From: Methylacidiphilum infernorum V4
GTDB lineage: Bacteria; Verrucomicrobiota; Verrucomicrobiia; Methylacidiphilales; Methylacidiphilaceae
NCBI RefSeq assembly: GCF_000019665.1
Contig: NC_010794.1
Span: 1,488,001 to 1,552,000, forward strand
Direction: 5' to 3'
DNA length: 64,000 bases
Position numbers and translations under genes: made by a program. The notes under the pieces are model-generated. The model worked only from the letters and a program-made list of their open reading frames with translations, did no database searches and was not told the DNA's origin. Below are positions 1 through 64,000 of this stretch, in pieces (positions within the stretch are counted from its first letter, which is position 1; each line of letters opens with the position of its first letter).

Positions 1-489
1 TATTCTACTATTTAAAAAAATACCATATTTGTTAAGTAATTTTTCTGTTTCATCATTTATCACAATCTCTACATTGGTAATATATTTTCCTTGATTTAAA
101 TATAACTTTTTGCATATAACTCCATTTATAGGTTTATCACTAAATGTATATATATTTTGATATGGTCTATTTTTATAGGCTATGGATATATTTATTGTTT
201 TATTTTCTAATATATTAGCTACTCCAATTATATCATACACTAATGTTTGCATCCCTACATTTGGGCTAATGTTACACATGTTTTTAATAAAACATATGCT
301 ATTGCTTGATATTATGTTTGCGGGATATATTTCAAAATGTGCTGCAAAATATTCATTTGTGATAAATCTGCAATCATCATTTATATCTTTAGCATATAAT
401 ATATTATAGCTATATATTATTGGTATAAATATGAATAATATATTAACATATGTTTTTTTTGCATATTGATATAACCTATCTATATACAT
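1..489 (-). CDS. Exported protein translationally coupled to pmoB (partial, runs off window edge)
   Basis: An uninterrupted reading frame of 163 codons runs from an ATG at 489 to the window edge. The ATG overlaps the pmoB stop codon (TAATG), so translation is probably coupled to PmoB. The N-terminus has basic residues, a hydrophobic stretch at about residues 15-30 and a likely signal-peptidase site after LYA, giving a periplasmic or envelope protein. After the signal, cysteines, methionines and a histidine are visible (C41, H52, C65, M70, C71, M78), but there is no recognised domain. The gene is very A+T-rich. Its position matches that of pmoD in other pmoCABD operons, where PmoD is an envelope copper-handling accessory protein. 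Assignment as PmoD is positional inference only; I cannot see a convincing cupredoxin motif, and the C-terminus, where PmoD has a membrane helix, is outside the window. Confidence 0.6.
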   Translation of the reverse strand, partial: MYIDRLYQYAKKTYVNILFIFIPIIYSYNILYAKDINDDCRFITNEYFAAHFEIYPANIISSNSICFIKNMCNISPNVGMQTLVYDIIGVANILENKTINISIAYKNRPYQNIYTFSDKPINGVICKKLYLNQGKYITNVEIVINDETEKLLNKYGIFLNSRI

Positions 490-1736
490 TACTCAAAAAC
501 AGGTACTACGAATTGATCTGCTATCGCTATAATATTTCTTCTTCCTTCTGTATCACTAAAGAAGAGTAGTCCTCCAAATCGTGAAGCTGTTTCTTTGTAT
601 ATGGTTGATAATCTTTCAACTTCCCACGCAGAACCTTGAGCTTTGACATGAAGTGTTTTTGTTTCACCAGCTAGAATAGGTTCAGACGGTGTAATTTGTA
701 ATTCTCCTCCGTTTACTTCCGGAGAATCAGAAGCCCACTGGTTGTTAGGTGCACTTGGATTTAGAAAGGCAACATTAGCCGTTTGAAATCTTTTTAAATA
801 GACTTTATCAGTACCTTTATTTGTAACTTGTAAATCAAAATCCAGGCTACGCTGTTGAACGTTATATGTTGCTTTGGTCACCTTAGCTTCTACAAAAGCA
901 GGTTCAGGAGCCAAAGGATCTATTCTAACGAATGTTTTCTGCAAAGGAACAACAATCGGAAATTGTTTTGATGTAATAAATGCACCGCCAAAGACAAGAA
1001 TCACCACTATAGCAAGGAACAAAAGACCAAATTGTGTATCTTTTTTTGTAATAAGTTCCTCTTCTTTTTCTAAATATGCTAGGCCTAGTCTTGGGGCTGT
1101 AGGTTTAAGTATCAGCCAATAATATAACCATCCTATTCCTAAAAACACCCATAACATTGACCAACCAAACGCTCTACTCAAGCCATAATTTTCTAAGTTT
1201 ACCGTCTGTCCTGTCAATGTTTTGATTATATATGTAAAAGGTGAATTGGAAGGATCTATAGCAACCTTGATTGAAGGTCCTACAATTGGGCCTATATCCT
1301 TTATGTTCATGGTTACACCAACGGGCCAATTTCCTGGTTGCCTAGCTGTAAGAACTTCCTTAAATTCATAGTTATCTCCTAATTTTATAATCATACTTGA
1401 AAATAGGGGTTGGCCGTTTACCACTGTTTCTTTACGTACAAGTCTTGGGCCTGGCTCAAAAAAGTTAATGTATCCAATACCTGAAAATCCTAGTTCATGT
1501 GGCCAAATAGGTAGAATCATTACCTTTCCAGTAACGACCAAATCTTCCCCAACTTTTAAATGATTTGTAGAAAATCTTACATCATAGAATTGAGCTGTCC
1601 TCATCCTCAGAATAGCTTCTTGTGCTCTTTCACCAATTCCAGATGAATATACCGGTGGAGCATTGATCAGCATCAATACCCCATAAATAATACTGATAAA
1701 CGTTAAAAATAATCCTTTAATGTTGTTATTTTTCAT
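489..1736 (-). CDS. pmoB: Copper membrane monooxygenase subunit B (PmoB/AmoB), verrucomicrobial pmoCAB3-type
   Basis: PmoB is the largely periplasmic subunit of particulate methane monooxygenase: two cupredoxin-like domains joined by two membrane helices. Here a signal peptide (about residues 1-31) precedes the N-terminal cupredoxin, which keeps family motifs such as RMRT, FYDV, GPRLVRKE and ARQPGNW. Membrane segments lie near residues 192-210 and 238-256, then the C-terminal cupredoxin. The residues aligning with the Methylococcus copper ligands are lost: the N-terminal His region reads SGIGE, TIHWYD has become TAQFYD, and the HVH motif reads PVG. Loss of these histidines is known for verrucomicrobial PmoB. 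The start ATG has GAGGG upstream. It is the third gene of the pmoCAB operon, 39 bp after pmoA, with the next gene overlapping its stop. The family is certain; the substrate (acetone/2-propanol rather than methane) is inferred from context. Confidence 0.94.
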   Translation of the reverse strand: MKNNNIKGLFLTFISIIYGVLMLINAPPVYSSGIGERAQEAILRMRTAQFYDVRFSTNHLKVGEDLVVTGKVMILPIWPHELGFSGIGYINFFEPGPRLVRKETVVNGQPLFSSMIIKLGDNYEFKEVLTARQPGNWPVGVTMNIKDIGPIVGPSIKVAIDPSNSPFTYIIKTLTGQTVNLENYGLSRAFGWSMLWVFLGIGWLYYWLILKPTAPRLGLAYLEKEEELITKKDTQFGLLFLAIVVILVFGGAFITSKQFPIVVPLQKTFVRIDPLAPEPAFVEAKVTKATYNVQQRSLDFDLQVTNKGTDKVYLKRFQTANVAFLNPSAPNNQWASDSPEVNGGELQITPSEPILAGETKTLHVKAQGSAWEVERLSTIYKETASRFGGLLFFSDTEGRRNIIAIADQFVVPVFE

Positions 1737-1775
1737 AATTTATCCCTCTTTTTATTTGTATACGTAGTTACAATA

Positions 1776-2525
1776 TTATATTTTCTTTACCCAACGATTT
1801 CTTGTAAATTGATCTCCTATCCACCAGAAAATTGCATATATGGCTATACCAACTACACCGCTAAAAAATATAGCCGGTCCTAAAGCTCCTCCTTCAAATG
1901 TACGTAATGTTCCGCTTTCTATCATTCTTAAATATTCTGGTATGGCAGACCGAACATAAGAAAATCCTATATAATCTGCTATACTCAAAGTTTGACCTAA
2001 AGCTTCAATTGGTTGATGAAATGGGGCAATCATTACCCAATTCGCCGGATAAAATGTCAAAGCAAAAGCATATGCGCCAAACAAATAAGTTAACAAAAGC
2101 TTCTTTGATAATAAAAGCACGCAATCAGCAGCTATTGCACAAGGTATTACGGTTTCTGGAAAGAGTTCATTCATTGGATAACTAAACCAACCCCACCAGT
2201 TAATATACCTTTCGAACCACTGCCATAGATTAATACCAACAGCACATAGTGTCATACCCATTGGTAGTCTAGCTTTAATCCAACAGGCTGACTGAACGCT
2301 GACCAACATTAACATGTAAGAAATAACTCCCAATATGGGAAAATAACGCCGATCTTTCCAATCAATCCAAAAACTCCAATCTCCTTCCAATAACGATTGG
2401 GATGCAAAGGTTCCTACCGTAACGGTCATTCCGATAATAACCCAAGCAACAAATTGTATTCTTTTTCCAATTTCCAATCCTTCCTTCTGCAATTCAGGGG
2501 AAGTTTTAATAGTCTGAGTTTGCAT
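1776..2525 (-). CDS. pmoA: Copper membrane monooxygenase subunit A (PmoA/AmoA)
   Basis: PmoA is a multi-pass membrane subunit of the (alpha-beta-gamma)3 copper monooxygenase. At 249 residues it has the usual length, with about seven hydrophobic segments. Family motifs are visible: GDWSFW.DWKDRR (about residues 48-60), PANW, PEYLRMIESGTLRTF (about 196-210) and a tryptophan-rich C-terminal helix. The region that reads NFVWPATF-like in methane-oxidising PmoA is changed here (MNELFPETVIP), which fits a divergent third-copy PmoA. A good ribosome-binding site (GAGGAG, seven bases before ATG) is present. The gene lies between pmoC and pmoB; the pmoC-pmoA spacer carries a strong hairpin. Family certain; PmoA3-type substrate specificity inferred from divergence and neighbours. 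Confidence 0.94.
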   Translation of the reverse strand: MQTQTIKTSPELQKEGLEIGKRIQFVAWVIIGMTVTVGTFASQSLLEGDWSFWIDWKDRRYFPILGVISYMLMLVSVQSACWIKARLPMGMTLCAVGINLWQWFERYINWWGWFSYPMNELFPETVIPCAIAADCVLLLSKKLLLTYLFGAYAFALTFYPANWVMIAPFHQPIEALGQTLSIADYIGFSYVRSAIPEYLRMIESGTLRTFEGGALGPAIFFSGVVGIAIYAIFWWIGDQFTRNRWVKKI

Positions 2526-2550
2526 TTAATTACTCCTCTTGAATTTATGG

Positions 2551-2586
2551 GGGGAAAGGGGCTTTAAAAAGAATACCCCTCTCCCC
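2551..2586 (-). other. Strong mRNA hairpin in the pmoC-pmoA spacer
   Basis: Within the 83-bp pmoC-pmoA spacer, an 11-bp stem forms in the minus-strand transcript: GGGGAGAGGGG (2586-2576) pairs with CCCCUUUCCCC (2561-2551), including one G-U pair, around a 14-nt A/U-rich loop. No U-run follows, so it is not a simple terminator. More plausibly it stabilises the 3' end of a processed pmoC message or tunes pmoA expression. The function is inferred; only the pairing is seen. Confidence 0.55.
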
Positions 2587-2608
2587 TTGTTTGCATTTTC
2601 CTTATTCT

Positions 2609-3472
2609 TTACATTCCGGGTAACGTGTGTACCGGATTTGTGGCTTCCTCAGGATTTTCCATTGCTTCCGCAGCAGACATGCATTTTTCTCCAAAATAGG
2701 TTGCCTTTAAAACAGCAGCTATCCTTGGAAACATGTCAAAACCGTTGCCTAAAAACCATACAGCAGCCCATGCAAAGGGAACAAACGTCCAATGCAGCGG
2801 GGCAGCAAACCATTCTTCAAGTATCCAAGCACTATGTCCCCACTCATTTTCTCCAATTAATGGGATAAACATAATTGGCCAGGCCACTTCCATAACTAAA
2901 GGAAGCAACCACTTTTTACCCATTACAGGTAGCCTCGTTCGAGTAAGCATTAAACCTGCAACTCCAAAATTAATAAAAATTGGCCAACTCAGATAAAAAT
3001 TAAAAATATGACTTGGAGTAAACTCCGTATCTCTGACCATTGAAGAATGCCAAACCCCATCTTGCTCAACAAAAAACACAGCCCATACCAAAGCCCACGC
3101 ATATACTCCAAGAGTCAGAAGCCAATTTGAATACCATCTTTTTAGCTCCTCTCCTGGAGTTACTTGATCAAGATGTCTATCCCTATATACATACCATATC
3201 CATCCCCACGTTACAGCCCATATAACCACATTCATTATGGTTATACCCCAAAAAAGAGTCATCCAGTATTGCTGGAATTCTTGTGAGGTATAATCAATTC
3301 CTTTTGTTATAGCAAAAGCTCTTTGATAAAGCATACAAGCCCCATAAAAGAGCGATAATAAGATGCAATAGAGATAAAACCTCCAGTTATTGAAATATTC
3401 TTTTTTGGGAACAACTTCAATACTGGTCGTTACCTCCATTGCTCCTGCAGTTGCTATGCGTTCATTTGCCAT
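2609..3472 (-). CDS. pmoC: Copper membrane monooxygenase subunit C (PmoC/AmoC)
   Basis: PmoC is the membrane subunit that carries the copper sites now thought to be catalytic. This 287-residue protein keeps them. The Asp-His-His set of the CuC site is present (D138, H142, H155, spaced D-x3-H-x12-H in VEQDGVWH...FTPSH), as is the Asn-His-His set of the CuD site (N209, H213, H227 in NEWGH...APLHW). Six or so hydrophobic segments fit the family. A strong ribosome-binding site (AGGAGG) lies eight bases before the ATG. It is the first gene of the operon, divergent from the glyoxalase/GMC operon, with a sigma-54-like promoter about 57 bp upstream. Conserved metal sites with a ligand-free PmoB suggest an active enzyme whose chemistry sits in PmoC. 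Confidence 0.95.
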   Translation of the reverse strand: MANERIATAGAMEVTTSIEVVPKKEYFNNWRFYLYCILLSLFYGACMLYQRAFAITKGIDYTSQEFQQYWMTLFWGITIMNVVIWAVTWGWIWYVYRDRHLDQVTPGEELKRWYSNWLLTLGVYAWALVWAVFFVEQDGVWHSSMVRDTEFTPSHIFNFYLSWPIFINFGVAGLMLTRTRLPVMGKKWLLPLVMEVAWPIMFIPLIGENEWGHSAWILEEWFAAPLHWTFVPFAWAAVWFLGNGFDMFPRIAAVLKATYFGEKCMSAAEAMENPEEATNPVHTLPGM

Positions 3473-3528
3473 TAAGCACCTCCTATTTTATTTTTTCTCT
3501 ATGTGTTTGTTGCACACGATTTCTTTTG

Positions 3529-3544
3529 AGCATATTTTATGCCA
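3529..3544 (-). promoter_or_regulatory. Candidate sigma-54 promoter for pmoCAB
   Basis: Read on the minus strand, the sequence TGGCATAAAATATGCT has the invariant GG (-24) and GC (-12) separated by exactly ten bases, as sigma-54 (RpoN) promoters require. The -12 box is ATGCT instead of the consensus TTGCW. The predicted start is near 3518, giving a leader of about 45 nt that holds the AGGAGG site. Confidence rises because the divergent operon has a near-identical element (3727-3742). Confidence 0.5.
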
Positions 3545-3640
3545 ATCAAAAAAAAATATCATTTTATGTTGATAATTAGGGTAATACAAAAAATTGGCAA
3601 CTTTGATTACTTTACTTTTCATTTAATTTTTTAATATTGT

Positions 3641-3677
3641 TGCATAATGCATCATTTCTTATAGATATCTGCATCAT
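3641..3677. promoter_or_regulatory. Candidate activator-binding region between the divergent promoters
   Basis: A perfect inverted repeat TGCAT-A-ATGCA lies at 3641-3651, and the octamer TGCATCAT occurs twice (3648-3655 and 3670-3677), 22 bp apart, about two helical turns. It lies roughly 75 bp and 97 bp from the two -24 boxes, a sensible place for a sigma-54 enhancer-binding protein. Such short repeats can arise by chance in A+T-rich DNA. Confidence 0.3.
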
Positions 3678-3726
3678 CCGCTACATTTTATATATAAATC
3701 TCTAGTTATTTTTCTTTTATTATTTC

Positions 3727-3742
3727 TGGCATATTTCTTGCT
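3727..3742 (+). promoter_or_regulatory. Candidate sigma-54 promoter for the acetol/methylglyoxal operon
   Basis: TGGCATATTTCTTGCT fits the sigma-54 consensus TGGCAYR-N4-TTGCW closely: GG and GC are ten bases apart and the -12 box TTGCT is complete. The predicted start, about 3753-3755, leaves a short leader with the AGGAG site at 3763-3767 before the glyoxalase gene. No enhancer-binding regulator gene is visible in the window. Confidence 0.55.
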
Positions 3743-3772
3743 CAACAACTTAGAAAAACAAAAGGAGTCATG

Positions 3773-4165
3773 ATGGTACATCGTTTTCTACACACCAGGT
3801 ATCGAGTATCCAACCTAGAAAAAGCCGTATCCTATTTTGTAAATGTTCTTGGATTGCAAGAAGTAGGGAGAATTACTTCTCCAAGGGGATCAAAATTGGT
3901 TTTTTTAAAGGCTCCGGAAAGCCAAGAACTTCTCGAACTTTGTGAATACCCGGGAAGTGGTAATGTGGTTGTTCCGCCTGACCTTACGCACTTGGCTTTT
4001 TCGGTACCTGATCTTAAAGAAGCGCGTATCCGATGTGATAAAATGGGATGGCCATTTACGGATGAAATTCAGCAAGCAGAGAATGGACAATACTTTACTT
4101 TCATTGATGCTCCTGATGGCTATGAAATTGAGCTCATAGAAGAAAAAAAGGATAATCCTTCTTAA
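3773..4165 (+). CDS. gloA: Glyoxalase I (lactoylglutathione lyase), VOC family
   Basis: A 130-residue VOC-fold protein whose closest remembered relative is bacterial GloA. All four metal ligands are visible, numbered from the upstream ATG at 3770: H8 in FLHTRYRV, E56 in LLELCEY, H74 in LTHLAFSV and E121 in GYEIELIEE. GloA isomerises the hemithioacetal of methylglyoxal and a thiol cofactor to the lactoyl thioester. Two ATGs are adjacent; AGGAG at 3763-3767 is better spaced for the second (3773) than for 3770. It is the first gene of the operon with the GMC dehydrogenase and D-lactate dehydrogenase, so it is likely to detoxify and channel methylglyoxal made from acetol. Conserved ligands make enzyme function likely; the in vivo thiol cofactor is unknown. 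Confidence 0.82.
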   Translation: MVHRFLHTRYRVSNLEKAVSYFVNVLGLQEVGRITSPRGSKLVFLKAPESQELLELCEYPGSGNVVVPPDLTHLAFSVPDLKEARIRCDKMGWPFTDEIQQAENGQYFTFIDAPDGYEIELIEEKKDNPS

Positions 4166-4198
4166 AAAACAGAAGTTGCAGCTAATCTGCTTTCAATT

Positions 4199-4780
4199 AT
4201 GAATATTTCACGCAGAAAATTCTTCTTTCTCTTTGCAGGAGCAATCTTTTTTTTAGAAAAGAAATTATCTTTTGGCGCATGTTGCAGTGCTGACAAAACT
4301 TTTTTGGCCGCTTCTGCGCTAACCGAAGTCGGTTCCTCAAATAATCAAAAGGCTGATTTCCTCAATCCTATTCAACAAAAAAATCTTGAAATGTTTATTC
4401 GTGTCGTTGTCCCCCATCAAGGAGAAGCCTTTGATCGAGCAAAAAAAATAACATTTGATCGAATCGTTCAATCCTTTTCACAGGGTCCTCCTCCATTTGA
4501 ACAAAACAAGTTGAAATCCTATCTTGATCATCTTCAAAACTCAGCCCAGGACCTATTTAAAAGAGATTTTTACCAACTTTCTCTTTCAGAAAGCACCCTT
4601 TTAGTCAAGAAAACCGAACAGCAGCAAGTTTTCCAAGATCTTCTTAACCAAGTTCTTGCCTATTTTTATAATGACCGAGGCGTCTGGACCGCCCTTGGTT
4701 ATCCTGGGCCATCAATGAACGAAAACGGCAAATACCTTGGGGGTTACGTTAACAAGGGGTTTGATGAACTTGGTTGGTAA
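4199..4780 (+). CDS. Gluconate 2-dehydrogenase subunit 3-type small subunit, Tat-exported
   Basis: A 193-residue protein of the gluconate 2-dehydrogenase gamma-subunit family, which binds a GMC flavoprotein and escorts it through the Tat system. The N-terminus has a twin-arginine motif (SRRKFFF, residues 4-10) followed by a hydrophobic stretch. The C-terminal part has the family signature of WTALGYPGP and a GGY near the end. It is followed 30 bp later by the GMC oxidoreductase, its expected partner. The GMC protein has no signal of its own, so this subunit should carry it across the membrane. The expected third partner, a cytochrome c beta subunit, is absent from the operon; the haptahaem-type cytochrome at 9561 is a possible but unproven substitute. 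Confidence 0.8.
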   Translation: MNISRRKFFFLFAGAIFFLEKKLSFGACCSADKTFLAASALTEVGSSNNQKADFLNPIQQKNLEMFIRVVVPHQGEAFDRAKKITFDRIVQSFSQGPPPFEQNKLKSYLDHLQNSAQDLFKRDFYQLSLSESTLLVKKTEQQQVFQDLLNQVLAYFYNDRGVWTALGYPGPSMNENGKYLGGYVNKGFDELGW

Positions 4781-4810
4781 ATCAAAAAAGAAACGAAAAG
4801 CGATCTCTTT

Positions 4811-6388
4811 ATGGCTACTATTTCAAATGATACTTTTGATGTATGTGTGATAGGAACGGGAGCGGGCGGAGGAAATTTAATCCGAGAACTGTGTCTTCAA
4901 GGGGTAAAGGTTGTCGCACTTGAAGCAGGCCCTCGACTCGATCCTGAAAAAGATTTTGAAAATGATGAATGGGCAATGTTCTTGAAAACAGCTTGGTTGG
5001 ATCCTCGTGAAACCCGCGGAAAAGACATAACCGGTCTTCCCGCTTGGACGTGTAAAACGGTAGGAGGAACAACTCTACATTGGGCCGGAGCTTCATTGCG
5101 CATTCAACCCTGGGAATTTCAAGTCAAATCCATCTATGGAAAGCTTCCAAAAGCGAATCTTGCTGATTGGCCTATTAGCTATGAGGAACTTCTTCCCTAT
5201 TATGAAAAAGCGGAAAAGCTTCTTGGTGTCTCAGGCCGTGTTATGCCATTGCAACCGGGGAATACCAATTTTTTAGTGATGAAAAAAGGGGCTGATAAAC
5301 TTGGCATTAAGGCTAAAGCGGGTTTTATGGCCATTAATAGTATTCCCTATGATGGGAGACCCCCTTGTGATCAATGTGGTTTTTGCTTTCAAGGATGTAC
5401 CATTAAAGCCAAATGGAATGTCTTATATGAAGCCATCCCCAAAGCAGAGCAAACAGGAAACTTGGATTTAAGACCCCAATGTCAAGCTCTTCGGATAGAA
5501 ACAAATACGCAGAAAAAAGCCCACCGTGTTGTCTATGCTGATGCCACAGGTAATCTTCATTCCGTAAAGGCAAAAGTTATTTGTGTAGCTTGTAACAGTA
5601 TTGAAACGGCAAGACTTTTGTTAAACTCCGAATCTTCACAATTTCCCCACGGTTTAGCTAATGGCAGTGGAATGGTAGGCAAAAATTACATGCGCCATCT
5701 CACCGCCTCCTCTTATGCTATTTTTCCTAATCCTGTTCATGCCTACAAAGGGATAACAATGATGGGGCTTATTGAAGATTTTGCCAATAATGAGCCCAAA
5801 AGAGGTTTTGTAGGAGGATTTCATCTTGAAACCATTATGCTTGGGCCAGCCTTTTTATCCGTTTTTATTAGACCAGGTCCAAAGACTTCCTCCCCTGATG
5901 CTCTTGCATTATGGGGAGATCCTCTTAAGAACCTTATGGAGAATTACACCCATGTTGCGGGCATGTGGATCGTGGGTGAAGATATCCCCCAAGAAACGAA
6001 TGGGGTTAGTCTTCATAAAGAAAAAAAAGATCGCTTTGGGATGCCTATACCCGTCGTTACCTTTAACGATCATCCCAATGACATAAAAATGAGAGAGTTT
6101 GCATGGCAAAAAGCCAAAGAAATTTATGAGGCTGCCGGAGCCATAAAAGTATTCAATACACCTCCCTATCCAGCCACCCACAACTTAGGAACATGTCGGA
6201 TGGGAACCAATCCCGATACTTCGGTCACCAACGGTTATGGGCAATGCCACGAGGTAAAAAATCTCTTTATTTCAGATGGAAGCTTATTTCCTACCGGAGC
6301 CTGCGAAAACCCGACTCTTACCATTTCCGCTTTGGCCATTCGTCAAGCTGAATACATTATTAAGGAGATGAAAGCCAACAGACTTTAG
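4811..6388 (+). CDS. GMC-family FAD-dependent dehydrogenase (proposed acetol dehydrogenase)
   Basis: A 525-residue GMC oxidoreductase of the gluconate/glucose dehydrogenase alpha-subunit type. The FAD-binding Rossmann motif GTGAGGG is near residues 16-22 with the ribose-binding acid in LEAGPR. A cysteine cluster C-x2-C-x2-C-x3-C (CDQCGFCFQGC, about residues 186-196) resembles the Fe-S cluster motif of FAD-dependent glucose dehydrogenase catalytic subunits. The catalytic His/Asn pair is in THNLGTCRMG and ENPTLT near the C-terminus. Between the small subunit and D-lactate dehydrogenase genes, and divergent from pmoCAB, it is well placed to oxidise acetol (hydroxyacetone) to methylglyoxal. Family certain; substrate inferred from context and from published work on acetone-growing verrucomicrobial methanotrophs. 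It lacks its own signal peptide and probably hitch-hikes with the Tat-targeted small subunit. Confidence 0.88.
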   Translation: MATISNDTFDVCVIGTGAGGGNLIRELCLQGVKVVALEAGPRLDPEKDFENDEWAMFLKTAWLDPRETRGKDITGLPAWTCKTVGGTTLHWAGASLRIQPWEFQVKSIYGKLPKANLADWPISYEELLPYYEKAEKLLGVSGRVMPLQPGNTNFLVMKKGADKLGIKAKAGFMAINSIPYDGRPPCDQCGFCFQGCTIKAKWNVLYEAIPKAEQTGNLDLRPQCQALRIETNTQKKAHRVVYADATGNLHSVKAKVICVACNSIETARLLLNSESSQFPHGLANGSGMVGKNYMRHLTASSYAIFPNPVHAYKGITMMGLIEDFANNEPKRGFVGGFHLETIMLGPAFLSVFIRPGPKTSSPDALALWGDPLKNLMENYTHVAGMWIVGEDIPQETNGVSLHKEKKDRFGMPIPVVTFNDHPNDIKMREFAWQKAKEIYEAAGAIKVFNTPPYPATHNLGTCRMGTNPDTSVTNGYGQCHEVKNLFISDGSLFPTGACENPTLTISALAIRQAEYIIKEMKANRL

Positions 6389-6413
6389 TCCTTATTGGGT
6401 TCTTTTTATCATT

Positions 6414-7805
6414 ATGAATCGTCTTGTTCATCGAGATAGAGCTCTAAAGAGCTTGACGGAATATTTTCCTAAAGACTGTCTTTTGTTGCAAAAAGAAGAT
6501 CTGATTCCTTATAGCTTTGATGCTACGGCCATTTTTCAGCGCTTGCCTTTAGCCGTCGTTTTCCCTCGCCATGTTGAAGACATTCTTTGGCTCCTTCAAT
6601 GGTCTAAATCAAACCACGTTTCTATCATTCCCCGCGGATCAGGAACGAGTTTATGCGGTGGAGCGGTTCCTGCAGAAAACTCGATAGTGCTTTCCATGGC
6701 TAAATGGACAAAAATCCTTGAAATTGATCCGGCTAACCTTACCCTTTTGGTAGAACCGGGCGTTACGACCCAGGCTATCCAACAGGAAGCGGAAAAATAC
6801 TCGCTTTTCTACCCTCCAGATCCAGGCTCTTACAAAATTTCCACCATAGGCGGCAATATCGGGCATAATTCTGGAGGCATTAGAGGATTAAAATACGGTG
6901 TCACTCGAAACTACGTGATGGGTATGGAGGTAGTCATCCCTAGGGGTCAAGTTTTATGGCTAGGGAATAAGTGCATGAAAGACTCTGCGGGATACTCTTT
7001 GAAAGATCTTTTTATCGGTTCTGAAGGAACCCTAGGTATTGTGACAAAAATATTGCTTCGACTCCTCCCAAAGCCCAAGGCCAGGCGGCTTATCGTTGCT
7101 TCCTTTCGTTCCCTAGAGAAAGCATCCGAAGCTTCCTCAGCGATTATCGCTTCAGCATTGATCCCAAGCGCAATGGAATTCCTCGATCAAAAAACCATCC
7201 ATTGTATTGAAGAATACTCTGCTGCAGGCTTCCCCAAGGAAAGCGAAGCGGTTTTGCTTATTGAATCCGACGGACACCCCGAAGCAGTACAGGAAGAAAT
7301 TATACAAATCTCCAACGTCATCAAAAAGCATGAGCCCTTAGAGATTAAGATCGCCGAAGATTCAACTCAGCAAGAAAAACTCTGGAGTGCAAGAAAAGTT
7401 GCCTTTTCTGCTCTTGCAAGAAAAGCCCCCACCGTCCTTTTAGAAGACATCACTGTTCCAAGAAATGTTTTAGCTCAAATGATTCGCCAAATTCAAAAAA
7501 TTTCTCGAGAAAATGGAGTCGAAATAGCGGTTTATGCACACATGGGAGATGGGAATCTTCATCCGGTATTCTTAGCCAATGAAAAAGACAGCCAGTTAAT
7601 GACAAAAATTAACAAGGCCATGAAAGAGGTTTTCCTTTATGCTATTGAACTCAATGGGACGATTACGGGTGAACATGGAGTAGGGTTAGCAAAGAAAGAG
7701 TTTCTTCCTTTCCAATATTCAAAAGAGAGCCTTGAACTCCTTAAAGAAATAAAAAACGTTCTCGATCCTGACCGTCTCTTAAATCCTGGAAAAATCTTCG
7801 ATTAA
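6414..7805 (+). CDS. glcD: FAD-linked D-2-hydroxyacid dehydrogenase (D-lactate dehydrogenase / GlcD type)
   Basis: A 463-residue protein of the GlcD/D-lactate dehydrogenase family. The N-terminal FAD_binding_4 domain shows PRGSGTSLCGGAVP (about residues 80-93) and GGNIGHNSGG. The C-terminal FAD-oxidase domain has the metal/substrate motif HMGDGNLHP and the signature GEHGVGLAKKEF. It oxidises D-lactate or glycolate to pyruvate or glyoxylate, passing electrons to its Fe-S partner encoded six bases downstream. In this operon D-lactate from the glyoxalase route is the most economical substrate; glycolate cannot be excluded by sequence alone. No signal peptide or membrane helix is seen, so it should be cytoplasmic or membrane-peripheral. 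Confidence 0.88.
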   Translation: MNRLVHRDRALKSLTEYFPKDCLLLQKEDLIPYSFDATAIFQRLPLAVVFPRHVEDILWLLQWSKSNHVSIIPRGSGTSLCGGAVPAENSIVLSMAKWTKILEIDPANLTLLVEPGVTTQAIQQEAEKYSLFYPPDPGSYKISTIGGNIGHNSGGIRGLKYGVTRNYVMGMEVVIPRGQVLWLGNKCMKDSAGYSLKDLFIGSEGTLGIVTKILLRLLPKPKARRLIVASFRSLEKASEASSAIIASALIPSAMEFLDQKTIHCIEEYSAAGFPKESEAVLLIESDGHPEAVQEEIIQISNVIKKHEPLEIKIAEDSTQQEKLWSARKVAFSALARKAPTVLLEDITVPRNVLAQMIRQIQKISRENGVEIAVYAHMGDGNLHPVFLANEKDSQLMTKINKAMKEVFLYAIELNGTITGEHGVGLAKKEFLPFQYSKESLELLKEIKNVLDPDRLLNPGKIFD

Positions 7806-7811
7806 CTTTGA

Positions 7812-9155
7812 ATGAACAACATCAGTTCCAACTCTTCTCTTTCAACCTTGGATCGGTCTATTCTGCAAAAATGCATCCACTGTGGAATGTGCCTGCCTAG
7901 CTGTCCCACCTACCAAGAAACAAAAATTGAACGCAACAGTCCACGGGGCAGAATTTCTTTAATGAAAGCTATCGCGGAAAACGCCATGGAACTCACACCC
8001 GAATTCGCCCATGAGCTTTATTTTTGTCTTGGTTGCCTTGCCTGCCAGTCAGCCTGTCCCGTGGGCGTGGATTATAAAACCCTTTTTGAAGCCTCAAGAC
8101 AGGATATAGAAAAGTCTAAAGTATTGAATAACTTCTTTAGGCTGACGGCGAGAACTTTACTGATTAAATTTTTGTTCCTTTCTCCGACTAGGCTCAGAAC
8201 CTTTGGTAAGCTGCTTCGGCTGTTCCAGAAAACGGGATTGGACAAATGGATAAACGGTTTTCCCTTCCTGCCCCAAAAACTCAGAGAAATGGCGCTTGAA
8301 CTTCCTCCCATTGCTCCCCGCTTTTCTTTTGAACTTATTTCTTCCCATGAAATCCCCTCCGGCAATAAAAGCCTATATAAAGTCGGTTTGTTGACGGGTT
8401 GTGTGCAAGATTTAGTCTTTCCAAACATTAACAGGGACACTGCTGATGTCCTTCTCCATAATGGCTGCGAAGTCTTCTGTCCACCCAGGCAGGGATGTTG
8501 CGGTTCTCTTCATGCCCATAATGGAGAAATTGAAACGGCCCAACAGTTAGCCAAGGCATTGATCTCCGCCTTTCCCGTGGAACGACTCGACGGGATCATC
8601 ACCAACTCCGCGGGTTGCGGCTCTCATCTCAAGCACTTTGCAGAGCTTTTCCCTAAAGGTTCGGAGTGGAGAAAAAAGGCGGAAAAGTGGGACCAAAAAG
8701 TCTACGACATTCATGAATGGTTGGTAAAGATTGGTTACAGCATTCCAAAGCCGACCTCTTTAACTATCCACTCCATCCGGGTCACCTACCATGATGCCTG
8801 CCATCTTTGTCATGGCCAAAAGATTAAAAATGAGCCTAGAAAAATACTCAAGTCTTTACCTAACGTGGAGTTTGTTGAACTCAAAGATGCAGACAACTGT
8901 TGCGGGAGTGCGGGGATATATAATATTCTACAGCCAGCAATGGCTAAAAAGCTCCTTTTAAAAAAAATAGAACGAATCAAGGAAACAACAGCTTCGGTCG
9001 TATGTACGGCAAATCCAGGTTGCCTTCTTTTCATACAAAAAGGATTAAGAGAACAAGCATTAAATCAACAACCCGTTCATCCCATATCCCTCTTGGCCCA
9101 TTACTACCGGTTGACTAATCAAGATTCTCTTGAAGTTCCCCAATCTAAAGTTTAA
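7812..9155 (+). CDS. glcF: Fe-S subunit of D-lactate/glycolate dehydrogenase (GlcF type)
   Basis: A 447-residue Fe-S protein of the GlcF/LutA family. Two [4Fe-4S] motifs are at the N-terminus: CIHCGMCLPSCP and CLGCLACQSACP. Two CCG-type cysteine-rich domains follow (GCCGSLHAHNG and DNCCGSAG), each with preceding HD/C elements. It forms the electron outlet for the FAD subunit just upstream and probably passes electrons to quinone. The spacing to the upstream gene (six bases) shows tight coupling. It is the last gene of the operon; no clear terminator follows. Function as a complex is well supported; D-lactate as substrate is inferred from glyoxalase and GMC neighbours. Confidence 0.88.
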   Translation: MNNISSNSSLSTLDRSILQKCIHCGMCLPSCPTYQETKIERNSPRGRISLMKAIAENAMELTPEFAHELYFCLGCLACQSACPVGVDYKTLFEASRQDIEKSKVLNNFFRLTARTLLIKFLFLSPTRLRTFGKLLRLFQKTGLDKWINGFPFLPQKLREMALELPPIAPRFSFELISSHEIPSGNKSLYKVGLLTGCVQDLVFPNINRDTADVLLHNGCEVFCPPRQGCCGSLHAHNGEIETAQQLAKALISAFPVERLDGIITNSAGCGSHLKHFAELFPKGSEWRKKAEKWDQKVYDIHEWLVKIGYSIPKPTSLTIHSIRVTYHDACHLCHGQKIKNEPRKILKSLPNVEFVELKDADNCCGSAGIYNILQPAMAKKLLLKKIERIKETTASVVCTANPGCLLFIQKGLREQALNQQPVHPISLLAHYYRLTNQDSLEVPQSKV

Positions 9156-9560
9156 AATGAATACCAAGAAGCTTTTCAACAACTTCAAGCTCCAGGTTGC
9201 CTACCTTTCTAGTCTTGGACCGAGATCAGCTGGCATTGATTTTTTTAAAGGATATCGGGGAACATGGAATCCCCTCTCAAATTGTTCATGGCTTCGATAA
9301 TGGATTGTCCCTTCCCTAAGGCTTGTTAACCGGTTGAAAGGCTATTTCTACTCTTGGGGAAGCCCACAGAAAACGTATTTTTAAGCCAGGTTAATCTTAA
9401 GGGAAAATCCTAAATCTATTTCCCGATATTTGCCCTATTTTTCCGCATTTTTTTCTTTAAAAATCACTCAAAAATCATATCCTGACATGTACGTTATTAT
9501 ATGTGCTAACATTATTGACTCTCTTTAGAAGGATAGACCGCCTATAAAAGGAATAGGAAA
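9156..9560. other. Intergenic stretch with a possible decayed frame
   Basis: No intact gene is visible. Plus-strand codons from about 9200 read as protein-like text (LVLDRDQLALIFLKDIGEHG), but the frame is broken by stops and a frameshift around it, so it may be a remnant of an unidentified gene. The multihaem cytochrome promoter must lie near its 3' end; I find no good -35/-10 pair and no sigma-54 element. Confidence 0.3.
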
Positions 9561-11957
9561 ATGAAAAAAACAACAAATAGTCTGCTTGCCCTGTTAATTT
9601 TTCCCTCTTTTATTGCCGCCGCCGCTTCAGTTACGGATTACAACCCCAGTCCCCCTTTTGAACTAAGCCAACTAAAACCGGTAGAACTTAAAGACGAAAT
9701 CAACAAAAAGACCATACAAGCTTATCAGCCAAAAAATCCCTACAACATTTTCATCAACTATGAGCTTGGAATGCATTGCGTAGGTTTTGACATTTCCTAT
9801 TGCTGTGTCATTCCCCCTTATAACTCTATCCAGGCTCAAGCGGTAGAATCGGGGATGGATGGGAAAAAACCCAAGCTTCTTACTCCAGAAGATAAAATCA
9901 AGCTCTACTACTATTTGAAAGACAACAGCTATTCGGAAGGGAACAAGATGAGGTATTGGTCTGTCCTTAAAGATGTCAACGGGAATGGGAGCATGTCCGA
10001 TCCCGGTGATAACATGGCCAATTACGTATGGAAGCACCTTTTCATTTACAAGGACCTGGAGGGAACCCTTCCCAAGGACTGGTCGATAAAGAAAAGAATC
10101 TTTATCGGCAAAGATATCATGGTTCCCGTTGATGCCGGGCCTTCTGGTAAACCTTTAGCCGGCGGCTACCTTGATTACGCGGGGGACAATGGAGGAAACA
10201 TCGTCTTTACCGATTCGATGATCCCGGAGGTCAAAAATATCGCCATTAAATTAACCGCGTCCAATATTTGGGATGCCTTGGGACTTCCTTTAACCGCTTT
10301 TTATGACTCGACGAGGAAAGGGACGATAAGGACAATTACCGATAGAGACTTTCAACCTTACCAATATTCCACCGTCCAACTCCACGACGCTTCGGGAAAT
10401 CCAATCCTTGTCGAAGGGAAAAAAGTTGAATTTTTTGGTACCAACCCGGTAGATATTCCCAATTGTGTCATGTGCCATTCCGGCGAGGGTAAGGCAGCCA
10501 AGCTCTCAAGGGCCTCTGGCTTAACCCTCTTCGAAAAAGAATACGCGTATTGGAAAAAAAATTATCCCGATGAATCCGATTACATGGCCAGGCTTTCCTC
10601 TTCCTCGATCAATCTTCTTGAACTTCACGATAAGATGTTCAAAACGACTTTTCTCAAAGACTATAATCCGGATGCTTCCTCAAACAGGCTTGGCATAGTG
10701 GGATCCGTAAATTGTGCAGACTGTCATGGAGATAATGTTTCAGGGAACCTCCAAGAACCAAGGCCGGGAACAACAGGCTATAAAGCCATAAAAGGGAGGC
10801 CGCTAACCGAGGCCATACACGCCATTCATGCCAATTTCCTTTCCGACATGAATGATAAGGCGGGTAGGACGGTAAGTTGTCAAGCTTGCCATCCCACCCA
10901 CTGGCAAAATCCATCCATGAATAATTTCGAAACCAACCCTTATCAAATTATAGATTCAAGCGGTAACAACAAGTATGCCAACTCCGACCAAAGAAAAGCC
11001 GGAGGGGGATGCTACCTCCGGAGAGATGCGCACACCAATCCGGCAGTCAAACCTCCCTTCTTTTTGAACGACCTAGGAAAGTGGTATTTATACAACGTGA
11101 GTATGAAGGATGAAAATGACCAACCCATTACGGAAATAAGGGGACTTACCTGCACAAATTGCCATAACCAGCTTTCCAACGAACTTTACAACTACGATGA
11201 CTTGGACAACGTCGTTACCCAAGATGGAAAGACCTTGAGGAACAAACCCGTAGAAGAAATCGTCAAGACCCTTGCCGGCAACGATCTCCAAAGGTTCCAG
11301 GACATGGCCGATCCAAGAATCAAAAACGGGAACAATCCTCTCTATGAATTTTACAACAACCATAAGGGAGCAGTCCTCGTTAAAGCTACAAAAGCGGCCA
11401 ATGGCAAACTCAAACTCCTTGCATGGAATGCCAAGGAAGGTAATCCTGTTCCTTACGATAGTGCTTCCGGAGGGAGCGATTGGTGGCTTGCCGCGGCTGA
11501 ACCTAAATGTGCCAGCTGTCATGCCGCTCCCTTTGTTGAGAGTGAGGGAGGAAAGTATTTTCCCGTCGATCAACCCCGCAAATATGCCCTATACCGATTT
11601 TCAAAGGCTCATGGAAAGATCGCTTGCCAATCCTGCCACGAGTCGATTCATGGACTTTATCCCGTTAGAGCGGATGGCGAAGACAAATCCATAGACCTGA
11701 CCACCTACCAGCAAGCCCTGCAATATTCCGCTGATGGCCGCTATGCAGGACCCGTTAGCTGTTCCGCTTGCCATACCGTTAATGGGAAAGGGGTACCTGT
11801 ACAACTTTTAGGAACGGAATACGAAAACGATTACTGGGCTTCGGTCGTCCTCCTCCATTTCATGAGGGAAGGAGATGAAAAATTATCCATAAAAGACCTG
11901 GTTCAGAAATATCCCTATAGTAAGTCGAGGCAAATCGTTTCCGAAAGTTGGAAGTAA
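9561..11957 (+). CDS. Secreted multihaem c-type cytochrome (seven CxxCH motifs)
   Basis: A 798-residue exported protein with a signal peptide ending near residue 20. Seven canonical haem-c motifs are visible at about residues 302, 385, 440, 531, 650, 689 and 734 (CVMCH, CADCH, CQACH, CTNCH, CASCH, CQSCH, CSACH). The first 300 residues have none but contain a conserved-looking cysteine motif, GMHCVGFDISYCCVIPPYN (about 70-88), and acidic stretches that might bind calcium. Another odd cysteine element, CYLRRDAH (484-491), may be a lost or atypical haem site. It should work in the periplasm or at the surface in electron transfer. No close family name is recognised. A ribosome-binding site (AGGAAT-AGGAAA) precedes the ATG. 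It follows the acetol operon in the same direction, so it may accept electrons from the Tat-exported GMC dehydrogenase, but that link is conjecture. Confidence 0.85.
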   Translation: MKKTTNSLLALLIFPSFIAAAASVTDYNPSPPFELSQLKPVELKDEINKKTIQAYQPKNPYNIFINYELGMHCVGFDISYCCVIPPYNSIQAQAVESGMDGKKPKLLTPEDKIKLYYYLKDNSYSEGNKMRYWSVLKDVNGNGSMSDPGDNMANYVWKHLFIYKDLEGTLPKDWSIKKRIFIGKDIMVPVDAGPSGKPLAGGYLDYAGDNGGNIVFTDSMIPEVKNIAIKLTASNIWDALGLPLTAFYDSTRKGTIRTITDRDFQPYQYSTVQLHDASGNPILVEGKKVEFFGTNPVDIPNCVMCHSGEGKAAKLSRASGLTLFEKEYAYWKKNYPDESDYMARLSSSSINLLELHDKMFKTTFLKDYNPDASSNRLGIVGSVNCADCHGDNVSGNLQEPRPGTTGYKAIKGRPLTEAIHAIHANFLSDMNDKAGRTVSCQACHPTHWQNPSMNNFETNPYQIIDSSGNNKYANSDQRKAGGGCYLRRDAHTNPAVKPPFFLNDLGKWYLYNVSMKDENDQPITEIRGLTCTNCHNQLSNELYNYDDLDNVVTQDGKTLRNKPVEEIVKTLAGNDLQRFQDMADPRIKNGNNPLYEFYNNHKGAVLVKATKAANGKLKLLAWNAKEGNPVPYDSASGGSDWWLAAAEPKCASCHAAPFVESEGGKYFPVDQPRKYALYRFSKAHGKIACQSCHESIHGLYPVRADGEDKSIDLTTYQQALQYSADGRYAGPVSCSACHTVNGKGVPVQLLGTEYENDYWASVVLLHFMREGDEKLSIKDLVQKYPYSKSRQIVSESWK

Positions 11958-11978
11958 AGGAAGGCTATTATTCCCTTG

Positions 11979-12051
11979 CTGCCGCGCTAGGATTCGAACC
12001 TAGAACACTCAGATCCAGAGTCTGATGTGCTACCAATTGCACCACGCGGCA
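11979..12051 (-). tRNA. tRNA-Gln (anticodon CTG)
   Basis: The minus strand folds as a 73-nt cloverleaf. The acceptor TGCCGCG (12051-12045) pairs with CGCGGCA (11986-11980). The anticodon stem TCAGA/TCTGA encloses the loop CTCTGGA with anticodon CTG, decoding CAG. The T arm carries GGTTCGAATCC. U1-A72 and a G discriminator are typical of glutamine tRNA. CCA is not encoded. Confidence 0.95.
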
Positions 12052-12067
12052 TTATCTCTCCATTGTT

Positions 12068-12095
12068 TCAATACCCAGCTTTCCAAGAATTGCAA
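12068..12095 (-). promoter_or_regulatory. Possible promoter of tRNA-Gln
   Basis: On the minus strand a TTGCAA box (12095-12090) and a TATTGA box (12073-12068) are separated by 16 bases, placing a start about ten bases before the tRNA. The match is fair only. Confidence 0.35.
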
Positions 12096-12447
12096 GATTT
12101 CCTTTTAATCTTTTTGTATTATGGCGGCTTAACCGGGCTTGCCCATTGCCGTTTAAACAGAAACAAAGCTGGCTTCCTCCTTCACCGAGGCTGGATGCAG
12201 CCGGCAGTTGCATCCCACAACTGGGCTCTTCTCTCTACAGGTTAACACCGAAGAACTAGGGGGCCCTATCCTTTAAATTGACCACGCAGGACTTGAAGGG
12301 CCAAATGGCTTCAATCTACCGCCGAACTTGACGCTCCCTCGTTTTCTTTGCTGCATCTAGGGCAATTGTACCGGGGTGGGCGCAATGGGCAACGAGAGGT
12401 CACTCATTCTTTAGCAGTTAAGCTTAAGAAAAAAATGACCGTCAATC
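12096..12447. other. Intergenic stretch without a supported gene
   Basis: About 350 bp between the tRNA and the GYD gene. A short plus-strand frame (ends 12245) has no start signal or recognisable motif. I see no repeat, RNA or terminator here. Confidence 0.4.
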
Positions 12448-12747
12448 CTATGTCTTATGCGCAATCGAAGAAACAAACTCATCCCAGGGGACGGCAGACA
12501 TCGTTTCTGTGATTTCTTTCCCATAACCCCTAAGAATCATTGCCGCCTTTTCTACTTCTGCCATATCATTGGCTTCCACGATATCCACGATGTCATATTC
12601 TCCCAGCGTTGCATAGCTTTCTTTCCACTTAATGCCCGGACATTCTTCTTTAATTTTACTTGAAACAACTTGAGATAAGTTCTTGATTTCTGAAGGTTCT
12701 TTCATGCTTTCAGGGGTAAGCTTGCTTAAGATGATGAATGTGGCCAT
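12448..12747 (-). CDS. GYD-domain protein
   Basis: A 99-residue protein of the GYD family (PF08734-like), small ferredoxin-fold proteins of unknown biochemical role. The name-giving motif is seen as LGEYDIVDIVEA (about residues 48-59), with the N-terminal strand FIILSKLTPE and the helix EVEKAAMILRGYG typical of the fold. The ATG is preceded by AGGAGAAAG. It is monocistronic between the tRNA and the endonuclease V-like gene. Nothing in the context suggests a specific role. Confidence 0.8.
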   Translation of the reverse strand: MATFIILSKLTPESMKEPSEIKNLSQVVSSKIKEECPGIKWKESYATLGEYDIVDIVEANDMAEVEKAAMILRGYGKEITETMSAVPWDEFVSSIAHKT

Positions 12748-12782
12748 TGTCTTTCTCCTTTGTAATAAGGTTATTGTAATTT

Positions 12783-13516
12783 ATTTTCTTACCTTTAACA
12801 ATTCCCTCTCTTCTCATCACAGTCATTATCCTTCAAACCGAAGGCCGAATCATCCCCGCACGCAAAAGCCTAGACAGTTGCCGGGCAAGCCTGAGGGGCT
12901 GGGGCGTCCTATACTTTTCTGTATAAAAAAGGGCGATCTCTTTGGCCTTCTCGAAATCGATCCTGTAGCCGGGATGCACGACCAGCGGAGCCTTGTTGTC
13001 CTGGGTGCGCAGCCAAAAGCCGACCGCTTGATTCCCTATCCTCAGTTCGGATGTTTCTCCCCTCTTGTTCCCGGGTAAAGTCCCCTCGGCCAAAAGCGGT
13101 TTTCTTGTTATGCCAATGGAAGGAATGTCGAGCTTAAAACCAAGATGCAAGGCTAAACCCGCTCTATAAGGATGATCCCTTGCCGTAGCGTTAACAAAAA
13201 GCAGATCGGGCAGGCTGCCCAGGCCAAGCAGGGCTTCTTCAAGTAAAGGACCCTCCCGCAGGGCCAGGCATCCGGGAACGTAATCAAAAGGAGTCCTCCC
13301 TTCCACGCAAAAGCTTTGGGTTTTCCCATCAGGGAAAATCAGGACGGAAGCAGCCCATCCCCGGTCCCCCCTCTTTCCTGCTTCCCTTTTCCCCCTCTCA
13401 TAACAGATAAATACCCCACCGCACCGGATCGAACCAAGAGAGCCTTCCCACGGAGGAAAAACAAGGGAAGCCATTCTCTTTTGTTCCAGGATTAACTGCT
13501 CTATGCTAGTGGGCCA
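12783..13516. repeat. Direct repeat copy A (endonuclease V-like gene), about 734 bp
   Basis: This segment matches 16217-16953 with a constant offset of 3437 bp, no net gap and roughly ten mismatches by eye. It covers the whole endonuclease V-like gene plus some 50 bp after its stop. Identity stops abruptly at the gene's 5' end, where the adjoining hypA copies are far more diverged. Confidence 0.9.
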
Positions 13517-13525
13517 GTCTATCAC
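12833..13525 (-). CDS. Endonuclease V-like protein with lost catalytic acids (copy A)
   Basis: A 230-residue protein that aligns along its length with endonuclease V (Nfi), which cuts near deoxyinosine. Kept motifs: [12 protein letters not shown] (E91, corresponding to the catalytic Glu), [22 protein letters not shown] and VHPGYRID. Two of the three metal-binding acids are gone: the Asp of GVDVSY is F39 (GVFICY) and the Asp of DGQG is N112 (VNATARDHP). The active-site lysine region reads ITRK. It should therefore not cut DNA by the known mechanism. The start here is a GTG in a decayed context with a weak ribosome-binding site, because the hypA gene that should precede it is broken. Its twin is at 16270-16968. 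Expression of this copy is doubtful. Confidence 0.75.
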   Translation of the reverse strand: MIDWPTSIEQLILEQKRMASLVFPPWEGSLGSIRCGGVFICYERGKREAGKRGDRGWAASVLIFPDGKTQSFCVEGRTPFDYVPGCLALREGPLLEEALLGLGSLPDLLFVNATARDHPYRAGLALHLGFKLDIPSIGITRKPLLAEGTLPGNKRGETSELRIGNQAVGFWLRTQDNKAPLVVHPGYRIDFEKAKEIALFYTEKYRTPQPLRLARQLSRLLRAGMIRPSV

Positions 13526-13529
13526 CGTT

Positions 13530-13865
13530 ATTTTCTCTTTATGTTATAGCTTCAACTCTTTGTCCTCTCGATCAAGGACCATCACTTGCCCACGATGAGG
13601 ACAACTCCCCTCTATCCCATCCGCTAAATTCTCTTTCTGAAAGCCCAAGCCATGCCCTTTAACGGCATCCCGTTAGACGGGCGGTTCGGTCCATTCAACA
13701 ATCGTGCCTTCCAAGGTCTGTTCAAAACCAAGCCGTATTACTTTTTCTCCAGCCAAAGCCAAGGGCACTACCTGGAAGACCACTTTTTTAACCCCAATGC
13801 ATCCTAGCTTTTGCACCCCCTCTTCAAGGAAAGAGATGAACAATCCAGAAAAAAAGTTCATGCAT
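13530..13865 (-). pseudogene. Degraded hypA copy
   Basis: Aligns with the intact hypA at 16965-17306. The ATG-CAT-GAA start (MHEL) survives at 13865, but the frame shifts within about 15 codons and the following homologous stretch (EGVQKLGCIGVKKVVFQV) ends early at a stop. The zinc-binding region is ruined: the GYCLDCQ codons read GMAWAF. It lies directly upstream of endonuclease V-like copy A, exactly as hypA does for copy B. Confidence 0.85.
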
Positions 13866-14719
13866 AGAGAGAAAAACACTTTGATTTTCTTTCCTTTTCC
13901 CTCTCCAGCTATCCTCCCTCCGAAGAGAATGATACTTGAGGATATGTTCCTCCTTTCTTTCAAAATCAATCCTATCTGTTATCACTGTCGAGATCCAAAA
14001 AGGTTCTACCCAAATTAAAAATACTCCTTACCCTGTTTAGAAAGTACATCCAAATTCGGGGTTAGGGACTTATTGTTTGCAAAAAAAAAGATGGCAAAAA
14101 AAAAGCAACCCCTTTTGGTCCTCCTTCCTCCAATCACTCTAGAACACACAAAAGAAAACGTATTTAACCACGGGGAAGGGGGCATAGCATCAAGGGAAAC
14201 CATGGTAGGAATCTTGAACCCATACACAGAGGATCGGAGAAGGAGGAGCAAGGTTCTTGGTTGGCTAAAACCATGATCCCGGCCAAAGGAAAGGAAATTT
14301 CTCCACTCAAGGTGGCCTTTCCACAAGAAAAATTTTTATCCAAATCTCCTCGGAAATTTATTCCCCATGCAGGGAAGCTGCTGTACTTTTCGCTCAAGCA
14401 GATACTCTTTAGTCTTTTATCATTGCCTGCCAGAAAGGAGGATGAGCGGGGAGTGGAGTTACAAGGAAAAAAGAGAGGAGTTCCTCGAAGAGTTTCTTCT
14501 AATAGCTGATGATTTCGAGAAAAAAAACAATCGTTATTTTAGAACAGCAGAACGGGGGATGGAAGATTGCGCAAAAGAGAAGAAACTCACCCATTCTTTC
14601 TATTCACCGCTTGAGAATAATCTTGTGATAAGGGGATTTTGTAGTATTGCACCTCTATAAAAAAGGCGAGGGAATACCGGGACACGGGTCAAAACACGAC
14701 CCCGCCAATTCAATGATCT
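13866..14719. other. Decayed region between hypA remnant and terminator
   Basis: About 850 bp with only short conflicting frames on both strands. One plus-strand frame (14442-14660, 72 codons, charged and helix-like) ends before a real-looking terminator, but its ATG directly abuts AGGAGG without spacing, so translation is uncertain. At 14660-14710 a second hairpin, GGGTC-N7-GACCC, is visible. A short RNA or a remnant of further maturation genes is possible; nothing is recognised. Confidence 0.3.
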
Positions 14720-14742
14720 CCGCCCGCTTAGGCGGCTTTTTT
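14720..14742 (+). terminator. Rho-independent terminator (plus strand)
   Basis: CCGCC (14720-14724), a six-base loop, GGCGG (14731-14735), then C and TTTTTT. This is a clean intrinsic terminator for plus-strand transcription, yet no confident plus-strand gene lies upstream. Confidence 0.65.
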
Positions 14743-14896
14743 AAACCCTCAATCCCAAGCTAGATACCTATGCAAGCATGGGTGAAAATCTCCTGCATTG
14801 TTCTCTAAGCCTTAGGAACTGATCTAACCCAAGGTAATATCGACAAAGCAGGCGTCCTTGGACACTTTCTATAGAGGAGATCGTTTAGAGATTGCA

Positions 14897-16174
14897 TCAA
14901 AGAGGGGTTTTGTGCTCCTCGGTTCGTAGGAGAATGCGGGCCCCCGGCCGGTAAGTAAGGTAAGCCCAAATCCACTGTAAGAGGACGCTTACCTTATTAC
15001 GAAACCCGATCAAATAGAACAGGTGGATGAAAAGCCAAGCAAACCAGGCGATTGGACCGTTAAAGGCCACTCTTCTCATTCTCGCCACGGCGGCTGCACG
15101 TCCAATCGTTGCCAGCATACCCTTATCCTTGTAACGGAAGGGAGCTCGATTATCCAGCCGACCCTGACCGGAAACAATCTCCTGGATAATCAAGTTTGCC
15201 ACATGACGGCCCATCTGCATCGCTGCCGGGGCCGTACCGGGCACACAAGCTACCGAAACCAGATCTCCAATGGCAAAAACGTTACGATAATCGGGCAGAC
15301 TCAGGTCGGGGAGCACAAGCAGCCGACCCGACCGATCCTTGGGAACGGGAAGGGTTGCAGCCAAAGGATGCGGCCGGATTCCTGCCGCCCAAATAATGGT
15401 CGCGGCACGGATCGTCTCTTTGGGGAGAACCACCGAACGTCGGCAAAGGTCTTGTACAGGAGCAGAAAGTCGAACCTCCACTCCAAGACTCCGTAGTTTT
15501 TCTTCTGCGATGCGACCGAGCCTTTCGGGAAATTCACCCAGGAGTCGTGGACCGGCTTCAATAAGCAAAATGCGGGCTTTGGTAGGATCGATACGTCGGA
15601 AGTCTAGGCGCAGCACTCGGCGAGCCAGCTCGGCTATCGCCCCTGCCAACTCCACCCCGGTAGGTCCTCCTCCAACCACGACTACCGTAAGAAGCTCTTC
15701 TTGATCCTGGAAGTTTTCGGTGTTTTCCGCTTCCTCGAAAGCGCGAAGCAGCTGGCTACGGATGCGATGGGCGTCATAGAGAGTCTTGAGTCCGACGGCG
15801 TATTCGCTCCAGGAAGAATGCCCGAAGTAGCTGGTCACCGCGCCAAGGGCAAGGATGAGATAATCGTATTGCACCGTTCCGCCGGCAAGGAAAACAGCCT
15901 GTTTTTCAAGATCGACTCCTTGAATTTCATCCATCCGGACGTTGATTTGAGGAAAGCGGCGTAGGATCGATCGGATGGGTACGGCGATGTCCGGACCGGA
16001 AAGCCCCGCTGTAGCCACTTGATAAAGCAACGGTTGGAAAAGATGGTAGTTTTCCTTATCGATTAAGAGAAGGTTTCCACTCCGACCTGATCGAGAAAAC
16101 CATTTACCCAAGGTTTTGGCTGCACTAAGGCCCCCAAAACCGGCTCCACAGATGACTATCCGAGGGGCAATCAC
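14897..16174 (-). CDS. ndh: Type II NADH dehydrogenase (NDH-2)
   Basis: A 425-residue single-subunit flavoprotein oxidising NADH and reducing quinone without proton pumping. The N-terminal FAD motif is GAGFGGLSAA (residues 9-18). The NADH-binding motif VVVGGGPTGVELAGA is near 165-179. AAGIRPHP and the FAD-contacting GDLVSV follow, with the quinone-site sequence TAPAAMQMG. The C-terminal membrane-anchoring region (FAWLFIHLFYLIGFRNK) is typical. Its G+C content and codon choice are visibly higher than those of its neighbours, which suggests transfer from elsewhere. It sits alone between two copies of a direct repeat, so it may have been captured by the duplication event or inserted beside it. 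Confidence 0.92.
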   Translation of the reverse strand: MIAPRIVICGAGFGGLSAAKTLGKWFSRSGRSGNLLLIDKENYHLFQPLLYQVATAGLSGPDIAVPIRSILRRFPQINVRMDEIQGVDLEKQAVFLAGGTVQYDYLILALGAVTSYFGHSSWSEYAVGLKTLYDAHRIRSQLLRAFEEAENTENFQDQEELLTVVVVGGGPTGVELAGAIAELARRVLRLDFRRIDPTKARILLIEAGPRLLGEFPERLGRIAEEKLRSLGVEVRLSAPVQDLCRRSVVLPKETIRAATIIWAAGIRPHPLAATLPVPKDRSGRLLVLPDLSLPDYRNVFAIGDLVSVACVPGTAPAAMQMGRHVANLIIQEIVSGQGRLDNRAPFRYKDKGMLATIGRAAAVARMRRVAFNGPIAWFAWLFIHLFYLIGFRNKVSVLLQWIWAYLTYRPGARILLRTEEHKTPL

Positions 16175-16216
16175 TGTAAAGGATAACCTCTTTTCTTTCT
16201 CACCAAGTTACCATAG

Positions 16217-16953
16217 GCGATTTTCTTACCCTTAACAATTCCCTCTCTTCTCATCACAGTCATTATCCTTCAAACCGAAGGCCGAATCATCCCCGCACGC
16301 AAAAGCCTAGACAGTTGCCGGGCAAGCCTGAGGGGCTGGGGCGTCCTATATCTTTCTGTATAAAAAAGGGCAATCTCTTTGGCCTTCTCGAAATCGATCC
16401 TGTAGCCGGGATGCACGACCAGCGGAGCCTTGTTGTCCTGGGTGCGCAGCCAAAAGCCGACCGCTTGATTCCCTATCCTCAGTTCGGATGTCTCTCCCCT
16501 CTTGTTCCCAGGTAAAGTCCCCTCGGCCAAAAGCGGTTTTCTTGTTATGCCAATGGAAGGAATGTCGAGCTTAAAACCAAGATGCAAGGCTAAACCCGCT
16601 CTATAAGGATGATCCCTTGCCGTAGCGTTGACAAAAAGCAGATCGGGCAGGCTGCCCAGGCCAAGCAGGGCTTCTTCAAGTAAAGGACCCTCCCGCAGGG
16701 CCAGGCATCCGGGAACGTAATCAAAAGGAGTCCTCCCTTCCACGCAAAAGCTTTGGGTTTTCCCATCAGGGAAAATCAGGACGAAAGCAGCCCATCCCCG
16801 GTCCCCCCTCTTTCCTGCTTCCCTTTTCCCCCTCTCATAACAGATAAATACCCCACCGCAGCGGATCGAACCAAGAGAGCCTTCCCACGGAGGAAAAACA
16901 AGGGAAGCCATTCTCTTTTGTTCCAGGATTAACTGCTCTATGCCGGTAGGCCA
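16217..16953. repeat. Direct repeat copy B (endonuclease V-like gene)
   Basis: Partner of 12783-13516 in the same orientation, with constant offset 3437 bp and about ten mismatches. NDH-2 and decayed sequence lie between. Recombination between the copies would delete about 3.4 kb including NDH-2. Confidence 0.9.
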
Positions 16954-16968
16954 TCCCCCTGCCCTCAT
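16270..16968 (-). CDS. Endonuclease V-like protein with lost catalytic acids (copy B), coupled to hypA
   Basis: Nearly identical to copy A at 12833 (visible changes: Ser to Phe after WAA, Lys to Arg in FYTE). The same two catalytic acids are missing and the Glu is kept. The start is chosen at 16968 because that ATG overlaps the hypA stop (ATGA), a classic coupling; the longer frame to 17043 would run into hypA. Being in one operon with hypA and a hydrogenase maturation protease, with preserved reading frame in both copies, it may have been recruited to another role, for example a nucleic-acid-binding or structural function. That role is conjecture; no Ni or Zn site is seen. Confidence 0.8.
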
Positions 16969-17306
16969 TCCACCTCTATGCTTGCAACCTTCAAATCCTT
17001 GCCCTCTTCCGAGAGAATCATGACTCCCCCACAACAAGGACAACTCTCCCCTATTTTATACACTAAAGCCTCTTTTTGACAGTCCAAGCAATATCCCCTA
17101 ACGGCTATCCACTCGATGAATAATTCAGCCCCTTCCACTACCGTGCCTTTCGAAGCGACTTCAAATGCAAAACGCATCGCTCCCTCTTCAATTAATGCCA
17201 AGGGACCAACCTGCAATACGACCTTTTTAAGCGCACCACACCCCAATTTTTGCATCTCCTCTTCAAGGAGTGAAACAAGCGATTCACAAAGAGAAAGTTC
17301 ATGCAT
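16965..17306 (-). CDS. hypA: Hydrogenase nickel incorporation protein HypA
   Basis: A 113-residue HypA, which delivers nickel to [NiFe]-hydrogenase large subunit with HypB. The N-terminal Ni-binding MHE is intact. The zinc site has both CxxC pairs (GYCLDCQ, about residues 70-76, and CPCCGG, about 88-93). It lies three bases after the maturation protease gene and overlaps the endonuclease V-like gene. The hydrogenase structural genes are not in the window. A second, broken copy lies at 13530-13865. Confidence 0.93.
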
Positions 17307-17309
17307 AAA

Positions 17310-17795
17310 TTAAAGGGCATCTCGAGGGCCCTTTTCAGAGAATTCCTTTTTAAATAGGGCCACTAACCTCTCAACGGCTTCTTTTACCGGCTCAGAAAGC
17401 CCTATTCCATAGCCGGTTTCCTTGACTTCGACCAAGTAAACTCTGACATTTCGGGGAAAGTTTCCCTTTAAAAACCACCTTCCCCATCTTAAGGCATCAT
17501 TCCACCGAAATGTATGAAGGTTGGGATATTCTTCCCTCTCTTTTAAAACCAGTTCGAGCCGCTCTTTTTCTAGCACGAAAAGGCTGCCCGGAGCCGAACC
17601 GCTGCTTACCGCATCAATTATGATCAGCCTATTTTCGGTTTCAAGCTCGTTAAGGAAAGAAAAACCCGCCGTTCCATAATCTATGAGTTTTACGGGAAGA
17701 GGAGGATTTAAAGCCATGAGCCTTCGAATCAACTCAGGTCCTAATCCGTCATCCTTCCTCAGCATGTTACCGAAGCCGATAATCGTCGTTGACAT
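17310..17795 (-). CDS. [NiFe]-hydrogenase maturation protease (HupD/HyaD family)
   Basis: An endopeptidase of about 161 residues that removes the C-terminal peptide of the hydrogenase large subunit after nickel insertion. Visible motifs are GFGNMLRKDDGLG at the N-terminus, with the first Ni-sensing acid, IDAVSSGSAPG with the second, and HTFRW, whose His matches the third Ni ligand. The long frame begins at a TTG (17804); the ATG at 17795 (MSTTIIGFGN) fits the family better. It starts just before opgH ends and leads the hypA set, so the hydrogenase genes were probably split from this patch by rearrangement. Confidence 0.88.
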   Translation of the reverse strand: MSTTIIGFGNMLRKDDGLGPELIRRLMALNPPLPVKLIDYGTAGFSFLNELETENRLIIIDAVSSGSAPGSLFVLEKERLELVLKEREEYPNLHTFRWNDALRWGRWFLKGNFPRNVRVYLVEVKETGYGIGLSEPVKEAVERLVALFKKEFSEKGPRDAL

Positions 17796-17805
17796 CAAAA
17801 GCAAT

Positions 17806-19917
17806 CTAGCACTGTTTTTTTATCCTTTCAGCTTCCTGTTCAAAATCTATTCCCCAGGGCTCGGTTAAACGGCGATCCGCCGTCCATATTTTTTTATGAA
17901 GGCATTCCATGGAATAAGGATCCCAAAGAACGGCTTTTTTTTCAAAAAGAGATAGACAGTCGGGGCCCTTCAAAATCGCTTCCTGGATGAGTTTTTCTTT
18001 CCACTCGGTCAATTCTCTTGATTGTTTTTTACACCTGGAAAGTCCTAGAATGGCCAAGTGCAGGGCATGAACAAAGGGATCGACAACGGCAGACCTAAAC
18101 CCGAAAAGGGGCAGGGGCCTTTTGAGGTAGCTTTGAGACCCAGCGAGCGCTTTTTCAAACAAAACTGTTATAGGGAGCTGCGTGGTTTCGGGTGGAGTGA
18201 GAAAAAGCCGCATTTCTTTTGCTTTTTCTCCCCACAAAACCCGGCTTGATATCACGGAGAGGGGAATAGAAAGGGAGAGTGAAAATACTAGGGGGATAAG
18301 CCACCAAAAACTAGAGGGGCTTAAGAGATAAGAGCCGACTCCAAGTCCAACGCCTGTAACCGTTGCAGGGAAAAAATGATAAAATCCTTCCTTCCAAGAT
18401 ATCTCAGCCCCTTGACGCAGCTGCTTGCCCCAACTGACCTTTTTTCCAAGGAAGGCGGCTGTAATGAAAAGACCGTGAAAATGAGCTTTGATGGGGGCGG
18501 TGACCGTCGAAAAAAGAATCTCTAAAAAGACACTGCTCAAAAGGGCTTTGAGTCCGCCAAATTGGTTAAGCTCTTTTCTCAGGCAGATGAGGATTACTCC
18601 CAATAACTTAGGCAAAAATAAAATCAAAAGGGTGACAGAAAAAAGCAAAACCGCCCATTGGAAATGAAAAACCGGCCAACGGGGAAACAGGCTAAGACCA
18701 TAGGGGAAATAGTTAGGGACAATCAAGCGGTTGATGAGCATTTCCAGCGTAGTCAACACAAGAAAACTTCCCCAGAGAAACGCCGACCCATAAGCCATGA
18801 CCCCATTGAGAAAAAGAAACCGGTTAAAAACAAATAGGCCCTTAGAAAAAATAAGCCGCAAATGTTGCAGATTTCCTTGGCACCATCTTCGATCTCTTTT
18901 CAAGGAATCGATAAGGGTCGGAGGGATCTCTTCGTAACTTTCTTCTAGATCATAGGCAAGCCATACCGAATAGCCGGACTTTCTCAGGAGGGCGGATTCA
19001 ACAAAATCATGACTGAGGATCTCCCCTCCCCACGGTAAAACCGTGGAAAGCTTGGGCAGCCCACAATACTTCATGAAGGGTTCAACCCGTATAATGGCAT
19101 TATGCCCCCAATACTGCCCATCTCCAAGTTGCCAATAGTAGATTCCCGCCGCAAATAGAGATCCTAGAAGATGGCTGGAAAATTGTTCTATCCTTGCATA
19201 AAGGGAGCGGGAAGATATCGCCTTGGGTACTGTCTGGATAAGCCCCACTTCGGGATGGGATTCCATGATTTCCACAAGTCTAACCAGTGTTTTGCCACCC
19301 ATGAGACTATCCGCATCGAGCACGATCATGTATTTGTAATAAGAACCCCAGCGTCGGCAAAACTCGGCAATGTTCCCGCTTTTTTTCTTTAACCTGACTT
19401 TTCTTATCCTGTAAAAAATCTTCCCTACCCCGCCCAATTTTCGACAAAGATTCGCCCAGCTTATTTCTTCTTCCACCTGGGAATCCGGGTTGTCAGAATC
19501 ACTCAGGATGAAAAAATCGAAAAACTCTATTTTTCCCCTCTCCTCTATCGATCTGTACATAGCTTCGATACCCGAACAAAACCGCCTGGGCTCCTCACAA
19601 TAAACGGGCATCACCACAGCCACCTTCATCCCGGCTGAAAAGGGACAAACTTTTGTATCCAACAAAGTTTCTGAAAAGCTGGGCCTAGTTCTGATAAGGA
19701 CCATAAAACCAGCAATAGCCGTCCATAAACCCACAGAAATCCACCCAAAAAGAATGCCAAAAACAACAATAATGGCTTGCTCAAGCAATTGACTTCCCTT
19801 ATAAGGCAAAATTTCGGCCATAAATTCGCTGGCTATAACCGTAGGAACGACCACAAGCAGAAAAAGCAAGAACCTTCTTCTCAAGGCGGTGCTTTCCCAA
19901 GATCCTAACTTTCTCAT
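17806..19917 (-). CDS. opgH: Periplasmic glucan glucosyltransferase OpgH (MdoH)
   Basis: A 703-residue GT2-family inner-membrane enzyme making beta-1,2-linked glucan backbones. The glycosyltransferase core shows MPVYCEEP, DADS (DxD), HDFVE and RDRRWCQGN (the Q/RxxRW element). Hydrophobic segments flank the core: two before it and several after. It aligns closely with E. coli MdoH (SGNI.EFCRRWGS, YWGHNAIIRV, SHDFVE, GVMSYLSAPLW-like region) but lacks about 140 residues of the E. coli cytoplasmic N-terminus, beginning right before the first helix. A separate 135-residue protein is encoded immediately upstream. It ends the glucan operon. Confidence 0.93.
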   Translation of the reverse strand: MRKLGSWESTALRRRFLLFLLVVVPTVIASEFMAEILPYKGSQLLEQAIIVVFGILFGWISVGLWTAIAGFMVLIRTRPSFSETLLDTKVCPFSAGMKVAVVMPVYCEEPRRFCSGIEAMYRSIEERGKIEFFDFFILSDSDNPDSQVEEEISWANLCRKLGGVGKIFYRIRKVRLKKKSGNIAEFCRRWGSYYKYMIVLDADSLMGGKTLVRLVEIMESHPEVGLIQTVPKAISSRSLYARIEQFSSHLLGSLFAAGIYYWQLGDGQYWGHNAIIRVEPFMKYCGLPKLSTVLPWGGEILSHDFVESALLRKSGYSVWLAYDLEESYEEIPPTLIDSLKRDRRWCQGNLQHLRLIFSKGLFVFNRFLFLNGVMAYGSAFLWGSFLVLTTLEMLINRLIVPNYFPYGLSLFPRWPVFHFQWAVLLFSVTLLILFLPKLLGVILICLRKELNQFGGLKALLSSVFLEILFSTVTAPIKAHFHGLFITAAFLGKKVSWGKQLRQGAEISWKEGFYHFFPATVTGVGLGVGSYLLSPSSFWWLIPLVFSLSLSIPLSVISSRVLWGEKAKEMRLFLTPPETTQLPITVLFEKALAGSQSYLKRPLPLFGFRSAVVDPFVHALHLAILGLSRCKKQSRELTEWKEKLIQEAILKGPDCLSLFEKKAVLWDPYSMECLHKKIWTADRRLTEPWGIDFEQEAERIKKQC

Positions 19918-19931
19918 GAAAATCCACGCTT

Positions 19932-20339
19932 TTAGGAAAATTCCTCACGGTTATTTTTTTTCCTTCTTAAAAAACCCAGCCGTTTAAAGAATCTTTCATG
20001 CTCTAGCCGGAGAGAAGAAACCATCGATTTTCTTTTAATCGGCAGCAAGGCCTCTAAAAGAGGTTTCTCAAAAGAATAGTTGAAAAGGGAAACGGGAAGC
20101 TTTTGATCAAAGAAAAGAGCCAATTGCCTTCTTACCCAGTGGGAGAGAAAAGAGCGTTGGTCGGTTAACTTTAAATAGAAAAACCTAAATTGATCAAAAA
20201 TCTCTTCGGCATTTTTTACAGGCGGGCTCGCAATAGCTTCTCCAAAAGACTTGATAGCCCTATTTTCCTCCATACAAGAGAGTCGAGCATACAAAAGGAC
20301 TCTTTTGTAAAGTTCATTCCCATCACCGGGGTTTCCCAT
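19932..20339 (-). CDS. Unknown small protein between opgG and opgH
   Basis: A 135-residue protein with no recognised domain. It is mostly helical by composition, with a basic C-terminus (KRLGFLRRKKNN), and has no signal peptide or membrane helix. It starts one base after opgG ends and stops 14 bases before opgH. Because this OpgH lacks the long cytoplasmic N-terminal region of the E. coli enzyme, this could be a stand-alone counterpart; I see no sequence similarity that proves it. Confidence 0.65.
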   Translation of the reverse strand: MGNPGDGNELYKRVLLYARLSCMEENRAIKSFGEAIASPPVKNAEEIFDQFRFFYLKLTDQRSFLSHWVRRQLALFFDQKLPVSLFNYSFEKPLLEALLPIKRKSMVSSLRLEHERFFKRLGFLRRKKNNREEFS

Positions 20340-20340
20340 T

Positions 20341-21849
20341 TTAAAACTCCTGGTACCACCTTTCCGTCACCTTTTTACCCTTGCTTTCCAACCATCCTTC
20401 CAACCGTAGGGGCTCTTTTCCGTTCTCCCGGACGGCTATCTCCATCATAGCGATCTTTTCCTGCGCATTCCAACCCGATTGTGTATAAAGGAGTTCCCCT
20501 CCCGAAAGAACATGAACCACCGGGATAATATCCTTGGCTTTCTCCTCTATTTCTTCTCCCTTAAAGCTAAGGAGAAAAGTACTATCCGGTGAGCCTCCTT
20601 TTAAACGATCCATCCTTTCGGATACGACCTTTCCCAATCGACCTTCCGCCGGTAAATCTCCCTTAAGCCAACTGATCATATAATTGAATGCAAGGGTTTG
20701 TCCCGCATAAGGCGTTTTTTTAGGTGTCCAATAAAGAAGGATATTTTTGTTCAGATCATCCTTGAGGGGAATTTCAAGAAGTTCGATTTTTCCCTCCTCA
20801 ATGCTACCCACCTCCAACTGCACCCACGCCGAGGGCATGTCCTGAAAATGCCTATGAAGATCAAGGTAATGATCGTATAGCCTATGGCGCTGGACAAGGC
20901 CAAAGCCAAGGACTTTTTCGGCAGAAATTTCCCTGATGATCAACCGTGAAGGGTTTTCCAAAGGACTCCACGTCCAATCGGAGGGGGAAGATTGAAAAAG
21001 GAGCCCATCGGCTTCATGGACCTGATTTCTAAAATCGGAAGGCCATCGAGGTCCGTTCTCCCCGTGTTCAAACATGGCCGAAAGGGGAGCCAAGGCGATT
21101 TTCCTTGGGGAAGAACGGAAAAAAAGCTGGGTGCTTACCTTACACAAAGTGGAGTCTGCTGTAGTCAGAATCTGAAACAAGCAAGCCTGGACCACGCTTG
21201 GAGAATCAACAATCGCATAAAGCTCAATTCGAGAATCTTCTTTCTTGGGTTTTAGTATCCAAAATTCCCTGAAAAAAGGGAACTCCTCACCCTCGGCCAT
21301 AGCCGTGTTGATGGATAAAGTCCTGGCCGTAATTCCAGGGACCTGGCCACAACAAAGGCCTTGAAAAAAACAAGCCCCAAGGAATTTCGCGATCAAACAG
21401 TAGGTGTTTCGAAGCCGGTCTGAAAAATAAATCGAAAAACCGGCAAAATCGATGTCCTTGTCTATCGGTTTTTTGGGAACGGTGGGACCGTAAAAAAAGG
21501 ATCTTTCCGAAAATTCCACTTTTTTTTCTTGGCCACGGTCGACTTCAAAAATGGACAGGGGAATTTTATACAGGGATCCCAAATGATAGAACTGGATCTC
21601 AAAAGGCAGATTTTCTCCCCTCCATAGACTTTCATTAGAATTAAAATGGATCTCTTCCCATTGAGTATAAGAGAGCTTCTCTAACCAACTGGGCAGGTGG
21701 TTGCGTGGCTCTCGAAAGGGGAGATTGGAAAGAGCCCTGGCCTTGGCTTTAATATCTTCCCAAAGGGAACCTTGGGAATAACAGCCCAAGGGAAAAATAA
21801 AATAAAAGGTTAAAAATAAAGTAAAAACACAAAAGAGAACTTTAAGCAT
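20341..21849 (-). CDS. opgG: Periplasmic glucan biosynthesis protein OpgG/OpgD
   Basis: A secreted protein of about 502 residues of the OpgG/OpgD family, which act in the periplasm on the nascent beta-1,2-glucan (recent work places them among glycoside hydrolases). The signal peptide is from the ATG at 21849 (MLKVLFCVF...GCYSQG). Family motifs are SYTQWEEIHF near the N-terminus, DFAGFSIYF, GLCCGQVPGITARTLSINT, EFPFFREFWI, HEADGLLFQSS and LGFGLVQRHRLYDHYLD. The TTG six bases upstream, overlapping the previous stop, is an alternative start. It is in one operon with a second paralogue upstream and opgH downstream. Confidence 0.9.
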   Translation of the reverse strand: MLKVLFCVFTLFLTFYFIFPLGCYSQGSLWEDIKAKARALSNLPFREPRNHLPSWLEKLSYTQWEEIHFNSNESLWRGENLPFEIQFYHLGSLYKIPLSIFEVDRGQEKKVEFSERSFFYGPTVPKKPIDKDIDFAGFSIYFSDRLRNTYCLIAKFLGACFFQGLCCGQVPGITARTLSINTAMAEGEEFPFFREFWILKPKKEDSRIELYAIVDSPSVVQACLFQILTTADSTLCKVSTQLFFRSSPRKIALAPLSAMFEHGENGPRWPSDFRNQVHEADGLLFQSSPSDWTWSPLENPSRLIIREISAEKVLGFGLVQRHRLYDHYLDLHRHFQDMPSAWVQLEVGSIEEGKIELLEIPLKDDLNKNILLYWTPKKTPYAGQTLAFNYMISWLKGDLPAEGRLGKVVSERMDRLKGGSPDSTFLLSFKGEEIEEKAKDIIPVVHVLSGGELLYTQSGWNAQEKIAMMEIAVRENGKEPLRLEGWLESKGKKVTERWYQEF

Positions 21850-21851
21850 AA

Positions 21852-23408
21852 TCAAGGAAAATCGACATAATCCCAGGTTTCTGTAAGGGGAACATCCTTT
21901 GTCTGCAGGTAGGCCCTCAAGGGGATGAGGTTTAGCCCCTGCCTTTCTATCTTAAAAGAAAGGCGCAGGCCACTCACAAAAGGATTTCTTTCTACCCCAC
22001 TCTCGACTAGCCGACCCCCCTCCCCCACATAGATCATGGGTTGAGGAAGAAGGTCCCCGGAATAACCGGGAATAGAAAAATCGATCACGTATAGACTTAT
22101 CGTTTTATCGATTCGGGCGCAGCGCGTAGAAACGATAAAACCCAATTCGGATCGGGGTTGGGGATCCCTCCCCCAAAAAATAGTATAAGAATAGTGAAAT
22201 TGTTTTTGCGAAAGAGCCGGAGCCTCCGCAACCCAATAGGCTACGATGTTATCCTTGGTTTCCGTGGTCGTGGGGAGTTCGACAAGTTCAAGATGGCCTC
22301 CTTCCCATCCTTCTAAAGGCTTAATCCAAGCGCTAGGCCTAGATTCATAGCGAAGAAGCAAGGACTTGTAATGGTCAAAACTCCTATCCCGTTGTAGCAA
22401 GCCAAAACCGAGGAGCTTTCCCTTCACCGGAAAGCGGAAAGAAGAAAAATAGGGGGGGTTCTGCAAGGGCCGCCATATCCATTCACCCGTGTCCATTTGC
22501 ATTAAAAGGCCATCGGAGTCATGTTCTTCGGGATGTAAGAGGTTATAAAAAGTCGTGCTGTTTTCTCCCTGTAGAAACATGCTGGTTAAGGGAGCTATCC
22601 CTAAACTTTCAACCGTTTTCCTTAAAAAAATAAAATTTTCGATCTCTATTTTACTTTCTAACCCAGGGGTAAACAAAAAATGCAACGCTGCCGTTAAACT
22701 TTCCCCATCCAGGAGAGCGTAAAAGGAAAGGGAACTGTCTTCTTTTTTAGGCTCCTCTATCCAAAATTCGCGGTAAAAAGGAAATTCTTCCCTGCTGCTT
22801 CCGGTCGTATTAACGGTCAGGGCGCGAGCCGAAAGCCCCCAAGTTTCTCCTAACCCTAGGCTTCGAAAATAACTGGCTCCGATAATAGAAAGAACTTCAG
22901 CCCAACTCTTTTTCTCGGCCTCGTCAAAAAAAACCCGGAATCCTGCAAACCCTAAATCTTTGGGCCAATCGCGGCTGTCTAGATTCTTATAATCGAAAAG
23001 GGAAGGATCGAAGGGGTAGTTTTTTTCCTCTCCTTTCGAAGTTATCAAATGAATGGTCAGGGGTTGACTAAAAAGATATCCCAAGGGGAACGGTTTGATA
23101 ATAAACCGACTCCCCGTAGAAAATATTCCCTTAGGATCTCTAAAGCTAATCCCAAACCATTGATCGTAGGAAAGCTGACCGAGAACATAGGGAAGCTTGG
23201 GAGGAGGTTGGTAGGGCAAAAAGGAAAGGTTTCTTGCTCTTTTCAGAAGTTTTGAATAAAAGAAAGCCAAGGGATTGGTTGGAGGAGCTTTTTCTTTTTT
23301 AGCCTGCGATTTAAAGCCGCAATAAAGAAAAAAGAGAAAATAAAGGCCGAGGTAAAAAAAATAAACATGGAAATTACTATTCCTTTTCATGGGATGGACC
23401 ACAGCCAT
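21852..23408 (-). CDS. Second OpgG/OpgD-family periplasmic glucan protein
   Basis: A paralogue of the next gene with the same motif order: QLSYDQWFGISF, GFAGFRVFF, GASYFRSLGLGETWG, ALTVNTTGSS, EFPFYREFWI, HDSDGLLMQMDTGEW and LGFGLLQRDRSFDHY. The open frame reaches 23639 but begins there with an improbable TTG inside the upstream gene. ATGs at 23408 and 23390 precede a hydrophobic segment (FYLGLYFLFFLYCG) that would make a signal or lipoprotein-like leader. The start is therefore uncertain. As in enterobacteria with OpgG and OpgD, the two proteins may have distinct roles in glucan processing. Confidence 0.85.
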   Translation of the reverse strand: MAVVHPMKRNSNFHVYFFYLGLYFLFFLYCGFKSQAKKEKAPPTNPLAFFYSKLLKRARNLSFLPYQPPPKLPYVLGQLSYDQWFGISFRDPKGIFSTGSRFIIKPFPLGYLFSQPLTIHLITSKGEEKNYPFDPSLFDYKNLDSRDWPKDLGFAGFRVFFDEAEKKSWAEVLSIIGASYFRSLGLGETWGLSARALTVNTTGSSREEFPFYREFWIEEPKKEDSSLSFYALLDGESLTAALHFLFTPGLESKIEIENFIFLRKTVESLGIAPLTSMFLQGENSTTFYNLLHPEEHDSDGLLMQMDTGEWIWRPLQNPPYFSSFRFPVKGKLLGFGLLQRDRSFDHYKSLLLRYESRPSAWIKPLEGWEGGHLELVELPTTTETKDNIVAYWVAEAPALSQKQFHYSYTIFWGRDPQPRSELGFIVSTRCARIDKTISLYVIDFSIPGYSGDLLPQPMIYVGEGGRLVESGVERNPFVSGLRLSFKIERQGLNLIPLRAYLQTKDVPLTETWDYVDFP

Positions 23409-23557
23409 TTTCCTAGATAGTTTCCTTGCTTTCTTAGGAAAGAAAAATTGTCTTGGGGATAGACCCGGCACCCTCTTTAAATCCTTTTCCTGAAAGGGCT
23501 TCCATAGGATAGAAAAGAAAAAAACTAAGAACAAGATAAAAAAGAAGAGCTTTCTTC

Positions 23558-24367
23558 TTAAGCAACCATTTTCTCTAGCCTTCGTGCACTGATGCTGAGA
23601 TCCAGCGTGCCTGGAAACAAAGAATAGGGAAAAGGACAAACCAGAAGACCTAGGCTCTTTTGGTTGATCTCCGGATCGGTGGCCTCTTCAATCCACCAGA
23701 TGTTTTTCCAAGGGGTGCCAAAAACCCACGCTTTTTGTTTCTGGGAATAAAGGGTAAAATCCGTTTTGGGTAACAGCCAAAAAAGGGTTTTGATATCCTG
23801 TATGGACAAAGGAAGAAGACTTAAATAAATCTTTTTTTCCTCCCTATCTGCCCCCTCCCCACAAGCGTAGCTCACCAATGAGCTAACGAAAGCTTGTAAA
23901 CTTATCCCTGAAGATCCCAAGGAACAAAGAAGAGCTTTCAAATCGGGCTTTTCAACCCGTTCTTCCCTCTCCGACAATACAAAGTGGGGGATCCTTCCCA
24001 CTTCGATATGAAGAGAAGAACCCTCTTTTTTTCTTTCCTTTTTCTCTACCCACCAAACCCCGGGAAAAGAGGTTTGTTGGGCGGCATATACAGTCAAGAC
24101 CTTAGGATGGAAGATACAGAGTTCACCTAGCCCTAGAACCCGGAAATAATGTTCAACTTGGATTTGCGCTACCTTGCTCAGATCAAACAGTAGGTTTTTT
24201 TCACCCCTAATGACCAAGCGCAGCGCACCGGCTATCTCCTTCAGTAAGTCTAGAAGAACTAGGGGCTCCTTGCCCCGGCGAAAAGAATAAAGAGAAGACA
24301 AAAACTTTTTTATCTGGGAAAAAATTCTCAGCTCCAAGGAATCGGAATCAGCATTGTTGTCTTTCAC
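23558..24367 (-). CDS. Shrunken OpgG-like protein, no signal peptide
   Basis: A 269-residue protein not annotated by any clear domain, but parts can be lined up with the two OpgG proteins downstream. VEHYFRVLGLGELC corresponds to ASYFRSLGLGETW, VLTVYAAQQTSFPGVWWVE to ALTVNTTGSSREEFPFYREFWIE, KEGSSLHIEV to KEDSSLSFYA, and the TLYSQKQKAWVFGTPWKN region to the DTGEWIWRPLQN region. It lacks a signal peptide and the C-terminal immunoglobulin-like domain. It starts at a GTG with GAAGAG upstream, and a TATAAT box lies at 24387-24382. It is first in the glucan operon. Homology is judged by eye and its function is unknown. Confidence 0.6.
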   Translation of the reverse strand: MKDNNADSDSLELRIFSQIKKFLSSLYSFRRGKEPLVLLDLLKEIAGALRLVIRGEKNLLFDLSKVAQIQVEHYFRVLGLGELCIFHPKVLTVYAAQQTSFPGVWWVEKKERKKEGSSLHIEVGRIPHFVLSEREERVEKPDLKALLCSLGSSGISLQAFVSSLVSYACGEGADREEKKIYLSLLPLSIQDIKTLFWLLPKTDFTLYSQKQKAWVFGTPWKNIWWIEEATDPEINQKSLGLLVCPFPYSLFPGTLDLSISARRLEKMVA

Positions 24368-24594
24368 TTTCTCTTCTAAGTATTATAGTCTTAAAAAAGG
24401 AAATCTATTCCCAAACATTTTTCTCGGGTTCCCATCCCTTCTTTTTTTATATAAAAATTATCTCTTTTTTTTTCATTATAAATTGCTTAAACAAAAAAAA
24501 GATACCAGATAAAACCTAGAGTTATAAAAAAATAATCCCTTTTTGTTGATAGGAATTTACCCCTATATATTTGGATAGCTCCAAGTTCAAGCGC

Positions 24595-25383
24595 TCAATA
24601 GGCTTGTGCAATGATCCAATTAACCAAGATGGTCATTTTACGGTAGTGAGAACCCATCCAGTATATTTTGCCGCAGTTTTGACATTGGAAAAAAGCCGAA
24701 TGCCGCTGCTTGAATTGAGGAGGAATCTCCGTATTCATTTTTTCCTTGGGAATAGGCTGAATGAGGCCGTTACAGCTTATACACCTTCCAAAAGGCATAA
24801 TTTTTTCTTTTAGTTGAAACTCCCTGATAACCTCAACAGCTTGAAAGCGGGGTTCCGTAGCCCGGACAAAGTAGCCCCTGGTTACTTTTTTTCTTTTCAA
24901 AAGACCGGGATCTCTCGTCAACAAGACCCTCTGTTCTAAAAAGCTCATCTCGGCCAGTTTTTCATCAGTCCAATCGTTGCTGTAGAGCGCATCAAAACCA
25001 AGCATGCGCAGGTAGCGGGCCAGGGTTCCAAGATGAACATCAAGAACAAATTGAAAAAGGACAGTTCCTTTCCCGCTTTGAAGGGAAAGTTCGCCGATAT
25101 CGATCGACTTAAAGGAAGGATAGACGCTCAGCCGAGCTCCCTCAACCACCTTATGTTCGAACCCTGCAGGAAAGCCGTTTAATAAAACAAGAGCGATCTC
25201 GGTATGGGGAATTCCTAAAGATTCGATGGCGTCTTTCAAGCTGGTATGGGAACCGAATTTCTTTCTTATTTCCTTTTGCCTTTGCCAAGGAGGAAGAAAA
25301 TCATTCAGGGTAGAATAAAACCGGAAGGTGACTTCGACCCGCTCATCGCTCTGTCTTGTTGGAGAATCGCCCCTTTTCATCAT
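24595..25383 (-). CDS. Mut7-C RNase domain protein with N-terminal ubiquitin-like domain
   Basis: Two domains are visible. Residues 15-95 of the chosen frame form a ThiS/ubiquitin-like fold (VEVTFRFYSTLNDFLP...ALVLLNGFP), and the rest is Mut7-C, a PIN-fold RNase-like domain (DVHLGTLARYLRMLGFDA, TRDPGLLKRK) ending in a zinc ribbon (CISC...CQNC). Such bacterial Ub-Mut7-C proteins are widespread and poorly studied. The start at 25383 is chosen because the ATGATG overlaps the stop of the upstream DsbA-like gene; the longer frame to 25464 would overlap it by 85 bases. Confidence 0.85.
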   Translation of the reverse strand: MMKRGDSPTRQSDERVEVTFRFYSTLNDFLPPWQRQKEIRKKFGSHTSLKDAIESLGIPHTEIALVLLNGFPAGFEHKVVEGARLSVYPSFKSIDIGELSLQSGKGTVLFQFVLDVHLGTLARYLRMLGFDALYSNDWTDEKLAEMSFLEQRVLLTRDPGLLKRKKVTRGYFVRATEPRFQAVEVIREFQLKEKIMPFGRCISCNGLIQPIPKEKMNTEIPPQFKQRHSAFFQCQNCGKIYWMGSHYRKMTILVNWIIAQAY

Positions 25384-26525
25384 TGGCAATCCGAACCGAG
25401 TTGACCTACGCATTCCTCGTCTGGAGGTTTTCCCCTTTGCGGGCACTTTAGCGAATAAATGCAAGCTTCATCACTTACGCTTGAGATTTCCTTAGCAATA
25501 AGTTTATCTACAAAAGGACCATAATAAATAAGAATTCTATCCAGGTCCCTGGGCTCATAGGCATCCAATGAAGGTTCCAACTTGCCGTTGACAAAAAGAA
25601 GAAGAACCTTCCCATTACGAACTTCAAACTTTTCTCCCGTATCCAGGACAAAACGGTCCTTGCTTAATTCCATTCCCAGGGTTTTGAAAAAATAACCCAA
25701 GGTTATCCCCCTTTTATGCTTATGGATCACCCTTCCATTGCCGTGATGCAAGTGAACGTAAGGATCGATTTCTTGGCCGAATCGCGATTGGTATTTGGGT
25801 GCACTAAAATCGATCGGTTTACCGTCTAGGACTACCCTGAAGTCGGCATGCTCATGCACAAGCTCTCTTTTTTTCGATTTTATGAGTGCGGCTTCGACCA
25901 ATATCTTAAAATCCTCGTAGGACTGGGGATTGGGAATTCTTTCTCCGCCTAAAATAAAAGAAGGGACCCGGGTCATTCCCAGGATGAAGGAGCTTTGGAG
26001 GTCTTTAAAAATTTTGTCGCGAAGTTCCGGTTTTCTTAAATTTTGCATGAATTTTTCTTCCGGAATGTTTAAAGCCAGGGCGTATTCTTTAAAGAGTTTT
26101 ATAGGATCAGCTACACCAGCCCACCTTTCCTGATTTTCAAAAAGCAGATCGACCATGGGCCAAAAACGACCTTCCAGTCCGGCCGCTTCTGCGCTCAAGG
26201 CAGCAATAAAAGCGTAGGGATGGGTTTGAGAGGGTTTGTGCCTGTAGATGACCGAAAGGTTGCCCTGGTAATCTTTTAACAGTTTATTGACCGTTTCGTT
26301 ATATCTTTTACATACAGGACACTGAAAATCCACGTATTCGATTAAAAAAACGGGAGCTCGAACCTGTCCCTTGATCCAATCTCCTAACAGGGGAAAAAGA
26401 TACTTTTGCGCTCCTCCATCGAAAGAACCATCCCTAGCAGATCGATTTTCAGCGGGATGCCCGTAGAGAAGGGCTAAAAAGGTTAAAAAACAAAAGAGAA
26501 AAAAAAAGGCTTTTTTAAACACCAT
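25380..26525 (-). CDS. Exported DsbA-like thiol oxidoreductase with C-terminal His-rich domain
   Basis: A 381-residue secreted protein with a signal peptide (residues 1-22) and a DsbA/thioredoxin domain with active site CPVC (C69-C72) and cis-proline loop TRVPSF, similar to thioredoxin_4 proteins. After about residue 215 comes an extra domain starting HEHADFRVVLDG, with DPYVHLHHGNGRVIHKHKRG (seven histidines) and a C-terminal tail with three further cysteines. That second domain is found attached to, or separate from, membrane proteins in other microbes; its role is unknown to me, though metal binding is plausible. It overlaps the Mut7-C gene by four bases. Confidence 0.82.
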   Translation of the reverse strand: MVFKKAFFFLFCFLTFLALLYGHPAENRSARDGSFDGGAQKYLFPLLGDWIKGQVRAPVFLIEYVDFQCPVCKRYNETVNKLLKDYQGNLSVIYRHKPSQTHPYAFIAALSAEAAGLEGRFWPMVDLLFENQERWAGVADPIKLFKEYALALNIPEEKFMQNLRKPELRDKIFKDLQSSFILGMTRVPSFILGGERIPNPQSYEDFKILVEAALIKSKKRELVHEHADFRVVLDGKPIDFSAPKYQSRFGQEIDPYVHLHHGNGRVIHKHKRGITLGYFFKTLGMELSKDRFVLDTGEKFEVRNGKVLLLFVNGKLEPSLDAYEPRDLDRILIYYGPFVDKLIAKEISSVSDEACIYSLKCPQRGKPPDEECVGQLGSDCQ

Positions 26526-26552
26526 CTTGTAAAAATATAAAAACCTAGAGAT

Positions 26553-27167
26553 TTACTTTTTCCTTTGATGGAACTCTAAGGGGCTGCCCCCGCCCGCCCC
26601 GGGGCCAAAATTGCCGCCCCTGTTAAAGAGGCGCGAAGCACTCTCCAGGTCATCGTTTAGCCCTTCGTATTGAGGTGGCCACCAGCAACAAAAGAACTTC
26701 CAGAAACCCGACCCCAGCTGCTCTTGAAGATCCTTTGAAGGCGGATCCAAAACCGCCATTTTCATCAACGCTTCTCTCAGGCACCTCTCAATCAAATCAG
26801 CCATATCCCCGGAATCAAGGAAAAATACTTTTTCTGTAATCACGCCCAAGGGACTGACATAAAAACCCATGGCCACAAAACCGTGAAGGGGAGTAAAAGT
26901 AAAAGGCAAAAGGCTTATCTTTTTTTTTGCAGCCGATCTTTGGACGTAATACTCAAACAATTGGGAGACCCTTTCCATGTAGCGATCAACATTGTTTTGG
27001 AGATTTTCAGGGGGAAGTTTTGGCCCATATTCGGCAAGGACAAAAACCTTTTCGACGCGACCGGGCAGGACGTCCCCCCTCTTTTCTTGGTCCGCCAGTA
27101 CGATGGGGGATAAAAAAAAGGGCCAAAACAAGAATAGGAAAAGGCCACAACCCCTACTTTTTATCAT
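26553..27167 (-). CDS. Secreted protein of unknown function
   Basis: About 204 residues from the ATG at 27167, which precedes a good signal peptide (GLFLFLFWPFFLSPIVLADQ). The open frame extends to 27275 but begins with a poor start. No domain is recognised. It ends with a glycine-rich, disordered tail (GGNFGPGAGGGSP). It lies 28 bases upstream of the DsbA-like gene in the same direction and may be an exported substrate of that redox protein; this is inference. One cysteine pair (CCWW) is present near residue 165. Confidence 0.65.
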   Translation of the reverse strand: MIKSRGCGLFLFLFWPFFLSPIVLADQEKRGDVLPGRVEKVFVLAEYGPKLPPENLQNNVDRYMERVSQLFEYYVQRSAAKKKISLLPFTFTPLHGFVAMGFYVSPLGVITEKVFFLDSGDMADLIERCLREALMKMAVLDPPSKDLQEQLGSGFWKFFCCWWPPQYEGLNDDLESASRLFNRGGNFGPGAGGGSPLEFHQRKK

Positions 27168-27337
27168 TTTCTTTTTCTTTCTTAAGGGCATAACCGATGC
27201 AGCAGCCCTTTTTAACAAATAAAATCTCTTTTTATAAATAAGGAATAATTCTCTTTTTTTTAAATTTTTAATCAATCTTCGATATATTTATCATAATAAG
27301 TGGTAAGGAAATTGCTTAATAGGCTTTAATAAAAGAA

Positions 27338-28627
27338 ATGGTTATCACACAACAAGGTATCATCGGACTGATCATTCTCTTGGCAAGTGCAGAATTTCTC
27401 TGGGATTACTGGTTGAGCTCAAGGCAGCTCAAGTTCCTGCTTAAAAAAAACTTTCCTTCCTTGGCATCCCCTTCGGATCATGGCTCCTTTCCGGATTCCG
27501 CGGACTCCTATCTTTACTCCAGCCAGAAAATCAAGCTCGGCCAACTCCGCTCCTTATTTTCCTATCTCTTGTTCCTCTTTTGGGTTCCTTGGGGAGGATT
27601 AAAAATGTTCGAGGAATTTTGGAAAACTACCGCTCTTCCCGAAATTTGGTCTGGTTGCTGCTTTATCCTTTCCATCCTCTGGGTAGATGATCTCTTAAGG
27701 GTGATTTTCAGTGCATGGAGAACTTTTGGTATAGAGTCCCGCTTTGGGTTTAACCGGACAAGCCCCATGCTGTTTCTTTTCGATCAGCTCAGTCATTGGA
27801 TTCTCTCTGTTGTCCTTCTCTTTCCTCTTCTTCTTTCGTTTTTATGGGTGAAAGAAAATTTCCTTTTCTGGTGGCTTTATTGCTGGGGAATTTGGATTGC
27901 AACATTATTCTTGGTGGAATGGATTCTGCCTGTTTGGATAATTCCTCTTTTTTACCGATTGAAGCCCTTGGAAGATAAAGAGTTACAGTCCCAGATCGAT
28001 AATATCTTCAAGAAAAATGGGTTCCCCATTCACCAGATTTATATCATGGAAGGAAGCAAGCGTTCCCTTCACAGTAATGCCTTTTTGACGGGTTTCGGAC
28101 GGCACAGGCGCATTATTCTTTATGATACCTTGATTTCCCAGCTCAAAAAAGAAGAGCTGATTGCCGTTCTTTTCCATGAACTGGCCCATTACCGGCTCGG
28201 TCACCTTTGGAAAAGCCGTCTTTTTGCCATCCTGGGCGGACTTTCACTGTTTTGTATCCTGGCTATAGTGGATAGCCATAAAAATTGGATCAGCGGCTTT
28301 CATCTTGACCCAAGAGAGCCGGCATCGACGCTGGCTGTGGCGATCGTTCTCTTTCCCCTCCTTGCCTATCCGTTTGAACCTTTAAAAAATTGGATGCTTA
28401 GAAAAGCTGAAAAAGAATCGGATGCCTTTGCCGCTATAAAATGGGCTGCAGAACCCCTGATCGAGGCTTTAAAAAAGATTGTGACCACCAACTACTTAAC
28501 TTATGATTCCGATCCCCTCTATTCTCTCTTTTATGAAAGCCATCCTTCGGTTTTCGAACGCATCCGGTGGATCGAGCACATTTCCGTTCACGGAGGTGGA
28601 TCCCAAACTCTCTCTTCCCAGCATTAA
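27338..28627 (+). CDS. M48-family (Ste24/CAAX protease-like) membrane metallopeptidase
   Basis: A 429-residue zinc protease with an N-terminal multi-helix membrane region (about residues 8-205). The zinc site is FHELAHYRLGH (H280-E281-x2-H284) and the third ligand Glu lies in AEKESDAFAA. The family includes Ste24 and bacterial quality-control proteases. IWSGCCFILSILWV and GFGRHRRIILYDTL match Ste24-type rather than HtpX-type members. The gene is divergent from the 26553 gene and its 3' end overlaps the metF-fusion stop by four bases. Confidence 0.9.
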   Translation: MVITQQGIIGLIILLASAEFLWDYWLSSRQLKFLLKKNFPSLASPSDHGSFPDSADSYLYSSQKIKLGQLRSLFSYLLFLFWVPWGGLKMFEEFWKTTALPEIWSGCCFILSILWVDDLLRVIFSAWRTFGIESRFGFNRTSPMLFLFDQLSHWILSVVLLFPLLLSFLWVKENFLFWWLYCWGIWIATLFLVEWILPVWIIPLFYRLKPLEDKELQSQIDNIFKKNGFPIHQIYIMEGSKRSLHSNAFLTGFGRHRRIILYDTLISQLKKEELIAVLFHELAHYRLGHLWKSRLFAILGGLSLFCILAIVDSHKNWISGFHLDPREPASTLAVAIVLFPLLAYPFEPLKNWMLRKAEKESDAFAAIKWAAEPLIEALKKIVTTNYLTYDSDPLYSLFYESHPSVFERIRWIEHISVHGGGSQTLSSQH

Positions 28628-30459
28628 GCTGTCTTTTTACTTTGCAGGGATTCGAGCAGTCTTACCGAAATATCATATCTTAAAAACGGGGTGATGAGAT
28701 AGATAGCTCTAAAATGGGATAGAATTTCTTCTCCGAGTTCCCTTGCAAATTCCACTCCTGCTTCCGTAGCCTTTTCTCCCTCCAGGTCCTTCATCCTACT
28801 CCGTATTTTTTCGGGTATAGATATTCCGGGAACTTCATTGTGAAGGAACTCCGCGTTCCTGTAATTCAAAATGGGCATTATACCTACGAAAACGGGAACT
28901 CCCAGGGGTTTGAGGTAATTAAAAATCTTTTTAATCAGTTCAAAATCAAAGACCGGTTGAGTCATCACAAACCGAGCTCCGGCAGCCAACTTCGCTTCGA
29001 GCTTTCTTACCTGGGCATCAAATTGAACCGTATTGGGATTAAAGGCACAACCGATAATAAAATCCGTTTTCCCTTTTAAATCCTTTCCGGCGGCATTAAC
29101 CCCCCTGTTCAAACCGGCAAGCAACCTTATCAAACCAACGGAATTAAGGTCGTAGACCGATGTGGCTCCAGGGTGATCGCCGGACTTTGCCGGGTCTCCG
29201 GTAAGGGCTAAAATATGCCTGAATCCCAGGGTTCCCAACCCCATCAATTCGGACTGCAAACCCAAGAGATTCCTATCCCGACAGGCAACATGAAGGACAG
29301 GAATCAATTTTGAAACTCTCCGGACATGAATGGCGGCTGCAAAATTGCTTACCCTCAATATCGCAAGCGAGTTGTCGGCTAAAGTTAACGCATCGGCACC
29401 AGCCTTTTCTATAGCCTTGACACCTTCGAGGAACTTCCCCATCGAAAGCGTTTTTGGAGAATCGTATTCCACCATAAAAACCGGTTTTATGTTTAACCGA
29501 TCGAGAAGGGAGGGCTCCACCTGCGGTAAAGTCTCTTTTTCTCCAACTTCATAACGCAGCCTTATCTTGGCCAATTTTCTCTTGATGGGCTTTACTCCCA
29601 CCGCGGCTTGAGCCATTGCCGCTACATGCACCGGTTCAGTCCCATAATCGCCACCAAGCAAATTCAGTCCTTCTTCAACAAATTTCAAAACGTTCTGTCC
29701 GAAATAGGAAGGGCTTGCCGAGTAAGTCAGTTTGCCCTCGTAAAACTCCGGTTTGCCCGCATTGGGATAGGCCCCAAGAAGATCGGTTTCCTTTTTTTCA
29801 ATTTCTTCGAGCAAGTGGAGGGAAGCTTGAACCCCACTGGCTCCATTAATCCCTACAAGCAATGCCCCAGCCTCCCTGAGTTTCGAAAAGGCTTCTTTAA
29901 GAGACTGCCCGCTTGACAATTTCCCTTCCTCAAAGGAAGCGACAAAAGCAAAAAGGAATTGTGCTCCTTTATTACGTGCCAGCTCCAAGCCAAGAAGCAA
30001 ATCGGAAAGATCGGTAAAAGTTTCAAAAAAAAGGAGATCACACCCCTCTTCTAATAACAGGGAAATCTGCTCTTCATAGAGAGTGCGCCTCGTGGATAGA
30101 TCGATCGGTGGATCGGCTGGCCTGACCCAAATCGGGTTAATCGTTCCGGCTATCCAGCCTTCTTTGAACCCCAAGGCTTTCTTTGCCAATCCAATCGATG
30201 AACTGACAATTTCCTTGAGTTTTTTTTCCAGTTTAAAAAAGGATAAATGATAGGCGTTGGCTTCAGCGGTATTGGCCCTTATAATCTTAGCTCCCGCCTC
30301 GATGTAATCTTTATGCACTTTTTCTATCAGATAGGGTTGGGAAAGGCTTAACTCCTCGATACAATAGTTTCGGGGCACGCCAAGAGAATAAAGATAAGTG
30401 CCTAAAGCTCCATCCCCGATAAGCAAAGATTCATTCAACCGATCTATTAAAGTTGCCAT
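28624..30459 (-). CDS. Bifunctional homocysteine S-methyltransferase / methylenetetrahydrofolate reductase
   Basis: A fusion of about 611 residues. The N-terminal half is a homocysteine S-methyltransferase domain (GDGALGTYLYSLG at the start, GINGASG and GGDYGTEP, the last standing where zinc-binding Cys pairs normally occur). The C-terminal half is MetF-like (EYDSPKTLSM, ADNSLAILR, CRDRNLLGLQSELMGLG, ALTGDPAKSGDH, TQPVFDFE). Similar fusions are known from Bacillus YitJ and many bacteria. In the methyltransferase half the usual GGCCGT motif appears as GGDYGT, so the zinc cysteine pair is missing and methyltransfer may be impaired or different. The start MATLIDRL at 30459 is preferred; upstream in-frame ATG 30477 is possible. 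Confidence 0.85.
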   Translation of the reverse strand: MATLIDRLNESLLIGDGALGTYLYSLGVPRNYCIEELSLSQPYLIEKVHKDYIEAGAKIIRANTAEANAYHLSFFKLEKKLKEIVSSSIGLAKKALGFKEGWIAGTINPIWVRPADPPIDLSTRRTLYEEQISLLLEEGCDLLFFETFTDLSDLLLGLELARNKGAQFLFAFVASFEEGKLSSGQSLKEAFSKLREAGALLVGINGASGVQASLHLLEEIEKKETDLLGAYPNAGKPEFYEGKLTYSASPSYFGQNVLKFVEEGLNLLGGDYGTEPVHVAAMAQAAVGVKPIKRKLAKIRLRYEVGEKETLPQVEPSLLDRLNIKPVFMVEYDSPKTLSMGKFLEGVKAIEKAGADALTLADNSLAILRVSNFAAAIHVRRVSKLIPVLHVACRDRNLLGLQSELMGLGTLGFRHILALTGDPAKSGDHPGATSVYDLNSVGLIRLLAGLNRGVNAAGKDLKGKTDFIIGCAFNPNTVQFDAQVRKLEAKLAAGARFVMTQPVFDFELIKKIFNYLKPLGVPVFVGIMPILNYRNAEFLHNEVPGISIPEKIRSRMKDLEGEKATEAGVEFARELGEEILSHFRAIYLITPFLRYDISVRLLESLQSKKTA

Positions 30460-30487
30460 TCTTTTTTCCCAAGGCATTATAGATAAA

Positions 30488-31531
30488 GTGACAGAAAAAA
30501 AAAGTTTTACATACAGTACCGGTAAGCCTGAAATTGACAAGAAGATAGAAGAACTTCTGCAAACCGCCGGGATAGAAGAAAACCACCGGGAATATTTTGA
30601 AATGATCGCTACGGTTATCCGTTTCGCCTCCTTGAATACTCCTTATGCGGATGTAAGGCTCATCAACCAATCCCTGAAAGAAATCCGCTATGCCCAATCC
30701 ATTTTTCAGCCTTATCGATCTTTCAAAAAAGTGACCATTTTTGGCTCTGCCCGTATCCGGCCCCAAAGTCCTGAATGGCTTATCGCTAAAGATTTTGCAA
30801 GACTCATGGTCGAAAGTGGGTTCATGGTCATCACCGGCGGAGGAGAAGGGATCATGGAGGCCGCTCAATTCGGAGCCGGAAAGGACAAGAGTTTCGGCCT
30901 GAACATCCGTTTGCCTTTTGAACAAAAACCCAATGAAGTGATCGACGGGGATCCCAAGTTGATTAATTTTCGGTATTTTTTTAACCGCAAGCTCCACTTT
31001 GTCAAAGAGTCCCATGCGATAGCTCTCTTCCCGGGAGGATTCGGCACAATGGATGAGTGTTTTGAAACTTTAACCCTTCTTCAGACAGGGAAAGCCAATC
31101 TTGTTCCTTTTGTTTTCATCGATGTGGCCGGGGGCAATTATTGGCGCAACTTTGTTGAATTTCTCTCCGATAACCTTTTAAAAAGAGGGCTCATTTCAGC
31201 GGAAGATTTTCATCTTTTTCTCGTTACCGAAAATCTTTACGAAGCTAAAAAAGAGATCCTTTCTTTTTATCACAACTTTCATTCCTACCGGTTCGTCGGT
31301 GAAAACCTGGTCATTCGGATCTATCGGGTCCCAGCAGAAGAAGAAATGAAATCTCTACGCGATGATTTTTCCGATATCCTGATAAAACCCGATTCTTTCT
31401 ACATTTCTAGTGCACTGCCCCAGGAATCGAATGAACCTGAAATAGCCCATCTGCCCAGAATTGTATTGAGCTTTAATAAACGCTCCTATGGAAGATTAAG
31501 ATTGTTGATCAACCGCATCAATCTCTTTTGA
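30488..31531 (+). CDS. LOG-family protein (TIGR00730-like putative phosphoribohydrolase)
   Basis: About 347 residues. The Rossmann-type core has FGSARIRP, GGGEGIMEAA and PGGFGTMDECFE, the latter being the PGGxGTxxE signature of LOG/lysine-decarboxylase-like proteins that release free cytokinin-type bases or hydrolyse nucleotide 5'-monophosphates. An extra N-terminal helical part (KKIEELLQTAG) and a long C-terminal tail are typical of the larger bacterial group. The start is uncertain: the frame opens at a GTG at 30398 inside the divergent metF fusion, while the GTG at 30488 avoids overlap. Confidence 0.82.
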   Translation: MTEKKSFTYSTGKPEIDKKIEELLQTAGIEENHREYFEMIATVIRFASLNTPYADVRLINQSLKEIRYAQSIFQPYRSFKKVTIFGSARIRPQSPEWLIAKDFARLMVESGFMVITGGGEGIMEAAQFGAGKDKSFGLNIRLPFEQKPNEVIDGDPKLINFRYFFNRKLHFVKESHAIALFPGGFGTMDECFETLTLLQTGKANLVPFVFIDVAGGNYWRNFVEFLSDNLLKRGLISAEDFHLFLVTENLYEAKKEILSFYHNFHSYRFVGENLVIRIYRVPAEEEMKSLRDDFSDILIKPDSFYISSALPQESNEPEIAHLPRIVLSFNKRSYGRLRLLINRINLF

Positions 31532-31567
31532 ATAGCTTGATATTTTCTTAAAACAGCGTAGGTAAAA

Positions 31568-32209
31568 ATGAAAAAAATCGAAACGATATTCCTGGATTGG
31601 TCGGGAACCCTTGCCGATGATCTTCCTTTTGTGCTTAAAGCCTCTAATTTTGTCTTTACTCTTTACGGCAAGCCCAGGCTTTCCCTGGAGGAATTTAAAG
31701 AAACTTTTTTTTTGCCTCTCAAGGAATTCTACAAAACCTATTTACCCGAAGTTTCTTTCCTGGAAATGGATGCCCATTACCATTCTCTTTTTCGCTTTTT
31801 GCAGGTCAACATTCCCTTGTTGCCTTATGCCCTAGATTTTCTCCTTTTTTGTAAACAAAACCACTATAAGGTGATCCTCTTAAGTACGATTCACAAGGGC
31901 CATTTCCTCAGCCAGGCCAGGCGTCTAGATATAGAAAGATATTTCGATCGCATTTATACAGAAATTGACGATAAAAGAGTGGCTATAAAACAGATCGTAG
32001 AAAAGGAAAAGATCGATCCCAAGAAAGCGATTTTTTTTGGCGACATGGTCCATGATATAGAGGCTGCCCATGCAGTGGGTATGTTTTCGGCCGGTGTTCT
32101 CACCGGCTACAATTCCAAAAAAAAACTTCTTTCCGCTCAACCTTCTTTTCTTTTCGAAAATCTCAAAGAAGCGATTGCAAAGTTAAAATCCCTAGAAAAA
32201 AGTCCCTAA
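31568..32209 (+). CDS. HAD-superfamily hydrolase
   Basis: A 213-residue HAD phosphatase. Motif I is DWSGTLAD (nucleophile Asp14), motif II the serine/threonine in LLSTIHKG, and motif IV FFGDMVHDIEAA. The cap is of the phosphoglycolate phosphatase/beta-phosphoglucomutase helical type. Substrate is unknown. It follows the LOG gene by 36 bases, so the pair may form a small operon handling phosphorylated metabolites or nucleotides. Confidence 0.82.
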   Translation: MKKIETIFLDWSGTLADDLPFVLKASNFVFTLYGKPRLSLEEFKETFFLPLKEFYKTYLPEVSFLEMDAHYHSLFRFLQVNIPLLPYALDFLLFCKQNHYKVILLSTIHKGHFLSQARRLDIERYFDRIYTEIDDKRVAIKQIVEKEKIDPKKAIFFGDMVHDIEAAHAVGMFSAGVLTGYNSKKKLLSAQPSFLFENLKEAIAKLKSLEKSP

Positions 32210-32222
32210 TCGGACCACTTTC

Positions 32223-33068
32223 TTATCTTTTTTTTACAAAAAGATTCTTTAATGAAAAAGAAAGCAACAGCAGGGCCATTTCAAATCCACCAATGGTAGG
32301 ACCGGTCATGGCATCTATATAATAGGACAAAACCACCCCTCCTACGGCGCCTACACATCCATAGGCAAGAGACAAAGAAAGGAGGGAGCGAAAATTCCAA
32401 GCTAACAATTTGGCCGTTGCTGCTGGAATGACGATCATTGCGCTCACAAGGAGGGCTCCAAGCAGCTTAAGGCTCAGGGCGATAACTCCTCCAATGAGAA
32501 TAACAGTCTGGTAATTGAGTTTTTTGACTTGCACTCCTTCGGAGACAGCCAAGTTTTCATCGATCATTACAAGCAAAAGTCCAGGCATGTTTTTAAAGAG
32601 AAAGAAAAATGAAACCAGGCTCACTATCCCAAGCATCCCGATATCGGTCCAAGAACTGGCATTGATATCTCCAAAGAGAAGAGATTCAAGCAAAGGATAA
32701 TGGACCATCTTGGTCAAAATAAGAATCCCCCAAGAGACACTTCCCGTAAAAATAAGGGAAAGAAGAGTATCAGACTCTAACTTGGTTTTGTTTAAAAAAA
32801 AGAGAAAAACCAAGGAGATCCCAAGACAATAAAAAAACATAAAAGAGGAGATAAAGACGTTGGAGAAACTGGCTTCCCAAAAGCGACTAAAGAGAAGTTG
32901 AAGGAGAAGCCCAAATCCATAACCGGCAATTGTGGAATGGGCCAAGGAATCACTGAAAAATGCCTGTCCCCGGGATGTCGTTATTACTCCTAAAAGAGCA
33001 CACGTAGGTCCTGCTAAAAGCGCGGCCAACAAGGAACGCCTGAAAAAATCAAATGAAAAGATATCCAT
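32223..33068 (-). CDS. Zinc/manganese ABC transporter permease
   Basis: A 281-residue ABC-3 family (ZnuB/MntB) permease with eight or so hydrophobic segments. Family features are the N-terminal FRRSLLAALLAGPTCALLGV, SDSLAHSTIAG, SDTLLSLIFTG and the C-terminal GPTIGGFEMALL. It forms the membrane channel for the ATPase and solute-binding genes immediately upstream. Which metal is moved cannot be told from the permease. Confidence 0.9.
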   Translation of the reverse strand: MDIFSFDFFRRSLLAALLAGPTCALLGVITTSRGQAFFSDSLAHSTIAGYGFGLLLQLLFSRFWEASFSNVFISSFMFFYCLGISLVFLFFLNKTKLESDTLLSLIFTGSVSWGILILTKMVHYPLLESLLFGDINASSWTDIGMLGIVSLVSFFFLFKNMPGLLLVMIDENLAVSEGVQVKKLNYQTVILIGGVIALSLKLLGALLVSAMIVIPAATAKLLAWNFRSLLSLSLAYGCVGAVGGVVLSYYIDAMTGPTIGGFEMALLLLSFSLKNLFVKKR

Positions 33069-33085
33069 GGCTTTTTTGTTATGGT

Positions 33086-33850
33086 TTATCCCTTTTTCCC
33101 TTGGGTGTGGATAAGGCTATAGACGGCAGCCAGTTTCTTTTCCTGGAGGACGTCTGCAGGTCTTCCTTGGGTAAGAATCCGGTGATTTAAAAAATAAACC
33201 CAATCGGCGATATGGGATACAAGCTGCAGATCATGACTGACTAATATGGTGCCAATCGCTTTTTTCTCTTTAAGTTCATGAAGCAACTGGTCAAATTCTA
33301 TCCCTCCGACCGCGTCTATCCCCGAGAGAGGTTCATCCAGCAACAACAAAGCGGGATTTTTAGCGAGGGTGGATGCCACCATGACCTTTTGCAGCTCTCC
33401 TCCAGAAAGCTCATTGAGCCTTCTCTGTCTTAGTCCTTCCGCATGGAAGGATTTTAAAATTTCGACAACCTTTTCCTCGCTTTTCCTCTTTCCCAACAGG
33501 CCGTCAAAAAAACGAAAATAACCGAGTCTTAAAGCTACGAATTCTTCAACGGTTACGGGAAGGTAACGGGGAATGGACGGCCTTTGAGGCAAATAGCCTA
33601 TAATCAGTCCCTCCCTGCGCCAGATTTCACCTTTATTAGGCTTGATTATACCTGCAAAGCATTTCAAAAGAGTCGTTTTTCCCGCTCCATTGGGACCAAT
33701 AAGTGCAATGATTTTCCCTTGTTCAATCTCCATGGAAATGCCCTCTAGAGCAGATTCTTCGTTATAAGAAACGGATAGATTTTCCGCCTTCAAAAGCAGT
33801 TTTTGATCCCTCTGCAGCAATGGGATGGGTTTAATCGTTTTGATTTCCAT
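33086..33850 (-). CDS. Zinc/manganese ABC transporter ATP-binding protein
   Basis: A 254-residue ABC ATPase: Walker A GPNGAGKT (about residues 51-58), Q-loop LPQRP, signature LSGGELQKV, Walker B LLLLDEPLSGID and the H-loop SHD. It matches ZnuC/MntA-type ATPases and lies between the permease (17 bases) and solute-binding genes (19 bases). It energises uptake of Zn or Mn. Confidence 0.92.
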   Translation of the reverse strand: MEIKTIKPIPLLQRDQKLLLKAENLSVSYNEESALEGISMEIEQGKIIALIGPNGAGKTTLLKCFAGIIKPNKGEIWRREGLIIGYLPQRPSIPRYLPVTVEEFVALRLGYFRFFDGLLGKRKSEEKVVEILKSFHAEGLRQRRLNELSGGELQKVMVASTLAKNPALLLLDEPLSGIDAVGGIEFDQLLHELKEKKAIGTILVSHDLQLVSHIADWVYFLNHRILTQGRPADVLQEKKLAAVYSLIHTQGKKG

Positions 33851-33869
33851 CTTCTTTAGAGATCCGTTG

Positions 33870-34823
33870 TTAAAAACCTCTCTTCAAAGAAAGGATAATT
33901 CCTCCAAAGACGTCCAAAAAAACGGCGAGGTTTTTCTTTGAAATATTTTCATACATCAAGGGATGCAGTTCAGAACTTTCCATGCCATCTATTTCTCCAG
34001 AGCGGGTTTGACTCTCTCTCTGGATTTCCCTAACCAGGGCGATGTTAGAAAAAGGGGTGTAGAAAAAGGGGATTCTTTCCTTTTTCATCGCACTCAAAAT
34101 TGAGGCAAGTCTCCTCGGAGAAGGACCACCCTTCTCCCCGCACTCTTCAACGATCCCGGCGACGACTATCCCGTAGCGTTTTGCCAGGTACATAAAAGCA
34201 TCATTGTAAAAAAATGCCTTTTTGGAAGGGACGGCTCCCAACTTCTGTTGATACAACCGATCGATTTCCTTTAGTTTTGAAAGATAAAGCCGGGTATTCC
34301 TTTCAAATATCTCTTTATGAAGAGGATCTTTTTGGCCCAAGGCCTTGGAGATGTTCAAAAGCTGAACGCCGGCAAGATTGGGATCCAACCACACGTGAGG
34401 ATTGAAAGCATATTCCCCTTTGGCTAGACCGACTCCCGGCTGATACCCGCTCGCAGGCAGAGGAGAAATACCCGCAGTCGAAACCACAAGCTTACTTGCT
34501 TTTTCTCCTGGACTTAAGACACGATCAACCCAGCTTTCCATTCCCAACCCATTGACAACAATAAGATCGCTATCTTGAATCTGCTGAAGCTGTTTAGCCG
34601 TCAGCGCATTTTCATGAGGGTCTGCACCCATGACAAATAGATTTTTTACGGACACATATTCTCCTCCAACATTGATACAAAAGCAATAAAGGGGAGCAAT
34701 AGAAGTCAGCACCTTCAGTTGAGCCAAGCCGGAGCTAAGAGATAGAAATAAAACAAGAGAAAAGCATAGAGCGGCCTTTCCCCAAAAAGGAATTTTAAAG
34801 ACTCCATTTCTATTCAAGGACAT
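33870..34823 (-). CDS. Zinc/manganese ABC transporter substrate-binding protein
   Basis: A 317-residue periplasmic binding protein of the ZnuA/PsaA (TroA) family with a signal peptide ending near residue 34. Metal ligand motifs are GADPHENALTA (first His), FNPHVWLDP (second His), and an acidic/His pair nearer the C-terminus. The short loop between the second and third sites lacks the His-rich stretch of classical ZnuA, so manganese or general divalent metal uptake is equally possible. First gene of the ABC operon. No Zur or MntR box is seen upstream. Confidence 0.88.
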   Translation of the reverse strand: MSLNRNGVFKIPFWGKAALCFSLVLFLSLSSGLAQLKVLTSIAPLYCFCINVGGEYVSVKNLFVMGADPHENALTAKQLQQIQDSDLIVVNGLGMESWVDRVLSPGEKASKLVVSTAGISPLPASGYQPGVGLAKGEYAFNPHVWLDPNLAGVQLLNISKALGQKDPLHKEIFERNTRLYLSKLKEIDRLYQQKLGAVPSKKAFFYNDAFMYLAKRYGIVVAGIVEECGEKGGPSPRRLASILSAMKKERIPFFYTPFSNIALVREIQRESQTRSGEIDGMESSELHPLMYENISKKNLAVFLDVFGGIILSLKRGF

Positions 34824-34881
34824 GGAAAGCTACTCAATTGATAATGAATTATTGGTATAAAGAATAAAACATAAAATAAAA

Positions 34882-34910
34882 AAGGCTAAGAGAAAAAATC
34901 TCTTAGCCTT
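34882..34910 (-). terminator. Rho-independent terminator after the DUF5069 gene
   Basis: A perfect 12-bp stem, AAGGCTAAGAGA with its complement, closes a five-base loop. On the minus strand it is followed by a T-rich run (TTTTATTTTAT). It lies 18 bases after the DUF5069 stop. Confidence 0.85.
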
Positions 34911-34928
34911 CTCAAGCGGTCCTTCCGT

Positions 34929-35369
34929 TTACAAGGACTTCAACCACTTATAAAAACAGGTGTAGTCGTCTATGGCATTTAAACTCACCGCATCGGGCAT
35001 AGACCCGTCGTCTTTCAAGCCCGCATCGGAGAGAATGGATTTCTTGGTTTCTTCGTCATGATGGTACTGTAAAACAGCCCTGTTGTGAGCTGCCACTTTG
35101 GCCCCATCTATTTTACCTCCGTTCTTCTGAACGATCCAGTTTTCAAACTCAGTATAACTGGGCAGATGGGTTCTAATGTAATTCCTGGTTTCTTCCTCGG
35201 TGAGATTCAATGCTGCCATAGTCATAGCATCGAACCCTTTTCCAAGGTCAGGATAACCATCGGCAAGCATACCCTTAGCTGCCAAAATGCATTTTAGCCA
35301 CATCCTGGGCAAATGCAGGACACCTAGGGGACCCGCTACACCGGAACCAATCAAGGGAACAAGTTTCAT
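34929..35369 (-). CDS. DUF5069 family protein
   Basis: A 146-residue protein of the DUF5069 family, which is common in Verrucomicrobiota and Planctomycetota and has no known function. The start PLIGSGVAGPLGVLHLPRMWLK and the C-terminal DDYTCFYKW are what I recall of the family. No signal, helix or catalytic site is visible. It has AGGAGGTAAA upstream and a strong terminator downstream, so it is monocistronic and probably well expressed. Confidence 0.8.
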   Translation of the reverse strand: MKLVPLIGSGVAGPLGVLHLPRMWLKCILAAKGMLADGYPDLGKGFDAMTMAALNLTEEETRNYIRTHLPSYTEFENWIVQKNGGKIDGAKVAAHNRAVLQYHHDEETKKSILSDAGLKDDGSMPDAVSLNAIDDYTCFYKWLKSL

Positions 35370-35465
35370 TTTACCTCCTTTGTTTTTGTTTTAGTTATTT
35401 CTTTTCCTTATCTTGATTAAGGAAAAAACCCGAAGTACTGCATGCATCATTCCATAAGTTCATCC

Positions 35466-36281
35466 TCAACTAAAAGCAAAAAATGGATTATGGATCTTTT
35501 CTTCTCCCACCGTTGTGAGAGGCCCATGACCGGGACAAACTATGGTATCTTCAGGTAAAGCCAAAATTTTCTCCTTGTTGTTTTTTAAAGCTTCAGCATA
35601 GGAATAATTTCCTCCTCCCATGGATCCTGCAAAAAGCGAATCTCCCACGATGACAAACTTACGCTCCGCCCCCGTTATATAGTAAGAAACCCCTCCCGGT
35701 GAATGACCGTTGGTAAGAAAGGAACGAATGGAAAGGCCGGAGAGTTGGAATTCCCTCCCCGGATGAAAAGGTTCCGTTCCCGGAATCATCTCCAACTCAC
35801 AACAATAAGCAGGCGCACCTGTCGCGCGCTTCAGTCTTCCCAGCTCAGCAATGTGATCAGCATGGGTATGGGTAAGAAAGATATATTTGATATTCAAGCC
35901 GTGGACTTTTATCGTATCGAGCATTTCGGTGCAATTGCCCCCTGTATCAAAAACAGCGGCTTCTTTTGTCTTCTTATCCCAGACAAGATAACTATTAACC
36001 GTCATGTCTTCCCATCTTGTATTAAAATGGAATAAACCGGGGATCACCCCTTGGTCCTTTGGATAATATATCCCCTTGGCCAGGTCCAGAAGAGCCCTTT
36101 TCCCCAGTCCAAGAACCGGAGCAATTCTTTCCAAGACTTCTTCAATCACTTCTCCTTCCTTGACCCTTCTGAGCTCTTCAACAGACACCCCCGCTTTTGC
36201 CGCAAGTACACTATCGGTGAGATTAAGCCCCCTTTGTGCTTTAGCTATGACATCGGTATAGTTGTCTTCCAGTGGAATCAT
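35466..36281 (-). CDS. Metallo-beta-lactamase-fold hydrolase with N-terminal helix-turn-helix-like segment
   Basis: A 271-residue protein. Residues 15-65 resemble a small XRE-type helix-turn-helix (LTDSVLAAKAGVSVEELRRVKEG). The remainder is a glyoxalase II-like MBL domain: THTHADHIAE (about residues 134-143), NGHSPGG, GDSLFAGSMGGG and CPGHGP, supplying all metal ligands. It most resembles hydroxyacylglutathione hydrolase-type or persulfide-dioxygenase-related MBL enzymes, but the specificity is open. A hydroxyacylglutathione hydrolase would complete the methylglyoxal route begun at 3773, but this gene is 31 kb away, so a link is speculative. Confidence 0.82.
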   Translation of the reverse strand: MIPLEDNYTDVIAKAQRGLNLTDSVLAAKAGVSVEELRRVKEGEVIEEVLERIAPVLGLGKRALLDLAKGIYYPKDQGVIPGLFHFNTRWEDMTVNSYLVWDKKTKEAAVFDTGGNCTEMLDTIKVHGLNIKYIFLTHTHADHIAELGRLKRATGAPAYCCELEMIPGTEPFHPGREFQLSGLSIRSFLTNGHSPGGVSYYITGAERKFVIVGDSLFAGSMGGGNYSYAEALKNNKEKILALPEDTIVCPGHGPLTTVGEEKIHNPFFAFS

Positions 36282-36314
36282 ACGTATTGTTCTCCTTAAG
36301 ATTTTTAGTTTAGA

Positions 36315-36333
36315 AAAACCCTGGAAGGGTTTT
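36315..36333 (-). terminator. Terminator-like hairpin
   Basis: AAAACCCT and AGGGTTTT form an eight-base stem around a three-base loop. On the minus strand it lies 44 bases after the small membrane-protein stop. The trailing T-run is interrupted, so strength is doubtful. Confidence 0.4.
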
Positions 36334-36376
36334 AAGCAAAAGCTCTTTCCATCTCCAATTCGATTACCTTAGCTGT

Positions 36377-36553
36377 CTACCAACCGAATGCTCTCCATAT
36401 TCGGTAAAACAAAGCCGCCATGTAAAGACCAAACAAAAATAAAAAAACAAAGATTATGGTTTTATTTTCCTTGTCCCACCTACCTCCAGGATCTCCACCG
36501 CCGGAACCCGGCCATCTCTTGGGATTGGCGACCATGATTTTATTGTAACTCAT
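36377..36553 (-). CDS. Small single-pass membrane protein (58 aa)
   Basis: A 58-residue frame with soluble, Gly/Pro/Arg-rich N-terminus (WPGSGGGDPGGRWDKEN) and one transmembrane helix (IIFVFLFLFGLYMAALFY, about residues 33-50), ending in a basic-aromatic tail. The amino-acid pattern looks real: a clean helix with a charged border and positive-inside tail. No family is recognised; small subunits of respiratory complexes look similar. The ribosome-binding site is weak. An internal ATG at residue 7 is an alternative start. Confidence 0.6.
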   Translation of the reverse strand: MSYNKIMVANPKRWPGSGGGDPGGRWDKENKTIIFVFLFLFGLYMAALFYRIWRAFGW

Positions 36554-36639
36554 TCTTAAAATTAAAAAAGAGCATTTTTCCCTTTTTTAGCAATGTCTCT
36601 TTCACCCCGCTTTCTTAAGCTTCACCGGGATCCTATTGT

Positions 36640-37641
36640 TCAGCATCCCAACGAAAAAAATTTCTGGATCGATCCATTTTCTTTTTCAACAACAAGCCAC
36701 CCCATTTCGTCAATTCCCCTTATTATTCCCTTGATCCTCTGGCCATCCTCCTCAAATTCCACTTCCCGGTCCCGGTTAACCATCTTTTTCATCCATTTCT
36801 CTTTAATTTCAAAAAAAGACAATCCATAATTGCGGTCGATCCTTTTTAAAACTTCCGCCATGAGCTCTACCCTCCTCATGGGCTGGCCTCTTTCCATGTA
36901 AATCGATGTCGCCTTATTTTGCAATGGGCCTGAAAAATGGATTTCCGCCTGATTCACGTTGATGCCAATGCCTATGGCGATAAACCTTTTAGAATTTATC
37001 CCCCGGTCTGTTTCAATGAGAATTCCTCCGAGCTTCCTTGAATCCACAACAATGTCGTTGGGCCATTTTATGCCTACGTTTTCTAACCCCAGGTTATTCA
37101 GAGCTTCCACCACGGCAACAGAACTCATCAGAGCAAACTGTTGAGGAAGGAGAGGCTGGAAGGAAGGCTCTAAAAGCAAGGTCATGTAAAGGCCAAGAGC
37201 TAAAGAAGATTCCCATGATCTTCCCTGTCTTCCTCTTCCCCGCAACTGCCTTTCTGCGATCACGACAAGTCCTTCTTTCTCTCCCCTTCTGCCCCTTCGC
37301 AGAACCTCATCACTCGTTGAATCGATAACTTGAAAGATTTTCACTCTCCAGGGGATGCGACAGTTCAATTTTTCAAGGATGAGCTCAACTTCAGCGGGAT
37401 GAATCAAATCGGGCAAAGGAGGGCTCACTTCAAAACCCATGAGAGGAGAATAGCTGATTATAAATCCTTTCTCTTCCAACGCACAAAGAGCGCCCCAAAT
37501 TTCTTTTTCATTCAAGCTCAAAGAACTCAAGAGATTGCGAAAAGAAAACTTGCCCTCCTTCCTAGAGAGCAAGAACCTTAGAAGCTGGAATTCTACAGGA
37601 CTACAACAGAGCTCTCCAAAGATAATTTCAGGACCATTCAT
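36640..37641 (-). CDS. birA: Biotin--[acetyl-CoA-carboxylase] ligase BirA with N-terminal HTH-like domain
   Basis: A 333-residue biotin protein ligase. The biotin/ATP loop GRGRQGRSWES (about residues 135-145), KWPNDIVVDSRKLGGILIE and IGIGINVNQ are diagnostic. The first 80 residues look like the winged-helix regulatory domain of class II BirA, here rather diverged. It attaches biotin to AccB, encoded at 46292. Seven bases after the glycosyltransferase-PHP gene on the same strand, so it may share a transcript. Confidence 0.93.
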   Translation of the reverse strand: MNGPEIIFGELCCSPVEFQLLRFLLSRKEGKFSFRNLLSSLSLNEKEIWGALCALEEKGFIISYSPLMGFEVSPPLPDLIHPAEVELILEKLNCRIPWRVKIFQVIDSTSDEVLRRGRRGEKEGLVVIAERQLRGRGRQGRSWESSLALGLYMTLLLEPSFQPLLPQQFALMSSVAVVEALNNLGLENVGIKWPNDIVVDSRKLGGILIETDRGINSKRFIAIGIGINVNQAEIHFSGPLQNKATSIYMERGQPMRRVELMAEVLKRIDRNYGLSFFEIKEKWMKKMVNRDREVEFEEDGQRIKGIIRGIDEMGWLVVEKENGSIQKFFSLGC

Positions 37642-37647
37642 CCCGCT

Positions 37648-39585
37648 TCAGGCTATTTCCAGCTCAGCTATGTTCTTTTGGAGGATCACACCAAACTTGT
37701 GATCTCGGTAAAGGGTAATAGCCACGTTTCTATTGGAACGGATACATTCTTTGATCTCTTCGGGGTCCTTGCCGCAATACAATATCGTTTTCCAAGAATA
37801 GATATGCTTGGGCTTATGAAAATCGCTGTTGGCGATAAAAGGCAGTTTTTTAAGCCCTACGGGAGAAAAAAGATCGTTTCGATTGGCTACCTCCCAAGCG
37901 TCGAGAAGCGGAATATATTCTTGCTGGTTTTCCCATAGAAAAAGCGTGTTGGGTCCCCAAACACTCTGAAAAACATGAGGGTGAGAAGCGACAGCCAAAG
38001 CCTTTTGTTTATGGATTTCAGCTATGATCTCTTTTAACGATAAACAGGGATCTATCGGGTTCTTCAAATCAATACCCAAAAGATGGGCTGATGTTTTAGG
38101 ACTATACCCATCCTTGTTAAACTCTATTCCACAAAAAAGAATCATCCCGTATTTTTTCCATGCCCTTTTCTTTTCCTTTTCGATGGTTTCAAAATATTCA
38201 GCCACTTTGGTCGGCGTAAGGACAAGCCCGGTAAGCTCGCAAAATTTGCCGATCAGCCTTTTCCTATCCACGAGATGATCTGTCAGGCAGATGCAATCAA
38301 ATCCCCGTTGTCCATAAAAATCGACAATTTCACTAATGGTTAGCCTCCCATCAGAATAGGTCGAATGGATATGAAAATCACACAGCAGGGGTTGAGAGGA
38401 GGTGGATTTTACCAGGGAAAAATTCAGCTCGGTCAGCTTATTTGCAAAAGAAGGAAAGATTCTCGAAGGGGTAGTCTCTAAAAGCGACTGTTCCAAGACA
38501 AAACGAGCGATTCTGATCGAGCTATCCGGTTTGCTGATTTTTTTGAGGTTATTTTTTAACTGTTTCCACTTTTCCCCCTCGTTTTCGAAAAGATATTCAA
38601 GGGCTGATCCGATATCCGAAGGTTTCTCGGCAAAACAGGCCACTCCATATCTGCGCAAAAGTTCATAATTACCCTCTTCTTGTCCGGGAACAACTTGGGG
38701 AATAATCATGGGGCAACATGCCGCAATTGCCTCTTGTACAGTAGCTCCTCCCGCTTTGCTTATAACGACATGATGGTTGAGCAACAGTTCAGGAATCTTG
38801 TCTGTCCATCCCAAAACCTCGATGCGTTCTTCAAAACCCTTGACGTGATCGGATATATTATAGAAAAGCTTTTCATCTTTACCCACCACGATCGTCGCCT
38901 TCCAATGTTTCCTTTGGATGAGCTCGTCAATGATCTTAGCTGCCTTTTTTCTCCCTGAATTGATGATATACAAAATTTTTGGCCGCTGTATTGCATCCAG
39001 CTCGACTCCCTGTTTTGCCCTCTCCAGAAATTCGAGCTGAACAGGAAAACCAAATTCCAGGATCCGGCATTCATCAATACCCACCGATTTCAAAATGGAG
39101 GCCGTATCCGCATTGGGGACAACATAGTAATCGCTCCAGCTTCTATACCAAAAGGAGTTTACGGTGATCGAATCAGTAATGACTGTAACTTGAACAAAAT
39201 TTTTTTCCTTCCCCTCTTTAAATATTTCTTCGATCAAAAAATTATAAAAAGGATAGGTAGAGATCACCACGTCGGGCTGGGTTTCCCTTAACAGCCAATC
39301 GAGAGCTTGCTTCATCTTGGCAAAAGCAACAAGGACATCTTCAATAAAAGTCGTTCGATCGAAAATAGAATAGATGCCCCTCCAAATTAACGGAACCCGA
39401 TTTATGGCGGTCAGATACCCTTGACGCAACAGATCGCTGAATTTTCCATAACAAGAATCAAACAGATCGATACGATCAACAAGGGCTTCATCAGACTCGA
39501 GGTGCTCGATGGCTTCCTGGATATTGCGGGCCGCCGTATTATGGCCTTCGCCAAAACCGGCGGTAAGAATAAGTATGCGCTTCAT
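37648..39585 (-). CDS. MGDG-synthase-like glycosyltransferase fused to a PHP phosphoesterase domain
   Basis: A 645-residue protein with two domains. Residues 1-375 match the monogalactosyldiacylglycerol-synthase/MurG-like GT28 group: ILTAGFGEGHNTAARNIQEA at the N-terminus, then VVISKAGGATVQEA and PGQEEGNYELL in the sugar-nucleotide-binding half. Residues about 395-645 form a PHP domain: CDFHIHSTYSDGRLT, CLTDH, AVASHPHVF and IANSDFHKPKH supply the metal-binding His/Asp set. Separate members of each family are common, but the fusion is unusual to me. It may make a glycolipid and act on a phosphate ester in the same pathway. No membrane helix is seen. Confidence 0.85.
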   Translation of the reverse strand: MKRILILTAGFGEGHNTAARNIQEAIEHLESDEALVDRIDLFDSCYGKFSDLLRQGYLTAINRVPLIWRGIYSIFDRTTFIEDVLVAFAKMKQALDWLLRETQPDVVISTYPFYNFLIEEIFKEGKEKNFVQVTVITDSITVNSFWYRSWSDYYVVPNADTASILKSVGIDECRILEFGFPVQLEFLERAKQGVELDAIQRPKILYIINSGRKKAAKIIDELIQRKHWKATIVVGKDEKLFYNISDHVKGFEERIEVLGWTDKIPELLLNHHVVISKAGGATVQEAIAACCPMIIPQVVPGQEEGNYELLRRYGVACFAEKPSDIGSALEYLFENEGEKWKQLKNNLKKISKPDSSIRIARFVLEQSLLETTPSRIFPSFANKLTELNFSLVKSTSSQPLLCDFHIHSTYSDGRLTISEIVDFYGQRGFDCICLTDHLVDRKRLIGKFCELTGLVLTPTKVAEYFETIEKEKKRAWKKYGMILFCGIEFNKDGYSPKTSAHLLGIDLKNPIDPCLSLKEIIAEIHKQKALAVASHPHVFQSVWGPNTLFLWENQQEYIPLLDAWEVANRNDLFSPVGLKKLPFIANSDFHKPKHIYSWKTILYCGKDPEEIKECIRSNRNVAITLYRDHKFGVILQKNIAELEIA

Positions 39586-39993
39586 TGTTTAAAATTTTAG
39601 CCGGCCCACCCTTAAGCTCCCCCCCTGTAGCCTCCCTCAGACCTTTTTTTTAGGAAAAAATTGAATCATTGACAATTATAAAGTTTTTTTATGATCTATC
39701 ATCTAAAAGTTATTACTATATTTAACACAATAAAAGATTCCCTTTTATTCTATAAAAAAACTTGATAACTTCTATAGACCAGCTTCAAATCCTGCCTTTT
39801 TTCTCCAATAGGCATTTGCTTAATTGACAACCATTTTGTTTATGAAGAAGAAAATCTGCAATTAAAAAGAGGAGCAAACTCCTGTTGTTATAACACTTAC
39901 AGTTTTTTATTAACTAGAAATAAGATACTCATTTTTGCGTCCAATTAAAATTTGCTCTTTATATTTTATTCTGCTTTCTTCAATAAAAAGAAT
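39586..39993. other. A+T-rich intergenic region upstream of fabI
   Basis: About 400 bp between divergent genes. TTGACA occurs at 39669-39674 and 39824-39829 on the plus strand, but neither has a well-spaced -10 box. A small hairpin AGGAG-CAAA-CTCCT lies near 39870. No riboswitch or gene is recognised. Confidence 0.4.
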
Positions 39994-40779
39994 ATGACCA
40001 CCGATAAGCCTTTGTTAGGAAAGAATGCCCTCGTCTTTGGCGTCGCCAACAAGTGGAGCATTGCTTGGGCTATCGCCAAAGCTTGGCATAAAGCAGGAGC
40101 TCATTTAGTCATCGGATACCAAGGAGAAAGGCTCAAAAAATCAGTTGAGGAGCTCCTTGCTGAGCTTCCCGGGGAAGATACTCCGCTTGCTTTTCCCTGT
40201 GACGTCACCGACGAAGAGCAGGTTAGCCAATTCTTTTCAAAAACTAAAGCCCACTTTCCCAAAATCCATGTTTTACTCCATTCCATCGCCTTTGCTCCCA
40301 AAGAAGCCCTAGAAAAAAATTTTTACGAAACCTCGCGGCAAGATTTTTTAAGAACTTTCGAAACCAGTGTTTATTCTCTTATAGCCCTTGCCAGGGAAGC
40401 CAAGGCCTTGTTCTCAGAGGGAGGGAGTATTCTAACCTTGAGCTATTACGGTTCTGAAAAAGTCATCTCCAACTACAAGATCATGGGACCGGCAAAAGCT
40501 GCCCTCGAATCCACCGTAAGATACCTAGCCTATGAACTGGGAAAGGATGGGATACGGGTAAACGCCCTCAGCCCAGGCCCCATCAATACCCTTGCAGCCC
40601 GGGGAATAAGTGGTTTTACAAAATTTCTAAAAGAATGCGCCTCGAAATCCCCCCTGGGCAGAAATACGGAGACGACGGACGTAGCTTCAGCCGCATTATT
40701 TCTTGCCACCGATGAATCAAGAGCCATTACGGGACAAACCCTCTACATCGATTGCGGTTATTCCATAATGGGCTTCTAA
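39994..40779 (+). CDS. fabI: Enoyl-[acyl-carrier-protein] reductase (NADH) FabI
   Basis: About 261 residues. It is a divergent short-chain dehydrogenase: NAD motif GVANKWSIAWAIAKA, the catalytic Tyr-x6-Lys in YYGSEKVISNYKIMGPAKAA (FabI-type spacing), and the C-terminal ITGQTLYIDCGYSIMG. It performs the last step of each fatty-acid elongation cycle. The frame opens at 39952; the ATG at 39994 (MTTDKPLLGKNALVFGVANK) fits the family N-terminus better. Confidence 0.94.
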   Translation: MTTDKPLLGKNALVFGVANKWSIAWAIAKAWHKAGAHLVIGYQGERLKKSVEELLAELPGEDTPLAFPCDVTDEEQVSQFFSKTKAHFPKIHVLLHSIAFAPKEALEKNFYETSRQDFLRTFETSVYSLIALAREAKALFSEGGSILTLSYYGSEKVISNYKIMGPAKAALESTVRYLAYELGKDGIRVNALSPGPINTLAARGISGFTKFLKECASKSPLGRNTETTDVASAALFLATDESRAITGQTLYIDCGYSIMGF

Positions 40780-40817
40780 AGCTGATCGGTGTTTATCCAC
40801 TGGAATTGCCCCTTTCC

Positions 40818-41534
40818 ATGAAGAAAACAAAATACATATTTTTGTGGGATATCGATGGAACGCTCATACAGTCTGGAGGAGCAGGAGTCAAAGCCATTTT
40901 CCGCACCATAAAAGAGCTCTACAAGTTGGAATTAACTCCTGAAGAAATAGACTATAGGGGGAGAACAGATCTTATGATCGCCAAGCAAATCTTAAGTCGA
41001 TGCGCCGTCCCTTTTACCTCGAAGAATCTTTCCCTCTATAGCAACTATTACTTTAGAGTTCTTCGAGAAGAAATGCTCCAAAGTCCCAATGGAAATCTGT
41101 GTCCTGGAATCCTGGATATTGTAAAAACATTGGATCAAATCCCTACAGTAAAGATGGGGCTTTTGACGGGAAATTTCAAAAAAGCTGCCCAGATCAAGCT
41201 TTCCCATTTCGGGCTGTGGACCTATTTTTCATTTGGCATTTTTGGGGATCTCCATGAATCCAGGGATTATCTTGCCCAGACAGCCTCGGAACTGGTTAAA
41301 GGAATGATGGGACCTGTAATCGAACCGAAAAATATCTGGGTAATAGGAGACACTCCCCATGATGTTCTCTGTGCTAAATCCGCCGGTTTTTCTTCGGTTG
41401 CCGTCTCCACGGGGGGATTTAGCCAAGAGCAACTAGGGAAAGTCTATCCCGATCATCTTTTTCCAAGCTTTTCTAGACCCTCCGATTTCTTTTCCCTTTT
41501 CCCTTTTATCGACCTTCCCGATAAAAGCAGATGA
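40818..41534 (+). CDS. HAD-superfamily phosphatase (phosphoglycolate phosphatase-like)
   Basis: About 238 residues from the ATG at 40818, which precedes motif I directly (FLWDIDGTLIQSGGAG). Motif II is LLTGNFKKAA with the Thr, motif IV is GDTPHDVLCAKSAG. The cap and length match Gph-like HAD phosphatases; substrate is unverified. A phosphoglycolate phosphatase would be useful with the Calvin cycle used by verrucomicrobial methanotrophs, but that is inference. It starts 38 bases after fabI. Confidence 0.85.
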   Translation: MKKTKYIFLWDIDGTLIQSGGAGVKAIFRTIKELYKLELTPEEIDYRGRTDLMIAKQILSRCAVPFTSKNLSLYSNYYFRVLREEMLQSPNGNLCPGILDIVKTLDQIPTVKMGLLTGNFKKAAQIKLSHFGLWTYFSFGIFGDLHESRDYLAQTASELVKGMMGPVIEPKNIWVIGDTPHDVLCAKSAGFSSVAVSTGGFSQEQLGKVYPDHLFPSFSRPSDFFSLFPFIDLPDKSR

Positions 41535-41576
41535 TCCGGTAGAGAAGAAAAACGGTAAAAAGAAAAGAACGGTAAA

Positions 41577-43004
41577 ATGAAAGAGCCTTACGAGCTAGCG
41601 ATCCTTGGTGCGGGATCGGCAGGCTTTGCTGCAGCCTCGGTAGCTTCAAAAGCGGCAATACGCGTCGCCCTGATCGACGAAGCTGAAAAATTAGGGGGAC
41701 TTTGTATTCTCAAAGGATGCATGCCTTCAAAAACTTTTATCGAATCGAGTAACCGTTTCTGGGAAATCCAGCAGGCCAAAAACTATGGACTAAACGTAGA
41801 AAACCTTTCTGCGGACATGCTTCGCATACAAAAGAGGAAAAGGACACTGGTAGAGGAATTTGCCCAAGGCAGGGAAGAAGAAATGCTTTCTCTGCCGATC
41901 GATTTCATCCGCGGGCGGGCTTCCTTTATCAGTCCTCATGAGCTGGTCATAAAGCAAAAAGGGGGTAAAGAACGGCTCATTTCTTCAAAAACTTTTATCA
42001 TAGCTACCGGATCTGTGATCGATCCTTTGCCCATTCCAGGCTTAGCCCAAACGGGATTCTTGACCAGCGACTCGGCATTGGAGCTTGAACGGCTTCCTGG
42101 AAGCCTGACTATTTTAGGAGGGGGAGCTGTGGGTTGTGAATTTGCCCAGTTTTTTTCCAGGCTCGGCTGCAAAACGACGATCATTCAACGAAGTCCCAGG
42201 CTCGTCAAGTCATTCGATCCTGAAGTTTCCGAATGTCTCAGGGAGGCTTTTCTATCTGAAGGCATCGGTGTTTTCAGCGATACTCAAATCGAAGCGGTAA
42301 CAAAAGAAAACGGCTATAAAAAAGTTTCTTTTCTTTACAAGGGAAAAAAAACGGAGGTCTTTTCTGAAGAAATATTGTATGCCCTGGGAAGAAAACCCAA
42401 CGTCGAAAAGCTTGGATTAGAAAAAATCGGAATCGATATCCAGGTTCAACCCCTATCTCTCAATGACAAAATGCAAACGGCCATTCCCCACATTTTTGTA
42501 GCGGGAGATGCCTCCGGAAATTACGGTATAGTCCATATCGCAAGGGAAGAGGGAGAAATTGCGGCGAAAAACGCCCTTGAAATCCTTGCCGGCAAACCCC
42601 CATCCAACGTGGTATGCAGGCGTTTAACCATGGAGGTAGTTTTTACGGATCCCCAAGTCGCCATGGTCGGCTTATGGCCTTCAAACAGAAAAGCGCTTTG
42701 CGCAAAGTATTTTTTCAAAGATCACGGCAAAGCGATCATCGAAGGTAAAGAAAAAGGCTTTGTTAAAATTTGTGCCGATCCCTCTTCGGCAGAAATTCTT
42801 TTTGGAACGATCATCGGCCCCCATGCTTCAGAGTTGATTCATCAACTTTCCACCTGCATATATTATAGGGGCACTGTTGAAGACCTATTAAAAATGCCTT
42901 TTTATCATCCTACCCTTTCTGAAATCCTAAGCTATCCGGCCGAAGAAATTTTCTCCCGGCTTAAGGAAAAAAAAGAAAAAACTCATCCAGCCACCACCCG
43001 ATGA
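41577..43004 (+). CDS. Dihydrolipoamide dehydrogenase-like pyridine nucleotide-disulfide oxidoreductase
   Basis: A 475-residue class I flavin disulfide reductase: FAD motif GAGSAGFAAA, redox pair CILKGC (class I spacing C-x4-C), NAD motif GGGAVGCEFAQF, second FAD contact FVAGDASG, and the dimerisation domain. The C-terminal His-x4-Glu base appears as HPTLSE. It is Lpd-like but could equally be a mercuric-reductase or glutathione-reductase relative; no lipoyl-E2 genes adjoin. The first 40 residues place FAD binding as expected, so the ATG start is sound. Confidence 0.85.
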   Translation: MKEPYELAILGAGSAGFAAASVASKAAIRVALIDEAEKLGGLCILKGCMPSKTFIESSNRFWEIQQAKNYGLNVENLSADMLRIQKRKRTLVEEFAQGREEEMLSLPIDFIRGRASFISPHELVIKQKGGKERLISSKTFIIATGSVIDPLPIPGLAQTGFLTSDSALELERLPGSLTILGGGAVGCEFAQFFSRLGCKTTIIQRSPRLVKSFDPEVSECLREAFLSEGIGVFSDTQIEAVTKENGYKKVSFLYKGKKTEVFSEEILYALGRKPNVEKLGLEKIGIDIQVQPLSLNDKMQTAIPHIFVAGDASGNYGIVHIAREEGEIAAKNALEILAGKPPSNVVCRRLTMEVVFTDPQVAMVGLWPSNRKALCAKYFFKDHGKAIIEGKEKGFVKICADPSSAEILFGTIIGPHASELIHQLSTCIYYRGTVEDLLKMPFYHPTLSEILSYPAEEIFSRLKEKKEKTHPATTR

Positions 43005-43053
43005 TTTTCATTGAAACCAAAAATTTCTAACCACAAAAATTAAACATCTAGCC

Positions 43054-44463
43054 ATGGTGAAATTCTCATTTGCCCTTCCTCCATTCCAGCTTTTTAATAC
43101 CCTTTCTCGCCGAGTCGAGCCGATCAATCCCATCAACCCCCCGCAGGTTACGATCTATGCCTGTGGGCCGACGGTTTATAACCTTGCCCACATCGGTAAT
43201 TTCAGAACCTTTCTCTGCGTGGACCTCTTGCGGAGAGCTCTTGAGCTTTTTGGTTACAAGGTCGTTCATGCGATGAACTATACCGATGTTGACGATAAGA
43301 CCATTGCCGCTTCCCGAGCAGCGGGAGTGGCTTTAAGCGCCTACACCCAGCGCTATATCGATGAGTTTGAAAAGGATATGCGCTCTCTGCACATGCTTAA
43401 ACCCCACTTCCAACCCCGGGCAACCGAACATATAGAAAAAATGATCGAATTTATCCGCCAGCTCTTGGAAAAAGATCATGCCTACATCGGCGTCGATGGG
43501 TCAGTCTATTTCAGGATCAACTCTTTTCCCGAATACGGGAAGCTTTCCCACCTGGAAAAGGATAAATTAAAGCTGGGAACACAGGTATTCTCCGATGAAT
43601 ATGTCAAGGAAAATTACGGCGATTTTGCTCTCTGGAAAGCGAGAAAGACAGAAGATGGGGAAATCGGTTGGATTTCCCCGTGGGAAATAGGCAGGCCGGG
43701 ATGGCACATTGAATGTTCAACCATGAGCATGTGTTACTTAGGAGAAGAGATCGACATTCATTGTGGAGGAGTAGATCTGATTTTTCCCCATCACGAAAAC
43801 GAAATAGCCCAGAGCGAATCCGTGACAGGGAAGAACTTTGTCCGTCACTGGTTCCACGTCTCTCACGTTCTTGTGGAAGGAGAAAAGATGTCCAAGTCCC
43901 TGGGAAATATTTATACTTTGCGGGACATCATAAATAAGGGGTTTAGTCCAAGAGTTCTGCGCTACCATCTTTTGACTTCTTCCCACTACCGGCAGACCCT
44001 TAATTTTACATGGCAGGGCATGGAGTCGTCACGGGAAGCCCTCAAAAGGATAGACCAGTGGTTAAGCAGGCTGCAAAACATTCCCCCTTCTCAGTTTCAA
44101 CAGCAGGAAGGGCCTGAACAGCAGTTGTTTGTCCGCCGCTTCATCGAAGCTCTCGCCGATGACTTGAACATAACTGAAGCTGTTGGTCATCTCTTTGAAT
44201 GGATTAGGCTAACCAATCGGCTGATGGATAAAGGAGAAGCTCTTCCCCAAATCGATAAAGCCTGGCAACTGGTCGATGCCGTTTTAGGTGTAGGAGAATT
44301 AAATGTTCAAGTCCCACCTGAAATCCAATCTCTGCTGGCGATCAGGGCTGAAGCCCGGAAACACAAGGATTGGCAGAAAAGCGATAACATCAGGCAAAAG
44401 CTCCAGGAAATGGGATGGATAGTTCAAGACACCCCCGAAGGACAGAAAGTATGGAAGGAATAA
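43054..44463 (+). CDS. cysS: Cysteinyl-tRNA synthetase
   Basis: A 469-residue class I aminoacyl-tRNA synthetase. The first zinc-binding Cys is in YACGPTVYNLAHIGN (HIGN motif), the other zinc ligands are in HIECSTM and FPHHENEIAQSE, and the KMSKSLGN signature is in the second half. It charges tRNA-Cys. Its 3' end overlaps the tmk start by 13 bases, forming a cysS-tmk-holB run. Confidence 0.96.
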   Translation: MVKFSFALPPFQLFNTLSRRVEPINPINPPQVTIYACGPTVYNLAHIGNFRTFLCVDLLRRALELFGYKVVHAMNYTDVDDKTIAASRAAGVALSAYTQRYIDEFEKDMRSLHMLKPHFQPRATEHIEKMIEFIRQLLEKDHAYIGVDGSVYFRINSFPEYGKLSHLEKDKLKLGTQVFSDEYVKENYGDFALWKARKTEDGEIGWISPWEIGRPGWHIECSTMSMCYLGEEIDIHCGGVDLIFPHHENEIAQSESVTGKNFVRHWFHVSHVLVEGEKMSKSLGNIYTLRDIINKGFSPRVLRYHLLTSSHYRQTLNFTWQGMESSREALKRIDQWLSRLQNIPPSQFQQQEGPEQQLFVRRFIEALADDLNITEAVGHLFEWIRLTNRLMDKGEALPQIDKAWQLVDAVLGVGELNVQVPPEIQSLLAIRAEARKHKDWQKSDNIRQKLQEMGWIVQDTPEGQKVWKE

Positions 44464-45092
44464 AAGCCCGTTTCATAAGCTTCGAAGGCAGCGAAGGATG
44501 TGGGAAAACTACCCAGATTCGCCTACTCAAAAAAAGGTTGGAAGATCATGGCCAGAAGGTTGTTATCGTGAGGGAGCCCGGGACGACAAAGCTTGGAGAA
44601 AAGCTTCGCCGGATCCTTAAGCATTCTTCCTTAAGCCTCTATCCTCTAACCGAACTCTTTTTGTTTGAAGCGAGCCGAGTAGAGCTAACCAAGAGAGTCA
44701 TCGAGCCCGAAATGGCTAAAAATTCCTGGATTCTGGCCGACCGTTTCGTCGATTCCACCCTCGTCTACCAGGGCATAATCCGAGGTATCCCCTTAAAAAC
44801 GATCGAAGAATTAAACGAGCTGGCTTCATCGGGCATAAAACCCACGCTGACCATTCTCTTGGACATTCCGCATCAGTGCTCACGGTCTAGGATCAAAAAA
44901 AGAGACCATAAAAAGACGATAACCGACAGGCTGCAGGATGAATTTGAAAAATCCCTTGAACAAATAAGGCAGGCCTATCTTGAGCTGGCTCAAAGGGAGC
45001 CTCACCGCTTTTATATTGTCAAAGGGACGGATAGCCCTCAATTTATTTCAGCTCTTATATGGGAGAAAGTGGAAAATGTCTTTAAGTTATGA
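44451..45092 (+). CDS. tmk: Thymidylate kinase
   Basis: About 213 residues from the ATG at 44451. P-loop FEGSEGCGKTT, DRFVDSTLVYQG (DRY/H-like motif) and the lid region KKRDHKKTITDRLQ. It phosphorylates dTMP to dTDP. The frame opens upstream at 44415 inside cysS; the ATG directly before EGIKARFISFEG is the natural start. It overlaps cysS and holB at its ends. Confidence 0.95.
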   Translation: MEGIKARFISFEGSEGCGKTTQIRLLKKRLEDHGQKVVIVREPGTTKLGEKLRRILKHSSLSLYPLTELFLFEASRVELTKRVIEPEMAKNSWILADRFVDSTLVYQGIIRGIPLKTIEELNELASSGIKPTLTILLDIPHQCSRSRIKKRDHKKTITDRLQDEFEKSLEQIRQAYLELAQREPHRFYIVKGTDSPQFISALIWEKVENVFKL

Positions 45093-45960
45093 AACTTGTC
45101 TGCGTCTTTTCAAAAAAGCCATTTTAAACCGAAGGTTGCCATCGGCTATCCTGTTGAGCAGTTCCAGTTCTTCCCTATTGGTGAACCTAGGAAGGGAACT
45201 TTCCAGAGAGCTACTTGGAACAGATCCCACAAAGCATCCCGATTTCTATGTCGTTAAGCCCCAATCAAAATTAAAACGGATCAGCGTTCAGCAAGTCAAG
45301 GATGTTTGCAGGGATCTTTATTTAAGACCCTATAGAGAGTCAAGAAAGGTATGTCTCTTATTGGAAGCCGAGAGCATGTGCTTGGGAGGAGGCGAAGCGG
45401 CGAACGCTTTTTTAAAAACTCTCGAAGAACCTCCTTTAAATACGACAATTATTTTGACTTCAACCCGGCCCATGGCCCTTTTCCCTACCCTCTTATCCCG
45501 ATGCTTACGCGTTTCTGTAAGGAATCGACCTTTTGAAATTTCTCCCGAAGAGCGGGAGCTTTGGCCCGAGGTTCAAAAATGGCTTGAACCCGACAGCGAT
45601 CCAGAAAGGGAGAAGCTCAAAAAAATCGCCCTTCTCCATGATTTTCTTTTAAGAGCAAAAACGCCTCTTGAACCTGGAAAAGAAGAAAAGGGCCCGGGAG
45701 AAAAAGAAAGCCAGGAAGCCCTATCGGCAGAAACACATGAAAAAAGAGAAAAGTTTTTGCGGCTTGTCGAATTGGCTTATTGGCATAAAATCCAGGAAGA
45801 ATTGGAAAAAGGTTCCCCGCCAAAAAGTTGCTTAAGCTTTATAGATGAAATTCGGACTATCGAAAGACTAAACCAGGATCTCAGCTATGGAATGGATGAA
45901 AACCTGGCCATAGAGGCCGCCTTTCTCTGCCCACAAAGGATAAAAAGCAATAACTCTTAA
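45076..45960 (+). CDS. holB: DNA polymerase III delta-prime-type clamp-loader subunit
   Basis: About 294 residues from ATG 45076 (MSLSYETCLRLFKKAI). The visible features of HolB are the AILLSSS strand at the degenerate P-loop position, GGGEAANAFLKTLEEPPLNTTIILTSTRP (sensor-1 region, with the TLEEPP motif) and LLSRCLR. It is part of the clamp loader beside tmk, as in many bacteria. The usual zinc-binding cysteines of delta-prime are not evident. Confidence 0.85.
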   Translation: MSLSYETCLRLFKKAILNRRLPSAILLSSSSSSLLVNLGRELSRELLGTDPTKHPDFYVVKPQSKLKRISVQQVKDVCRDLYLRPYRESRKVCLLLEAESMCLGGGEAANAFLKTLEEPPLNTTIILTSTRPMALFPTLLSRCLRVSVRNRPFEISPEERELWPEVQKWLEPDSDPEREKLKKIALLHDFLLRAKTPLEPGKEEKGPGEKESQEALSAETHEKREKFLRLVELAYWHKIQEELEKGSPPKSCLSFIDEIRTIERLNQDLSYGMDENLAIEAAFLCPQRIKSNNS

Positions 45961-46019
45961 ACCATGGATTGATGAAAAGAGCTTAGGGCAGAAGGGCCGG
46001 AGACGGAATGCCGGATTAA

Positions 46020-46181
46020 ATGAAAAATGAAAGCTCTCCCCCCTTTTTTAGACGTCTTGAGGCCCAAGTTATTTCGCCGGGAGCTGTGGCAGAACTCCTT
46101 CGGCTGTTATCCGAGAGTATATCAAGAGTCAGAAAACACCGGAATGAGGCGGCTTATCCGCTTCCTGAAGGAAGAGGGTAG
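46020..46181 (+). CDS. Possible small protein (53 aa)
   Basis: A short frame between holB and accB with coding-like composition (RRLEAQVISPGAVAELLRLL; amphipathic helix). The only upstream purine-rich stretch is far from the ATG and no family is known. It may be a small hypothetical or the remains of a gene. Confidence 0.3.
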   Translation: MKNESSPPFFRRLEAQVISPGAVAELLRLLSESISRVRKHRNEAAYPLPEGRG

Positions 46182-46291
46182 AGGTGGGTTTTTTTTAAGA
46201 TCAAATTGGTAGATGATCGATGGAAATACATTGATTGTAAAAAGATTTTCTTCAAAATGGAAGATATTGAGGAAGATAGAAAAAGAAATCT

Positions 46292-46744
46292 ATGGACATA
46301 GCTAAAATTGCAGAACTTATCGAGCTGATGATCAAAAACAATCTTAATGAAATTGAGATTGAAGAAGAAAATTCCAAGATCAAGCTTAGGAAGGATTTTC
46401 CTCCTCAACCCCCCCCTATCCCTACTCCTCCTCATTTTTTCGGAAGTAGCCAGCATGTCGTAGAAATCAAAGATAAAGAACCGTCTCTTTTAACCCCTTC
46501 CCGGACGGCCGAGATTCGATCCCCCATGGTAGGCATATTTTATAGGGCTCCTTCTCCTAACGCTCAACCCTATGTCGAGGTGGGCCAGGAAGTCTACGAA
46601 GATACGGTCGTATGCATTATCGAAGCCATGAAGGTGATGAACGAAATCAAGGCAGAAGTCCACGGGATTATTACCGAGGTGTTGGCCGAAAACGGCAAGC
46701 CGGTAGATTTTAACAAGCCCTTGTTTAGAGTTAAACTGCTTTGA
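46292..46744 (+). CDS. accB: Biotin carboxyl carrier protein of acetyl-CoA carboxylase
   Basis: A 150-residue AccB. The N-terminal dimerisation-like helix (KIAELIELMIKNNLNEIEIEE) is followed by a Pro-rich linker (about residues 50-72) and a biotinyl domain with the modified Lys in EAMKVMNE (about residue 111). It carries carboxyl-biotin in fatty-acid synthesis; BirA is at 36640. accC is not adjacent. Its stop overlaps the convergent gmhA stop by 14 bases. Confidence 0.95.
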   Translation: MDIAKIAELIELMIKNNLNEIEIEEENSKIKLRKDFPPQPPPIPTPPHFFGSSQHVVEIKDKEPSLLTPSRTAEIRSPMVGIFYRAPSPNAQPYVEVGQEVYEDTVVCIIEAMKVMNEIKAEVHGIITEVLAENGKPVDFNKPLFRVKLL

Positions 46745-47345
46745 TCTCTTTCCTGGAAGATTCCCATTCTTCAACGATCTCAAGCAAAACGTGTGCAGCC
46801 CAGCAATGCATCTCCTGGATTCTCGAGGTATTATCGCTGGGAACAATCCAAGCCAAATCGACCAGATCCGCCAGCTTCCCTCCTCCTTTGCCCAGAAAAG
46901 CGATGGAGAATATTTTCAGACTCTTGGCTGCTTGGGCCGCCCGAAGAAGATTGCGGGAATTCCCACTTGTGGAAAACAAAATTAAAAGATCTCCAGCCTT
47001 TCCCATGGCTTCTATTTGCCTTGAAAAAACCTCTTCAAAGCCAAAATCGTTGGCAATGCAGCTCAGAGTCGTGCTATCCGAAACAAGCGATAGGGCACCA
47101 AGAGGCCTTCTTTTTTCTTTAAATTTTCCGAGCAACTCTTCGACAAAGTGCATGGCTTGAGCTGCGCTTCCTCCGTTTCCAGCACAAAGAACCTTTTTGT
47201 TTTGCTCAAAACAGTAGAGCAGCCGGTTTGCCGCTTTGGAAAGGATGCTTGTTGTTTTTTCCACTTTTGCGGCTAAATCACGAAGCTCTCTCAATTCCGT
47301 TTCAATGATTTGATTTGATCTTACCAGTGTGTTATCCATATTCAT
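46731..47345 (-). CDS. gmhA: Phosphoheptose isomerase (SIS domain)
   Basis: A 204-residue SIS-domain protein of the GmhA/DiaA group. LCAGNGGSAAQAMHFVEELLGKF is the sugar-phosphate loop, FSTSGNSRNLLRAAQAA the second, and HCWAAHVLLEIVEEW near the C-terminus carries GmhA-type residues. It makes D-glycero-D-manno-heptose 7-phosphate for lipopolysaccharide core. The first and third codons are both ATG; the latter is an alternative start. Substrate assignment is probable from family context. Confidence 0.82.
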   Translation of the reverse strand: MNMDNTLVRSNQIIETELRELRDLAAKVEKTTSILSKAANRLLYCFEQNKKVLCAGNGGSAAQAMHFVEELLGKFKEKRRPLGALSLVSDSTTLSCIANDFGFEEVFSRQIEAMGKAGDLLILFSTSGNSRNLLRAAQAAKSLKIFSIAFLGKGGGKLADLVDLAWIVPSDNTSRIQEMHCWAAHVLLEIVEEWESSRKEIKAV

Positions 47346-47389
47346 TAAGAACTACGGCCGAATATACAGCGATATCGGGCTTCTGGATA

Positions 47390-48502
47390 ATGAAAAAGAT
47401 TCTCTTCCGTTACCTTTTTAAAGGCTTCTTATTCCCCCTTCTTTTTACGATCGTTGCTTTCTGTTCTTTGGTCATTATTGCCGATCTGTTTGGATCACTT
47501 GAAGATTTCATTCAAAACAAAGCTACGCCCGGTCAAATTTTCCACTATTACCTCGCTTACCTGCCCGCTGTCATCATCATGATCGTTCCTCCTGCTTCTC
47601 TTTTTTCTTCCCTTTACTTCCTCATGCAACTGCACAGGCACGGGGAACTGATAGCCATGCAAGCCTGCGGTGTTCCCCTGCAAAAAATATTCACCCCTTT
47701 TTTGATCATTGGAGTGCTCGTCACTCTTTTTCTTGCAGCCCTTCAACTGGGTCCAGGCGGCAATTCCCAGGCTAAAAGAGATCAGATTCTTGAGGATATC
47801 AAAGGAAACAAAACCGCGGTGCATGCCCTCCGGGGAATAATCTATAAAGAAGAAGCCGAAAAACGAATTTGGTATTTCCGCCAACTTGATTTCATTAAAA
47901 ATCAAGGAGAAGATGTAGAGGTCGTTGTTCAAGAAAATTCAGGGAAAGATTTAAAAAAATATTTCGCCCGCAAAGCTGCCTGGAAAGACAATCATTGGAT
48001 TTTCTACGAAGTGAACCGGATCGACTATGACTCTGCAAACAATTTTTTGCAAAGTACTTATTTTGAAACCCTTCCCTTGGTTTCCTGGAATACCCCTCCA
48101 AGGCAAATGGTTGCCCTTGAAAAAAAGCCCCGTGATCTCAATGCTTCCGAACTTTGGAAGTTGATCAATAAACCACGGAGCATCCAAAAAACTCTCCTTG
48201 CTCCTTACCAAGTGCAGTTCTATACCCTTGTTGCTGAACCTCTAACCATACTGGTTCTTCTGCTTATCGGCCTTGCCGAAGGGGGAAGACTCAGCAGCAG
48301 GCATCCGACGGCAGGAGTTTTTAATGCGCTCTTTATTCTCATCGCCTTCTATTTGATTTTTCATTTCTTTCAAATTTTAGGCCAAGGCTCACGAATCCCT
48401 CCCGCCGTTGCCATTTTCAGCCCCCTTGTCGCCTTTACCCTCTTTTCCCTGTTCAGGATCGCCCCCCTTTTCGGTATACGTTTCCCAGGCAAGCATTCCT
48501 AA
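47390..48502 (+). CDS. LptF/LptG family permease
   Basis: About 370 residues of the YjgP/YjgQ family: transmembrane subunit of the LptB2FG complex that extracts lipopolysaccharide from the inner membrane. Helices occur near residues 12-34, 55-75 and 100-118, followed by a periplasmic jellyroll and three C-terminal helices. The frame opens at 47315, but the ATG at 47390 (MKKILFRYLFKGFLFPLLF) gives the family N-terminus. It cannot be told whether it is F or G. The 3' end faces the convergent ppiD-like gene four bases away. Confidence 0.88.
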   Translation: MKKILFRYLFKGFLFPLLFTIVAFCSLVIIADLFGSLEDFIQNKATPGQIFHYYLAYLPAVIIMIVPPASLFSSLYFLMQLHRHGELIAMQACGVPLQKIFTPFLIIGVLVTLFLAALQLGPGGNSQAKRDQILEDIKGNKTAVHALRGIIYKEEAEKRIWYFRQLDFIKNQGEDVEVVVQENSGKDLKKYFARKAAWKDNHWIFYEVNRIDYDSANNFLQSTYFETLPLVSWNTPPRQMVALEKKPRDLNASELWKLINKPRSIQKTLLAPYQVQFYTLVAEPLTILVLLLIGLAEGGRLSSRHPTAGVFNALFILIAFYLIFHFFQILGQGSRIPPAVAIFSPLVAFTLFSLFRIAPLFGIRFPGKHS

Positions 48503-48506
48503 CCGG

Positions 48507-50030
48507 TTAGTTATCTTGAAGCGCGGGCCTTTGCAACAGGGAAGAAGGAGGCATATAGCCGGGAAGCTTGCTTCTAGTTATCACCCACTCCTCCAAAAAC
48601 GCTTGTCTTCTGCTCATGAGCAAATCCTTTTCGAGCCTGTCCTTTATTTCCAGTTCATTAGGCATTTCCGGAGCAGAACGATTCTCTAAATAAATAAACA
48701 CTCCTCCATTCATGGTGGGTAAAAAATGGCTTAACCGCATTGGTTCCAACAGTTGACAGAGAAAACCGATTTCATTGCCCGCTTCCAAATCCTTGGGAGG
48801 ATCAATTGGAACAAAGGCAGGAGGCTTCTCAACGCTGAGCCCTTCGGCCTTAGCCAGCTGTTCAATATCTTTACCCTCTTTAAGGGCCCTGTTTAAGTCT
48901 TTCTCGATTTGTGCCGATTTCTGAAACAAGGCTTCAAAAGCTTTCTTTCTTTTTAGTTTTTCTTCAACAGTGGATTTTATCTCATCGAAAGGACGCAGTG
49001 AGCCTTTTTCTACATTTAACAGCACAACCACGTAATAACCTTTTGAGGTTTCAACCGGTTCACTCACCGCTTTATCAAGGGATAGCCCAAAAACGGTTTT
49101 AGAAAACTTTTCAGGCTCCACGATGGCTGAAGGGGGTTTGTCGGCAGGGAACGGTTCGGTTAGTTGGTAAGATAAATTTTTTTCTTTGGCGAGCTGCTCG
49201 AAATTCGCTGCCGAATTTTCCACCTGTCGAGAAGCTTCTATGGCGAAATCTTCGGCTTGTTCCAAAATTTTCCTCTTGGCCTCTTCAAGCTCTTTTCCCT
49301 TCAAGTTTTGCAATTCAGCAGGAAAGGGGAAAAAAACAAACCCGGCTTTCCGTTTTTCGGGGGTATAATAATCTGGATCTTTGGGATGGCTTTTGTATTC
49401 TTTTTCTATTTCCTCAGGCTGGATTTGGATATTTTTTTTGAAATCCTCGAGGTTCATCCTCAGCAACACAACTCGAACTTGGCCGAAAGTCATGGCATAA
49501 ATCTCGTCGACTTCCTTGGGAATAACTTCAATAGGAGCAACCAAGGCCTTTTTTACCTTTCCAATAACAAGTTCTTCATGCATGACCTGTAAAAACCTTT
49601 CCTCGGATATTCCCTGGGGAGTTAAAAAAGAAGAAACAAAACGCTTATACAGGGATGCATCATACTTCCCTTCTTTTTGTAAGAAAGGGAGTTGTTGAAT
49701 GAACCGTACAACTTCTTCTTCGGGGACGATGCAGTGGAACTCCTTTGCCGCTTGAAGAAAAATGAGCCTAGTCCAAGCCATTTGATCAAGGATGAGCTGG
49801 AGATTTTCTCCGTAGGACTGCCTTGAGCCGCTCAAAGCCATCTCGATGGAACTGGCTTGCCTTGCTAGCCTGAAGGTTTCCAAGGAAATATTTTTCCCCG
49901 CGATTTTGGCAACAGAAGGATTTTTCAATCCACTCAAAGCGGGTATGTTAAAAAACAAGAGGAAAGATATGCCGATTGCGGCAAGCACGATAATGAGTAA
50001 CCAGGAGTGGGTTCGTAAAATTTTTAACAT
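48507..50030 (-). CDS. PpiD-like periplasmic folding chaperone (SurA_N / parvulin type)
   Basis: A 507-residue membrane-anchored protein with an N-terminal helix (WLLIIVLAAIGISFLLFF), a SurA_N-type domain (about residues 35-170) and two regions that look like parvulin PPIase domains: residues about 210-370 (KAGFVFFPFPAE...LSLDKAVSEPVETSKGYYVVVL) and a diverged second. It helps outer-membrane proteins fold in the periplasm. Active-site His of parvulins is not evident, as in PpiD. The gene is monocistronic and convergent with lptF/G. Confidence 0.85.
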   Translation of the reverse strand: MLKILRTHSWLLIIVLAAIGISFLLFFNIPALSGLKNPSVAKIAGKNISLETFRLARQASSIEMALSGSRQSYGENLQLILDQMAWTRLIFLQAAKEFHCIVPEEEVVRFIQQLPFLQKEGKYDASLYKRFVSSFLTPQGISEERFLQVMHEELVIGKVKKALVAPIEVIPKEVDEIYAMTFGQVRVVLLRMNLEDFKKNIQIQPEEIEKEYKSHPKDPDYYTPEKRKAGFVFFPFPAELQNLKGKELEEAKRKILEQAEDFAIEASRQVENSAANFEQLAKEKNLSYQLTEPFPADKPPSAIVEPEKFSKTVFGLSLDKAVSEPVETSKGYYVVVLLNVEKGSLRPFDEIKSTVEEKLKRKKAFEALFQKSAQIEKDLNRALKEGKDIEQLAKAEGLSVEKPPAFVPIDPPKDLEAGNEIGFLCQLLEPMRLSHFLPTMNGGVFIYLENRSAPEMPNELEIKDRLEKDLLMSRRQAFLEEWVITRSKLPGYMPPSSLLQRPALQDN

Positions 50031-50153
50031 AGCTTATCTTGTTTTTATCCCGTTTCCCCTCGTCATGGAGAGATACCCTAAAAAGGGAAAACTAAAGAGT
50101 TCAATACTATTTTCATTTCCTTTTTTTTATGGTCTTAAGTGATTAATCGACCC

Positions 50154-51785
50154 ATGGACAATCTAAAAATAAAAGAAAAAAAAACAAAACGCATCTTCAT
50201 TCCTTCTTCCCTCCTTTTTTTTGCCTTCCCCTTGCTTTCAGCCATCCTGCTGGGTGTTTGCTTTAACCCCAAGACTCCTTTTTCTCTTGGCTGGATAAGC
50301 CTCATCCCCCTCCTTGCTTCCGCCGATCTCTATCAACAGGATCCGTGGAAAAGGATGGGGTGCGGTTATCTTTTTGGAATTTTCTTTTTCAGTCTTTCAT
50401 TTTGGTGGATCGGACTGGTGACCGTGGCCGGAACGGCTCTGCTGATCGCTTACCTTGCCCTTTATCCTGCACTTTGGCTTTTAGCCTTGAGTCGTCCCCT
50501 CGTCAATTTTTCATCCCCCTCTTCTTCCCCGAGCAACATGCTCAATGCCCTTGCCGTGGCCAATCTATGGATCATTCTCGAATGGGTAAGAAGCTGGCTC
50601 TTTAGCGGATTTTCTTGGAATGCACTCGCAGCGAGCGCCTACAAGAACATTACTCTTATTCAAATCTGTAGCCTGGGCGGGGTGTTTTTTCTTTCTTGGT
50701 TAATCGCCTTTACCAACGGCCTTCTTTATTTTTCGATCCGCGCGCTCCTCAAACATGATGCTTCGCAGCTGCCCTACTTCCCCAAAATGGAAGCGGCAAC
50801 TCTCACTCTACTTTTTGGACTCTGTTTTTTTTATGGAGCCCACCGGTTAAACAACTTGCCCGGTGAAAAAGCCTTAAAACTGCGCTACGCAGCCATTCAA
50901 CCCAATATTCCCCAAGATTTAAATATTCCCGTTGACCCTGAAGAAGCTTTCCTAGAAGAAATTCGCTTAAGCCGACAATCCCTATCATTCAAGCCCGACC
51001 TGGTTTGTTGGCCAGAAAGCCCTTTTGGCCTTGATTTCTTTTCTTCACCCAACCTCCTTGAACCTATCCGCAAGCTCCAAGCCGTTCACCCTTTTTCTTT
51101 CCTCTCCGGCTCCTTTAAAGCCACATCCAACGAACTTTTCAATGTCGCCGTTCTATTTAAATATCCCGGGGAAGATCCAGAAGTTTACGCCAAAAACCGC
51201 CTTGTTCCTTTTGGGGAATTCATTCCCTTGGCCCACGTTTTTCCTTTTTTACGCAAGCTGGTTCCTTTTCAAATCGATCTCTCTGCCGGTAGAGAACCCA
51301 CACTGTTTTCTCTTGAAAACCCGCGGCTCAAAATCGCCCCTTTAATCTGTTTTGAAGACACGATCGCCAGCTACGTTCGAAAAATGACGGCCCAAAAACC
51401 CGATCTTATGATCGACCTTACCAACGACGGATGGTTCAAAGACTCCCCGGGAGCCTTTCTCCATATGATCAACGCCCTCTTCCGCACGGTCGAATTAGAC
51501 ATTCCCCTGCTTCGGTGCACAAACACGGGCGTTTCGGTATGGATAGACCAGAGAGGAAGGATCACGAACATCCTTACCCAAAATGGGGCTAAGGCGGTAG
51601 ATTGCAAGGGGATCTTGCTTGGAGAAGCCTACTGGCATCATCCGGTAGAGACCCCATATCAAAAATTCGGGGATTGGATCATTCTATTGGCTTTTATAAG
51701 CTTGGTATTCCGTTTCTTCATAAAAGAAAATAAAGAACAAAATCAGCTCCAAGCTACTTCCTTAAAGCCCAGCTCAAAAACATGA
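50154..51785 (+). CDS. lnt: Apolipoprotein N-acyltransferase
   Basis: About 543 residues. Six membrane segments (about residues 15-210) are followed by a nitrilase domain with the catalytic triad: Glu in CWPESPFG, Lys in AKNRLVPFGEF, and Cys in PLICFEDT. It N-acylates lipoproteins at the diacylglyceryl-cysteine. The frame opens at a GTG (50139); ATG 50154 is the likelier start. Confidence 0.94.
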   Translation: MDNLKIKEKKTKRIFIPSSLLFFAFPLLSAILLGVCFNPKTPFSLGWISLIPLLASADLYQQDPWKRMGCGYLFGIFFFSLSFWWIGLVTVAGTALLIAYLALYPALWLLALSRPLVNFSSPSSSPSNMLNALAVANLWIILEWVRSWLFSGFSWNALAASAYKNITLIQICSLGGVFFLSWLIAFTNGLLYFSIRALLKHDASQLPYFPKMEAATLTLLFGLCFFYGAHRLNNLPGEKALKLRYAAIQPNIPQDLNIPVDPEEAFLEEIRLSRQSLSFKPDLVCWPESPFGLDFFSSPNLLEPIRKLQAVHPFSFLSGSFKATSNELFNVAVLFKYPGEDPEVYAKNRLVPFGEFIPLAHVFPFLRKLVPFQIDLSAGREPTLFSLENPRLKIAPLICFEDTIASYVRKMTAQKPDLMIDLTNDGWFKDSPGAFLHMINALFRTVELDIPLLRCTNTGVSVWIDQRGRITNILTQNGAKAVDCKGILLGEAYWHHPVETPYQKFGDWIILLAFISLVFRFFIKENKEQNQLQATSLKPSSKT

Positions 51786-52010
51786 AAAGCAAACTTTAAA
51801 CTTTATCGCTTGTTAAGCAAGGAGAAAAAACCCGAATTCCAAGCCGGTTTCCCCATTGATTTGGCTATTAGCCCAACCTCCATGGGCATACCCCATTGTC
51901 CATCAAGGAAATTGGTGTCCAAGGGTTGACGATGCTCTTTATTCAGATAGATTACCCAAATCTTGTAAATCTCAATAGAACTTTGTACTTCCTTCCTATT
52001 CCAGCTGACT

Positions 52011-52481
52011 ATGCAAAAAGTCCTTCTCTTTTTCTTCCGAGTCGCTGTTAACGTGGCTTTTAACCTGATTATCCTCCTGCTTCTCATTGGCTTGGGAGTG
52101 GAGATCGTGCGCAGCGTGTGGGAACTTACCCCAGGATTAACTAAAAATGTCTCTGCTTGGAGCTTTAGGGATCTTGTCGGCCGGATCCTTTCACTTGTGG
52201 TGATACTCGAGCTTTTGCGAGCCTTCGTAGAGTATTTCCAATTCGATCGCATTCGACTCCATGTCCTATTAGAAGCAGGAGCAGCGTTTGTCTTAAGAGA
52301 ACTGATGCTTTCTTTGCTCGATGAAAAGATCTCCGGCCTAAACGTCTTGATATGGAGCCTTGCGGTCATCATCCTCGTGCTCGGCCGAACGATTGCCCTG
52401 CTTTATCCCCCCTTGCTCTTCTCCCCCTCCAAGCACCTTCAAGTTGAAGCCCATCAAAAAGAAAAGGAAAAAAAAGAGTAG
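52011..52481 (+). CDS. PsiE-like phosphate-starvation-inducible membrane protein
   Basis: A 156-residue integral membrane protein with four hydrophobic segments (about residues 12-28, 62-78, 92-108, 114-134). The pattern and FVEYFQFDRIRLHVLLEAGAAFVLRELM match the PsiE family, known only as phosphate-starvation-inducible in E. coli. Acidic-basic tail (EAHQKEKEKKE). It is monocistronic and sits at the edge of the accessory segment. Confidence 0.8.
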   Translation: MQKVLLFFFRVAVNVAFNLIILLLLIGLGVEIVRSVWELTPGLTKNVSAWSFRDLVGRILSLVVILELLRAFVEYFQFDRIRLHVLLEAGAAFVLRELMLSLLDEKISGLNVLIWSLAVIILVLGRTIALLYPPLLFSPSKHLQVEAHQKEKEKKE

Positions 52482-52832
52482 CCCAAATGGATGTTCCCTT
52501 GCAGGGAATAAAAGGAAAACTATAGCGTATAAGAAAACCAGCGTAAGAACCAACAAAAGTCCCTTTTTTTCCGCAATCCTATTATCAAAAAGGGCCTTTG
52601 CTTGTTTTTTTCTTTTCCCAAAAGGGAAAAGAGCTGAGAGGGCAAAACGGGAAGTTTCTTTCTGAAAGTGAATCGACAAGGGATAGAAAATTTGAAAAAG
52701 CGATTGTTCAAAAAGGTTACAACCAAGCCAAGCACCGCCTAGAAAACCAAAAATATTCACTTCAGCATTCAATCCATAAAGAAAGAACAGATATTTTCTT
52801 AATAAAAGGGATCCAAGCAATAGAATATACGA
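52482..52832. other. A-rich gap
   Basis: About 350 bp of A-rich sequence. A minus-strand frame (52338-52904) is hydrophobic only because its complement is A/K-rich, and it overlaps two better genes. I see no gene here; the pyrimidine-dimer glycosylase promoter must be included. Confidence 0.4.
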
Positions 52833-53177
52833 ATGAGAATATGGGATATTGAACCTCAAAAACTCTGCAATAAACACCTGCTTGGTGAACATAGGGAACT
52901 TCATGCCCTATGGACAATACTAGTTCAATCTAAAAAGGGATACGCAAACCATCCTGAAACTAAAAGATGGAGGGGAAAATTAAAAGCACTATTTTTAAGA
53001 CATGAACAATTGGTCAAAGAAATGGTTCGAAGAGGATACAAACACAAAAGCCCTCTTGATCAAAATCTGGCTTTGGGCTCTGGCATCCAAGACCAATTCG
53101 TTGATTCTATTGAAAAACAAAAAGAAATTTTAAAAAGAAAAAACTGTCCGTGCCTCTTGGATGAAAAGAACTCTTAA
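52833..53177 (+). CDS. Pyrimidine dimer DNA glycosylase (DenV / Pdg family)
   Basis: A 114-residue protein of the T4 endonuclease V (DenV)-like family, which cuts pyrimidine dimers formed by ultraviolet light. Family signatures are MRIWDIEPQKLCNKHLLGEHRELHALW at the start, then YANHPETKRWRGKLKALFLRHEQLVKEMVRRGYKHKSPL. The catalytic N-terminal residue in T4 is Thr2; here it is Arg after Met, as in the bacterial branch. The Glu of GEHRELHALW is kept. It is unrelated to the endonuclease V (Nfi)-like proteins at 12833 and 16270. Confidence 0.88.
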   Translation: MRIWDIEPQKLCNKHLLGEHRELHALWTILVQSKKGYANHPETKRWRGKLKALFLRHEQLVKEMVRRGYKHKSPLDQNLALGSGIQDQFVDSIEKQKEILKRKNCPCLLDEKNS

Positions 53178-54025
53178 TTCATCGATCTTAATAATATAAA
53201 AATAACTGACAACAGCTCACTGCTCTTTTTCAAAAAACCCTTTAACTTGCCTAAAGCGAAAAATGAACTGATTGTGGTTCACCCGAGCATGAAATCAGAA
53301 TCCTCTGGCTTGAATTTAATAAGAAGAAAATCTTTTGTATATAACCCAAATCCAATTATTCTATTTCTATCGATGTACCTATTTTCCTAATATCCGTAGT
53401 GGAGGTCATGCCAGGGGGATTAACCTTGAGCTTGCCTCACATCGGGATAACGCAATAGCAAGGAGGTCGCCAAGGAAAACCGGCTTTGCTATTTGTCCTA
53501 ACAGCTCCGATGAAGCTTTTTACACCAAGGTGTTAAGAAAACCGGGGATGGGTTGGTTCGGCTCGGACAATGAACCAAAGCTTGGAAGAAATTTCTAGCA
53601 ATGAAAACTGGGCATGGGTATGCTAGGGGAAAAAAGAGAGAGGTATAAAAAATAAGCGGGATACTGTCATGGATAACTTGGAAAGAGGATTAAATTCTAA
53701 AATTAATCTGTGCATTTAGAGTTTATTTATAGACTGTTATCGTAAGTACCCATTCATGCTCCAAGGACTTAAGAATTATAGAATTGATTTAAAACAGTCA
53801 ATTATTCTGGATAGTAGTCGATAGCCAGTTGCCTATTAAAAATTTTTCAATTGAACTCCATAGCCTCTTCCACACTACCCTCAAAGCTAAAACCAAGGAT
53901 GAAGTTACTGCCTTTCTTTCAGTTCCAGGCAATCCCAAGAGTATTTTTTTTCCGGTTTAAGTGATAATATTTCCAGTTGTCAATCGAAAAGAAAAGCGTA
54001 TGGTAATGGAGTCAATGGTGATTAA
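53178..54025. other. Long spacer without a supported gene
   Basis: About 850 bp, with the last 350 bp A+T-rich. The plus-strand frame 53335-53598 has some protein-like text (GINLELASHRDNAIARR) but no start signal or known motif. No tRNA, repeat or IS end is recognised. It may be the left border of the accessory region. Confidence 0.35.
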
Positions 54026-54044
54026 TATACTATAACGTGTTATA
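54026..54044 (+). promoter_or_regulatory. Candidate -10 box and operator of the large defence-like gene
   Basis: TATACT (54026-54031) lies 16 bases before the ATG at 54048 and no ribosome-binding site is visible, so the transcript would have only a very short leader. The inverted repeat TATAAC-GT-GTTATA (54031-54044) covers the predicted start and could be a repressor site. No good -35 box is seen. Confidence 0.35.
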
Positions 54045-54047
54045 TAT

Positions 54048-57000
54048 ATGAATGTATTACCCTCGACCTTCAACTCACCTCATAGTGGAAGTGGCGAACC
54101 TTTTAGATTCATAGATGAAAAGGACTTGGACCAATGGGCCGCTACCATTGAGTGTCGAGGCAAGCTGGCAGAGCTAATAACACGCCTCATCTATGCCGAA
54201 AAGGGACCGGAAGCAGAACTACGCTTTCCAAGCGGTGAAGCGAGTGAACTCAAAGGCTTGGACGGATTATGTAAAGTTCAGGTCGGAACAATATACGTTC
54301 CTGGTGGTGTATCTGTCTGGGAGCTCTCGACTCAAAAAACAATCAGGGATAAGGCCAACGAGGATTTTGAAAAACGAACAAGACAACCAGGAAGCATTAA
54401 CCCGCAGGAGTCAACTTTTGTTTTCGTGACTCCATGTCTTTGGTCCAAAAAAGAAGATTGGGTTGCGGAGAAAAAGGCGGGAAGAACCTGGGCTGATGTT
54501 CGTGCCTACGATGCCGTCGATTTAGTTCACTGGATCGAGAGATATCCTGGAGTTGGTCTTTGGCTTGCTGAGAGCCTAGGTAAACCTTTCAGTGGTCTTC
54601 GGCTGATTGAAGAAGAATGGAAAAAATGGTCGAGTTCAACGAAGTGGTCGATAAGTACGGATCTTGTCTTAGCCGGCCGCGCCGACGAGGCTATTCAAAT
54701 TCGCAAGTGGCTTCAGGGTCCACCCGGTGACATAGCCCTGAAGGCCGAATCGGTTGAAGAAGGGATCGCATTCTTATACGCAGTCATCGATCAGCTCCCC
54801 GTTGAATACAAGATGAAACATCTTGGACGCTGCTTGATTGCGGCCGAGCCCGACCAAGCAAGAAAACTTGAAAAGAGCCTTTCACCCTTGATCATCGTCA
54901 TCGAGAAAAGCACCGATCCTGGTCTTACCGATATGCTCGTTATGGGAGGACATCACGTTTGCATCTTGAGATCGATGGTAGGCCCGATACAAAATGAAAG
55001 TAAAGAAATCTCTCTTCCCAATGCTCTTCAACACGAAATGAAACTAGCCCTTTTAGGGATGGGGTTGAGCGAGGAAGAAACAGAAAAAGTAGCCCGGGAT
55101 ACGGCCGGTAGTCTTTCAGTCTTCAGAAGGCTCTACCCATCCCGCACCGGAAGCATCGAACCTGATTGGGCTAAACCAGAAAATGCCCGAAAAATTATCC
55201 CGGCATTTCTTGCCGGAGGCTGGAACGCTGACAAAGAAAGGTACGAAGATTACAAGCAACTGGAACGTCTCACAAGAAAGAACTACCATGAGCTAGAAGG
55301 GGAGCTGACGGTAATGCTTGCAAAAAGCGACTTTCCCCTAGAGAAATTGAACAGCACCTGGAAGATTGCTTCACCCCGCGATGCTTTTTCCTGGTTGGCT
55401 CCTTACATTACAAATGAAGATCTCAAGGTATTCGAGGAAGTCGTCGTTACTGTTCTTGGGGAACCGGACCCTCGATACGACATGGAGGCTGACCGCCGTT
55501 TGGTAGCTCCATTCACGAGCCGGATGCCTCGCTACTCGGAGGACCTTCGGCAGGGCCTAGGCGAAATGATTCTTTTGCTTTCCATATTTAGTAAGGAAAC
55601 TGGGCTTCGCGACGCAGAGCTGGTGGTAGGCAGGATAGTGAAAAGACTTCTTCACGGTGCCGACACGTGCCGATGGTGGTCGATGCACTCCCAGCTTCCC
55701 CTGCTAGCGGAAGCCGATCCATATGCTTTTTTATCGGCCATCGAAGAGAGTCTTAAGGGCGAAAATCCACCGGTACTCGAGCTTTTTAAGGATGCGTCCA
55801 TTCATTTACCTATCCCTAGTCAAGTGGTCCACTTCTTGGTTTCGAGCCTGGAACTTTTGAGCTGGAGCCCTGAATATTTAGCACATGCATCCCTTCTTCT
55901 GGCTCGCCTCGCCAAGCTAACCCAGTCCCAGCCCTTTAACGGCCTTGATAACAACAGCCCCTTCAAAAGCCTTTACTCCATCTTTTTACCCTTTTACCCG
56001 CAGACCTATGCGACATTGCAACAAAGGCTAGAGGACCTCGACCGATTAAGGGAAAAAGAACCTCAGGTCGCCTGGGAGCTGATGTGCTGTCTTCTAGTTC
56101 TAGTCGGGAGGTATGCACAAAACCAAGCATATCGACCCCGGTGGCGGGATTTTTCCAAAAAACGATCCGAAGAACGCCTCACAGTGCTAATGTTCCACGA
56201 TGAAATCACCAAGCGGCTGTTAGAAGAAGACATGCAAAAGGAACCCCGGCTTTGGATTTTACTGTTTAATACCGACTCAGACTTCGGCTCTTTTTCTTGG
56301 CTGACTCCTGAGCGGCGTCGGAAAGCAGTTGATCTGCTCTCAGGTTCAATCCCTCGGCTGGATGATAATGTAAAGGAAGAGTTGTGGGCAACGATCAGGA
56401 ATTTCCTTCATTATCACAGGTTATGTGCCGGGGCAGACTGGGCCCTTCCAGAAAGCGAATTGGTTCAGCTAGAAGAGATCTATAACCGGCTGACGCCAAG
56501 CGATCCCCTCAAGCAGTTCTCTTGGCTTTTCACAAGAGAGCCGCAGGTCATAAATCCATCTTCATACGATCTTCAGTCTAACGAGGAATCAGTAGAAACA
56601 GCTAGAAGGGAAGCCGTAGAAAAGCTGGTAGAGTATAGGGGAATTGACGGCCTGTTGGATTTTGCACAGAAGGTGGAATATCCCCATGGCGTTGGAACCG
56701 CAGCTGCCGCCTCCAATATAGAGGAAAGCCAGCTTCTTTCTCTCCTTTCCAAGACCCTTGGTAAAGGCGATAAAGTTGCTTGTTTTGGCCGTGGAATCGT
56801 TTGGTTTTACGCAAGGAAGAATGGAATCGAATGGATAGAGAGACTGATCGATCATGCAAAGGAGAAAGGTTGGGATAAAGAAGCAGTTCTTGATGTTTTT
56901 TTGGCTGCACCGCCCAACATTGTTCTTTGGAACCGCCTCAAAGCTTTAGGCAGGGATCTTGAGGAAAAGTATTGGAAACGGGTAGGGCTTTTGAATCCCG

Positions 57001-57923
57001 AAGAGATTGATAATGAGTGTTTCGTAATTGAAAGCCTTCTTTCCGTTGGTAAAGGACTTAATGCGGCTTGGATTGCAGGGCATTGTATGCGCGAGCTTCC
57101 AACGGATACTCTCGCCAGGATTATTGACCAGTCGCTGATTGAGCTGAATACTCCTAACCCAAGAATAAGCTTCAGAGGATTATCACAGTATATTCTTTTT
57201 ATTCTTGGAAGATTCCTACAAGAACTCTCCCGGAGATCGGATGCCAATCCCAAGGAAGTAAACCAACTCGCTTGGTCGTACTGTTTTTTTCTCAGTGATC
57301 CCTATGTCTCTGCTAGTCCGTTTCCGATCCTTCACGAGCGGTTGAATGAAGATCCTGAATTTTTTGCTGAACTAATCAAGCTAGGGTATTCAACTAGTAA
57401 AACTTGCGGGGCTCAAGAAACGGAAGAGGAAGCAAAAGCACGGAAGGCCAAGGTTCAATGTGCTATTTCTCTTCTTAATTCCTGGAAGGGCATTCCTGGG
57501 ACTGAGAACGGAAAGATCAATGAAGAGAAGGTTTTTCAATGGATCAGGAAAGCAAGAGAGCTGTGCAAAGAAGACAAACGGATCGCCTTCTTTTGCGACC
57601 TTCACATCGGGATCATGCTTGCACGTTCGCCAGAGGAAGCAGATGGGGAGTGGCCAACCGTCGCCGTTCGTGACGCTATCGAGGAATTCTTGAACGATGC
57701 CATTGAAGGAGGACTTATCTCTGGCAAGCTCGGACCCAGTTGGCGCTCTCCATTTGAAGGGGGTGAGCAAGAACGAAAGCAAGCCTCTCAATACCGAAAG
57801 TTTGCCGATGCCCTCCGGACAAGCTGGCCTAAAACTTCAAAGGTCCTCCGCCGTTTGGCAGAGTTCTACGAGAAAATGGGAGAGAGCGAAGACATTGAAG
57901 TAAGGCGCCGAGACTTGATATAA
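54048..57923 (+). CDS. Large (1291 aa) predicted defence protein with N-terminal nuclease-like domain
   Basis: An uninterrupted 1291-codon gene. Residues 17-180 look like a restriction-endonuclease-type domain: FRFIDEKDLDQWAATI then LKGLDGL (D72), VSVWELSTQ (E92) and DKANEDFEKR (K102), which could form a PD-(D/E)xK core with a displaced Lys. VDLVHWIERYPGVGLWLAESLG completes this segment. Residues 190-320 resemble the front of an NTPase domain (LQGPPGDIALKAESVEEGIAFL), but I find no GxxxxGK[ST], so it may be degenerate. The remaining 950 residues are helical, perhaps a repeat-type sensor. Overall it resembles large STAND-like anti-phage proteins; the exact family is not named. Start: no ribosome-binding site at 54048, but the N-terminal motif begins right after it. 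Confidence 0.7.
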   Translation: MNVLPSTFNSPHSGSGEPFRFIDEKDLDQWAATIECRGKLAELITRLIYAEKGPEAELRFPSGEASELKGLDGLCKVQVGTIYVPGGVSVWELSTQKTIRDKANEDFEKRTRQPGSINPQESTFVFVTPCLWSKKEDWVAEKKAGRTWADVRAYDAVDLVHWIERYPGVGLWLAESLGKPFSGLRLIEEEWKKWSSSTKWSISTDLVLAGRADEAIQIRKWLQGPPGDIALKAESVEEGIAFLYAVIDQLPVEYKMKHLGRCLIAAEPDQARKLEKSLSPLIIVIEKSTDPGLTDMLVMGGHHVCILRSMVGPIQNESKEISLPNALQHEMKLALLGMGLSEEETEKVARDTAGSLSVFRRLYPSRTGSIEPDWAKPENARKIIPAFLAGGWNADKERYEDYKQLERLTRKNYHELEGELTVMLAKSDFPLEKLNSTWKIASPRDAFSWLAPYITNEDLKVFEEVVVTVLGEPDPRYDMEADRRLVAPFTSRMPRYSEDLRQGLGEMILLLSIFSKETGLRDAELVVGRIVKRLLHGADTCRWWSMHSQLPLLAEADPYAFLSAIEESLKGENPPVLELFKDASIHLPIPSQVVHFLVSSLELLSWSPEYLAHASLLLARLAKLTQSQPFNGLDNNSPFKSLYSIFLPFYPQTYATLQQRLEDLDRLREKEPQVAWELMCCLLVLVGRYAQNQAYRPRWRDFSKKRSEERLTVLMFHDEITKRLLEEDMQKEPRLWILLFNTDSDFGSFSWLTPERRRKAVDLLSGSIPRLDDNVKEELWATIRNFLHYHRLCAGADWALPESELVQLEEIYNRLTPSDPLKQFSWLFTREPQVINPSSYDLQSNEESVETARREAVEKLVEYRGIDGLLDFAQKVEYPHGVGTAAAASNIEESQLLSLLSKTLGKGDKVACFGRGIVWFYARKNGIEWIERLIDHAKEKGWDKEAVLDVFLAAPPNIVLWNRLKALGRDLEEKYWKRVGLLNPEEIDNECFVIESLLSVGKGLNAAWIAGHCMRELPTDTLARIIDQSLIELNTPNPRISFRGLSQYILFILGRFLQELSRRSDANPKEVNQLAWSYCFFLSDPYVSASPFPILHERLNEDPEFFAELIKLGYSTSKTCGAQETEEEAKARKAKVQCAISLLNSWKGIPGTENGKINEEKVFQWIRKARELCKEDKRIAFFCDLHIGIMLARSPEEADGEWPTVAVRDAIEEFLNDAIEGGLISGKLGPSWRSPFEGGEQERKQASQYRKFADALRTSWPKTSKVLRRLAEFYEKMGESEDIEVRRRDLI

Positions 57924-58457
57924 CCGGCTTAAGCCGCTGCCAGGCAACAGATTGGTATTTTTTGACCATGCCTGCGTCACCCAGTCTTGATTGATCAAGC
58001 CCTCTGCCGATCCGCAATCAACAGGCATTGACATGTCTTGAGAGAATGCCCCAAGATGTTTTGCCGAAAGGGCAACTGCAAGCCAGAACAAACCGATTTC
58101 GCTTTCTTTCTCAAAAGCCCACTTCTATAGTTTTTTTAGGATGATCAATGCTACTTATAGAATATCATTTGTCGCCATCCTGTTTTTATAACCATATGCA
58201 AGACTATTTTTGCCGGCTTTGTGGCTTTGTGGTGAAAAAAAACCTGATCTTTTGAATCCTTTGATTACCACTGGACTTGCTCTACATCCATTTTCAAGAT
58301 TCAAAAAACAATCCAGCCCTTTCCCATCATAACCTCATCCACAAAATAAATAGTGTGAAAAGATTGCCGATGTGTCAGCAATTAGACCATTTTTATATCT
58401 TTTCGATTATCTGGAAATAGGCACTTGAGAGGAAAAAAAATAAGAATGAGAAAGGGA
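57924..58457. other. Gap after the defence-like gene
   Basis: About 530 bp. A perfect palindrome CGGCTTAAGCCG lies immediately after the stop but no T-run follows. No gene is visible. Confidence 0.4.
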
Positions 58458-59177
58458 TTATTGGACATTCCAACCTGTGGTTTTAAACACGGCATTTGAC
58501 CTGATCTTTGCAAGCCCAAACATGCTTAGGTAAAGATTATCCGCTATATTCTTAAAAACGTAATCTTTATGAAAAACGAAGAATACCTTGCTTGTGTAAA
58601 GATAATAGATCTCTCCACTAGGACACCTAGGGTGGGCATAATGTGGCATGCCAAGAACATAGATTGGATGCTCTTTGGCTGTTTTTTCGCCTAATGTTTG
58701 GGGATCAATACTTACAATCCTCGGCCTTTCCGTTGCGTATATCAGCATTAAAGGATTCATCACCGCAAGATCCGGCTTTTCGAGGGTTTGAGCAACTTTT
58801 AAGATCTTTAAGATCTTTTTTACTATCTCGGATGGTTTTGAATTGGCATTGCTTTGAAATGTCAAATCCACTTCTCCGGGGAGAAGTTCGCTGAATAGAA
58901 CCATAGAGAGAGGTCTTCCAGCATGGTCCACAGGTTCATCAGTAGGAAATGGAATGTGAGAGCCGGATTGTCCTTCCTGGACAACCGTAAAGAACTTCCT
59001 GAATTGCCAGCTCCGTACATGTGGAACTATTTTATATTGGAAACATTCCCCATTCCGATCTAATTCAAACACACCTTCTCCAGCTTTGCGTGCGTTTTTC
59101 AAAAGACCCTTGATTACCGGATCACTTTTCCAGATGTTCACTAAGTCTTTTGGTGATGTGACGGAAAGAGAAGGCAT
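58458..59177 (-). CDS. Unknown 239-aa protein
   Basis: No domain recognised. The frame is clean with a TATACT box only a few bases before the ATG, again suggesting a very short leader. The sequence looks globular (mixed strands and helices) with HPRCPSGEIYYLY and HKDYVFKNIADNLYLSMF near the C-terminus. No signal or membrane helix. Convergent with the large defence-like gene, 534 bp away, so a functional partnership is possible but unsupported. Confidence 0.6.
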   Translation of the reverse strand: MPSLSVTSPKDLVNIWKSDPVIKGLLKNARKAGEGVFELDRNGECFQYKIVPHVRSWQFRKFFTVVQEGQSGSHIPFPTDEPVDHAGRPLSMVLFSELLPGEVDLTFQSNANSKPSEIVKKILKILKVAQTLEKPDLAVMNPLMLIYATERPRIVSIDPQTLGEKTAKEHPIYVLGMPHYAHPRCPSGEIYYLYTSKVFFVFHKDYVFKNIADNLYLSMFGLAKIRSNAVFKTTGWNVQ

Positions 59178-59308
59178 TTAAAGTATACTACACACCGGTT
59201 CTTACACTACCAAAAGAAAAAAACCGATAAAATGGATGCAAAGACTCTTCTATCCTGGTAGGCTCAGGCTCAATTCCAGCAAGAATCGATCCAAACTTTT
59301 CGGACCAT

Positions 59309-59884
59309 CTAGTGTAGTTCGGATTGGACGGGTATTGCCCGCTTCACATGGCTACTATCCCTATTATTGAAAGCTTCGTCCGGAACCGAAGTACGCGAAG
59401 GGTCAACCCACCGAATAGCGGCATACTTATCAATAACCGCGTAGTATAGACTGGAATTTCCCCAGGAATAGTTGTACCCGGTCGAACCAGAGCCGTTTCC
59501 TAAAGCTTGCTGTTGGTTGTTTCCAACCCAATTTCCCGATGCTCCAACGACGGACTTTTCTTTATCGAGAAGGAGCAGGGCATCGGCCCCAACTTTCTTT
59601 GCTATGGTTACTGCACGAGTAATTGGAAAACCAAAGAGGCCGTTTGCAGCGGTAATGAACCCGAAAATTATGTATGGTCTGGCGGGAGGAGTTGTGTAGA
59701 CTTTCATCCCCTTAACAACGGTATGGGCACCGGAACCCTCTTGGCCGGCCACCGGTTGTTCAAACGGCTCCCACTTTGCTCTTATGGCCAAGGCCGTTTT
59801 TGTTTCAACGGCAAAAGTCCCAAGGATAATCAATGACACTAACAGGATCGTTTTAACATCCCAAAAACTTTTCTTTGTTGGCAT
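59309..59884 (-). CDS. Exported protein of unknown function
   Basis: A 191-residue protein with a signal peptide (TILLVSLIILGTFAVETKTALA) and mature segments GADALLLLDKEK and a Gly/Asn/Gln-rich stretch (GNNQQQALGNGSGSTGYNYSWGN). The pattern resembles small secreted or lipoprotein-like proteins that monitor surface material, but no family is certain. It lies 131 bp upstream of the 239-aa gene in the same direction. Confidence 0.6.
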   Translation of the reverse strand: MPTKKSFWDVKTILLVSLIILGTFAVETKTALAIRAKWEPFEQPVAGQEGSGAHTVVKGMKVYTTPPARPYIIFGFITAANGLFGFPITRAVTIAKKVGADALLLLDKEKSVVGASGNWVGNNQQQALGNGSGSTGYNYSWGNSSLYYAVIDKYAAIRWVDPSRTSVPDEAFNNRDSSHVKRAIPVQSELH

Positions 59885-60525
59885 TTTCCTAGCAGTCGAC
59901 GAGGGTTAATCGGTGAAGAGACTGGTCCGAATTTTCCTATGCCATTCTGTCACTTAAGGTAAGGAGCAAAGCAGTCTTCCAGGAAAATTGCCGCTACTGC
60001 AAAATTTTCACCGCAGCATTGACTTGGTTTGCTGGTTTTACCGGGTTTAAGATTGAACTTTTCAAAAAAAGAATAGAGTTTCATGTTTTTTTCCTCTTGG
60101 GACGACAAAAACTATTTTATTTCGTAACAATCAGCACATCAAGGATGATTACATCTCATAGTCCTGGAATTTTTTTACCACCCTGCTTTCTTAATCTTCC
60201 ATCAACTAGCTTTCTCTCCAACGAGCAGGCTAGCCATTAGACTTCCTCCCCCAGGGAATGGAAAAGCTTTCCGCTTCATTGGGGACAAATGGTCCTCGAA
60301 GTGAGATGATTTCAGGCCGGACCAACCTTAAGCCTCTTCCTCGGGCACATTCTTACGGCATACGCTTTATTTTTTTCGGAAGAAAATCGATGACCATCAG
60401 AGAGTTATAAAGGCAGGGGGTGGGTGACATCTCTTTCCATTTTTCTTTATCTTCTTTTTAAAAACTGCATTTAGGACCAAAACCTCTTTTAGAAATATTT
60501 GACAAGGAGTTTTCTTTCTTGCTGG
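59885..60525. other. Gap without a supported gene
   Basis: About 640 bp. Plus-strand frame 60019-60240 has no start signal or motif. A T-rich tract and weak hairpins only. Confidence 0.4.
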
Positions 60526-60960
60526 TCATTCCAACTTGATATCGTTCCATAACACGGTGATCTTCCGTGGAATCCTGTTTCCTTTCCAATCGTCGTAGTT
60601 AAGCTTCAGCATATTCCCCTCATTCTGCAGCTTCAGGATATCCGGAACAAGCCATGTATTGGCAATGTACCCGGGTTCATAGCAGACTTCTCCATCAGGT
60701 TCTCCAATAGGCTTGCCTCTATCAATGTAAGCTTTGCCTTCCCTGGCATCCAGGTAATAGGTAAGCTCTTCCTTCCCGCTTTTGTCTCGAAGAGGATAAA
60801 CAATTGGAAAGTCATGGAACATAAAATGCGATTCGAATCCCGGGGATCTTTTCAATATGGGCATTGCGGTTTCTAGCTTTTTGGCTATGCCTCTTTCGTC
60901 ATACTCCGCAAAAAAGGTTTTTGCACCGTTCTCTCGGAGTTCTTTTTGCTTTTTAGTGGT
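60526..60960 (-). pseudogene. 5'-truncated gene fragment
   Basis: A stop-free frame of about 145 codons with coding-like text. The first ATG (60864) is internal: good protein sequence continues upstream (ELRENGAKTFFAEYDERGIA) until a TAG at about 60961, with no start codon there. The gene has therefore probably lost its 5' part. Motifs such as VYPLRDKSGKEELTYYLDAREGKAYIDRG are not recognised. Upstream, another frame reads NGNYDTVYAGNHRAEQ before a stop, perhaps more of the same lost gene. Confidence 0.5.
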
Positions 60961-61358
60961 CTATGATAAAAAAGCCGAAATTCCTTGGAAAACTCCTCCG
61001 TTTTCAAAACCTAAATTTTCCGCTCTTTATTGTTCAGCACGGTGGTTACCCGCATAGACTGTGTCGTAATTCCCATTTGAAAGTCGTTTCCAGTATTGAC
61101 AGGAGGATGTAAATGGTTGTTTATGAGAAAAATATTTCCGTGGACCAAGGGATTTGGTTTTCTCAAGACGATGAGAGTATTAAGACAACCTTGTATGTTT
61201 CATGAATCGTTAAAAAAAGCAAACGGCAATCCATTTCCTATGCATTAATTAGAGCTTAATTATTAAGTTACTTGGCAGTGCACCCACCTATTCTCAGTGC
61301 GTGATCAATAATAAAGATTTCTCAGGTAATTTTCCCAACACAGCCATTCCTTTTCAAA
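60961..61358. other. Gap with a tiny frame
   Basis: About 400 bp of decayed sequence. One 30-codon plus-strand frame (61113-61205) has a near-ideal AGGAGG site six bases before its ATG, but no recognisable product. Treat it as a curiosity. Confidence 0.3.
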
Positions 61359-62837
61359 CTACCTACTGTCATTTTCAAGATCAGATTTTTTCACCGCGAC
61401 ATCATTATTTTCAGCTGCTCTACGAAACCAATGGACCGCCTCGATTGAATTTTGTGTGATACCCAACCCCTCAAAATAGGCAAGGCCTAGATTAAACTGA
61501 GCCATGGCATTCCCCTGCTCAGCCGCTTTCTGATACCAATAGACCGCTTGGGCATGGTCTTGTGGTACTCCTTGACCATAATCGTAAGCATACCCAAGGT
61601 TCAATTGTGCTATAGGATATCCCTGCTCGGCAGCTTTTTTAAACCAATATACAGCCTGAATATAGTCTTGGCGGACTCCTAATCCTTTGTAATAGGCAAC
61701 GCCTAGATTAGACTGAGCCATGGCATTACCTTGCTCAGCCGCTTTCTGATACCAATAGACCGCTTGGGCATGGTCTTGTGGTACTCCTTGACCATAATCG
61801 TAAGCATACCCAAGGTTCAATTGGGAACCGGCATCACCCTTTTCAGCTGCCTGCCTCCACCAGTACACCGCTTGGGCATAATCTTGAGATACCCCTCGAC
61901 CTTTGTCATATAGAAGGCCAAGGTTGAATTGCGCTACAATATCTCCTTGTTTGGCAGCTTTCTGATACCAATAGATCGCTTGGACATAATTCTGTGGCAC
62001 TCCTTTGCCATCCAAATAGGCAGTACCAAGTTCACACTGCGCCTGGGCATTCCCCTGCTCAGCTGCCTTCTCATACCAGTAAACCGCCTGGATGTAGTCT
62101 TGAGGCACCCCTCTACCTTCATAATAGGCAAGACCCAGCTCGAATTGTGCTTCAACAAGACCTTGCTCGGCAGCTTTTCTAAACCAATATACAGCCTGAA
62201 TAGAGTCTTGGTGGACTCCTAATCCTTTGTAATAGGCAACGCCTAGACAAAACTGAGCCTTGGCATTATCTTGCTCAGCCGCTTTCTGATACCAATAGAC
62301 CGCTTGGACGTAATCTTGTGGTACTCCTTGACCATAATCGTAAGCATACCCAAGGTTCAATTGTGCTCTAGGATCTCCTTGCTCGGCAGCTTTCCTATAC
62401 CAATTGGCCGCTTGCGATAAATCCTTTGGAACACCTACCCCAACCGTATAGGCACGTCCCATAACAAATTGGGATAGGGAATGCCCCTGCTCAGCTGCTT
62501 TTCTAAACCAATAAACCGCCTTGTCAAAATCCTTTGGAACCCCCCCCACACCCCAATAATAGGCAAAGCCTAGTTTGTATTGTGCTTGGACATTCCCCTG
62601 CTCCGCTGCCTTCCGGTACCAATATACCGCTTGGGCCAAATCCTTAGTGACGCCTTGACCACGGGAGTAGGCATCACCCAAATCCAATTGGGCCTGGGCA
62701 TTCCCGCCTCGGGCGCGTTGTTCTAATTGAGTTATGCTAATAGACTCTGCCCGAATTTCCACCGTCATTAGGACAGAAGCGGCCAGAACGAGAAGAAATG
62801 GTCTGTTCACGATCCTCCCTATACTATGGAAACCCAT
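61359..62837 (-). CDS. Secreted Sel1-repeat protein (12 repeats)
   Basis: About 492 residues from the ATG at 62837, which gives a signal peptide (RPFLLVLAASVLMTVEIRAES). The frame opens at 62939 but the extra part is not family-like. Twelve 36-residue Sel1 repeats follow, each of the form AQ.NLG.AY..G.GVPQD..QAVYWY.KAAEQG. Such alpha-solenoids are scaffolds for protein contacts in the periplasm. Several repeats are almost identical at DNA level (see repeat entry), pointing to recent expansion. Partner unknown. Confidence 0.88.
   Translation of the reverse strand: MGFHSIGRIVNRPFLLVLAASVLMTVEIRAESISITQLEQRARGGNAQAQLDLGDAYSRGQGVTKDLAQAVYWYRKAAEQGNVQAQYKLGFAYYWGVGGVPKDFDKAVYWFRKAAEQGHSLSQFVMGRAYTVGVGVPKDLSQAANWYRKAAEQGDPRAQLNLGYAYDYGQGVPQDYVQAVYWYQKAAEQDNAKAQFCLGVAYYKGLGVHQDSIQAVYWFRKAAEQGLVEAQFELGLAYYEGRGVPQDYIQAVYWYEKAAEQGNAQAQCELGTAYLDGKGVPQNYVQAIYWYQKAAKQGDIVAQFNLGLLYDKGRGVSQDYAQAVYWWRQAAEKGDAGSQLNLGYAYDYGQGVPQDHAQAVYWYQKAAEQGNAMAQSNLGVAYYKGLGVRQDYIQAVYWFKKAAEQGYPIAQLNLGYAYDYGQGVPQDHAQAVYWYQKAAEQGNAMAQFNLGLAYFEGLGITQNSIEAVHWFRRAAENNDVAVKKSDLENDSR
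61501..61607. repeat. Near-identical internal Sel1 DNA repeat (also 61717-61823 and 62257-62363)
   Basis: A block of about 107 bp recurs 216 bp later (61717) and again 540 bp after that (62257). Offsets are exact multiples of 108 bp (one repeat of 36 codons), so whole repeats were duplicated in frame. The first two copies are nearly perfect; the third has more changes. Confidence 0.8.
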
Positions 62838-63113
62838 CTGGAATGATTTTTTAGTCAAAAAAATCTGGATGTCAAGGTTGATCATGGTCCAAAACCAGGG
62901 AATTCCTCCTAGAAATTGACCTAGTTGTACTTTCCCCATTTTCCTTACTTACATTGGTCTAAATTTCCAAGAGTCTTAAAACAAGATAGTAGCTAGCTTC
63001 CTTCCCAAGGTTTATACCATTGGATAATTGGACAAAGCCTCTGAATATTGGGCACCAGTAAAGGGAATGCCTCTTCTCTGTTTCATGCAATTCCGCTAGA
63101 TCATATTTCCTGC

Positions 63114-63527
63114 TTACCTCACTGCTAAGGGTTGGCAGGGATGTGAGGCAATTATGTATGGAATTCCATTCAACCCATCATCCCTTAGCTTGTATTTGCA
63201 GTGCAACCCCAATCCAAGAAAAGAATCAAGCCAGCTTGCCTGTCCTTGCTTCACTCTCTTCTCAACCTTCGTGGAACTTGTTAAATAGCCCTCCTCAGTT
63301 TTACGTTTCCCGTAAGCTTTAGCCGTCGTCTCCCTGGCAACCATAATGTTGAAAGCTCTGGAATATTCGTCAAGGAACACATGACACCACGGGCATGGAT
63401 CCCAGTTCACCGGAAAACGCGCAGCACTATGGGAAATCTTAGAACGATCATACGATCGCTCCACATCCGTCTCGTTGACGGTTGCCAAAACTTCGAGGGC
63501 TATACAGGGGAGACCCTCGTTTTGGCA
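63114..63527 (-). pseudogene. Fragment or unusual gene with Cys-rich motif
   Basis: A stop-free minus-strand frame of about 138 codons. No ATG precedes the conserved-looking part; a TTG at 63488 is the first plausible start, but coding-like text (CQNEGLPCIALEVLATVNETD) continues 13 codons upstream to a TAA. Internal FPVNWDPCPWCHVFLDEYSRAF looks like a zinc knuckle (CPWC). No family recognised. Likely truncated. Confidence 0.4.
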
Positions 63528-64000
63528 TTAAGGCCGACCGTAAGCTTGTCGGCATAGACAACTCTGTCGGCCTCCTCCTTAGAAATGACATCGGCCTTGA
63601 TGGCCGTGTCGATCAAGCTATTTCCTCCTTCCTATAACCACGGTGATGGGATGAACCTAAAGGCTAGGTAGTTATTCAGCTTGGCAACGTCGCAATACCG
63701 ATGCTCAAGCCCTCGTTAAGTATAACCTTTTTTTCCAATGCGTTTAACTCTCCTGTTAAACGCAATAAAAAAAATTGTTTCCCCTTTGGTCTTCTTCCGG
63801 GCAAAAGTCTGTTCTTTTATCCTTTGCTCGGTCTATCCTGAAAGCTTTAGCAACTTGGTTAACCTCTTCTCTGTCCTTCCTCTGGCAGAGACAAGTTTGA
63901 GGAGCCTTTACTCAGTGTTCTTTCATGCCTATGGCAAGCTGATCGAGTCGGACTGCTAGTTGATTTATCCTAACTGTGTGCTCGGTTATCTATTCTTCGG
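63528..64000. other. Right-end region without a supported gene
   Basis: Minus-strand text at about 63490-63620 (SLIDTAIKADVISKEEADRV) reads like the C-terminal part of an acyl-CoA dehydrogenase-type protein, but it is interrupted. A perfect 9-bp inverted repeat GCGTTTAAC / GTTAAACGC lies at 63740-63763, flanked by T7 and A8. No intact gene is visible; 63738-63959 has no start signal. Confidence 0.35.

Follow-up and report, generated by a model that had tools for sequence, protein, structure and literature searches.

Predicted divergent sigma-54 promoters and a linked AcoR-type activator at the acetone monooxygenase cluster of Methylacidiphilum infernorum V4

AcoR-type sigma-54 activators near genes for propane and acetone oxidation are already known in kind, and several described systems resemble the locus discussed here in part. 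In the MimR system, induction of an oxygenase by acetone or a C3 product has been proposed, as we propose below, whereas the oxygenase is soluble and the host mycobacterial; mycobacteria are not known to have rpoN. The mimR gene lies beside mimABCD (PMC8394569). The soluble methane monooxygenase operon of Methylosinus and Methylocella is associated with RpoN and an adjoining gene for a sigma-54 regulator, MmoR (PMC6778391), a sigma-54 regulator of this enzyme being credited to Stafford (2003) in PMC10992012. It shares with our locus a methanotroph oxygenase and an adjoining sigma-54 regulator gene, but the enzyme is of the soluble di-iron type, proteobacterial and outside the pMMO family. A copper membrane monooxygenase is encoded by the hmoCAB operon of Mycolicibacterium chubuense NBB4, which is preceded by a gene for an AcoR-like regulator (PMC8784404). 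We found neither a G-x-FTG-x loop nor a Sigma54_activat match in that protein, both of which the Methylacidiphilum activator keeps, and this makes it unlikely, as judged from its sequence, that the NBB4 protein works with sigma-54 in the usual way. In Methylocella silvestris, deletion of the GMC-annotated gene Msil_1641 abolishes growth on acetone and causes acetol to build up on propane (PMC7364539).

The pmoCAB3 genes of Methylacidiphilum have long been puzzling, being silent in all methanotrophic conditions tried. Physiological tests indicate that their product, PMO3, is an acetone monooxygenase, and C3 substrates (2-propanol and acetone, and in strain IT6 also acetol) strongly induce the cluster in strains IT6 and SolV; by RNA-seq the induction is 14- to 40-fold in IT6 (pmoCAB3) and 20- to 330-fold in SolV, both strains other than V4 (PMC8630023, PMC12235487). 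For IT6, Awala et al. (2021) used BPROM to predict promoters, of the sigma-70 type only, separately for pmoC, for pmoA-pmoB and for pmoD onward; the text of that paper, which we searched for a regulator, names none (PMC8630023). Nor did the literature searched yield a regulator assigned to the C3 induction of pmoCAB3.

The DNA analysed, here called the window, is the 64,000-base stretch from 1488001 to 1552000 of the single-contig genome (2,287,145 bases) of V4, a thermoacidophilic methanotroph. V4 was compared with the genomes of four other Methylacidiphilum species (G001-G004); G001, G003 and G004 are mutually close, so that the five genomes amount to about three independent lineages. The genes pmoC3 and gloA diverge across a 297-base spacer (3473-3769; Table 1). 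The minus arm runs in the order pmoC-pmoA-pmoB-pmoD-ppsA-255-aa orf, its last three genes lying past the window edge; gloA, at the head of the plus arm, is of the VOC family. Gene order within each arm is identical in all five genomes. The pmoD-ppsA-orf255 stretch of V4 (window ~1-1000 and the preceding 4 kb; L070:4001-9000) has 26-30% GC, against 35-45% nearby, and identity to the relatives drops to 42-64% for V4 pmoD and ppsA, as against 91-97% for pmoA and pmoC. Beyond the other arm, 3' of glcF, V4 encodes a 798-aa protein (window 9561-11957) with several CxxCH motifs, resembling a multihaem cytochrome, of which no counterpart was seen in 20-kb stretches of the other four species; in three of these, glcF is followed at this place by the activator gene described below.

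Table 1. Features of the cluster in V4 (window coordinates, except where genome positions are given)
Feature	Position	Strand	Remarks
pmoA3 + pmoB3	489..2525	-	ORFs
pmoC3	2609..3472	-	ORF; heads the acetone monooxygenase arm; 91-92% identity with relatives
Sigma-54 -24/-12 element (predicted) of pmoC3, TGGCATAAAATATGC	3530..3544	-	Predicted start ~3518
Central block A, presumed activator site, TGTTGCATAATGCATCAT	3638..3655		12/18 columns invariant, five species
Central block B, presumed activator site, TCTGCATCATCCGCTACAT	3668..3686		14/19 columns invariant, five species
Sigma-54 -24/-12 element (predicted) of gloA, TGGCATATTTCTTGC	3727..3741	+	Predicted start ~3753
Acetol arm	3770..9155	+	ORFs, family assignments; gloA, gluconate-dehydrogenase-3-like, GMC oxidoreductase, glcD, glcF
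AcoR-type activator gene, 659 aa	genome 1482569-1484548 (L014:4569-6548)	+	3.5-5.4 kb before window base 1

It is highly likely, in our judgement, that this spacer comprises two divergent sigma-54 promoters and one activator site, at which a dedicated AcoR-type regulator opens both arms. Candidate elements were scored against the consensus TGGCAC-N5-TTGC (10 specified bases), of which GG-N10-GC is the invariant part. In V4 the pmoC element matches at 8 and the gloA element at 9 of the 10 positions, each with GG-N10-GC present. These are the weakest of the five species; the pmoC element is perfect in one relative (10/10, TGGCACGCATTTTGC) and the gloA element in three. An earlier note had read two back-to-back sigma-54 elements with GG-N10-GC into these 297 bp and had suggested an alignment across Methylacidiphilum: both elements lie where it placed them, and the alignment keeps the GG and GC positions of both in all five species. 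Not one of 4000 dinucleotide shuffles of each of the five spacers matched both elements at comparable positions. Invariant columns make up 21/30 within the two elements and 85/267 outside them (p = 6e-5, five genomes, an optimistic value because three of the five are close relatives). Upstream regions of the other V4 pmoC genes, outside the C3 cluster, carry no sigma-54 element at a score of at least 8/10.

The distance from element end to start codon in the five species is 57-68 nt for pmoC and 25-28 nt for gloA. In V4 the predicted leaders are ~46 nt for pmoC and ~17 nt for gloA, or ~20 nt for the latter should its second ATG (3773), the one that matches the start of the relatives in the alignment, be the initiation codon; the leaders of ~45 and ~20 nt given in the earlier note are close to these values. 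The pmoC3 mRNA has a short hairpin close to its predicted 5' end (window 3502-3518, minus strand). Its stem of 4-6 pairs is found in the minimum-energy fold of four species with differing arm sequences (GUGU/ACAC in V4, UGCGUA/UACGCA in Yel, UGCAUA/UAUGCA in G002); the G004 leader folds differently, though GCGU/ACGC could pair. The hairpin may serve to stabilise the message.

The spacer can also be read as BPROM was used to read it in IT6, with sigma-70 promoters driving the arms and the sigma-54-like sites incidental. That prediction is published (PMC8630023), and a sigma-70-like site with 9 of 12 matches does overlap the V4 pmoC element; three such sites were found, however, where chance alone would give 2.2, and the TAAAAT of the overlapping site coincides with variable positions of the sigma-54 element and is missing from the other four species. 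Sigma-70 promoters would, moreover, leave unexplained both the invariant GG and GC and the persistent linkage of an activator gene. We consider this reading improbable.

Between the two predicted sigma-54 promoters, a conserved block (3638-3686) fits an upstream activator site. Its two parts have 26 of 37 columns invariant, against 59 of 230 elsewhere (p = 2e-7, five genomes, again optimistic for their relatedness). The common pattern is GTTGCATAnnGCnnCAT followed by TGCATCATCTGCAnCATT, the V4 copy of the second part being the most degenerate. The block B motif, ATGCATCATCTGCnnCAT, occurs in four species as one exact copy per genome, solely in the spacer; the V4 copy has 2 mismatches, and matches with two mismatches are scattered elsewhere. 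Measured from the predicted gloA start, the block centres lie ~76 and ~107 bases upstream; from the predicted pmoC start the figures are 128 and 159 bases. Such distances are in the usual range for enhancer sites. We infer from this position, from the conservation and from the absence of exact copies elsewhere that the linked regulator binds the central block. The proposal in the earlier note of an activator site between the promoters is retained, and the two copies of TGCATCAT that it described are exactly 22 bp apart in V4, at 3648 and 3670; the inverted repeat TGCATAATGCA that it chose as the site (3641-3651 in V4) was rejected, only two of the five species keeping it.

The earlier note had proposed a search elsewhere in the genome for rpoN and for an acetone-type enhancer-binding regulator. 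Both exist. The rpoN gene is single copy in V4 and in eight relatives; its V4 product matches PF04552 (E 2.4e-59) and has the RpoN box ARRTVAKYR near the C-terminus. The five genomes contain 36, 39, 33, 43 and 36 copies of the pattern TGGCAY-N5-WTGC (187 in total), an enrichment in each of them over the reversed pattern, with 8, 3, 2, 5 and 6 copies (24 in total). Several of the V4 sites are directly upstream of ORFs, and many others are within genes. Around another sigma-54 activator gene of V4, a 12-kb stretch (genome 449156-461230; L021-L025) contains five sigma-54-like sites, which suggests a second sigma-54 regulon.

The regulator is the only protein of more than 600 aa among the seven V4 proteins with full sigma-54 activator domains. 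Each of the five genomes has exactly one activator of AcoR size, and it is linked to the cluster in all of them, in three arrangements. In V4 it comes 3' of the 255-aa orf and is convergent to the pmo arm; in G002 it lies past that orf and shares the strand of the pmo arm; in G001, G003 and G004 it follows glcF in convergent orientation. That the linkage outlives rearrangement is good evidence for a function shared with the cluster. The protein has a sigma-54 AAA+ domain (PF00158, E 3.5e-62) and a Fis-type HTH_8 domain (E 4.6e-11). All five orthologues have GTFTGS as their contact loop, against the canonical GAFTGA; the FTG core is kept and two positions differ. A Peribacillus homologue with the same loop is encoded near a consensus sigma-54 element, so the variant need not mean a loss of function. 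Pfam GAF gave no match in the activator or its orthologues; in a profile comparison with GAF-bearing homologues from alphaproteobacterial clusters of the propane/acetone type, the sensor region aligned over its whole length with 99.5% probability. A single-sequence structure prediction of this region was discarded (mean pLDDT 35). The aligned regions upstream of the activator gene show no evident -24/-12 motif, only an AT-rich block being common to them.

With six other activators in V4, sigma-54 promoters at the spacer might instead be run by one or several of these, the linked AcoR-type protein serving otherwise. The number of full activator domains leaves room for such a scheme, as does the nature of the case for binding at the central block, which is one of inference. 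The linked protein is nevertheless the sole AcoR-size activator of each genome and stays beside the cluster through rearrangement, the exact block B motif is confined to the spacer in four genomes, and homologues of the protein sit in clusters of the propane/acetone type. Control by another activator is in our estimate even a little less probable than the sigma-70 reading, and control by the linked regulator is preferred.

Alphaproteobacterial plasmids encode full-length homologues of this regulator, with ~30% identity. In Methylocella tundrae (L080), Skermanella mucosa (L084) and Bradyrhizobium sp. CB82 (L085), the homologue is clustered with a soluble monooxygenase and VOC/GMC genes of the acetol type, and the monooxygenase gene has 10/10 sigma-54 elements ~160-340 nt ahead of it; the GMC proteins of these clusters are 53-55% identical to that of V4. 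The plasmid clusters differ from that of Methylacidiphilum in having a soluble di-iron monooxygenase rather than a copper membrane enzyme, in the contact loop of their regulators (GAFTGA rather than GTFTGS), and in that no comparable shared divergent spacer was seen in the three of them. Not all members of the regulator family have a monooxygenase nearby, as none was present in the stretches viewed around homologues on Beijerinckia and Peribacillus plasmids, and none is listed for the Acidibrevibacterium homologue, which lies beside hydantoinase genes with VOC/GMC genes ~13 kb off. The resemblance hints at a shared ancestry of the clusters as whole units; the AcoR family being large, with not all homologues near a monooxygenase, it does not amount to proof. 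The closest homologue found (35%) is that of the Peribacillus plasmid (L082:6473-6941), divergent from an amidohydrolase gene that is preceded by TGGCACAGTATTTGC.

The AcoR-type regulator would sense a C3 metabolite (acetone, 2-propanol or acetol, or else a compound formed from one of these) and would bind the central block between the promoters. From there it would contact both sigma-54 polymerases through DNA looping and spend ATP to open both promoters. With one site and one regulator opening the two promoters, the pmoCABD3-ppsA-orf arm and the gloA-GMC-glcDF arm would rise together. One dedicated regulator thus probably switches on both halves of the acetone pathway. Against this picture stand the variant contact loop, the negative Pfam result for a GAF domain, the weak elements and degenerate block B of V4, and the origin of the expression data in other strains.

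It is also rather likely, though less so than the promoter arrangement itself, that the C3 sigma-54/AcoR regulon of Methylacidiphilum holds a copper membrane monooxygenase where its counterparts elsewhere are built around a soluble di-iron enzyme. We found no literature linking sigma-54 to the control of pmoCAB3 or of copper membrane monooxygenases, in a search that took in few subscription papers and is, for that reason, no proof that earlier reports are absent. If the proposal is true, PMO3 would be the first known case of sigma-54 control in the pMMO family, and such control would explain its silence on methane. The cluster now has a specific candidate regulator gene, two predicted promoters and a candidate binding site, which together make a single switch that is directly testable, and the promoter pair may be of use as a C3-inducible one for thermoacidophiles. 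The arrangement suggests how one copy of pMMO became separated from methane metabolism.
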